From Clostridiales bacterium (lineage in GTDB: Bacteria; Bacillota; Clostridia; Peptostreptococcales; Acidaminobacteraceae), in assembly GCA_030445805.1 (NCBI GenBank), contig JASUTA010000002.1:1-41359 (forward strand): 41,359 nucleotides of DNA. Reading direction: 5' to 3'. Below are positions 1 through 41,359 of this stretch, piece after piece (positions within the stretch are counted from its first letter, which is position 1; every line of letters begins with the position of its first letter). The notes under the pieces are model-generated. The model was not told where the DNA came from, searched no databases, and saw nothing but the letters and a program-made list of their open reading frames with translations. The translations under genes were made by a program, and so were the position numbers.

Positions 1-40
1 TAAGGGTGCCCATAAATGATTTTTTTCCATTATAATATAT

Positions 41-82
41 GATAAAATAAAATTCAAGGCGACCGAGAGAGTCGCCTTGAAT
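41..82 (-). terminator. Rho-independent terminator for the trxB-like operon
   Basis: Perfect 12-bp stem ATTCAAGGCGAC (52-63) / GTCGCCTTGAAT (71-82), followed on the minus strand by TTTTATTTTA. Confidence 0.85.
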
Positions 83-132
83 CCAAATGGTTTTTAACAA
101 TGTGCAGTTGTTAAATCCTTATATTGCCGTCC

Positions 133-1359
133 TTATAAAGCCGCGTTGATGGTTGCTTCATCAAGGGTATAGATTTTTTCTGAGATTTCTCCGCCTTTTG
201 TGATGACAACGGCAGGGACTTGGTCAACTTTCAGTTTCAGAGCAAGACCGTTTGATTTGTAGACATCAATGCGGTTGACAGCGATATTGCCTGCATGTTG
301 ATGCTCGATTTTTTCGATGGTTGCAAGGAACTCTCTTGCAGTGGCATCGATGGCATTGTAAACATAGATGAGGCCCGGTTTTTCGGATTGCATAATCTTT
401 GTATCAAAGATTTCTTTTTCCGCGATGTAGCGCTCTGCCGCTGTTCCGGCAATGGCACCGTCGCCGACTGCCGTCGCGATTTGTTTGAGCCATTTGTCTG
501 TAACGTCACCGATGGCGAATACGCCTTCGATACCGGTTTCTTTTTTCTCATTAACCGTGATGTATCTGTTTCGAGTCAAAGGCAATTGACCTTCAAAAAG
601 TTCCGTATTCGGGAGATATCCGATAAATTCGAAGCAGTTATCGCAGTCCACCGGAATTTCTTCTTCTGTTTTGACATTTTTGAGGACAACCGTCTTCAAA
701 TGTGCTTCATCGCCTTCGAAGCGTTTTACGACGCTGTTCCATACGAAATCCATTTTAGGATTGGCGAGAGCCGCTTCACGTGCGATTTCGTTACAGTCCA
801 TTTTACCTTCGTCATGCATAACCGAAACGGTTACTTTGCTTGCGAATTTTGTCAGGAACATACCTTCTTCAATAGCGGCATCTCCCGAACCGATGACGAC
901 GACATGTTTGCCGGTATTGGCAGCCGCATCACAAGTTGCACAGAAACTGATCCCTTTATCGAAGAGGAATTGTTCTTCGTTTTCTCCGCCCGTTGTTCTC
1001 GGACGACCGCCTGTTGCGATGATAACTGCTTTGGCAAGATATTTGTTTCTGAACGTTTCAACGACTTTTTCTTCGCCTTCGAGCGTAACGCTTGATACGG
1101 CAGTCAATTTGAATTCAACGCCGAGTTTTTTGGCTTGTGCTTTCATGAGATCCGTGATGGCTTCGCCTTTCGGTGCATCAGGAAATCCAGGATAGTTTGC
1201 GATTTCATTTGTGTATGTAGCGAGGCCGCCTACGAGTGCTTTTTCGAGAAGCAACGTTTTGAGGCGTGCACGGCCGGCGTAGATGCCGGCACTGAGGCCG
1301 GCAGGACCGCCACCTATGATAACCACGTCATAATTTTCTACTTTCTTTTCTCGACTCAT
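133..1359 (-). CDS. Thioredoxin reductase-like FAD-dependent oxidoreductase with a C-terminal thioredoxin-fold extension
   Basis: 408 aa; N-terminal GGGPAG dinucleotide-binding motif, FCATCDA redox CxxC, second nucleotide-binding motif VIGSGDAAIEEG, C-terminal FAIGDV; extension with cis-Pro-like QVPAVV. Confidence 0.9.
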   Translation of the reverse strand: MSREKKVENYDVVIIGGGPAGLSAGIYAGRARLKTLLLEKALVGGLATYTNEIANYPGFPDAPKGEAITDLMKAQAKKLGVEFKLTAVSSVTLEGEEKVVETFRNKYLAKAVIIATGGRPRTTGGENEEQFLFDKGISFCATCDAAANTGKHVVVIGSGDAAIEEGMFLTKFASKVTVSVMHDEGKMDCNEIAREAALANPKMDFVWNSVVKRFEGDEAHLKTVVLKNVKTEEEIPVDCDNCFEFIGYLPNTELFEGQLPLTRNRYITVNEKKETGIEGVFAIGDVTDKWLKQIATAVGDGAIAGTAAERYIAEKEIFDTKIMQSEKPGLIYVYNAIDATAREFLATIEKIEHQHAGNIAVNRIDVYKSNGLALKLKVDQVPAVVITKGGEISEKIYTLDEATINAAL

Positions 1360-1377
1360 TTTTTCTCCTCCGTGGTG

Positions 1378-1938
1378 TTACATAAAGAATTTTACGAGCA
1401 GTTTACTTCCGACGATTGCACCGAAGAACATGCCGACTGCAAACACCCATCCGGAGAGGGAGAGTGAAGCGATGCCGCTGTAAAGTGCGCCGATGTTACA
1501 TCCGAAAGCAAGTCTTGCGCCGTAGCCCATCAATAAACCGCCGATAACGGCCGCGATGATTTGGCGTACGGATTTGATTTTCTTAACTTTAAACCCTGAA
1601 GCGAGTAATGTCGCAGCCAGTGCGCCGGCAATAATGCCGAAGTTTCTCCAGCTTTCACCGTGATTCAAGATGCCTGCCGCCAGCGTTGATTGAGCGCCGG
1701 AGCTTGCAAAGTAGTACCATTTGTCTACACTGCCGCCGAGTCCCTGATAGATCCAAGCGCCCCAATAAGCGAGTGTGCCCGAAACGCCCCACGGATTTTT
1801 GGTTGCCGCAAGTGTGACAATTTGAAACAGCGAAAGGAGAACTGCTGCAGTAACATAAGTAAAAGGATTCTTCAACCACTTAATGTAGTATTCATTTTTC
1901 TTGACGCGATCGAAGAATTTCGTATTTGACTTTTCCAA
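1378..1938 (-). CDS. YeeE/YedE family (TsuA-like) membrane protein, half-size
   Basis: 186 aa, hydrophobic, carries the family motif GARLAFGCNIGALYSG. Confidence 0.85.
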   Translation of the reverse strand: MEKSNTKFFDRVKKNEYYIKWLKNPFTYVTAAVLLSLFQIVTLAATKNPWGVSGTLAYWGAWIYQGLGGSVDKWYYFASSGAQSTLAAGILNHGESWRNFGIIAGALAATLLASGFKVKKIKSVRQIIAAVIGGLLMGYGARLAFGCNIGALYSGIASLSLSGWVFAVGMFFGAIVGSKLLVKFFM

Positions 1939-1961
1939 AACTTACACCTCCGTAGTAGGGG

Positions 1962-2189
1962 CTATTTTGTTTTCTCGATGATGACTTCCCATTCGCCGTC
2001 GTCTACTTCTTCAACTTCAACATTGTGACCGTCTTTGCGTGCCCATTCAGGAACGTTTTTCATTGCACAGCTATGGTCGAGTTGGACGATAAGTACATCG
2101 CCTACTTCCATTTCGTTTAATTTGTTTTGCGCCTTTACCAAAGGTACCGGACAAGCTTCACCCAAGCAATCTAATACGACTTCTTTCAT
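1962..2189 (-). CDS. TusA/SirA-family sulfur carrier protein
   Basis: 75 aa from the internal start MKEVVLDCLGEACPVPLVKAQ; CPxP motif. The longer ORF start (2273) is less likely. Confidence 0.9.
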   Translation of the reverse strand: MKEVVLDCLGEACPVPLVKAQNKLNEMEVGDVLIVQLDHSCAMKNVPEWARKDGHNVEVEEVDDGEWEVIIEKTK

Positions 2190-2308
2190 TTTTCGTTCCT
2201 CCGTTTTTTTTATTTTTTTAGATTCACCCATTGATTTGGGTCCCATTAACGTAATAAGATTAAACTGAAACAAAATTTAATGCTCAAATTCAGATTAAAG
2301 ACTCACTC

Positions 2309-2992
2309 TTAGTGAGATGCGCCTCTCTTTTTCTCATATTGTTCTGCAATGATGTAAAGTGCAGCGAGTAAGAGAAGCTGTAAAAGTACAGCACCCATCC
2401 AGCCGAAAACATCGGGCAGGAAGATTGAAGGGCCTTTGCTGATGAAGTGTTCTTTCCACCATCCGAAATCATGTGCGCCCCAGAGGGAGCCGATGATGAA
2501 GAACACAAGTGCGATGGTGTTCATGATAAAGCCTTCTCCGACACGCATCAGCGTTCCGGAAGCACATCCGCCGGCGATGACCATTCCGATACCGAACATG
2601 AAAGCGCCTACGAGAGTCGCTAAACTGATCGGTACGACATATCCCATACCCGGGATTGCAAGTCCTGCCTGAGCATAACCATATTTGATTGCCGTAAAGC
2701 CGATGGTTGTAATGGCCAGTGCAATAATGACGGCACGCGTCAGCGAAGTTCCGCCTGTCAAATAAGGATCACGCATGGATGCTGTGAAACAAAAACGCCC
2801 TTTTTGGAGAATGAATCCGAAGGCACAGCCGGTTAGCCAGAAAAATGCAACAGTTTGTGAGTGGGTATTGAGCCAAACCGCGATTACCGCGATCAGGACA
2901 ACCACCAACACGCCAAACGGAATTTGATTTTTCTTTGGCTTGCGACTTGCCGAAGAACGTCTTGAAGAAGCTCTGGTAGTTTGTTCAGCCAT
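2309..2992 (-). CDS. YeeE/YedE family (TsuA-like) membrane protein, second half
   Basis: 228 aa from MAEQTTRAS; motifs KGRFCFTASMRD and IAGGCASGTLMRVGEG. The longer ORF (to 3235) would run into the lysR gene. Confidence 0.85.
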   Translation of the reverse strand: MAEQTTRASSRRSSASRKPKKNQIPFGVLVVVLIAVIAVWLNTHSQTVAFFWLTGCAFGFILQKGRFCFTASMRDPYLTGGTSLTRAVIIALAITTIGFTAIKYGYAQAGLAIPGMGYVVPISLATLVGAFMFGIGMVIAGGCASGTLMRVGEGFIMNTIALVFFIIGSLWGAHDFGWWKEHFISKGPSIFLPDVFGWMGAVLLQLLLLAALYIIAEQYEKKRGASH

Positions 2993-3092
2993 TTGTTCAC
3001 ACTCCTGAAATAAAAAGTTTGCTATACTCTTAACAATCTCACACCAATATGATACCATTGAATTGGATTGAATGACCAATTGCAATTCTGAA

Positions 3093-3113
3093 TCAGTATA
3101 AGAAAAACTGATA
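3093..3113. promoter_or_regulatory. Candidate LysR operator: dyad ATCAGT-N9-ACTGAT containing ATAAGAAAAACTGATA
   Basis: Perfect 6-bp inverted arms in the intergenic region between divergent yeeE/yedE and lysR; near-identical 16-mer recurs at 8273-8288. Confidence 0.5.
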
Positions 3114-3161
3114 CCCAATGTTTTAAAAATGAGGCATGATATAAAGGGAAAGAGGTGAAAT

Positions 3162-4061
3162 ATGAATCTAGTTGCACTTGAGTACTTTAGAGAAGTCGTA
3201 GAGACAAAGAGCATTTCAAAGGTTGCTTCCAACAAACATATCTCACAGTCCGCGCTCAGTCAGAACATTCAAAAACTTGAAGACGAACTGGGATATCAAT
3301 TGCTGGAACGCAGCAATAAAGGGGTTGCACCGACCGAGGCAGGACGAATTTTGTTTACCTACTCGGGCACGATTCTCCGCATCTATAACAAGATGATGGA
3401 GGAATTGGACTCACTTCAGCACAGTGTTGAAAATATTAGAATTAACGGATATCTGTCTTTAGTGGACTATTCGTTGCCCTGTGTGCTCTACAAAGTAAAA
3501 AAACGGTACCCGAAGTATAATTTCGAAATGCAGACAAAGTCCAATGCCGATTCAATAACAGATCTCCTCAATGAGTTGACCGACCTTTGTTTTATTACGG
3601 AGGAACCTGTTGACGATCGGTTGGAATATGCGCGAATCGGAAAGGAACGCATTGTACTCGTCGCCAATTACGGGTCTAAAATTCCGGACCGAATCGATGT
3701 CAATGAACTTCAGCATTATGAAATGGTTCTATTGGACGATCAGGCACTGAATATCTCCATGTTCTTAAAACAGCAACTAAAAAAAGCCGGATTATCGCTT
3801 GAACAAATTCACATCATGTTCAAAGTCGATTCGATTCCGGCGGCCAAATCATCGGTCAGCAACAATTTGGGCATTTGCTTTTTGCCTTACATGTCCGTCA
3901 AGAAAGAGCTTTATGAAAAACGTTTAAAGCGCATCGAAGTCGAGAATTTCAACTTGGATTACGATATCTACCTCGTCGCTCGCAGACGTTGCGACAGAGA
4001 GCGTGCCATAACGGACATCTATAACTTTTTTATTGAAAATGGCGAAAAAGATTTTTGTTAA
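3162..4061 (+). CDS. LysR family transcriptional regulator
   Basis: 299 aa; N-terminal wHTH MNLVALEYFREVVETKSISKVASNKHISQSALSQNIQKLEDELGYQLLERSNKG. Confidence 0.92.
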   Translation: MNLVALEYFREVVETKSISKVASNKHISQSALSQNIQKLEDELGYQLLERSNKGVAPTEAGRILFTYSGTILRIYNKMMEELDSLQHSVENIRINGYLSLVDYSLPCVLYKVKKRYPKYNFEMQTKSNADSITDLLNELTDLCFITEEPVDDRLEYARIGKERIVLVANYGSKIPDRIDVNELQHYEMVLLDDQALNISMFLKQQLKKAGLSLEQIHIMFKVDSIPAAKSSVSNNLGICFLPYMSVKKELYEKRLKRIEVENFNLDYDIYLVARRRCDRERAITDIYNFFIENGEKDFC

Positions 4062-4084
4062 ATCAGAAATTTAAGATCAGAAAC

Positions 4085-4306
4085 TTAAGGTGTTTTTGTG
4101 ATGGTTATTTCCCAAACACCGTTGATGACTTCTTCGATTTCATAAGAGAAAGGGCTTTTCGAAAGATATTCGCGAATGCTTTCGATGACGCAGCTGTGAT
4201 CGACGACCATCTGAAAAGTTTCTCCGGGGGCGGTATGTGTGAGCTCATTTTGCATTTTGAGCATGGGAATCGGGCAAATATCGCCAAAACAATCAATTTT
4301 TTTCAT
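4085..4306 (-). CDS. TusA/SirA-family sulfur carrier protein (second copy)
   Basis: 73 aa; MKKIDCFGDICPIPMLKMQNEL with CPxP motif. Confidence 0.88.
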   Translation of the reverse strand: MKKIDCFGDICPIPMLKMQNELTHTAPGETFQMVVDHSCVIESIREYLSKSPFSYEIEEVINGVWEITITKTP

Positions 4307-4369
4307 GAACTGCCCTCCTTGTTATCGCCATTTTAGCAAATTTTTTTTGTACTTTCAATGGAGGCGTTT

Positions 4370-5110
4370 ATGCTTTATTCTATTGTCGTGCCTGTTTTTA
4401 ACAGCTCGGCATCATTAGGAAAACTGATTACGGAGATCAGAGACCATTTCGGTGAGGCATTTTGCGATGCGGCATCGGATATTGAGGTGCTGCTTATCGA
4501 CGATGCCAGCTCGGATGACAGTTGGCGGATTATTAAGCGGCTTGCAAATAAATATCACATGATCCATCCCATGCGCATGTCCCAAAACGTTGGGCAGCAG
4601 CGGGCCCTTTATTATGGCCTACTCGCCGCAAGGGGAGAATATGCCATCACAATTGACGATGATTTGCAGCATGATATCCGAGAAGTGGACAAGATGCTGG
4701 AACTTGCCAAGGAAGGCTGTGATCTGGTATTTGGCGTTTACGACAATTATGGAGAGCACGGTATAAGACATCTCGGATCCAAGTGGATCGGGTCGTTTTT
4801 CAGACGGAATTATCCCCAGCTTGAGGGCAATCGCGTCAGCAGTTATCGGCTGATTCAGCGCTCACTTTATCTACAATTGAAACCTTGCCCGGGGCATTTC
4901 GTTTATTTAAGCGCCGAACTTCTGCCTTATGCCTGCAAGACGGGTAATGTAAAAATATCTCGGAGACGACGCGCTTACGGACACTCCGGATATACACTGA
5001 GAAAATGTATAGCAATTGGTATTCGATTGAATTTTCATTATGGGTTGATGAGAAAACTGCCGTTTCCCGAGAGGAAAGGTGAGCATTCGGAGATACCCAG
5101 GAGGCGGTAA
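4370..5110 (+). CDS. Family 2 glycosyltransferase (polyprenyl-phosphate glycosyltransferase-like)
   Basis: MLYSIVVPVFNSSASLGKLITEI, DDASSDDSW, ITIDDDLQH motifs; GGAGG upstream of ATG 4370. Confidence 0.88.
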   Translation: MLYSIVVPVFNSSASLGKLITEIRDHFGEAFCDAASDIEVLLIDDASSDDSWRIIKRLANKYHMIHPMRMSQNVGQQRALYYGLLAARGEYAITIDDDLQHDIREVDKMLELAKEGCDLVFGVYDNYGEHGIRHLGSKWIGSFFRRNYPQLEGNRVSSYRLIQRSLYLQLKPCPGHFVYLSAELLPYACKTGNVKISRRRRAYGHSGYTLRKCIAIGIRLNFHYGLMRKLPFPERKGEHSEIPRRR

Positions 5111-5113
5111 AAC

Positions 5114-6361
5114 ATGCGCATGCTGATGGTAGGTGCGGGAAGTTGTCAAATAAGCGGAATCAAGCGACTGAAAGCCATGGGCATCGAAGTCGTCGCCGCA
5201 GACTACAATGAACGGACACCGGGGAAAGAAATGGCGGATTTTGCGGTTTTGGCAGATGCTTTTGATGCAGGTGCCATTGCAAAAACCGCAGCAGACTATG
5301 CCGTTGACGGCATTATGACAATGGGAACGGACCAGCCGGTGCTCTCTGTGATGCGTTCGGCCAATGCGCTCGGACTCAGCGCCAGTCTTTCTGACGAAAC
5401 GGCCCTTTGGGTCACCAATAAAAAATATATGAAACAACGCTTTACGGCATTTGATATCCCGACGGTGCCTTATCAGATATTGACCCGTCCGGATGAACCG
5501 ATTGCAATAAAAGGGCCGTATGTGACCAAGCCGTTTGACTCTCAGGGACAACGCGGCATTTTTCTTTTAAAGGAGCCGGGGGCGGTGCGGTCGCACTTTG
5601 AAAAGGTTCTGCGCTATTCAAGAGAAAAAGAAATTCTGATTGAATCTTTTTATCCGAGTGATGAAGTGACTGTCAGCGGATGGGTTTCAGACGCAAGGGT
5701 ACACGTGCTCACTCTGACGGATCGCGTGACATTTGATCCTGAAGCACACATCGGCGTATGTGTGGCACACGAATACCCGTCGATTTATGCAGAATCGCAC
5801 GGAGAAGAAATATTGGCTCTGACAGAGCGAATTTGTAAGGTGTTCGGCATCGAAGACGGTCCGATTTATTTTCAGATGTTGATCGGTTCGGAGGGCATTT
5901 GCGTCAATGAAATTGCCTGCCGACTCGGTGGGGCCTATGAAGATATCAGTATTCCGTGGGCCACCGGCGTGGATGTTTTGGACCTTCAGATCAAAACGGC
6001 ACTCGGTATAAAAGAGGCTTTTTCGGTGCTGAATCCCTATTGCGGATCCGGACTTTCGCTGCATGTTCCTAAAAAATATTTCAGTACGCAACTCTTTTTT
6101 TGCAGACCCGGGAAAATTGAAGAAATGCCGACTCTTGAATCGATAGAAGCATTGCCGTTTGTCGTTTCGGCGGGCTATAACATCAAGGCCGGCGATGATA
6201 TGGAATCGATAGAAAACGCTTCTCAACGCGTCGGATTTGCGGTGGTCGTCGGAGCGAGCGAAACGGAAATTCAAAAAAATATTGATTTATTTTATGAAAA
6301 AATGGCCATCAAAAATTCGCAGGGAGAAAATTTAGTAATAAAAAGACACCGCAACAGATAA
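5114..6361 (+). CDS. ATP-grasp domain protein (carbamoyl-phosphate synthase large subunit/carboxylate-amine ligase-like)
   Basis: 415 aa; MRMLMVGAGSCQISGIKRLKAMGIEVVAADYN, KPFDSQGQRGIFLL, VNEIACRLGGAYED. Confidence 0.82.
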   Translation: MRMLMVGAGSCQISGIKRLKAMGIEVVAADYNERTPGKEMADFAVLADAFDAGAIAKTAADYAVDGIMTMGTDQPVLSVMRSANALGLSASLSDETALWVTNKKYMKQRFTAFDIPTVPYQILTRPDEPIAIKGPYVTKPFDSQGQRGIFLLKEPGAVRSHFEKVLRYSREKEILIESFYPSDEVTVSGWVSDARVHVLTLTDRVTFDPEAHIGVCVAHEYPSIYAESHGEEILALTERICKVFGIEDGPIYFQMLIGSEGICVNEIACRLGGAYEDISIPWATGVDVLDLQIKTALGIKEAFSVLNPYCGSGLSLHVPKKYFSTQLFFCRPGKIEEMPTLESIEALPFVVSAGYNIKAGDDMESIENASQRVGFAVVVGASETEIQKNIDLFYEKMAIKNSQGENLVIKRHRNR

Positions 6362-6376
6362 CGGTGTCTTTTTTAT
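6341..6376. terminator. Bidirectional intrinsic terminator
   Basis: AAAAGACACCG (6341-6351) / CGGTGTCTTTT (6362-6372), then T run; between convergent genes. Confidence 0.85.
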
Positions 6377-6400
6377 ATAATCGACCTTAAGCGCCGAGTG

Positions 6401-8095
6401 CTATTCATTTTTCGATTCATCGGGAAGGACGCGATAAATACGGGTTTCCCAAGGATAGGTGCCGACATATTTGGCAATCCGCATGCCGTAGGTGGGGTCA
6501 TCAATGGCGGCGACGAGTGTTGTTCGCTCATCAATAAAGGCATGAAGTGCCGGCATAAAATCCAACGTACCGTAAATGAAATCCCATCGCGGGCTGGTTT
6601 GTTCCATGTACCCCATTTCATCGTGAAGGACGATGTATTCAATCCCCCGGGCTTCAATATACTCCGATAGGGAAAGTCCGTTTTCTTCAAGCAGAGCCAA
6701 GTTGCGAATGTCGTAAAACGCATAGGGATCAAAGCCTTCGATGACGTTGATATTGGAAAGTTGAATGGCATCGGCAGGGATGATTTCATGCAAAGCGGCA
6801 AGGGTTTCGGCATAACCGCGCTGATAGGGTTGGGCGTCAAAATAAGATTGCAGGTCTTGTCTCAAACCCAAAAGTGAAAGGCTCACCAAAAGCCCACAGA
6901 GGATATAAGTCCATTTTGCGGAAGCGATTTGCGCTCGCATATCGGATGGAAGGAACCGACCCGTTAATTTGAAGAGGCTTTGTAAGGCGGATGCGGTGAG
7001 TAAAAGTCCGAAAGGAAAGAGAAAGACAACGGACGTCTGGTTGTACCGGCCGATAATGAGTAGTCCCGCAAGGAGGGCGATAAAGGCGGCCGTATCCATT
7101 TGCAGTGCGGACAAATCAATCTCTGAATGATTTTGGCGACGCAGAAAATAAACGGTTAGGAGGCAAACAGAAACCGCGAGTGCCGCTGTGAAAACCGTCA
7201 ATTCCGTGCGGATATCAAAGAGGTCATAAGTGCCGCCGATGCGATAGTAAAGTTTATACCAGAACCAAAAAAATCCTGTGAGCCGTGAAGTGGCTTGAAT
7301 TTCTATTCCCAGCGAAGCGCCGTAGGAAAAATACTCCGAGAGGAGATGCGGATTCCACCGGTAGCCGATAATCAGGTACAGTGCGGCGCCGGATGCAACG
7401 AGAGCAAAGAACGTCACCAATGACCGCAACGGTCTCTTGCCGGACAGTACCTGGATGCCCATGACGGCGAAAAAGACGGCTGCAATCAGAAAACTGTTGG
7501 GGTGAACGCCGATTCCGAGACACACCAACAGCGCAGGAAACCAAGCTTTCCCGTTTGGACGGCTCAGAGAAAAAAATCCGATAAGCACGAGCATAAGAAT
7601 AATCATATCTTGGCGTCCGAATCTGGAAGCGTACAGCCACTGCACATTGAGCGCGAGAACGATGGTCAGCACAGAGGCGATCAAATGGCCCCCGGAGGTA
7701 TTCGAAAACCGCGTCAGTGCCGTTTTGTAGAAAGCGATGAGCGCGGCCGAAGCGGCGAGAAGCGATAAAAATCGCATGGCAAAAGCCGTATTTCCCAAAA
7801 TGGAAATCACGCCGGATTCCATGAGCAGATAGAGCCACCGAAAAGGATGTATAACGCGTGGATAGAGGTCGAAAAAGGGTTCTGTGACTTTGAAAGTACC
7901 TTCATGCATAAAGGCTTCGGCAGTTCCGAGAAGCCAGAGCTCATCCGAATGAATCCTCGGAAATTCGAGAAGCGTCAATCCGTTGATGACTAAAAAAGCC
8001 CCGACAATCAAAAAAATCGGAAAAAACGTTTGCCATCGGATTTTGAAACGGTGGCGATCGGCGATGGGATTAAAAAAATGAGCGAATAATTTCAT
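6401..8095 (-). CDS. GT39/ArnT-like membrane glycosyltransferase (dolichyl/polyprenyl-P-mannose type)
   Basis: 564 aa, multi-TM; N-terminal LLEFPRIHSDELWLLGTAEAFMHEG resembles PMT/ArnT loop-1 acidic motif. Confidence 0.75.
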   Translation of the reverse strand: MKLFAHFFNPIADRHRFKIRWQTFFPIFLIVGAFLVINGLTLLEFPRIHSDELWLLGTAEAFMHEGTFKVTEPFFDLYPRVIHPFRWLYLLMESGVISILGNTAFAMRFLSLLAASAALIAFYKTALTRFSNTSGGHLIASVLTIVLALNVQWLYASRFGRQDMIILMLVLIGFFSLSRPNGKAWFPALLVCLGIGVHPNSFLIAAVFFAVMGIQVLSGKRPLRSLVTFFALVASGAALYLIIGYRWNPHLLSEYFSYGASLGIEIQATSRLTGFFWFWYKLYYRIGGTYDLFDIRTELTVFTAALAVSVCLLTVYFLRRQNHSEIDLSALQMDTAAFIALLAGLLIIGRYNQTSVVFLFPFGLLLTASALQSLFKLTGRFLPSDMRAQIASAKWTYILCGLLVSLSLLGLRQDLQSYFDAQPYQRGYAETLAALHEIIPADAIQLSNINVIEGFDPYAFYDIRNLALLEENGLSLSEYIEARGIEYIVLHDEMGYMEQTSPRWDFIYGTLDFMPALHAFIDERTTLVAAIDDPTYGMRIAKYVGTYPWETRIYRVLPDESKNE

Positions 8096-8272
8096 AAGTG
8101 GACCCTTTCTTGCTATATATTGTTTTCAAAACGGAACAAATCCTGATATTTAAAGGCCTTTCACGCACTGGTTTTCAAACATTTTTATTTTATAATTCTA
8201 TCATAATTGCTTTTCTAAAGGGGAAAAAACAAATGAATGTTAAAAAAGTATCATTCTAATAAAGAATGCTGC

Positions 8273-8288
8273 ATAAGTAAAACTGATA
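8273..8288 (+). promoter_or_regulatory. Candidate LysR half-operator ATAAGTAAAACTGATA upstream of the rhodanese genes
   Basis: 15/16 identical to 3098-3113; lies about 21 nt before TATAAT at 8310-8315. Confidence 0.45.
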
Positions 8289-8413
8289 ACTATTTTTTGG
8301 AGCTTAGCGTATAATAAGAGCGTGAAGTGTGAAAAAATTGACGTACTTCATTGTCTATTAATTAACAATATACTCCAAAGAACAATCTCACAAATTCGTT
8401 TATGGAGGTCAAT

Positions 8414-9328
8414 ATGGCAAGAAAGAATTCGACGATCAAGATTTTGCTTGTGTCTTTGTGCCTCATGTTTGTCTTGTCATCGTGTGCGATCGATACCACT
8501 TACCCGGGGACGATGAATGTCGTCGAAGCGGCGAAAGTGATCAGCGATTCAGCGTCTGACGCAAATGTCGTTGTAATCGATGCCCGTTCTGCCGAGGATT
8601 ATGCAAAGGGCCATATGGAAGGTGCGATTAATCTCGCTCCGTCGGAATTGGTCGTCGATACGCCGGTGCCGGCAACTTTGGCGCCGAAAGATCAAGTTGA
8701 AGCGGTTCTCAGCAGCAAAGGTATTGCAAATGACAGCGTTGTATATGTTTATGACGCAAACGGCGGGGTCAATTCGGCACGTGTTTGGTGGACGCTCAAA
8801 GTCTACGGACATCAAACGGTTATGATTGTCAACGGCGGCGCCAATGCGCTGGTCAATGCCGGTGCGGTGTTGACACTTGATGCACCTGCAATTACGCCGA
8901 CTCAATACGTGGCATCCGATGCAAACACGGCGATGATTGCGACTTTTGACGAAGTCAGCAAATATGCGGAACAACCGCAAGAGGGTGTTGTGATTCTCGA
9001 TGTTCGTTCTTTAGCGGAATATGAAGCAGGTTATATCCCGGGTGCCGTGCTGTACCCACACACGAATAACCTTTATTCCGACGGGACGTTCATGTCCAGC
9101 CGAGATATCGGACTGTTTTATGGGGATAAGGACATTCAAAAAGACGATACCATTATCGTTTACTGCGGATCCGGTTTCCGTGCTTCTCAAGCGGTTGCAT
9201 TACTGCAAGAAGCGGGCTTTGAAAATGTAAAATTGTACGACGGTTCCTGGGCGGAATGGTCGACAAAAGGGGACGTTGCGGCACCTGCCGAAGATGAAGC
9301 ACCGGTAGGCGCGTCAGATGGGTCCTGA
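8414..9328 (+). CDS. Two-domain thiosulfate sulfurtransferase (rhodanese) lipoprotein
   Basis: Lipobox LSSC; domain 1 loop VYDANGGVNSAR lacks Cys; domain 2 loop VYCGSGFRAS has the catalytic Cys. GGAGG upstream of ATG 8414. Confidence 0.88.
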   Translation: MARKNSTIKILLVSLCLMFVLSSCAIDTTYPGTMNVVEAAKVISDSASDANVVVIDARSAEDYAKGHMEGAINLAPSELVVDTPVPATLAPKDQVEAVLSSKGIANDSVVYVYDANGGVNSARVWWTLKVYGHQTVMIVNGGANALVNAGAVLTLDAPAITPTQYVASDANTAMIATFDEVSKYAEQPQEGVVILDVRSLAEYEAGYIPGAVLYPHTNNLYSDGTFMSSRDIGLFYGDKDIQKDDTIIVYCGSGFRASQAVALLQEAGFENVKLYDGSWAEWSTKGDVAAPAEDEAPVGASDGS

Positions 9329-9356
9329 TTGAAATTAATATTTAGGGGGCGTAACT

Positions 9357-11141
9357 ATGATGAAGAAGTGGTTATCCGTATTACTGGCCTTAGTGCTCGT
9401 CTTATCCGTGACGGCCTGTGGCTCTGAACCGGCACAGAATGCAACCGATTCAATGAACATTGCGGGAGAATCTTCCGTAGAGCAAACGACAGCAGAAGCG
9501 ACCGAAGCAGCCGATTCAGGCTTAGATGCTCTTGTGACGGCTTATTTTGAAAACATGCCGGATCACATTTACAAAATTGCTCAAGACGAATTTGTTTCAA
9601 AAGTTGCAGCCGGTGAAGACATGGTCATCATCGACATCAGAAATGCAGCAGATTATGAAGCCGGCCACATTCAAGGCGCAGTCAATCTTCCTTGGGGCAG
9701 TGCCATTGCGGAAGGGCTTTCAAGCATTCCTTCCGGAAAACCGGTCTATATTTATTGCTATACCGGTCAAACAGCAGGCCAAGCCGTTATGACACTCAAT
9801 TTTGCAGGCATTGAAGCCCGCAGTGTAAACTTTGGATGGAATCTTGGAATTTCAAAGGTTGACGGCGTAGACGCCTACATAACGACAGAAGCGTCTTCAT
9901 TCGAAGGCGAAGGATATACAATTGATCCTGATGTCCAAGCAGCAGTAACGGCTTATTACAATGGCCTTGCAGATGTTGCGGACACAGAATACAAGAATTA
10001 TAAAATTTCAGAAGACAGCCTGAAAGAAAAACTGGATGCAGGCGACGACAGCATCTATGTACTCTCTGTCAGAAAAGCAGCAGATTATGCGGCAGGTCAT
10101 ATTGCAACCGCAGCCAATATTCCTTTCGGAAAAGATATGGCTTCCGAGTTCGGTACATTGCCGACTGATAAGACCATCGTGGTTTACTGCTACACGGGTC
10201 AAACTGCCGGTCAAACGACAGCGGCGCTCAGACTGATGGGCTATGATGCCGTATCGCTTAACGGTGGTATGGGAACAGCTGCAAATGCACCTTCCGGTTG
10301 GGCCAACAAAGGGTATCCGGTCGTCAATGAAGTGACGGATGCGCTGGATGCACTTTACGGTACAATGCCGGATCACATTTACAAAATTGCTCAAGACGAA
10401 TTCGTTTCAAAAGTTGCAGCCGGTGAAGATCTTGCAATCATCGACATCAGAAGCGCGGCAGATTATGAAGCGGGTCACGTTAAAGGAGCCGTTAATATGC
10501 CTTGGGGCCCTGCGATTGCAGAACAACTCGGCACAATCCCGACGGACCAAACGGTATACGTTTACTGCTATACCGGACAAACGGCGGGACAAACGGTTAC
10601 ACTGCTTAACGTAGCGGGCATCGATGCACGCAGTGTCAACTTTGGTTGGAATCTCGGTATTTCAAAAGTTGACGGCGTAGATGCGGTTACGACAACGGAA
10701 CCGGCGACTTTCGACGGCTCAAGAGAAGTTCCTGAAGCCATTCAAACGGCGATTACAAACTACTACAACGGTCTTGCCGATGTATCGGAAACCGAGTACA
10801 AGAACTATAAGATTTCAGAAGATGATCTTAAAGCGAAAGTAGACGCTAAAGATGATTCCATCGTTATTCTCTCTGTCAGAAAAGCGGCTGATTACGAAGC
10901 AGGCCATATTGAAGGGGCGATCAACGTGCCTTTCGGAAGCGGTATGCTCGACGGATTCAAAGACGTTTTGCCGACAGATAAAACCATTGTCGTTTATTGT
11001 TACACAGGCCAAACAGCAGGTCAGGCAACAGCGGCGCTCAGATTGATGGGCTATGATGCCGTATCGCTTAACGGCGGTATGGGAACAGCTGCTAATGCAC
11101 CTTCCGGTTGGGCCAACAAGGGATATCCCGTCGTTCAGTAA
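9357..11141 (+). CDS. Four-domain rhodanese lipoprotein
   Basis: 594 aa; lipobox VTAC; four copies of YCYTGQTAGQ, each after a DIR/SVR...ADYxAGH motif. Confidence 0.9.
   Translation: MMKKWLSVLLALVLVLSVTACGSEPAQNATDSMNIAGESSVEQTTAEATEAADSGLDALVTAYFENMPDHIYKIAQDEFVSKVAAGEDMVIIDIRNAADYEAGHIQGAVNLPWGSAIAEGLSSIPSGKPVYIYCYTGQTAGQAVMTLNFAGIEARSVNFGWNLGISKVDGVDAYITTEASSFEGEGYTIDPDVQAAVTAYYNGLADVADTEYKNYKISEDSLKEKLDAGDDSIYVLSVRKAADYAAGHIATAANIPFGKDMASEFGTLPTDKTIVVYCYTGQTAGQTTAALRLMGYDAVSLNGGMGTAANAPSGWANKGYPVVNEVTDALDALYGTMPDHIYKIAQDEFVSKVAAGEDLAIIDIRSAADYEAGHVKGAVNMPWGPAIAEQLGTIPTDQTVYVYCYTGQTAGQTVTLLNVAGIDARSVNFGWNLGISKVDGVDAVTTTEPATFDGSREVPEAIQTAITNYYNGLADVSETEYKNYKISEDDLKAKVDAKDDSIVILSVRKAADYEAGHIEGAINVPFGSGMLDGFKDVLPTDKTIVVYCYTGQTAGQATAALRLMGYDAVSLNGGMGTAANAPSGWANKGYPVVQ
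9555..11138 (+). repeat. Two tandem ~810-bp coding units, each with two rhodanese domains
   Basis: ATGCCGGATCACATTTACAAAATTGCTCAAGACGAATT at 9555 and 10365; CTATGATGCCGTATCGCTTAACGG at 10241 and 11051; offset 810 bp both times. Confidence 0.9.
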
Positions 11142-11176
11142 GAGGAAATAATTAAAGGCGTATGGTTTTTCATAAC

Positions 11177-11220
11177 TAAAAAAGTCGTCCATGCTATAAT
11201 AAGTGTGGGCGACTTTTTTT
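11177..11220 (+). terminator. Intrinsic terminator after the rhodanese gene
   Basis: AAAAAAGTCGTCC...GGGCGACTTTTTTT with one T-G wobble. Confidence 0.75.
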
Positions 11221-11267
11221 GAGAGAAAGAGAGCGCTGAAAATAAACGAGCACATCGGGTGGGGAAA

Positions 11268-12440
11268 ATGATCGCATTTCACAAGCCGTATTTATTGAAA
11301 GAATTTTATAAAGAAACCTGGACGCGTTATGAAAACGCGGCGGAATCCGACCTTTTCCAGACACTTGAATCGGAAGCGGGCGCATGGGTGGAAAGTGCAT
11401 TGCGCGCCGTTCGGGGGTATGAAAAAATACCGAATGTGTACTGGACACATTCAGCGACACACGCTTTAGAAATTATGGCACTTGCCCTTGAACTCGGCCC
11501 GGAAGATGAAGTAATTTTGCCGTCTTTTACCTATGTAGCGACGGCCAACGCCTTTGCCAGAACGGGTGCGCGACTGGTATTTGCGGATATAGAAACCGAT
11601 ACCCTCAACCTCGATCCGAAATCGGTCGAACGCGTTATGGGAAGCAGGACGCGTGCCATTATTCCGATTCACTATGGCGGTGTTGCCGCCGATCTTTCGG
11701 GCTTGGCGCAACTGGCGAAACAAAGCGGTGCATGGCTTCTCGAAGACGCAGCTCATTGCATTGGGTCAAGTCAGGCGGGGATGGCACTGGGCGGATTTGG
11801 TGCAATGGGATGTCTGAGTTTCCATAAGACTAAAAATATTTCTTCAAACGGTTCCGGCGGCTGTCTAATGCTTTCTGACACCGCTCTTAAAGCGCGCGTG
11901 GATGAAATCTTTTACCAGGGGACGGATCGCGCCGCATTTTTGAGGGGGGAGACGACGGCCTATAAATGGAAGCGAATCGGTGGGGATTTCGATATGCCTG
12001 CCCTTTCAAAGTTTTATTTGGCAGAGGCACTTCGCCATACGGAGCGTGTCAATGACCGCAGAAAGCAATTGTGGCGGCGGTATGCCGAAGCCTTTGTACC
12101 GCTGGTTGAAAAGGGTGTGCTTCGGACGGCAAAGATCGATGCGGGAGCCGAAGGAAACGGACACATCTTTTATATTCAGACGCGGGATGTTCTGACCAGG
12201 CGCTCTTTGAAAGCGGCGCTTTTTGAAAATGGCATCGAAACGGTGACGCATTACGAACCGCTTCATTTGACTGGGATCGGCCGAAAAATCGGGCGAGCGG
12301 CAGACCATATGACCATTACGGAAGATGCCGGAGAAACCGTGTTGCGATTGCCGATTTATCCGCAAATGACAGACTCAGAGCAAGAAAAAGTCATTTCGGA
12401 AGTCTATCAATATTATCGAAAAAGGGGCTTTATATCGTGA
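11268..12440 (+). CDS. DegT/DnrJ/EryC1/StrS aminotransferase, RffA/WecE-like (dTDP-4-amino-4,6-dideoxygalactose transaminase)
   Basis: IAFHKPYLLKEFYKETW, VILPSFTYVATANAFARTGARLVFADIE, LLEDAAHCIG, CLSFHKTKNIS PLP-lysine region. Confidence 0.85.
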   Translation: MIAFHKPYLLKEFYKETWTRYENAAESDLFQTLESEAGAWVESALRAVRGYEKIPNVYWTHSATHALEIMALALELGPEDEVILPSFTYVATANAFARTGARLVFADIETDTLNLDPKSVERVMGSRTRAIIPIHYGGVAADLSGLAQLAKQSGAWLLEDAAHCIGSSQAGMALGGFGAMGCLSFHKTKNISSNGSGGCLMLSDTALKARVDEIFYQGTDRAAFLRGETTAYKWKRIGGDFDMPALSKFYLAEALRHTERVNDRRKQLWRRYAEAFVPLVEKGVLRTAKIDAGAEGNGHIFYIQTRDVLTRRSLKAALFENGIETVTHYEPLHLTGIGRKIGRAADHMTITEDAGETVLRLPIYPQMTDSEQEKVISEVYQYYRKRGFIS

Positions 12441-13408
12441 ATCTATGTATCACCGGGGGAGCCGGATTTATAGGAAGCTATTTTTTAGAACAGGCTTTAA
12501 AGGAGATCGAGGAAGCATCGGGAAAAATTATTGTTTATGATGCGTTGACTTACGCCGGAGAAACAGATCGTCTGAATCATTTGGATTCGGATCGTTTTAT
12601 TTTTATACGGGGCGATATCAATGACAGAATGCTTTTCAGAGAGACCCTTGAAAAATATGAAATTTCCCACATTGTTCATTTTGCCGCGGAAACCCATGTG
12701 GATCGAAGCATACAAGGGGACTCAATTTTTCTCAAAACCAATGTCGAAGGGACTTGGTCTGTCGTGACGACAGCGGCAGAGTATTGGACGGCAAACGGAG
12801 GGTATACAGGAAAAAAATTTCTCCATATTTCAACGGATGAAGTATACGGTGTGACGACGGCGCCTGCCGACGAAAATACGGCACTGAGCCCTTCCAATCC
12901 CTATGCGGCATCAAAAGCCGCAGCCGATCAATACGTGCTTATGCGTCGCCGATTTGACGGATTTCCCGCTGTGGTTGCCCGGAGCAGTAACAATTTTGGG
13001 TTTAGGCAACATCCGGAAAAGTTGATTCCCAAGATCGCGCATTGCCTTGAAGGGAATCACCCGATTCCGATTTACGGAGACGGAAAGCAAAAGCGATGTT
13101 GGCTTTATGCGAAAGATTATGCGGAAATTCTGTGGGCATTATTGACTCGGAACGTATCTGAATCTGTTTATAATGTTAGAGGCAGTCAGAATTTGGAGAA
13201 TGGGCAACTGGCAGAATTAATGAGAAATGCTTATGCGAAATCAAAAGGAATATCACTCGAAAAAGTATCGCCGATTCTTTTTGTGGAAGATCGAAAAGGG
13301 CACGATCGTTTTTATAACATTGATCATTCGCGCCTAAAAAGCATTTTACCCGATTTTGAAGGGGTAAAGATCGAAACATTTTTAAGGAATTATTTCAATA
13401 AACAGTAA
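12437..13408 (+). CDS. rfbB: dTDP-glucose 4,6-dehydratase-like NAD-dependent epimerase/dehydratase
   Basis: ITGGAGFIGSYF, HFAAETHVDRSI, STDEVYG, NPYAASKAAADQ; GTG start overlaps the upstream TGA stop. Confidence 0.82.
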   Translation: MNLCITGGAGFIGSYFLEQALKEIEEASGKIIVYDALTYAGETDRLNHLDSDRFIFIRGDINDRMLFRETLEKYEISHIVHFAAETHVDRSIQGDSIFLKTNVEGTWSVVTTAAEYWTANGGYTGKKFLHISTDEVYGVTTAPADENTALSPSNPYAASKAAADQYVLMRRRFDGFPAVVARSSNNFGFRQHPEKLIPKIAHCLEGNHPIPIYGDGKQKRCWLYAKDYAEILWALLTRNVSESVYNVRGSQNLENGQLAELMRNAYAKSKGISLEKVSPILFVEDRKGHDRFYNIDHSRLKSILPDFEGVKIETFLRNYFNKQ

Positions 13409-13480
13409 ATACAATCGTAAAAAAATTACAAAATACCGATGCTTTTGAATCAAAAAAAGCGTATAAAAAGACAAAAAACA

Positions 13481-13624
13481 GAACCCGATTTGGCAATGTC
13501 AAAAAAAAGTGCTTTACAAGGACGTAAAAATCGAATATGATGCAACTAGAGAACTCGATTCGGCAATGCTAAACTACATGGCTCTTTTTTAGCCATACAT
13601 AGCAGAACCGAGTTTGGCAATACT
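13481..13624 (+). promoter_or_regulatory. Three degenerate ~20-bp repeats around the TRAP promoter (candidate IclR operators)
   Basis: GAACCCGATTTGGCAATGTC (13481), GAACTCGATTCGGCAATGCT (13551), GAACCGAGTTTGGCAATACT (13605); a related copy at 18434. Confidence 0.6.
13513..13541 (+). promoter_or_regulatory. Sigma-A-type promoter of the TRAP operon
   Basis: TTTACA (13513-13518), 17-nt spacer, TATGAT (13536-13541). Confidence 0.6.
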
Positions 13625-13681
13625 GAATGTTCTCGTGTTTTTCATACTGCTTTCGAAAATTATAAAAGTGGAGGGGTAAAG

Positions 13682-14731
13682 ATGAAAAGGAGACATTTGG
13701 TTTTAACGTTGGTAATGGTGGTTATTTTGATCGTAACCGGTTGTTCTCAGGGGGGAACGACAACAACGGCAACAACGGCAGCGGCAGCGGCGACGACAGC
13801 GGGATCCGACGGAGGAACCGTGGAAGCGACCGTTCTCAAACTGGGACACATTGCAAACCCGGATACGGCGTACGACAACTTTGCACATGAGTTTAAGCGC
13901 TTGGTTGAAGAAAATTCCGGCGGACGCTATGTCATCGAAATTTATCCGAGCGGACAACTCGGCGTAGACCGTGAGTTGATGGAATCACTTCAAATCGGGA
14001 ATGTTGATTTCACAGTTATTACGGCTTCGGATATCAATCAGTTTGTTCCTGATATGGCCGTACAAGATTTACCGTTCTTATTCAGAGATTGGGATCACGT
14101 TGAAAAATTCTTGGATTCGGACGTTGCACAGGAACTCTACAGCTTAACAGAATCTGTTGGCATGACTACCTTGGCATTTATGCCTCGCGGTTATCGCCAT
14201 GTGACAAGCAATGTTGCACCGATTTATACGCCGGATGACCTTAAAAATTTAAAAATCCGCGTAGCAGAAAGTGAAATTTACATTGAAACATTTAAAGCAC
14301 TCGGTGCTAACGCTCAAGCAATGGCGTGGGGTGAAGTATTTACGGCGCTTCAACAAGGGACAATTGATGCCCATGAAAACACCATTGTAACGACTCGCGA
14401 TTATAAGATTTACGAAGTACAAAAATATATGTCTGAAACAGGTCACTTCTTTGCATTTGCCGCACTTCAAATGAATTCAAATCTCTTGAACAGCATGAGT
14501 GCGGAAGATCAGGCGATGATCCGTGCCGCTGGTCTCGAAGCAGCGAAGACACTGGGAAAAGAGCAAAAAGAAGATGAAGCAACCGCAAAAGCCGAGCTCG
14601 AATCATACGGCATGAAGTTCAATGAAGTAACGGATAAAGCGGCGTTCATTGAAAAAGTTCAACCGGTATATGAAGAATACTTTAAGACACACGACCGTAA
14701 ATACTTTGACGCCATTCAAGCGATCGAGTAG
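13682..14731 (+). CDS. TRAP transporter substrate-binding lipoprotein (DctP family)
   Basis: Lipobox VTGC, Thr/Ala-rich linker, ETFKALGANAQAMAWGEVFTALQQGTIDAHEN typical of DctP. Confidence 0.92.
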   Translation: MKRRHLVLTLVMVVILIVTGCSQGGTTTTATTAAAAATTAGSDGGTVEATVLKLGHIANPDTAYDNFAHEFKRLVEENSGGRYVIEIYPSGQLGVDRELMESLQIGNVDFTVITASDINQFVPDMAVQDLPFLFRDWDHVEKFLDSDVAQELYSLTESVGMTTLAFMPRGYRHVTSNVAPIYTPDDLKNLKIRVAESEIYIETFKALGANAQAMAWGEVFTALQQGTIDAHENTIVTTRDYKIYEVQKYMSETGHFFAFAALQMNSNLLNSMSAEDQAMIRAAGLEAAKTLGKEQKEDEATAKAELESYGMKFNEVTDKAAFIEKVQPVYEEYFKTHDRKYFDAIQAIE

Positions 14732-14799
14732 AGAGGAAATGCCCAAGGGCAATTCGATCGAAAAGTCAATCAAAGCAACGCATTGAATGGGGGGATGAT

Positions 14800-15285
14800 A
14801 TGTTAAAGGGCTTAAATAAAGTGAGCGATGGATTGAATAAAATCATCCGATGGATTTTGATCCTCTGCTTTTCCGTCATGACGGTTACCTATTTCGGACA
14901 AATTGTATTGCGGTATGTTTTCCAGACCGGCTTGCACTGGACGGAAGAGCTGACGCGTTATACCAACACTGCGATGGTCATGTTCGGTTCGGCATTCATG
15001 GCAGGAAAGAACAGTCATATTAATGTGAGCGCGCTTGAAATTGCCGTTCCGAAACGGTTTAAAAAAGCATTGATCATCATTCAACAGCTCATTACAGGAA
15101 CATTTTTCACATGGGTCATTTTTATCGCATTCGATATGATCCGGTTGGCGGGGACGCAAGTCTCCACCAATATGCGTATTCCGATGCGCTTTGTGTACGG
15201 CATCTTCCCGATTGCATTTTCAATATTGGTATTTCAGGTCGTTGTATTTATCATCAACAGCCTGATGACGAAGGAGGATGTGTAA
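14800..15285 (+). CDS. TRAP transporter small permease (DctQ)
   Basis: 161 aa, 4 TM; TGLHWTEELTRYTNTAMVMFGSA. Confidence 0.9.
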   Translation: MLKGLNKVSDGLNKIIRWILILCFSVMTVTYFGQIVLRYVFQTGLHWTEELTRYTNTAMVMFGSAFMAGKNSHINVSALEIAVPKRFKKALIIIQQLITGTFFTWVIFIAFDMIRLAGTQVSTNMRIPMRFVYGIFPIAFSILVFQVVVFIINSLMTKEDV

Positions 15286-16587
15286 ATGGCCGGAATATTA
15301 TTTATCAGTGCACTTATACTCCTTGTAATCGGTGCACCGATTGTGGTGGCACTCGGGGCATCATCGTTGGTTTTTATCTTTGCAAATGACATCCAACCGG
15401 TTGTCGTTATTCAGAAATTTTTCGCGGGAATTGATTCCGCGGCATTGCTTGCGGTTCCGTTTTTTATCCTCGCGGGAGAATTGATGAATCAAGGCGGCAT
15501 CGCAAAGCGAATCGTCAATATGGTGAACGGCTTGGTCGGCAATATCCACGGCGGAATGGGGATTGTAGCAATTCTGGCGTGTATGTTCTTCGCGGCGATC
15601 TCGGGGAGCGGTATTGCGACAGCGGCAGCTATCGGCGGCGTTATGATGGCCGGGATGCTCAGATCCGGTTACAGCCGATCTTTCAGTGCCACGGTAATCG
15701 GGGCGGCCAGCCCAATCGGCGTTATTATTCCGCCGAGTATTGCCTTCATTATTTACGCGGTACTTGCGAAAGTCTCCGTTTCCGATCTTTACAAAGTCGG
15801 CCTTCCTGCGGGCGTGATCGTCGGCATTGCACTTATTGTACCGACGTATCTGATCGCGAAAAAACGGAATTACAAAGAGCGTGCCGAAAAAATTGCTTCC
15901 GGAGAGATCATTCTTGAAAATGTGCCGGAGCTTAAGTCCTCGGACAGTAAAGACAGCATCTGGGGGTCCTTGTGGGCACTCGGAACACCGATTATTATTG
16001 TCGGCGGTGTATTTGCCGGAATTTTCACACCGACGGAATCCGCGGTTGTTGCAGTAGTCTATTCTATGGTCATCGGCGTGTTTGTCTATAAAGAACTGAA
16101 GATAAAAGATTTGCCGGACATTTTCTTTTCTGCAGCTGTTTCGACAGCGGGGATTATGATTATCATGGCGGTTGCGTCATTGTTCGCGTGGGTTATGGTC
16201 TATGTCCGTATTCCTCAAACAGCACTGGACGCGGTTCTCGGTATGACGCACAACAGAGTTTTAATATTACTGGCGATTAACGCCATTGTATTGATTGCGG
16301 GAATGTTTATGGAATCCGGTTCGATTCAGTACATATTGGTTCCGATTGCATTGCCGATTGCTACGACACTGGGAATTGACCCGGTTCATTTCGGCATTAT
16401 GCTGACGACCAATCTCGCCATCGGCATGTTGACACCGCCGTTTGGCATCACACTGTTCGCATCGGCTCGCGTCTTCGATGTCGGCATACAGGACGTGGCA
16501 AAAGAGACATTGCCTTTCCTGGTGGCATTGATCGTCGCACTGTTAATCATCACATTTATCCCTCAATCTGTAATGTGGATTCTATAA
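15286..16587 (+). CDS. TRAP transporter large permease (DctM)
   Basis: 433 aa; AVPFFILAGELMNQGGIAKRIV, GSGIATAAAIGGVMM, GVIIPPSIAFIIY. Confidence 0.95.
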   Translation: MAGILFISALILLVIGAPIVVALGASSLVFIFANDIQPVVVIQKFFAGIDSAALLAVPFFILAGELMNQGGIAKRIVNMVNGLVGNIHGGMGIVAILACMFFAAISGSGIATAAAIGGVMMAGMLRSGYSRSFSATVIGAASPIGVIIPPSIAFIIYAVLAKVSVSDLYKVGLPAGVIVGIALIVPTYLIAKKRNYKERAEKIASGEIILENVPELKSSDSKDSIWGSLWALGTPIIIVGGVFAGIFTPTESAVVAVVYSMVIGVFVYKELKIKDLPDIFFSAAVSTAGIMIIMAVASLFAWVMVYVRIPQTALDAVLGMTHNRVLILLAINAIVLIAGMFMESGSIQYILVPIALPIATTLGIDPVHFGIMLTTNLAIGMLTPPFGITLFASARVFDVGIQDVAKETLPFLVALIVALLIITFIPQSVMWIL

Positions 16588-16603
16588 ATAAAGGAGGAGC
16601 AAC

Positions 16604-17425
16604 ATGAGTGGTAAACCGGAAATTGCAAAACAGGTCAAGACGGGTCATTACATGACAAACTATCATGACGAAGGGGTAGGCTTCCCAGTCACGTTGATTC
16701 ATGGTTCCGGCCCGGGGGTATCGGCATGGGCCAATTGGCGTCTTGTCATTCCGGAACTTTCAAAAAACAGACGCGTTCTTGCACCGGATATGGTTGGCTT
16801 TGGGTATACGGATCGTCCGGAAGGACTCAGATTGGACATGAATACATGGGTACAACAAACCATTGATTTCTTAGATGCCCTGGGCATCGAGCAAACCGAT
16901 ATCGTCGGCAATTCCTTCGGCGGTGCGTTGGCACTGGCGATGGCGATCCGCTATCCGAATCGCGTGCGAAAATTGGTTTTGATGGGCGCGATGGGCGTTG
17001 ATTTTGAAATTACAAAAGGTTTGGATGACGTCTGGGGTTATGAGCCGTCTGTGGAACGCATGAAAGAAATGCTCAGTCTTTTCGTTTACAATAAAGCAAT
17101 CGCAACCGATGATTTGGCAAAAATGCGTTATGAAGCCAGCGTAGAACCGGGCTTCCAAGAATCTTTCGCATCCATGTTCCCGGCGCCGAGACAACAGTGG
17201 GTTGCCTTCATGGCACAACCGGATGATGCCATTGCGGCGATTGAACACGATACGCTTGTGATTCACGGCAGAGACGACGAAGTCATCCCGATGGAAAATT
17301 CTCTGAAACTGCTCAACCTCATTAAAAATTCTCAGCTTCACATTTTCGGAAAATGTGGTCACTGGACGCAAATTGAGCAAAATAAAGGCTTTAATCAAAT
17401 CGTGGATACCTTCTTAGTAAAATAG
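16604..17425 (+). CDS. Alpha/beta hydrolase of the meta-cleavage-product C-C hydrolase type
   Basis: HGSGPGVSAWANW oxyanion region, GNSFGGALALA nucleophile elbow, HGRDDEVIP and GKCGHWTQIEQ acid/His; resembles DmpD/XylF/MhpC. Confidence 0.85.
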   Translation: MSGKPEIAKQVKTGHYMTNYHDEGVGFPVTLIHGSGPGVSAWANWRLVIPELSKNRRVLAPDMVGFGYTDRPEGLRLDMNTWVQQTIDFLDALGIEQTDIVGNSFGGALALAMAIRYPNRVRKLVLMGAMGVDFEITKGLDDVWGYEPSVERMKEMLSLFVYNKAIATDDLAKMRYEASVEPGFQESFASMFPAPRQQWVAFMAQPDDAIAAIEHDTLVIHGRDDEVIPMENSLKLLNLIKNSQLHIFGKCGHWTQIEQNKGFNQIVDTFLVK

Positions 17426-17449
17426 GAGCTCAAATCCTGTCTTCCTCAT

Positions 17450-17534
17450 ACCCTGCAGAAAGTTTTAACCTATGCTTTCTAAGTAAAGCCTGAAGCGGCG
17501 TTCCCCTGCCGCAACAGGCTTTGCAGGGTTTTCA
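17450..17534 (+). ncRNA. Candidate three-way-junction RNA, possibly a complex terminator
   Basis: P1 ACCCTGCA/TGCAGGGT (17450-57/17522-29), P2 GAAAG/CTTTC (17458-62/17475-79), P3 AAGCCTG/CAGGCTT and GCGGC/GCCGC with 2x2 internal loop; followed by TTTTC. Confidence 0.5.
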
Positions 17535-17588
17535 CTTCAAAAATGACACTGCATGTGATACAATAAAAGGAAAAAAGCAGAGGTATCT

Positions 17589-18353
17589 ATGGGGAACTTT
17601 GGTAAGGTTCAATCCATTGAGCGTGCCGCGATGATTCTGCAATGTTTTTCTGAAAAGACGCCGGAATTAAAACTGACGGAAATTGCAGATTATTTGGATC
17701 TAAACAAAAGTACCATCCACGGCATCATCAACACGATGAAAGATTTTGGGTTGATCGATCAAAATGAGGACAATCAAAAATATCGTTTGGGACTGAAGCT
17801 CGTAGAACTCGGAAGCCTTGTCCTTAAAAACCTTGATATTCGCGAAGTGGCCAATCCGGTTTTAAAAGCGCTCTGCGAAGAGGTGAATGAAACCATTCAC
17901 TTGGGCGTATTGGACGGCTATGAGATTGTCTATATCGATAAAATGGAATCGACTCAGTCAATCCGAATGTTTACGACAATCGGGACGCGCTATTTGGCGT
18001 ATTGTTCCGCAATTGGGAAGTCCATTTTGGCGTATAAGGCTTTAGATGACATCGAGCGCTATCTCCCGCCTAAACTCGAGCGATTTACAGAACATTCTCT
18101 CACGACGGTGGATGCGATTATTGAAGAGTTGAAACGCGTAAAAAGTCGCGGCTATGCTTTTGACATGGAAGAAGTCGTCGAAGGGCTCCGGTGTATCGGC
18201 GCTCCGATTTATAACCACGAAGGAAAAGTCGTTTATTCCATCAGCATATCCGGCCCGATTGGGAGAATGACAGATGAACGCATGGAGACGCTCGCTACGA
18301 AGATTAAGGCGGCGGCACTGGAAATTTCGAAGCGTATCGGATATTTGGGATAA
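17589..18353 (+). CDS. IclR family transcriptional regulator
   Basis: 254 aa; VQSIERAAMILQCFSEKTPELKLTEIADYLDLNKSTIHGIINTM, C-terminal IclR effector domain. Confidence 0.93.
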   Translation: MGNFGKVQSIERAAMILQCFSEKTPELKLTEIADYLDLNKSTIHGIINTMKDFGLIDQNEDNQKYRLGLKLVELGSLVLKNLDIREVANPVLKALCEEVNETIHLGVLDGYEIVYIDKMESTQSIRMFTTIGTRYLAYCSAIGKSILAYKALDDIERYLPPKLERFTEHSLTTVDAIIEELKRVKSRGYAFDMEEVVEGLRCIGAPIYNHEGKVVYSISISGPIGRMTDERMETLATKIKAAALEISKRIGYLG

Positions 18354-18392
18354 GTCATCCGAGTATTGAGAAGGTAAGACAAACGATGTTAC

Positions 18393-18416
18393 GAATGGGT
18401 CTTTAAAGACCCATTC
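18393..18416. promoter_or_regulatory. 24-bp perfect palindrome between iclR and the hydratase gene
   Basis: GAATGGGTCTTTAAAGACCCATTC equals its reverse complement; no T run long enough for a standard terminator. Confidence 0.6.
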
Positions 18417-18433
18417 TTAAGGCCTATAAACCA

Positions 18434-18453
18434 TAACGCGGTTTGGCATTAAC
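18434..18453 (+). promoter_or_regulatory. Fourth degenerate copy of the candidate IclR operator
   Basis: TAACGCGGTTTGGCATTAAC, compare GAACCCGATTTGGCAATGTC. Confidence 0.4.
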
Positions 18454-18471
18454 GAATTCAGAGGTGAACGT

Positions 18472-19245
18472 ATGAAAAATTTAGAATCCATCAGCAATCA
18501 ACTGGCAGTAGCAGCGAAAGAAGGAAAGGCGATTTCTCCGATTTCATCCGATTTCCCGGATTTGACCGCAGACGACGCTTATAAAATTCAATTGATGAAC
18601 ATCAATGCAAAATGTGATGCAGGTCGCACCATTGTCGGCAAAAAAATAGGATTGACATCAAAGGCGATGCAGGACATGCTGGGCGTCGATCAGCCGGATT
18701 ACGGCGTTTTGTTGGATGATATGGTGATTCATGGGGAAAGCATTGAAAGAGATACGTTGCTTCAACCCAAAGTAGAAGCTGAAATTGCCTTTGTACTAAA
18801 GCAAGATCTGATCGGCCCAGGCATTGAGGTAGCGGATGTTCTGGCGGCGACGGATTATGTTTCGGCGTCTTTTGAGATTGTTGACAGCCGCATTAAAGAT
18901 TGGAAAATCAATTTGATTGACACGATTTCGGACAACGCCTCATCAGGGGTGTTTGTCCTCTCTGAAAAAAGAGTACCGATAGACGCCATTGACTTGAAAA
19001 CGGTACATATGCGCCTTTATAAAAATGGTGTTCAAGTCAATGAAGGGTATGGTTCTGCCGCACTGGGCGATCCGGCCTATTGTGTTGCATGGCTTGCCAA
19101 TAAAATGGGCGAATATGGCGTTCCCCTCAAAAAAGGGGAAGTGGTCCTATCGGGTGCGCTTTCAGCCGCTGTATCGGCGGAAAAAGGGGATGTTTTTAAA
19201 GCTGAATTTTCAACCCTCGGGACAGTGGAAACGACTTTCAAATAG
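18472..19245 (+). CDS. 2-keto-4-pentenoate hydratase (DmpE/MhpD family)
   Basis: 257 aa; GRTIVGKKIGLTSKAMQDMLGVDQPDYGVLLDDM, PKVEAEIAFVLKQDL. Confidence 0.92.
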   Translation: MKNLESISNQLAVAAKEGKAISPISSDFPDLTADDAYKIQLMNINAKCDAGRTIVGKKIGLTSKAMQDMLGVDQPDYGVLLDDMVIHGESIERDTLLQPKVEAEIAFVLKQDLIGPGIEVADVLAATDYVSASFEIVDSRIKDWKINLIDTISDNASSGVFVLSEKRVPIDAIDLKTVHMRLYKNGVQVNEGYGSAALGDPAYCVAWLANKMGEYGVPLKKGEVVLSGALSAAVSAEKGDVFKAEFSTLGTVETTFK

Positions 19246-19288
19246 TCGGATTCCAATACAAATGGTCGAGAATTAGGAGGACAACTTA

Positions 19289-20161
19289 ATGAAAAAATTA
19301 AAAGCGGCAATTATAGGGCCGGGCAATATCGGCACCGATTTGCTGATAAAGCTCAGTCGGAGCCCTTATATAGAACTGGATTACGTCGTCGGGATTCAAG
19401 AGTCTAAAGGAATTGATATTGCCAGATCGAAGGGCATTGATACGACGACAAACGGCATTCAAGAGTTGATGGCGCGTGACGGCAGTGATATTGCCTTTGA
19501 TTCAACCGGCGCAAAGCCGCACTTGATGCATGCACCTTTGCTCAAAGAGAAAGGGATTTTCACATTGGATTTGACTCCTGCTGCGGTAGGCCCTTATGTG
19601 GTTCCGTCGGTCAACCTCAATGAAGAGATTCTCAACGAGGTCAATGTCAACATGGTCACATGCGGCGGCCAAGCGACGGTTCCGATCGTAGCGGCGATCA
19701 ATCGCGCGGCGGACGTGGTTTATGCGGAAGTCATTTCTTCCGTGAGCAGTAAAAGTGCCGGCCCCGGAACGCGCAAAAACATTGACGAATTTACGGAAAC
19801 GACCCGAAAAGCACTTGAAAAAGTAGGGGGAGCGGACAAAGCAAAAGTGATCATTGTTCTCAATCCGGCGGAACCGCCTATTTTCATGAGAAATACCATC
19901 TATGCAAAAGTCAAAAATCCGGATCTTGACGCCATCCGTAAATCCATTGATGACATGATGGAAAAAATCAGAACCTATGTACCCGGGTATACGTTTTTAT
20001 TGGAACCGATCATTAAAGACGACATCGTGACGGTTATGATTCAGGTCGAGGGTCTTGGAGACTTTCTGCCGGTTTATGCGGGAAATTTAGACATTATCAA
20101 TAGTGCGGCTGTCGCAGTGGCGGAAGCCTATGCAAAGAAAAAATTGGGGGTGAACGAATGA
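19289..20161 (+). CDS. Acetaldehyde dehydrogenase (acylating), DmpF/MhpF family
   Basis: 290 aa; [59 protein letters not shown]. Confidence 0.95.
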
Positions 20162-21168
20162 GAGACGTGATTATTACCGATACGACGCTTAGAGACGGCA
20201 GTCATTCAGTCTCCCATCAGTACACGCTGGAAGATGTCAAAAAAATTGCGGCTGCCTTGGATGCGGCCGGAGTGGATATTATTGAAATCGGGCACGGAGA
20301 CGGTTTGATGGGAAGTTCCATCAACTATGGATTCGGTTTGCATTCGGATTTTGATTATATCAAAGCGGTTAAGCCCGTTTTGACCAAATCGAAACTTGCC
20401 GTACTCTTGGTACCGGGCATCGGATCCATCGAAGATTTGGAAAAAGCGCGAGAACTCGGTGTAGAGGTCGTTCGTGTCGCAACACATGTCACAGAAGCCG
20501 ATGTTGCCGAACAACACATCAAAGCCGCTAAAAAGATGGGGCTTTTTACAGTGGGTTTTCTCATGATGGCACATATGGCAGACCAAGAAACACTTTTACA
20601 GGAAGCGCTTAAAATGGAATCCTACGGCGCGGATGTCGTCTATATGACCGATTCATCCGGGGCGATGTTGCCGGATCAGGTATTTGATAATATTTCTTAT
20701 CTGAAAAAGCACTTAAAAGTACCGGTTGGACATCATTCTCACAATAATCTCGGCCTGGCGGTGGCCAATAGCCTCAGCGCTTATAAAGCCGGTGCGGACT
20801 ACATTGACGGGTCCCTCATCGGATTCGGTGCCGGTGCGGGCAACACACCCACAGAAGTATTGATCGGCGCATTGAACAAGTCCGGCATTCCGAATCACGT
20901 TGACTTTTATAAAGCAATCGATGCCGGTGACAAGGTACTCATTCCCATCGTTCAGGAAAAAGGCCTTGCATTGCCTCGCATGAGTTCGGATTCTTTGGTT
21001 GTCGGCTATGCGGGCGTCTATTCCAGCTTTATGTTGCATGCAAAACGTGCGGCAGAGCGCTTTAACGTTGATACCAGAGATGTATTGATCGAACTCGGCA
21101 GAAAAAAAGCGGTTGGCGGACAAGAAGATTGGATTATCGAAGTGGCTCACAACCTTTCAAAAAAATAG
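20158..21168 (+). CDS. 4-hydroxy-2-oxovalerate aldolase, DmpG/MhpE family
   Basis: 336 aa; [36 protein letters not shown]; overlaps the upstream CDS by 4 nt. Confidence 0.95.
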
Positions 21169-21194
21169 AATTCAGCCGTAAAACCTCCAAAGAC

Positions 21195-21228
21195 AAAAAA
21201 AGCGCCCCGATCAAAGGGGTGCTTTTTT
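21195..21228. terminator. Bidirectional terminator between aldolase and XRE regulator genes
   Basis: AAAAAGCGCCCC gatcaaa GGGGTGCTTTTTT. Confidence 0.88.
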
Positions 21229-21235
21229 GACTGCA

Positions 21236-22714
21236 TTAGAGCATAGATTTTAGTTTTGCTATAACGGCAGTCCGGGTTTTGGCTGCCGGCGGGATCGTGT
21301 GTATGATCTGGTCGAGGTATAACTTGAACGCGTGCACCATCTGAGGTTGATCGAAACCGAAAGCCATTGGAACGGGGGCATTTTTTATAATCAGAATCTC
21401 GCCTTCTTCCTTATAAGAGAGGTATAGATCCGAAAAGACGGGATCTTCAACGAGATAAAGCATATAATTGGGATACCGCTCCAATAGGAAAATGAGATTC
21501 TGAAGATGAAGCCGATAACATTTCTCATCATATGAAGCCAAACTACCGCAAATAAAATTCCGTGGTTTGCTTTTGCCGGACGGATCCAGATGAAGAATTT
21601 CGGTGTAAGGGGTAGAGTCCAACTGTTTTTTAAAAGCTTGCAAGCGCTCGTAGAGATGCTGTTTTTGATGACGGTCAATTTGAAAGTAATCCAGTCCCGC
21701 TTCGGGAAAGGTTTCAATACTCGGGCTGTCTGAAAAGACGATGTGTCGAAGCGAGGATAGGGCATGATCGGCTTGATAATCACAAAGGGCACCTAAATGA
21801 TCGGGAGCCGTAAAAATATGCATCAGCGGCAGACACTTCTTAAGATAATGCTCGAATTCTTCGACATAGTCGGCAATCGTTGCCGTATCGCGTGTATAGA
21901 GGTAACGTTCCGCTGTAAGACTGCTCGAGAAGGTTGTCGATGTAACCGAAGCAATCCCGGGTGCAAGAAAAAGTGTTCGGTTGAAAAGCGGGCGTTTAAA
22001 GTTCGGATCATAAAAGGGCTCAATAACCCCTGACATGTACATGGGGAGCCATTGCTCAACGGCGAAAAGCATTTCTCCGACGTCGCGCTGGATGGTGTGT
22101 ATGATTTTAATTTTGTGTCCGGACAGGGCCACGGCTTTCAGTGCAAAAGCCCATTGAAGTGCAAATGCCGGGTCTTCGGAAAGCCATTTTAGAGGCAAGT
22201 CGCTATAGAGCAGTAGGGTGACTTTTTTTTCAGAACGACGGACGTCGGTTAAAAATCTGAGAATCGCCGATTTAAATCCATCGCGCCCGCGATAACATTC
22301 TCCCGAAAACGGGCGACCGCTCGGTTGTTCGGGGATATGGGGTTCTTTGGTTCCTGCCATATTCGGAGACGGCGATTGAAGAAAGCGGGCGATAAAGCGG
22401 TCAATTTGAGAAGCGGCAATCGGTTTTTCTTCAAGTAGCCACTGCTCAAGACAAAGAGCCAGTGAAGCCTCTGAATCCGGAATATCGGTTAACCCCATGA
22501 CTTCAGCCAAAGCGGATTTTTGATAATCCATTTCTGCATGACGAATAAAATAGTCAACCAATTTGGAAAAATACGCACTGTTTTTAGGCGGCACGCGTGA
22601 TCCCGATTTCCATCGACTGATCAAAGACGGATCTACGGAAAGTGCGCGTGCGATTTTGCTGTTGGAAATGCCTTGAACTTGCATCAGTAATTTTAATTTT
22701 TCATTGAATGCCAT
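21236..22714 (-). CDS. XRE-type HTH protein with a large uncharacterised C-terminal region
   Basis: 492 aa; N-terminal MAFNEKLKLLMQVQGISNSKIARALSVDPSLISRWKSGSRVP; remainder not recognised. Confidence 0.75.
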   Translation of the reverse strand: MAFNEKLKLLMQVQGISNSKIARALSVDPSLISRWKSGSRVPPKNSAYFSKLVDYFIRHAEMDYQKSALAEVMGLTDIPDSEASLALCLEQWLLEEKPIAASQIDRFIARFLQSPSPNMAGTKEPHIPEQPSGRPFSGECYRGRDGFKSAILRFLTDVRRSEKKVTLLLYSDLPLKWLSEDPAFALQWAFALKAVALSGHKIKIIHTIQRDVGEMLFAVEQWLPMYMSGVIEPFYDPNFKRPLFNRTLFLAPGIASVTSTTFSSSLTAERYLYTRDTATIADYVEEFEHYLKKCLPLMHIFTAPDHLGALCDYQADHALSSLRHIVFSDSPSIETFPEAGLDYFQIDRHQKQHLYERLQAFKKQLDSTPYTEILHLDPSGKSKPRNFICGSLASYDEKCYRLHLQNLIFLLERYPNYMLYLVEDPVFSDLYLSYKEEGEILIIKNAPVPMAFGFDQPQMVHAFKLYLDQIIHTIPPAAKTRTAVIAKLKSML

Positions 22715-22829
22715 TGTTCAATCCCCTACTCAAATTTGATTTCATTATAGCATAGATGACAGTATTCAACTAATATATCGTCTTAAAATGTAAAAGGCTT
22801 TATAAAAGGCATTATAATAAGAAGAAAAC

Positions 22830-22938
22830 ACGTTTTGCTTGGGCGAAACGTATTTTGGAATAATGCCGCTTGTAGAAAGGCCTATTAATCGTTATAATGC
22901 ACAAGAGAGTGTTATTGCGAAAGCGACTTTGCCGCTTC
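22830..22938 (+). ncRNA. Candidate structured 5' leader of the DUF3842 gene
   Basis: 9-bp hairpin ACGTTTTGC-TTGG-GCGAAACGT (22830-22851) followed by at least three smaller stem candidates before the SD AGGAGG. Confidence 0.4.
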
Positions 22939-22970
22939 AAGGATAAATGTAGACAATAGGAGGTCAAATT

Positions 22971-23369
22971 ATGAGAATTCTCGTCGTGGACGGACAGGGC
23001 GGCGGTTTGGGAAAAGCCATCATCGAAGGATTGGTTCGCGCTAAAATAGAAGCGGATATCATTGCCGTCGGGACAAACGCCATTGCCACATCCGCCATGA
23101 TTAAAGCCGGTGCTTTACATGCGGCAACCGGTGAAAATGCCGTCGTTTACAACAGTAAAAAAGCAGATTATATTTTGGGCGCGATGGGGATTGCATTTGC
23201 CAACTCGATGCAAGGGGAAATTACGCCTCTTATGGCTACGGCAATCGGCGAGAGCGATGCTCAAAAAGTATTGATTCCTTCGGTAAAATGCGGCGTCAGA
23301 GTGATGGGACTTACCGAGCGCCCGTTGTCGGTCTATATTGATGAGCTCATAGCGCTTCTACAGTCTTAA
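22971..23369 (+). CDS. DUF3842 family protein
   Basis: 132 aa; [21 protein letters not shown] ... [16 protein letters not shown]. Confidence 0.8.
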
Positions 23370-24034
23370 AGGGACCAGTCGATAGGTGCTTGTCCGGAGG
23401 CTTCTAAGAAAGCATTTGCCTGTGAAAAAGGACGGCTTCCAAAAAATCCGCGTGATGCAGAAAGCGGGCTCGGATGGACGCTTTTTATGATTTTGTGTAT
23501 GGGGTTTGTAATGAGTTTTTGCTTCTCTTGCGCAGGACGCCCCCACAAAATAAAGACGACCGGCGTGTGCTTTCGATCAACGGCTGAAATAACGGCATCC
23601 GTGAAGGTTTCCCAACCGAGTTTTTTATGAGAATGTGCGTCGCCGTCTCGAACGGTGAGAACGGTGTTGAGTAAAAGGACGCCTTGCTCAGCCCAAGGTT
23701 TCAGGTAACCGTTTCCCGGTGGGTCAATCCCCAGATCCGATTTGAGTTCCTTGAAGATATTGATGAGCGATCGGGGAACGGGAACGCCTTTTTTGACGCT
23801 GAATGCGAGGCCGTGTGCTTGTCCCGGGCCATGGTAAGGGTCTTGTCCGAGAATGACGACTTTGACGTCTTTGTAGGCGGTGTAGTGCAGTGCGTTGAAA
23901 ATGTCGTGTTTGTCCGGATAGATTGTATAATCCTTGTACTCGGAAATCAACTGAGTGCGAAGTGCTTTATAATAGTCTTTTTCAAATTCGGATCCGAGTT
24001 GAAGATTCCAGTCGTTTTTTAAAATTTCGGGCAT
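23366..24034 (-). CDS. ung: Uracil-DNA glycosylase
   Basis: 222 aa; [44 protein letters not shown]. Confidence 0.97.
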
Positions 24035-24145
24035 GTGGATTCCTCTTTATCTGTATTTTTGAAAGCTTATTTTAAGTATAGCATAATTAAGATTTTTCTT
24101 GACATTTGTGCGCTAAAATACCATAATGTTTTTGTGACCTTTTTT

Positions 24146-24221
24146 GCTACTGTAGCTCAGTTGGTAGAGCAGCTGATTCGTAATCAGCAGGTCAGGTGTT
24201 CGAGTCACCCCAGTAGCTCCA
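24146..24221 (+). tRNA. tRNA-Thr (anticodon CGU), CCA encoded
   Basis: Acceptor GCTACTG/CAGTAGC, anticodon arm GCTGA-TTCGTAA-TCAGC, T-loop TTCGAGT; T-stem AGGTG/CACCC has an A-C mismatch at the first pair. Confidence 0.93.
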
Positions 24222-24228
24222 AAAAATA

Positions 24229-24270
24229 AGAGACTTTTCGTCGTTTAGACGGGAAGTCTCTTTGCTTTTG
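24229..24270 (+). terminator. Intrinsic terminator after tRNA-Thr
   Basis: AGAGACTTTTCGTC gttta GACGGGAAGTCTCT then TTGCTTTT. Confidence 0.75.
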
Positions 24271-24299
24271 AAAAAAATGTCCCATGTGAATGTCCGTCA

Positions 24300-24341
24300 C
24301 CGGATGTTTGCCGCCGGATATCCGCCGCCGGATGTTTGCCG
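24300..24341. repeat. Three 14-bp tandem repeats directly after the yibE/F stop codon
   Basis: CCGGATGTTTGCCG / CCGGATATCCGCCG / CCGGATGTTTGCCG. Confidence 0.9.
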
Positions 24342-25463
24342 TTACCGCTTTTTACCCAACATCAATCCGCTTGTAAGTGCTGTAAAAGGTGCAACGGTAA
24401 TGAGACCGAAACTGCCGATGACGGTATGAAGAATTTCGGAAGATACATATTTTAAGTTTAAGATGTTCAAGAGGGGTGTCCCCTGGGCCATAAAGACCAT
24501 CAGAAGGGAAATAAAGCCCCCCGAATAGGCGAGAAGAAGCGTTGTGGTCATGGTGCCCATAATGGCACGGCCGACGCTCAGACCGGATTTGACGGCAGAA
24601 GTACGTGACATCTCCGGGGCATTTCGAATTACTTCGTCAACGGCGGAGGTAATGTCCACTGCAACATCCATCATGGCGCCGGAGCAGGCGATAAAGATGG
24701 ACGCGGTGAAAATGCTGGTCAAATCCAGTGTGGAAAATCCAGAATAGAGAAGGCTTTCGGAGTAGGGCATGACTGCACCGTGAATTTTAAAAGCACCGAC
24801 GAGAAAAAAGGAAAGCGCAGCAGTCAGCAGTGTGCCGAGTACGGAACCGGAAGCGGCAGCGAGAGACCGTTTGTCAAGACCGTAGACTAATGTGATAATG
24901 CCTATTGTGAGAAGTGTCGTAACGATGATGCCGATAAGTAGGGGATTATACCCGAGCAGAAAAGCGGGAATGAGCACTTTCCATATAACGAGTATGGTCA
25001 AAATGAAAGAGAGTAACGAACGGATGCCGATTGCCCCGGCAAATAGGATGAGCAATAATACAAAGGCGATTCCGATCCACACAATCCAATCCAGTCGATA
25101 ATGATCCACCAAATTAACGTACTTGATGCCGTTTTCGTCGTAGTCAATGACCGCAAAAGCGCGGTCTCCCATTGAAAAAAGTTTATCATTCTCGAGGCTA
25201 CCTGTCAGAAGATTGACGGCAGAAGCGTCCGTGCCTTTAAATCGGCCGCGTTCAATGGTTACCTTGCAAACCTGCTCTCCTTGCTTGATCATACCCGTGA
25301 TGCGAACGGCGCTTTCATCTGTCGATAAAATGCGAACGGGAACACGCTCCGTATTCGGAAATATTTTTTGGTCAAAAGAGGATGGCAAAAGGAGCAGGAA
25401 GACAATCAGCAGAAAAATAAAGAGCGTTGGGAGCCAGATTCGGTGTGTTTTGGATGATGACAT
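24342..25463 (-). CDS. YibE/F family membrane protein
   Basis: 373 aa; multi-TM, central ASGSVLGTLLTAALSF and ACSGAMMDVAVDITSAVDEV typical of YibE/F. Confidence 0.88.
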   Translation of the reverse strand: MSSSKTHRIWLPTLFIFLLIVFLLLLPSSFDQKIFPNTERVPVRILSTDESAVRITGMIKQGEQVCKVTIERGRFKGTDASAVNLLTGSLENDKLFSMGDRAFAVIDYDENGIKYVNLVDHYRLDWIVWIGIAFVLLLILFAGAIGIRSLLSFILTILVIWKVLIPAFLLGYNPLLIGIIVTTLLTIGIITLVYGLDKRSLAAASGSVLGTLLTAALSFFLVGAFKIHGAVMPYSESLLYSGFSTLDLTSIFTASIFIACSGAMMDVAVDITSAVDEVIRNAPEMSRTSAVKSGLSVGRAIMGTMTTTLLLAYSGGFISLLMVFMAQGTPLLNILNLKYVSSEILHTVIGSFGLITVAPFTALTSGLMLGKKR

Positions 25464-25512
25464 AGATTCTCCTTGAATTTCAGGCGGTTGGGCCGCAGAA
25501 TGTGTGTAATCA

Positions 25513-25545
25513 TGAAAAAGGAGGGCTGCCTTTTGGCAGCCCTCC
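25513..25545 (-). terminator. Terminator of the alkaline phosphatase gene
   Basis: GGAGGGCTGCC TTTT GGCAGCCCTCC with T run on the minus strand. Confidence 0.88.
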
Positions 25546-25582
25546 AGCTGTGAGGCGCATAACTTAAAAGCGTTCTCTGTGA

Positions 25583-27094
25583 TTATTGTACGTTTGTGAG
25601 AGATTTTAGTTTAACGAAGATATCCGTATTGTCATATGCACCGCTGAAAAGGGTTGCACCGACTCCGCGTGCGAAAACGGCGGTAGGCAGTCCGGTATGG
25701 GAATAAGAAGTCCAACCGATTCCTGATTTATTGTTGATCAAGTGTGTGACTGCCATTGACAGCGGTTCATATCCGCCATATGTCAAATAGTCTGTGTCTG
25801 ATAAGTCGCGTTGATCTTTAGGAATCATGCTGAGGGTGTAAGCGTCTTTAAGTAAGTTCACTTCATAGTCGGTCATAACAAGATTTTCATAAGGCGTATG
25901 AGAGGCATTTTCGGGTGTGACCAATCCGAAGTCTGCTTCAATGTCGGAGAGAACGGCCTCAAAAGAAGTCCCATTTTCTCTGTAAGAAGCCACTTGGGTA
26001 TCAAAGGCTTCAAAAGACATTTCTTGTTCACTGAGTTGTGGGAGGTAGGTGCTGTATTTCGTACCTGCAAAACCAATGCTCATACCACCGGTTTCATGGT
26101 CCCCTGTGACGATGATTAAGGTATCGTTAGGATATTTATTGTAGAATTTCACAGCTTCGGCAACGGCGTTGTCAAAGGCGATGGTATCTTGAATCGCAGA
26201 CATGGCGTCATTGGCATGGCAGGCCCAGTCGATTTTTCCGCCTTCAACCATCATGAAGAATCCTGTTTCATTGTAGAGGGTATCGATCCCTTTTCTCGTA
26301 AAGTCTGCAAGTGAGAGATCCCCGCTTTGTCGGTCGACTTCATAAGGAAGCGCGCCGCCTACGGTAATCGGACTGATGGCGATGACTTTGTCGCTGGCTT
26401 GCGTCAAAGCGAGAATTTCATCTTTTGTATCGGCAATGGTGTAGCCTGCATCTTCTGCGATGTCATAAATGCTTTTTTGGCTGCCGTCTTTTCCGGTCGG
26501 TGAAATGAAATCGCCGCCGCCGAAGTAGTCAAATCCGCTGTCAACCAGTTCTTGACCGATTTCGTAGTAGTTGCTTCTTGAAGGTTGATGTGCATAGAAT
26601 GCTGCCGGGGTGGCATGATTGATTTGTACGGAAGAGACAATACCGATTTCATAACCGAGTTGTTCTTTGAGTTTTTCGGCAATGGTCTCGTATGTAACTG
26701 TCTTGGATTCGTCCATATTGATGACGCCGCTGAGGGTTTTAAATCCAGTGGAAATAGAAGTGGCTGTTGAAGCGGAGTCCGGTGCGAAAGAAGTTGAGTC
26801 AAATGTTGTCGCATTTCCGGCAACCGGGAAATCCATAAAAGTGAGTTTTTCGGATTGGACGACTTTCCCTTCTGCATTTACGGCGCCGATGTAATCACTG
26901 GCCGCTGTGAATTGCGGGTAAGTCATACCGTCTCCGATGAACAGGAAGATATACTTGGGCGCTCTGCTGGTCCAAGCACTGTTATTGGCATCGGCGTAGT
27001 TCACCGTTTGACCTTGCGTTACAAAAATAGAGCCTGCAAGAATCAACGTCAGCGCGATTGCGCCGGCTAAAAATCGTTTTACCATTGTTTTCAT
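25583..27094 (-). CDS. Secreted alkaline phosphatase
   Basis: 503 aa; signal peptide, FLFIGDGMTYPQ, DSASTATSISTGFKT, VTGDHETGGM. Confidence 0.93.
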   Translation of the reverse strand: MKTMVKRFLAGAIALTLILAGSIFVTQGQTVNYADANNSAWTSRAPKYIFLFIGDGMTYPQFTAASDYIGAVNAEGKVVQSEKLTFMDFPVAGNATTFDSTSFAPDSASTATSISTGFKTLSGVINMDESKTVTYETIAEKLKEQLGYEIGIVSSVQINHATPAAFYAHQPSRSNYYEIGQELVDSGFDYFGGGDFISPTGKDGSQKSIYDIAEDAGYTIADTKDEILALTQASDKVIAISPITVGGALPYEVDRQSGDLSLADFTRKGIDTLYNETGFFMMVEGGKIDWACHANDAMSAIQDTIAFDNAVAEAVKFYNKYPNDTLIIVTGDHETGGMSIGFAGTKYSTYLPQLSEQEMSFEAFDTQVASYRENGTSFEAVLSDIEADFGLVTPENASHTPYENLVMTDYEVNLLKDAYTLSMIPKDQRDLSDTDYLTYGGYEPLSMAVTHLINNKSGIGWTSYSHTGLPTAVFARGVGATLFSGAYDNTDIFVKLKSLTNVQ

Positions 27095-27234
27095 TTTTCC
27101 CTCCCAATAATGATGTATGGATATACCCTTATCTTAAAAGATGAATGTAATTATGGAATTAATTTGATGTTAAATCACCATTTTACACTTTAAAGGCATG
27201 TTAGATCCGTGTAAGCCGGGGTGTGCATAAAAAA

Positions 27235-27263
27235 AGAATGCCATCCCATTGGGATGGCATTCT
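27235..27263 (-). terminator. Intrinsic terminator downstream of the molbindin gene
   Basis: AGAATGCCATCCCA TT GGGATGGCATTCT with a T run on the minus strand (AAAAAA at 27229-27235). Confidence 0.8.
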
Positions 27264-27289
27264 GAATCAATTAGCCTGTTTAAAAAATG

Positions 27290-27502
27290 TTAGTCCGGCA
27301 AGCCGACCATAACGGACGTTGCTTTAATGACGGCAACGGCTTCTTTGCCGACTTGGAGGCCGAGTTCTTTGACAGCTGTCATTGAGATCGTGGCGCTGAT
27401 TTCATTTCCGCCGCCGATGTCAATAACGACAATGCCGTTTACGGCACCTTCTTGGATGGAAACCACTTTTCCTTTAAGTTGGTTTCGAGCACTGATTTTC
27501 AT
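27290..27502 (-). CDS. Molbindin (TOBE/Mop domain protein)
   Basis: 70 aa MKISARNQLKGKVVSIQEGAVNGIVVIDIGGGNEISATIS. Confidence 0.9.
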   Translation of the reverse strand: MKISARNQLKGKVVSIQEGAVNGIVVIDIGGGNEISATISMTAVKELGLQVGKEAVAVIKATSVMVGLPD

Positions 27503-27741
27503 AAAAATTCCTCCTTTTTGCCTGTTCGATGTATATATACCCATCGGAACGCATTTAATCACTTTTTAGGTGAATTTGTATCATTTGCAAGTTGAAAATG
27601 AAAATAGAATGATAATGCGTTTAAATTTGTCTGAATTGCGCATAAGTTTTCGGAAAGGCGTTCCTGTCAAAATGTAAATACGCTATAATAGAAAAAGGGA
27701 CTAACAGGCCTAAAGTGGGGGTAAAATATTGGAGGACGGAG

Positions 27742-29313
27742 ATGCTAAAAAAGGATGAAAAGCGTAATAATTACAATGCTGTCATCAATGTGGAATCACA
27801 AAAGTTGTCTGCATTATGGAAGAGCGCTCTAATCGGTATCGGAGTCGGATTAATCACGACGGCGTATCGATTCACGCTCATGAAAGCAGAGAGTTACAGC
27901 CATTCGATTTATGACTTTTTCAGAGATCGACCGATGTATTTGCCGTTGGTTTTTATTGGACTTGCGGCTGCCGGATATTTTGTGGGATTTTTGGTAGATC
28001 GATGCAAAATGATCAGCGGCAGTGGGGTACCGCAGGTAAAGGGGACAATTTTGGGATACTTTACGCCGGATTGGCTCAAGACGCTGGCCGGAAAATTTGT
28101 CGGCGGCGCGATTGCGATTCTGGCGGGACTGTCACTGGGACGTGAAGGCCCTTCTATACAATTGGGTGCCAGTATTGCCCAGGGTATGGGAGACTACATA
28201 GGCAGTTCTAGGACGGAACGAAAAGTGTTGATTGCAAGCGGCGGTGGGGCCGGACTTGCGGCGGCATTTAATGCTCCGCTTGCAGGTGTTATGTTTGCGA
28301 TGGAAGAGATTTTTAAATATTTTTCACCGGTTGTGTTGTTATCGGCTATGGTTTCTGCCGTGATTGCGGACTTCATTTCAAAAACTGCGTTCGGAACCAA
28401 TCCGGTTTTTCATTTTGAGCTTCAATCCCTCATTCCGCTTCGCGGATATTGGCTGCTTGTTTTACTCGGCGCTGTACTGGGGGTTTCGGGTGCTTTTTAT
28501 AACTATGTATTGATCGGATGGCAGCAGTTTTATAAAAAAATTTCCTGGCTCAATACACGGACAATGCCAATTATCCCGTTTTTACTGGCGGGTGTTATGG
28601 GATTGATTTTCCCCGTTGTTTTGGGCGGGGGGCATACGCTGATTGATCAATTGACAGATACAGCACCTTTGGGTGGACTTATTTTGCTATTGGGCGTAAA
28701 ATTTCTTTTTTCAACCATAAGTTTTGGTTCAGGAGCACCGGGTGGTATTTTCTTCCCGTTGCTTGTAATGGGGGCGACAATCGGGGCGATATTCGGCAAT
28801 ATTGCCATTCATTTGGGCTATGATTCGGTTCTCTTTTACAATTTTGTCGTTTTGGCAATGGCAGGCTATTTTACGGCCATTGTTCGGGCGCCGATTACGG
28901 GAACGATTCTTTTGGTAGAAATGACCGGAACGTTTACACATTTGCTCTCTTTGGCGATCGTTTCAATTTCTGCCTATGTTTTGGCTGACCTATTGAAAAG
29001 CGCTCCGGTTTATGATACTATGCTTGATAACATGGTCGTAGAACACGATTTGGAGATGGATGAATCGGCAAAATCGAAAAAGATCATCATTAATACCATT
29101 ATTCACCACGGGGCGCCTTGTGACGGCAAAATGCTCAAAGATGTCGGGTTTCCGAGAAATTGTTTGGTGATTTCCATTAAACGCGGTGAGCATGAGATGA
29201 TTCCAAAAGGGGATTCTGTGCTCATGTCAGGGGATGAACTGAAGTTTCTGGCAAATCTCTGTGATGAAGTGCCGCTGAGGATCGCACTGGGTGAAATGAC
29301 AGCAAATGAATAA
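27742..29313 (+). CDS. ClC-family chloride channel/transporter with C-terminal TrkA-C (RCK_C) domain
   Basis: GSGVPQVKG, GREGPSIQLG, GSGAPGGIFFPLL signatures; SD GGAGG before ATG 27742. Confidence 0.95.
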   Translation: MLKKDEKRNNYNAVINVESQKLSALWKSALIGIGVGLITTAYRFTLMKAESYSHSIYDFFRDRPMYLPLVFIGLAAAGYFVGFLVDRCKMISGSGVPQVKGTILGYFTPDWLKTLAGKFVGGAIAILAGLSLGREGPSIQLGASIAQGMGDYIGSSRTERKVLIASGGGAGLAAAFNAPLAGVMFAMEEIFKYFSPVVLLSAMVSAVIADFISKTAFGTNPVFHFELQSLIPLRGYWLLVLLGAVLGVSGAFYNYVLIGWQQFYKKISWLNTRTMPIIPFLLAGVMGLIFPVVLGGGHTLIDQLTDTAPLGGLILLLGVKFLFSTISFGSGAPGGIFFPLLVMGATIGAIFGNIAIHLGYDSVLFYNFVVLAMAGYFTAIVRAPITGTILLVEMTGTFTHLLSLAIVSISAYVLADLLKSAPVYDTMLDNMVVEHDLEMDESAKSKKIIINTIIHHGAPCDGKMLKDVGFPRNCLVISIKRGEHEMIPKGDSVLMSGDELKFLANLCDEVPLRIALGEMTANE

Positions 29314-29330
29314 GCGCAGGGAGGACCGAG

Positions 29331-29747
29331 ATGCTGTGGAAGGAAAAATATAGGGTCGGTGTGCCGCTGATTGATCAGCAACACGAAGAATTGTTTGAAC
29401 GGGTATCAAACTTTATTAAAACGGCTCTGAACGGAGCACCGTGGGAAGAACGTATGGAATCCGTTAAAGAGACAATGTATTTTATGCAGGACTACGTTAT
29501 TGTTCACTTTGATGAAGAAGAAAAATTACAGCAATCCATCGGCTATCCGGATTATCCGGCGCATCACGAAGCACATGAAGTATTCAAAAAAGGAATTGAT
29601 GATTACGTTGTGCTGTTTAACGAAGAGGGGTTTTCAGAAGAAAAAATTCAGGAGTTCGCCGGAAAGCTAATGACTTGGCTGATTGTTCATGTGGGGAAGA
29701 CGGACCAAAAAATCGGAGAATTTTACATGAAGGACGGAGGTTTGTAA
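29331..29747 (+). CDS. Bacteriohemerythrin
   Basis: 138 aa; GVPLIDQQHEELFERV, VHFDEEEKLQQSIGYPDYPAHHEAH, WLIVHVGKTD. Confidence 0.95.
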   Translation: MLWKEKYRVGVPLIDQQHEELFERVSNFIKTALNGAPWEERMESVKETMYFMQDYVIVHFDEEEKLQQSIGYPDYPAHHEAHEVFKKGIDDYVVLFNEEGFSEEKIQEFAGKLMTWLIVHVGKTDQKIGEFYMKDGGL

Positions 29748-29751
29748 ACCC

Positions 29752-30210
29752 ATGAAAGCAGAATACGTAAATGCTTTTTATAAGGCGACGCAAGAGGTTT
29801 TCAAGCTGATGCTTGACGTCGTTCCTGAAAAAAAGAATCTTTCAGTATTGGAAGACTTGGCCAGCAGTAAAGATGCCAGCGTTTTGCTCGGCGTGACGGG
29901 TGATTTAAAAGGCAGCGTGCTTTTCAGTATGTCTAAGGACACGGCGCTTGAGATGATCCGTATTATGTCGGGTATGCAACTAGAATCGCTGGATACCTTT
30001 GCATCATCGGCACTTGGAGAAGTGGCCAATATCATAGGAGGAAATGCAGCAACGATTTTATCTCAAAACGAATGCATTTGCGACATCGTTCCGCCTCAAA
30101 TTTTTGTAGGGTCTTACCGTTCTTATTCGACGGCGACGCGCCAGACGCTCTTGCTTTCATTGGATACGGATATCGGTCCGATAGATGTATCACTGGCTCT
30201 AAAAGAATAA
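29752..30210 (+). CDS. CheX-like chemotaxis phosphatase domain protein
   Basis: 152 aa; SALGEVANIIGGNAATIL matches the CheC/CheX ExxN motif. Confidence 0.88.
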   Translation: MKAEYVNAFYKATQEVFKLMLDVVPEKKNLSVLEDLASSKDASVLLGVTGDLKGSVLFSMSKDTALEMIRIMSGMQLESLDTFASSALGEVANIIGGNAATILSQNECICDIVPPQIFVGSYRSYSTATRQTLLLSLDTDIGPIDVSLALKE

Positions 30211-30248
30211 GGCACTATTCAATGATCCCTCAAAAGATTGAATCAAAA

Positions 30249-30290
30249 GATTCAAATCCAGGGATTCAAATCCAGAGATTCAAATCCAGA
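30249..30290 (+). repeat. Three 14-bp tandem repeats after cheX
   Basis: GATTCAAATCCAGG, GATTCAAATCCAGA, GATTCAAATCCAGA. Confidence 0.92.
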
Positions 30291-30344
30291 GATTAAAATT
30301 GAAGAAAATAAATTCTAAAAGCAGATTAAAAAATGAATGCATAA

Positions 30345-30376
30345 AAAATTAAGCGCCTCAGTGAGGCGCTTTTTTA
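30345..30376 (+). terminator. Intrinsic terminator
   Basis: AAGCGCCTCA/GTGAGGCGCTTTTTT. Confidence 0.85.
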
Positions 30377-30383
30377 CGCGATA

Positions 30384-30438
30384 TTATTGACATATGTTCA
30401 TAAAAGAGTATAATCATTTTAGCTGACATATGTCAATA
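30384..30438 (+). promoter_or_regulatory. Promoter flanked by inverted copies of TTATTGACATATGT
   Basis: TTGACA 30387-30392, 16-nt spacer, TATAAT 30409-30414; TTATTGACATATGT at 30384-30397 and its reverse complement at 30425-30438. Confidence 0.7.
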
Positions 30439-30454
30439 ACAAGGAGGTATAGAG

Positions 30455-30838
30455 GTGAGCCAAACAAAAGGAAAAAAAGTAGCGGTTCCTGTAAATGATC
30501 AAGGTCTGGAATCAAAAGTGGCTCCCGTATTCGGGAGAGCAACTTATTTTTGTATTTACGACTTGGAAACCGGAAAAACAGAATACGTAGAAAATGCAGG
30601 TGCAATCAGCCAAGGCGGAGCCGGCATTAAAGCGGCACAGTGCGTCGTGGATGCGGGTGCATCTTTATTGTTTACACCTCAGTGCGGTGACAATGCGGCC
30701 GAAGTCATTCGCAGCGCAGAAATAGAGATGTATCAATCGGTCGAAGGGACTGTTGAAGAAAATATCAAAAATTATCAAGCCGGGAAATTGGCACTGCTCG
30801 AAAGCACACATGCCGGATTCCATCATGGGGAGAAATAA
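30455..30838 (+). CDS. Dinitrogenase iron-molybdenum cofactor biosynthesis (NifX/NifB C-terminal-like) family protein
   Basis: 127 aa; KVAVPVNDQGLESKVAPVFGRATYFCIYD. Confidence 0.9.
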   Translation: MSQTKGKKVAVPVNDQGLESKVAPVFGRATYFCIYDLETGKTEYVENAGAISQGGAGIKAAQCVVDAGASLLFTPQCGDNAAEVIRSAEIEMYQSVEGTVEENIKNYQAGKLALLESTHAGFHHGEK

Positions 30839-31687
30839 ATGCGCATAGCGGTCTTAAGCGGAAAAGGCGGTGCGGGCAAGACGCTCATTGCCGTCAATTT
30901 GGCAGCGGCGGCGGGACGTTCGGCCTATGTGGATTGTGACGTGGAAGCACCGAACGGGCATTTGTTTTTCAAACCGACCCACATTAAAAAATCGGAAGTT
31001 GCGATTAAAGTGCCTATTTTAAATCCCTTGCTTTGTAACGGTTGCAGAGCTTGTGTCGATTTTTGTCGCTTTAATGCCCTGGCTTACATCAAAGAGACGG
31101 TTGTCGTCTTTAACGATGTATGTCACTCTTGTGGCGGATGTGTGTATGTCTGTCCTCAAAATGCGCTTTCCGAACGTGAAATTCCGGTGGGAACCATACA
31201 ATCCGGATTTTCAAAAGGCGTCTCCGTGTACACGGGTGAATTAAAGATCGGCATGCCGTCCGGCGTTCCGATTATTAAAAAGTTGCTGGATGCCAAAGAT
31301 TTAAAACAAGAAGTTTACACGGTTGTCGATTGTCCGCCCGGCAGTGCCTGTACGGTTATGGAAAGCATTAAGGATGCCGATTATTGCGTGGTGGTGGCTG
31401 AAGCGACGGCATTCGGACTTCATGACATGAAAATGGTACTGGAATTGGTTCGCCTTATGGGAAAACCGCACGGCGTTATTTTGAACAAATGGATTGAAGG
31501 AGAAGCTTCCGAATTAACCGAAACCTGTTGCCGAGAAGAAGAGGTCAAATTACTTGGCAAGATTCCGTTTGATTCAACGCTTGGGACGCTCAATTCAAAC
31601 GGAGAAATTGTTGCCAGAGTCGATGATGCGTATCGTGCGATGTTTTCAGCCCTATTTGAAACAATAAAGGAAGAGGTGAAGGGATGA
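30839..31687 (+). CDS. MinD superfamily P-loop ATPase with inserted 2[4Fe-4S] ferredoxin domain
   Basis: LSGKGGAGKT, CNGCRACVDFCRFNAL, CHSCGGCVYVCPQNAL. Confidence 0.93.
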   Translation: MRIAVLSGKGGAGKTLIAVNLAAAAGRSAYVDCDVEAPNGHLFFKPTHIKKSEVAIKVPILNPLLCNGCRACVDFCRFNALAYIKETVVVFNDVCHSCGGCVYVCPQNALSEREIPVGTIQSGFSKGVSVYTGELKIGMPSGVPIIKKLLDAKDLKQEVYTVVDCPPGSACTVMESIKDADYCVVVAEATAFGLHDMKMVLELVRLMGKPHGVILNKWIEGEASELTETCCREEEVKLLGKIPFDSTLGTLNSNGEIVARVDDAYRAMFSALFETIKEEVKG

Positions 31688-32550
31688 AACAGTTGCTGGT
31701 ACTGAGCGGAAAAGGCGGTACGGGAAAGACAACTGTCGCCGGCGCCTTTATAGCCCTTTCAAAAGTGCAGGCTTTTGCAGATTGTGACATTGACGCGCCA
31801 AATTTGCACTTGGTTATCAACCCACCTTCAGAAGCGATCAAGAAGCCGTTTTACGGCATGGACAAGGCAAAGATCAATCAGGACGTCTGCATCGGATGCG
31901 GTAAGTGCGAATCCTATTGCCGTTTTGATGCCATTTCCATGGCACCTTATCAGGTGATTGAACACGCCTGTGAAGGGTGCGGTGTCTGCAAGGTCGTTTG
32001 TCCCGTAAATGCCATTGAAATGTTCCCCGACATTGCCGGGGAGTTGAGACAGTTCAATGAACCCGGATATGCTTTTTCTACAGCAACACTGAAAATGGGA
32101 AGCGGAAATTCGGGGAAAATGGTGACCGAAGTGAAAAAACAAATGAAACAGTCGGCGGGAGATGCGCCACTTGCCATTATAGACGGTTCTCCCGGCATCG
32201 GATGTCCTGTCATTGCCTCCATCAGCGGTGTGGATATGGTTCTGATCGTTGCAGAACCGTCGCTTTCGGGGATCAGCGATATGCAGCGCATTATGAAAAC
32301 CATTCGTCAGTTTAAAGTGAAGCCTGTTGTTTGTGTCAATAAAGCAGATGTCAACTTGGTGCATACGGAACAAATTGAATCTTACTGTTTGGAAAACAAC
32401 ATCCCATTTGTTGGGACGATTCCGTTTGATTCAAAAATCATTGAAGCCGTCAATCACGGGAAAACGGTAGAGTCTTTGGAAACCCCAGGCGGACAAGCGA
32501 TCAGAGCGATTTATAGCCAGACGATGGCGCTGATGGAAAGCGAGGCCTAA
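31684..32550 (+). CDS. MinD superfamily P-loop ATPase with inserted 2[4Fe-4S] ferredoxin domain (second copy)
   Basis: LSGKGGTGKTT, CIGCGKCESYCRFDAI, CEGCGVCKVVCPVNAI; overlaps the upstream CDS by 4 nt. Confidence 0.93.
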   Translation: MKQLLVLSGKGGTGKTTVAGAFIALSKVQAFADCDIDAPNLHLVINPPSEAIKKPFYGMDKAKINQDVCIGCGKCESYCRFDAISMAPYQVIEHACEGCGVCKVVCPVNAIEMFPDIAGELRQFNEPGYAFSTATLKMGSGNSGKMVTEVKKQMKQSAGDAPLAIIDGSPGIGCPVIASISGVDMVLIVAEPSLSGISDMQRIMKTIRQFKVKPVVCVNKADVNLVHTEQIESYCLENNIPFVGTIPFDSKIIEAVNHGKTVESLETPGGQAIRAIYSQTMALMESEA

Positions 32551-33399
32551 ATGCTAAAAATTCATGTGCTTTCGGAAAATACAAGTTGTTCGGCGGACTT
32601 TGGGAGTGAACACGGATTGAGTTTATGGATTCATGGTGATCAGACCGATGTGAACGGTCTTAAAGGAAATTTGTTGTTTGATACGGGAGCGAGTGAACTC
32701 TTTTCAGTCAATGCAACGGCAATGGGTCTGAATCTGAACGACGTCGATCTTGCAGTTGTTTCTCATGGCCATTACGATCACGGTGGTGGGCTAAAAGCGT
32801 TTCTGGCGCTGAATGACCATGCGAAGATATATATTCGCAAATCGGGATTTGAGGATCACTACGCTTTAAGAAAAGAAACCGATCACGTTTATATCGGAAT
32901 CGATCAAGCCTTGGCCTCGGATTCCAGGTTTGTTTTTTGCGACGCACATGAGGAAATCAAACCCGGTATAGAAGTGTTCTCGGAAGTTTCCGGCGAGCGC
33001 TTTCTGCCCTCGGGAAATCATGTTTTGCTCGAGCGCCGTGGGGAGGCGTTTGTTCCGGATGATTTCAGGCATGAACAGAATTTGATTCTAGAAAAAGACG
33101 GGCGGTCCTATTTGATCGCCGGATGTGCACACACCGGTATTCTGAACATTATAGACAGATTCAGAGTGATCAAAGGGCATATGCCCGATGTGGTTATCGG
33201 TGGGTTTCATTTGTACAATCGAGCCGGACATCAAAGTGAGCCGGACGAAAAAACAGAGGCGCTCGGCAGAGAATTGATGAAGACCGGGGCAATGTTCTAT
33301 ACTTGTCATTGCACCGGATTGCAGGCTTATGACGTGTTAAAGGGCGTCATGGGAGAACGCATTGCATACCTGTCTGCGGGAACGGAAATAACCGTTTAG
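32551..33399 (+). CDS. MBL-fold metallohydrolase (COG1237-like)
   Basis: 282 aa; LLFDTGASELF, SHGHYDHGGG, GCAHTGILNI, GGFHLY. Confidence 0.88.
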   Translation: MLKIHVLSENTSCSADFGSEHGLSLWIHGDQTDVNGLKGNLLFDTGASELFSVNATAMGLNLNDVDLAVVSHGHYDHGGGLKAFLALNDHAKIYIRKSGFEDHYALRKETDHVYIGIDQALASDSRFVFCDAHEEIKPGIEVFSEVSGERFLPSGNHVLLERRGEAFVPDDFRHEQNLILEKDGRSYLIAGCAHTGILNIIDRFRVIKGHMPDVVIGGFHLYNRAGHQSEPDEKTEALGRELMKTGAMFYTCHCTGLQAYDVLKGVMGERIAYLSAGTEITV

Positions 33400-33465
33400 T
33401 TCTATTTTTAAAGGCGTCGGTCAAACGGTTGAAAAAGCAACCGATGATTATAAGGAGGAAGAAAA

Positions 33466-33828
33466 ATGAAAATAGCAGTTGCAAGTGAACAAGCACAGGT
33501 AACACAACACTTTGGACATTGCATGAATTTTAATATTTATGAAGCGGCAGATGATAAAATTATCAAACATGAATCTGTTGCCAATCCAGGACATCGTCCC
33601 GGATTTTTACCGCAATTTTTAGGAGATTTGGGGATTAACGTGATTATTTCAGGTGGTATGGGCGGAAGCGCGGTTGATCTTTTCAACGCCCGCGGTATCG
33701 AAGTGGTTACGGGTGCAACCGGCTCGGCACAAGCTGCGGCAGAATCTTATCTGAAAGGCGAATTGGAATCGACCGGATCGATCTGCCATGAACATCAACA
33801 TCATGATTCTTGTGGGGAACACGAATAG
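33466..33828 (+). CDS. NifX/NifB-like iron-molybdenum cofactor family protein with His-rich tail
   Basis: 120 aa; KIAVASEQAQVTQHFGHCMNFNIYE, C-terminal HEHQHHDSCGEHE. Confidence 0.9.
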   Translation: MKIAVASEQAQVTQHFGHCMNFNIYEAADDKIIKHESVANPGHRPGFLPQFLGDLGINVIISGGMGGSAVDLFNARGIEVVTGATGSAQAAAESYLKGELESTGSICHEHQHHDSCGEHE

Positions 33829-33902
33829 GTACATCGGGGTTGGTTTTTATGCCGAAACCTGTTAAACTAAGTGTAATCGTCAGTTTTTTCAGGAGGTAGG
33901 CA

Positions 33903-34907
33903 ATGGCAATATCAACGAAAATCTTTTTTTCTGAGTCCAACAACCCTTGGTTTAATCTCGCTTATGAGGAACAATTGGTTCAAGAGGTTGCACCGGATGA
34001 AATTTATCTTTACTTATGGCAAAATCAGCATACGGTCGTCATTGGAAAGCATCAAAATCCTTGGCGTGAAGTGCTCTTGTCCGAATTGGAGGCCGAAGGT
34101 GGGAAATTGGCCAGACGACTTTCGGGAGGCGGTGCCGTTTACCATGACTTGGGCAACCTGAATTTTACGTTTGTCATGAACAGGGATCATGAAGATTTGC
34201 ACCGACAGCTCAAAGTGATCGTTGATGGCTTGAAAGTCCTTGGCATAGAAGCCTCTTTTTCAGGGCGAAATGATATCTTGGCAGAGGGCAGAAAGTTTTC
34301 GGGAAACGCCTTCTATTATGGAAGAGAGAATTATTATCACCACGGGACGATTCTCGTCGATGTGGATATGACGAAACTCGGACGTTATCTCAATGTATCT
34401 ATGAAAAAGCTGAATGCCAAAGGGGTGCAGTCCGTTAAATCGCGCGTTATCAATTTGAAGGAAATCAATTCCGAAATTACGATCGATAAAGTCAAAGCAG
34501 CGCTTGCCGCGGCTTTTGAAGCGGAGTACGGGACGGCTTCGGAGCATGTCTATATTTCCGAGAGAACGGTGTCGGGTTCGGCGCAAAAACGCCATGAGCA
34601 CTATGCGTCATGGGAGTGGCGGATCGGTCGTACGCCGGAATTTGATGTGACATTGGAAGAAAAGTTTGAGTGGGGCGAAGTGGTTTTCAACTTTAAACTG
34701 CGTGGTGCGGTTATTGAAGAAAGCGCCGTCTATTCCGATGCGATGACAACGGATCTCGTGGATTTGCTGCAAGGGATTTTTGACGGAAAAAGAATGATGC
34801 GTGAAGAGTTGGTGGATGCCGTAAAGGCTGTTAAAGGCAAATCGGATGCATCCATCGATGCGATGCTGGATGATATTGCAAACTGGCTTGATGAACAACC
34901 GATTTGA
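33903..34907 (+). CDS. lplA: Lipoate-protein ligase A
   Basis: 334 aa; NNPWFNLAYEEQL, VVIGKHQNPWREV, ARRLSGGGAVYHDLGNLNFTF. Confidence 0.94.
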   Translation: MAISTKIFFSESNNPWFNLAYEEQLVQEVAPDEIYLYLWQNQHTVVIGKHQNPWREVLLSELEAEGGKLARRLSGGGAVYHDLGNLNFTFVMNRDHEDLHRQLKVIVDGLKVLGIEASFSGRNDILAEGRKFSGNAFYYGRENYYHHGTILVDVDMTKLGRYLNVSMKKLNAKGVQSVKSRVINLKEINSEITIDKVKAALAAAFEAEYGTASEHVYISERTVSGSAQKRHEHYASWEWRIGRTPEFDVTLEEKFEWGEVVFNFKLRGAVIEESAVYSDAMTTDLVDLLQGIFDGKRMMREELVDAVKAVKGKSDASIDAMLDDIANWLDEQPI

Positions 34908-34943
34908 TGTCACGGTGTCACAGAGAAAATCATAAGAAAAAAC

Positions 34944-34987
34944 AAGAGCCGCTTTACTTGAGAAATTCAAGTAGAAGCGGCTTTTTT
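34944..34987. terminator. Bidirectional terminator between lplA and the ABC operon
   Basis: AAGAGCCGCTT(t)ACTTG agaaatt CAAGT(ag)AAGCGGCTTTTTT. Confidence 0.82.
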
Positions 34988-35027
34988 ATAAGATATTGAT
35001 ATCCGTTTGATTTCGCACATATGTCGA

Positions 35028-35780
35028 TCAGAGCACTTTTTGAAGGAACGATTGTGTCCGTTCGTGTTTCGGATTGGAAAAGATGACTTCAGGTGTATCT
35101 TCTTCCACAATGCGGCCGTCATCCATGAAGATAACGCGGGTGCCGACTTCTCTGGCAAAGCCCATTTCATGGGTGACGACGATCATTGTCATGCCGTCTC
35201 GCGCCAATTGCTTCATAACTTCAAGAACCTCGCCGACGAGTTCCGGATCCAGTGCGGAAGTCGGTTCGTCAAACAGCATCATCTTCGGTTTCATGGCAAG
35301 TGCCCTTGCAATGGCAACCCGTTGTTTTTGACCGCCGGAAAGACGGGATGGGTATTCGTCTTTTTTATCGGCCAGTCCGACCATGTCGAGCAGACTCAGT
35401 GCATAAGCTTCCGCTTCTTTTTCCGAAACTTTTTTGACGATTTTCGGTGCGATGGTCAGATTTTCTAAAACCGTCATATGGGGAAAAAGATTAAACTGCT
35501 GGAATACCATGCCGAGTTCCGAACAGAGCTGCGAAACGCGTTCTTGAGAAATTTTTAATTGCTCTTTGCCGTCAAAGCGCTCGTCCATCAATTCTCCGTC
35601 GATGTAAATGCGCCCGCTTGTAATGCGTTCCAAATGGTTGAGGCAGCGAAGCATCGTACTTTTACCGGACCCGCTCGGCCCGATGACACAGACGACTTCA
35701 CCTTGTTTGACTTCGAGGTTGATGTCTTTGAGCACCTCAAGGGTGCCAAAATTTTTAAAGACGTTTTCTAATTTAATCAT
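35028..35780 (-). CDS. Polar amino acid ABC transporter ATP-binding protein
   Basis: GPSGSGKST Walker [28 protein letters not shown] spacing favours the start at 35780. Confidence 0.95.
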
Positions 35781-35793
35781 GTGCATCACCTCA

Positions 35794-36450
35794 TCATTCA
35801 TACGCAGAATACTTCTTCTCTAGTTTTTGGAAAACCAAAGTGAAGATAGTCGTCAGGGCCAAATAAATGGCAGCGGCATAAAGATAATAGACCGCACGTC
35901 CGGTTCCGTTTGCCATGACGCGCGCGACACGGAGTGTCTCGGTCATGCCGATGGCGGAAACCAATGAAGAATCTTTGAGGAGCATGATAAATTCATTGCC
36001 GACAGGCGGAAGCAGACGTCTGTATGATTGAGGGATAATGATTTTAAACATGGCTTGGTTATAGCTCATTCCAAGTGCCGTTGCCGCTTCCATTTGTCCC
36101 TTGTCGATGGACTGGATGGCACCTCGAATGGTCTCGGCGAGGTATGCCGCCGTGTTTAAACTGAGTGCCAGAGTAGCGGATTGAAACGGCCCCAAGGTCC
36201 ACGCGTTCCCGAATGCGTTTAACGTTGCAATCGGAAGGGCGTAGTAGATGACCATAATTTGCATGAACAAAGGCGTGCCCCTGAATATCCAAATATAAAA
36301 CCAACTGATCCCGTTGAGAACATTGTTCTTAGAAACGCGAAAAAGCGCGAGTAATAAACCGAGAATAGAACCGAAGAAGACGGAAACCACCGTGAGTAAA
36401 ATGGTATATCCGGCACCGCTGGCAAAAGCGAGTATTTGTTCTGTAGTCAA
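35794..36450 (-). CDS. Polar amino acid ABC transporter permease
   Basis: 218 aa; [46 protein letters not shown]. Confidence 0.95.
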
Positions 36451-36497
36451 GCGGAAACCTCCTTAACGTTTTGGGGTTAATCTTTACGGAAAATGAA

Positions 36498-36530
36498 AAA
36501 GCGCCTATCCAAAATCAGGATAAGCGCTTT
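36498..36530 (-). terminator. Hairpin with T run between the binding-protein and permease genes
   Basis: AAAGCGC(c)TATCC aaaatca GGATA(a)GCGCTTT; T run on the minus strand. Confidence 0.75.
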
Positions 36531-36538
36531 CGGACTTT

Positions 36539-37345
36539 TTAATAAAGAGTTTCGTCGATGTTTGATGTATAATCGTCACCAAACCATTTGATGGAAATGT
36601 CTTTAAGCGTACCGTCTTCCTTCAATTCATCCAAAGCACCTTGGAGCTTTTCTTGGAGCTCGGTATTGCCTTTTTTGAGGCAGATGGAAATCGGTTCGTT
36701 GGTCAGTTGTGCCGAACTGATTTTGAATTTGTCAGGACTCTTTGCAACGTAATCCATTGCAACGGCGGCATCAACAACGATTGCATCGATTCGGCCGGCT
36801 TCCATAGCAGTGAATGTTTGCATAATATCGTCATATTTTGTGACTTCAAATTCTGTTTTTTCAAGTTGCTTTTGTACGGCTTCATCGGCAGTTGTAGAAA
36901 GTTGTACGCCGACACGTTTCCCTGCAAGGTCTTCCGGAGTGGAAATAGAATCATCATCCGGTGCGACGACGATTACTTGCCCGTTTGCAAGGTAAGGTTT
37001 TGTAAATTCGAACTCTTCGAGACGTGCATTTGTCATACTGACGGAAGAGATGATGGCGTCGTATTTTCCTGCGTTAAGGCCTTGGAAAATGCCGTCCCAA
37101 GCAGTTGATACATATTCGACTTCCATGCCGAGTTTTTCGGCGAGTGCATTGGTCATGTCAATGTCAAATCCGATGAGCGTATTGTTTTCATCGCGATATT
37201 CCATCGGCGGATAAGAATCGTCAACGCCAATGACCAATTTAGCGGCAGCAGTGTCCGAAGATGAACTGCAAGCTGTTGCCGAAAGCACAAGAACCAGTGC
37301 CAAAGCGAGCAACAAACCGCTTTTCAATAAAGATTTTCTTCTCAT
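36539..37345 (-). CDS. Polar amino acid ABC transporter substrate-binding lipoprotein
   Basis: Lipobox ATAC; VIGVDDSYPPMEYRDENNTLIGFDIDMTNALAEKLG. Confidence 0.95.
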   Translation of the reverse strand: MRRKSLLKSGLLLALALVLVLSATACSSSSDTAAAKLVIGVDDSYPPMEYRDENNTLIGFDIDMTNALAEKLGMEVEYVSTAWDGIFQGLNAGKYDAIISSVSMTNARLEEFEFTKPYLANGQVIVVAPDDDSISTPEDLAGKRVGVQLSTTADEAVQKQLEKTEFEVTKYDDIMQTFTAMEAGRIDAIVVDAAVAMDYVAKSPDKFKISSAQLTNEPISICLKKGNTELQEKLQGALDELKEDGTLKDISIKWFGDDYTSNIDETLY

Positions 37346-37500
37346 TTTTGAAATACCCCCTGTGAATCATTCTCTAAATTCTTCTCTAAAAAATAGGTTC
37401 GATTAATATTAAATAATTATAACATCTCGTCTTGAAATTGCAAGTTTTTTGTAATAATTAAATTGAATTCAGCAAAATTTCAATGGAAATGTTCGTGTTT

Positions 37501-40500
37501 TTATTTTTGTTCACGAGTATATCGGATGCGACCGCCGAGGGACTGTTCGAGAGCCACCGGTGAAATGCCTTTACGTGTCGCATAGGCATCAATCTGATCT
37601 TGACCGAGATGGAAAACGTCAAAATATCGGGAATCGGGATGTGCCAAGAAGAGACCACAAACACTGGCTGTCGGCACCATCATAAAGTGTTCCGTCAGAG
37701 TGATGCCTGTATTTTCCGTGGCATTGAGCAGATCAAAAAGTGTCGTTTTCTCGGCGTGATCGACGAGAGACGGATACCCCATGGCGGGCCGTATTCCGCG
37801 GTAATCGGCTTTTAGCAAAGCCTCTAAGCTCAGATTTTCATCCGGCGCATAGCCCCAATAATTTTTTCTGACTTCAAGATGGAGCCATTCGGCAAACGCT
37901 TCCGCTAAACGGTCGGCGACTACTTTGATCATGAGAGATGTATACGTATCGCCTTCCGCTTCATAGGGCGCACAAAGCGCTTCGACTTCAAGTCCTCCCG
38001 TTACGGCAAAAGCGCCGATATAATCGGTAATTTCGGCATCTTTCGATGCAATAAAATCTGCGAGTGAGAGATGTTCGGAATCGATGCGTTGCTGTCTCAT
38101 TGTGTAAAACGGGAACGTTTGATCCCCGCGATCGGCGATGATGTCTTCCCCGTCCGAGTAGGCGGGATAAATGCCAAATACAGCGCGAGGATTTAATTTA
38201 CCTTCAAGTGTTCTCAGAAGTGCCTGTGCGTCATTGTATAACTTTTGCGCCTCTTCACCGTATTCGGGGTGGGAGAGAATTTCGGGGAATTTTCCCTTGA
38301 GCTCCCAAGCGTGAAAGAAAAAGACCCAATCGATAAAAGGCACCAATGTCTGAACGGATACATCCTCGATTACTTTTGTTCCAATAAAATGAGGGCGTGC
38401 AACCGTATCGGCGTTAAAAACGAGATGTGGGCGTTTCTCGCGGGCGATCTCGAGGGAATCCAGCGGCTTCAAGTTTTGTTCGGAAATCTCAATCACCTTT
38501 TTATAGCCGTCATAAGTTTTCTCCACAAATGAAGTTTTTTCCGATGCATTCATCAGCGCTTTTGCCGCTTCGACGGCTTTTGGCGCATCCGGTTCGTAAA
38601 TCACCGGCCCGTGATAGTTTGGAATAATTTTGAGACCGGTGTGGAGTTTGGACGTTGTCGCCCCGCCTATGAGAAGCGGAATGTCGAAACCGCCTTCTTC
38701 CATAGCGGCCGCCACGTGAACCATCTCGTTGAGCGACGGCGTGATAAGACCTGAGAGACCGATAATATCGACATTTTCGCGTCTGGCTGTTTCAAGAATT
38801 TCTTCCGGCGGCACCATGATTCCGAGGTCCAGGACTTCAAAATTGTTGCACTGCAAAACAATGCCCACGATGTTTTTTCCGATGTCGTGGACATCGCCCT
38901 TAACCGTGGCGAGAAGGACTTTCCCCGCAGAGGTTCCGGCGAGCGCTTCGGAAGCGTTTTCCGCTTCGATATACGGCAGGAGGAAATCCACGGCCTGTTT
39001 CATAACGCGAGCAGTCTTGACGACCTGCGGCAAAAACATCTTACCTTCTCCGAACAAATTTCCGACGGCTTTCATTCCGTCCATGAGCGGACCTTCAATA
39101 ATATCGAGGGCTTTTGGAAGCGATGCCAAGGCCTCGTTTAAATCCGGTTCCAGATATTGCGTGATGCCGCGCATGAGGGCGTGCTTGAGACGCAATTCAA
39201 ACGGATCGTTTCGCCAAGCATCCGATGCAGCCGACTTTTGAGATTTCTGCTCAGACAGCGTACTTGCATATTCAATCAATTTGTCGGTGGCTTCCGGGTA
39301 GCGGTTGAAAATGACATCTTCAACGCGTTCGAGTAAAACGGGGTCAATTTCGTCGTAGATTTGAATCATGCCGGGATTGAGGATGGCCATATCAAATCCT
39401 TCGCGAATGGCATGATACAAGAAAGCGGAGTGCATGGCTTCCCTGATAATGTTGTTCCCACGGAATGAAAATGACAAATTGCTCAACCCGCCGCTCGTTT
39501 TGGCGAAGGGCAGATTCTTTTTAATCCAAGAGACGGCGCGAATGAAATCGACCGCATAATTGGCGTGTGCTTCGATGCCGGTTCCGATGGCGAGAATGTT
39601 CATGTCGAAAATGATGTCTTCCGGCGGAAAATTCACTTTCTGAGTCAAAATATCATAAGCGCGCCGAGCGATTTGTATTTTGCGTTCATAGGTATCCGCC
39701 TGGCCGTTTTCATCAAAAGCCATAATGACAGCGGCGGCACCGAATTTCTTGATGATATGTGCATGGTGCATGAATTCCGCTTCGCCGTTTTTCAAACTGA
39801 TTGAATTGACGATGGGTTTTCCTTGAATGGCTCTTAAACCGGTTTCGATAACGGCCCAATCGGATGAGTCGATCATGATGGGGACCTTTGAAATATCCGG
39901 TTCGGCAGCGATGAGTTTGAGAAAATTATCCATTTCGGCGGCACTTTCCAAAAGGCCGTCATCAAAGTTGATGTCGATGATTTGACCGCCATTCTCAACT
40001 TGACTGCGGGCGACTTCAAGAGCTTCTTCGTATTGTTTTTCTCGAATGAGTCTGGCAAATTTAGCAGAACCTGCTACATTGGTGCGTTCGCCAATATTGA
40101 CAAAGTTAATTTCCCGGCTGATGGCAAGCGGCTCCAATCCCGCAACGACAGTGATATGTTTGAGCTCCGGGAAAGGACGCGGCACATTCCCAGCCAGTTT
40201 TTTCCCGATGGCGGCAATGTGTGCAGGAGTCGTTCCGCAGCAGCCACCGACGATATTGAGGCTTTGTGTCCGAATGAGTGAGGCGAGAAGGTCCGCTGTT
40301 TCGGCGGGTAGTTCGTCATAGGCGCCGAGCTGGTTCGGAAGACCTGCATTCGGATGAACCGAGACGAGGCGATCCGAAATTTCGGCAAGCCTTTGAACGT
40401 AAGGAATCAGTTCGCGTGCGCCGAAAGAACAATTGAGACCGATGCTGATGACGTAATCGCTTTTCATGGAAGCGACAAAGGCTTCCAGTGTTTGTCCCGA

Positions 40501-41166
40501 AAGCGTACGGCCGCTCTTATCGGTTAAGGTGCCGGAAATCATGATCGGTACAGCTGCGCCACGGTCTTTGAACAAATCTTCTGCGGCAACGAGGGCTGCC
40601 CTTGCGTTCAACGTGTCGAAAATGGTCTCGATCATAATGAGGTCGACACCGCCGTCCATGAGCCCTCGAATTTGTTCGTAATAGGCGTTCCGGAGGTCGT
40701 CAAAAGAAACATTTCTAAATCCCGGCGCCTCAACGCGCGGTGAAATGGAAGCGGTTCGGTTGGTCGGACCGACAGAGCCGCAGACAAAGCGCGGTTTTTC
40801 AGGATTTGCAGCTGTATAGGCATCACAGCAGGCGCGGGCGCTTTGGGCCGCTTTTAGATTCATTTCGTAGACGTATTCAGTGAGTTTATAATCGGCTTGA
40901 GAGATCCGATTGGCGTTAAATGTATTGGTTTCGATGATATCTGAGCCGGCTTCCAAGTAACTATTATAAATAGAAGCAATTATGTCGGGTTGCGTCAGAG
41001 TGAGCAGATCGTTGTTGCCCTTCAAAAAAATGGCATGGTCACGAAACGTCTCTCCGCGATAGTCGGCTTCGGTAAGATCTTTCTTTTGTATTTCCGTACC
41101 CATGGCACCGTCAAGCAATAAAATATTTCTTTGTAGGCGGTGCATCAGCGGATGCATTTCAAACAT
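37501..41166 (-). CDS. metH: Cobalamin-dependent methionine synthase with Hcy, pterin, B12 and AdoMet-activation domains
   Basis: 1221 aa; LLLDGAMGTEIQ, GGCCGTTPAHI, NIGERTNVAGSAKF, VKGDVHDIGKNIV (B12 His loop), C-terminal GYPSLVDHAEK and TASVCGLFLAHPDSRYF. Confidence 0.97.
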   Translation of the reverse strand: MFEMHPLMHRLQRNILLLDGAMGTEIQKKDLTEADYRGETFRDHAIFLKGNNDLLTLTQPDIIASIYNSYLEAGSDIIETNTFNANRISQADYKLTEYVYEMNLKAAQSARACCDAYTAANPEKPRFVCGSVGPTNRTASISPRVEAPGFRNVSFDDLRNAYYEQIRGLMDGGVDLIMIETIFDTLNARAALVAAEDLFKDRGAAVPIMISGTLTDKSGRTLSGQTLEAFVASMKSDYVISIGLNCSFGARELIPYVQRLAEISDRLVSVHPNAGLPNQLGAYDELPAETADLLASLIRTQSLNIVGGCCGTTPAHIAAIGKKLAGNVPRPFPELKHITVVAGLEPLAISREINFVNIGERTNVAGSAKFARLIREKQYEEALEVARSQVENGGQIIDINFDDGLLESAAEMDNFLKLIAAEPDISKVPIMIDSSDWAVIETGLRAIQGKPIVNSISLKNGEAEFMHHAHIIKKFGAAAVIMAFDENGQADTYERKIQIARRAYDILTQKVNFPPEDIIFDMNILAIGTGIEAHANYAVDFIRAVSWIKKNLPFAKTSGGLSNLSFSFRGNNIIREAMHSAFLYHAIREGFDMAILNPGMIQIYDEIDPVLLERVEDVIFNRYPEATDKLIEYASTLSEQKSQKSAASDAWRNDPFELRLKHALMRGITQYLEPDLNEALASLPKALDIIEGPLMDGMKAVGNLFGEGKMFLPQVVKTARVMKQAVDFLLPYIEAENASEALAGTSAGKVLLATVKGDVHDIGKNIVGIVLQCNNFEVLDLGIMVPPEEILETARRENVDIIGLSGLITPSLNEMVHVAAAMEEGGFDIPLLIGGATTSKLHTGLKIIPNYHGPVIYEPDAPKAVEAAKALMNASEKTSFVEKTYDGYKKVIEISEQNLKPLDSLEIAREKRPHLVFNADTVARPHFIGTKVIEDVSVQTLVPFIDWVFFFHAWELKGKFPEILSHPEYGEEAQKLYNDAQALLRTLEGKLNPRAVFGIYPAYSDGEDIIADRGDQTFPFYTMRQQRIDSEHLSLADFIASKDAEITDYIGAFAVTGGLEVEALCAPYEAEGDTYTSLMIKVVADRLAEAFAEWLHLEVRKNYWGYAPDENLSLEALLKADYRGIRPAMGYPSLVDHAEKTTLFDLLNATENTGITLTEHFMMVPTASVCGLFLAHPDSRYFDVFHLGQDQIDAYATRKGISPVALEQSLGGRIRYTREQK

Positions 41167-41359
41167 AAGGCGCTCCTTTTTACAATGCGGTCATAAAAAA
41201 CTGCAATTAAATTATCTATATAGTACGTCAAAGCCTTGAGTTTTTCAAGTTTTCTTTATAAGCCATGCAAGAATACAATTTTTAACTTGCAAAATTCGGG
41301 ATTATTAATACAATAGAATGTATAGGATAGGTGACGGATATAAAGAAGTAACCAACGAT

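Follow-up and report, generated by a model that had tools for sequence, protein, structure and literature searches.

A single LysR-type regulator very probably controls both the yeeE/lysR intergenic region and the rhodanese operon of a conserved 11-kb gene cluster, and the matching boxes at the two promoters would be its operators (Table 1). The cluster lies in the window, by which we mean the whole 41,359-nt stretch of DNA that was analysed, from a bacterium of the Fusibacter family. The literature that we found on sulfur and thiosulfate reduction in Fusibacter (PMC9751042, PMC5525254) describes neither a gene set nor its control. Tied together by a predicted regulatory code and by its 11-kb gene order, the cluster is a concrete candidate for the Fusibacter sulfur pathway and its control, and it predicts which promoters matter for testing sulfur control. 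A preliminary description had proposed one LysR sulfur regulon that joined lysR/yeeE, the rhodanese genes and a site upstream of tusA; computational footprinting, cross-trained matrices, a genome scan and co-variation uphold the first two members, whereas the tusA site falls away.

Table 1. Genes and candidate regulatory features of the cluster, in window coordinates
Feature	Position	Strand	Basis or remark
Thioredoxin reductase-like protein, C-terminal thioredoxin-like domain	133..1359	-	Pfam
yeeE half 2 (Sulf_transp)	1378..1938	-	Pfam PF04143
tusA1	1962..2189	-	Pfam TusA
yeeE half 1 (Sulf_transp), first gene of divergent operon	2309..2992	-	Pfam PF04143
Rex-like operator TTGCTATACTCTTAACAA, near yeeE start	3019..3036		2 mismatches to TTGTTAANNNNTTAACAA; conserved in ~20/29 loci
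ACAATCTCACA element, yeeE/lysR copy	3033..3043	+	2 of 3 genome copies are in this cluster; pair recurs in relatives
Likely yeeE -10, TATCAT	3049..3054	-	Conserved TATGATA block in alignment; promoter scan TGGTCA-18-TATCAT, weak
LysR-type box A, yeeE/lysR intergenic	3092..3119	+	Core 3098-3112 ATAAG-N5-CTGAT (AT-N11-AT); best match genome-wide
lysR, LysR-type regulator, presumed binder	3162..4061	+	Pfam HTH_1, LysR_substrate
tusA2, directly downstream of lysR, conserved there	4085..4306	-	Pfam TusA; synteny
GT2, ATP-grasp ligase-like and integral-membrane glycosyltransferase-like genes	4370..8095		Between sulfur blocks; order kept in L033-L041
Second AT-N11-AT box, perfect dyad ATTCT-N5-AGAAT (ATTCTAATAAAGAAT)	8253..8267	+	Exactly 20 bp before box B
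LysR-type box B, rhodanese promoter	8267..8294	+	Core 8273-8287 ATAAG-N5-CTGAT; genome-wide rank 2
Rhodanese operon -10, TATAAT	8310..8315	+	Invariant in 10-genome alignment
Hairpin, 5' end of rhodanese leader	8322..8351	+	Leader fold; similar in most relatives with different pairing sequences
Rex-like operator TTGTCTATTAATTAACAA, rhodanese leader	8351..8368		2 mismatches; 1 in many relatives
ACAATCTCACA element, rhodanese leader copy	8382..8392	+	CAATCTCACA invariant in leader alignment
Rhodanese 1, predicted lipoprotein	8414..9328	+	Pfam Rhodanese, two stretches
Rhodanese 2, predicted lipoprotein, four rhodanese domains	9357..11141	+	Pfam, four stretches

The LysR protein carries PF00126 and PF03466, both above cut-off. 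Nine relatives' loci share one gene order: trxB, yeeE half, tusA, yeeE half, lysR, tusA2, GT2, ATP-grasp, the membrane glycosyltransferase-like gene, rhodanese 1, rhodanese 2 and degT, except that tusA is duplicated in some loci and that one locus is cut by a contig end. The glycan genes had been called unrelated; their order is kept in all nine loci, and they are therefore part of the conserved cluster. We predict that these genes, lying between the two promoters, belong to the same unit. The YeeE transporter (1378-2992) consists of two half-genes flanking tusA, and each of the two corresponds to a different half of the YedE/TsuA models. For the rhodanese 1 reading frame, an alternative opening exists at 8402, and the opening at 8414 fits the ribosome-binding site.

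The shared 16-nt motif was correctly placed by the preliminary description, reading ATAAGAAAAACTGATA at 3098-3113 and ATAAGTAAAACTGATA at 8273-8288 of the window, and both copies are conserved in relatives. The pattern ATAAG[A/T]AAAACTGATA occurs solely at 3098 and 8273 when up to two mismatches are allowed in the 2.29-Mb assembly. At the same tolerance, ATAAGWAAAACTGATA has 2 matches across the assembly and a backwards-read control pattern has 13. The assembly is about 69% complete, and additional motif sites may therefore be absent from it. When 34 sites are compared, positions A7, T8, A13, A14 and T21 never vary and A20 hardly does; the resulting AT-N11-AT pattern gives T-N11-A, the signature of LysR-type sites. 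The core conserved across sites is ATAAG-N5-C[TC][GT]AT, containing an inner dyad, ATAAG-N5-CTTAT, whose second half has drifted to C[TC]GAT in the window's branch.

Other candidate sites in the window were rejected. The dyad ATCAGT-N9-ACTGAT, proposed earlier around the first copy, is present and perfect (3092-3097 and 3107-3112), but no relative keeps it; it is private to this genome and is not a conserved operator. The weaker variant upstream of tusA (2254-2270) exists as it was written, but it contains an insertion, amounts to six mismatches when read ungapped and is without a counterpart in relatives, where the two genes are usually separated by a short intergenic stretch. A third window match, at 4414-4429, lies within the GT2 coding sequence and has a low matrix score.

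lysR has orthologues across the family; those most similar to it (72-80% identity) come from Fusibacter and related MAGs. The 28-bp box is conserved before lysR and before the rhodanese operon in about 26 related genomes. It stands upstream of the lysR orthologue in 26 of 29 loci, at -60 to -175; among the remaining loci one has a reversed copy, and the two most distant have no box. Relatives have this box before the rhodanese gene too, at a similar distance. In three genomes rhodanese 2 comes first, and there the box, the Rex-like site and the ACAATCTCACA element precede the new first gene; the module therefore follows the promoter, not one gene.

Each promoter's sites predict the site at the other promoter. 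A matrix built from 22 relatives' lysR sites, with the window's own site left out, recovers box B (8267) with p = 5.9e-9 and E = 0.0005 in the window, and a matrix built likewise from 16 relatives' rhodanese sites recovers box A (3092) with p = 1.6e-9. Scanning the window and the nine relatives' loci yields exactly two strong sites in each, followed by a big drop. We also ran a sequence-only model on 19 whole genomes, its training alignment including the window's own sites. For this genome it puts the two cluster sites on top (E = 3.4e-5 and 2.3e-4, with the next at 0.10), and a cluster site ranks first in every genome with a comparable listing. The third match in this genome (C123:53-79, E = 0.10) was rejected, being compatible with chance and adjacent to no recognised sulfur gene.

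LysR regulators with divergent, autoregulated promoters, such as CatM/BenM and CcpC, have a T-N11-A site near -65 and tandem sites at the activated promoter, and promoters activated by LysR regulators usually combine a poor -35 with two tandem sites, at about -62 and -42. Taking transcription starts from the -10 hexamers, we place the centre of box A near -63 for yeeE and the centres of the tandem rhodanese boxes near -62 and -42, which is the usual arrangement for LysR activation. The preliminary description was right to place the second motif copy just before the TATAAT of the rhodanese genes. Nineteen loci have a box B that matches the strict pattern; its centre precedes the -10 by 30-31 bp there, and 14 of these loci also have a second AT-N11-AT box exactly 20 bp further upstream. 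Strict matches are weak or absent at the expected spacing in about 8 of 27 rhodanese loci. Both promoters have a poor -35, as expected under activation but also if other factors act there.

According to the arrangement that we favour, LysR would bind box A at the divergent promoter and so regulate both lysR itself and the yeeE-tusA-yeeE-trxB operon. It would also bind the tandem pair (8253-8267 and 8273-8287) and, with a sulfur compound as the signal, most likely activate the rhodanese operon. We infer LysR as the binder, the activation itself and the effector, which may be thiosulfate, sulfane sulfur or a product. That LysR instead represses the rhodanese operon appears unlikely: box B, centred near -42, overlaps the -35 position as such a reading would have it, but the tandem pair with its poor -35 is typical of activation, and the position of box A fits activation of yeeE. 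The predicted activator shares with CatM/BenM and CcpC its HTH and effector domains, a divergent target operon, a T-N11-A box and tandem sites, but it is distant from them in sequence and its second target lies 5 kb away, past other genes. As a compact conserved LysR regulon, the predicted system is of an ordinary kind.

The function of the cluster could be sought in selenium rather than in sulfur, the LysR protein being nearest to a selenium-associated family and YeeE/TusA resembling YedE/YedF, though we judge this improbable. The best NCBIfam model for the YeeE halves is NF033796, and the best-scoring named model for LysR is NF040786 (LysR_Se/HrsM), a family that published work connects with YedE/YedF-like genes (PMC5322559). 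However, the matches fall well below curated cut-offs: LysR scores 170.7 bits against NF040786 (cut-off 250), the YeeE halves score 49.8 and 75.5 bits against TsuA (cut-off 400) and also stay under the YedE cut-off, and the TsuB cut-off is likewise not reached. None of the genes conserved in the cluster was recognised as a sel gene. The selD gene is present in 19 of 19 genomes tested, in this one on another contig; being carried by all, it was rejected as a discriminator. We prefer sulfur because the cluster encodes secreted rhodaneses and because of genus physiology: members of Fusibacter reduce sulfur, the majority also reduce thiosulfate, and a role as an electron sink has been described for thiosulfate in the genus (PMC9751042).

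Two sulfur systems resemble the cluster in part. TsuA/TsuB (YeeE/YeeD) thiosulfate uptake likewise pairs a YeeE-type transporter with a TusA-like partner, whereas here the transporter is split with tusA between its halves, is divergent from lysR and is accompanied by secreted multi-domain rhodaneses. Rhodanese-like proteins also occur in the fermentative, thiosulfate-reducing anaerobe Halanaerobium, in rhodanese-linked thiosulfate reduction (PMC5497025).

It is quite improbable that the boxes are sites of another transcription factor, whose gene lies elsewhere, and that lysR is just one of its targets. Another regulator, Rex, probably does act at the same promoters, but the AT-N11-AT symmetry is the pattern of the LysR family, the box occupies the classic divergent autoregulatory position beside lysR in nearly all genomes, and the absence of any other convincing site genome-wide is not what one would expect of a regulator encoded at a distance. 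The two box cores of one genome also resemble each other more closely than cores taken from different genomes do (62 mismatches versus 75.5 expected, 0.00075 of shuffles, in a shuffle that ignores shared ancestry), and this likeness fits one protein tracking both boxes; over the full 28 bp with flanks the likeness is not clear (0.12 of shuffles). A chance match of two AT-rich intergenic sequences has a practically negligible probability: the window statistics are modest (three matches at up to three mismatches versus 0.94 expected, with 8 of 100 shuffles reaching three), but on the sequence evidence they are outweighed by what is decisive, the conservation of both places in about 26 genomes at fixed spacing, and independent matrices refute it.

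Alongside the LysR boxes, both promoters carry Rex-like sites that lie, in most relatives, within one or two mismatches of TTGTTAANNNNTTAACAA, the form of a published Clostridiaceae Rex motif (PMC9600882). At up to two mismatches there are 30 such sites genome-wide versus 24 for a reversed control, counts that alone are no proof. A rex gene (PF06971 above cut-off) was found in 6 of 6 genomes tested, this one included. Rex-like sites also stand before 3-hydroxyacyl-CoA dehydrogenase and acyl-CoA dehydrogenase genes of the same genome (L163, L174, ~1501), and such genes are typical Rex targets.

Taken at sequence level, the sites suggest joint control of both promoters by LysR and by NADH through Rex. 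PMC7531388, citing Christensen 2015, describes Rex in Desulfovibrio as repressing the sulfate-activation gene sat and releasing it at high NADH, and what the cluster would have in common with such anaerobe Rex regulons is a Rex-like operator at an electron-sink sulfur pathway. Here, by comparison, the targets are sulfur import and rhodanese operons, LysR boxes are present too, and the Rex site is predicted. A two-input switch is conceivable, and we put it forward tentatively, at somewhat less than even confidence: LysR would report a sulfur compound, Rex would report NADH/NAD+, and ACAATCTCACA would supply a third regulatory site, of a kind not described before. If this switch exists, a fermenter would open its sulfur electron sink only with sulfur present and NADH high.

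The ACAATCTCACA element is strictly conserved in relatives, is almost confined to the cluster and adjoins the Rex-like sites. It stands on the same strand at both promoters and therefore has opposite orientations relative to the two operons. We rejected it as the site of a genome-wide regulator, since its copies outside the cluster, which are few, look mostly like coding sequence where they were inspected by eye. The hairpin at 8322-8351 is possibly an mRNA-stabilising stem; the rhodanese leader matched no known RNA family in Rfam, and RNAalifold gave no consensus fold for the whole leader from a 16-sequence alignment. Within the leader (8373-8410), an ACTCC preceding ACAATCTCACA may base-pair with GGAGG, the ribosome-binding site of rhodanese 1, and this arrangement is conserved in close relatives.
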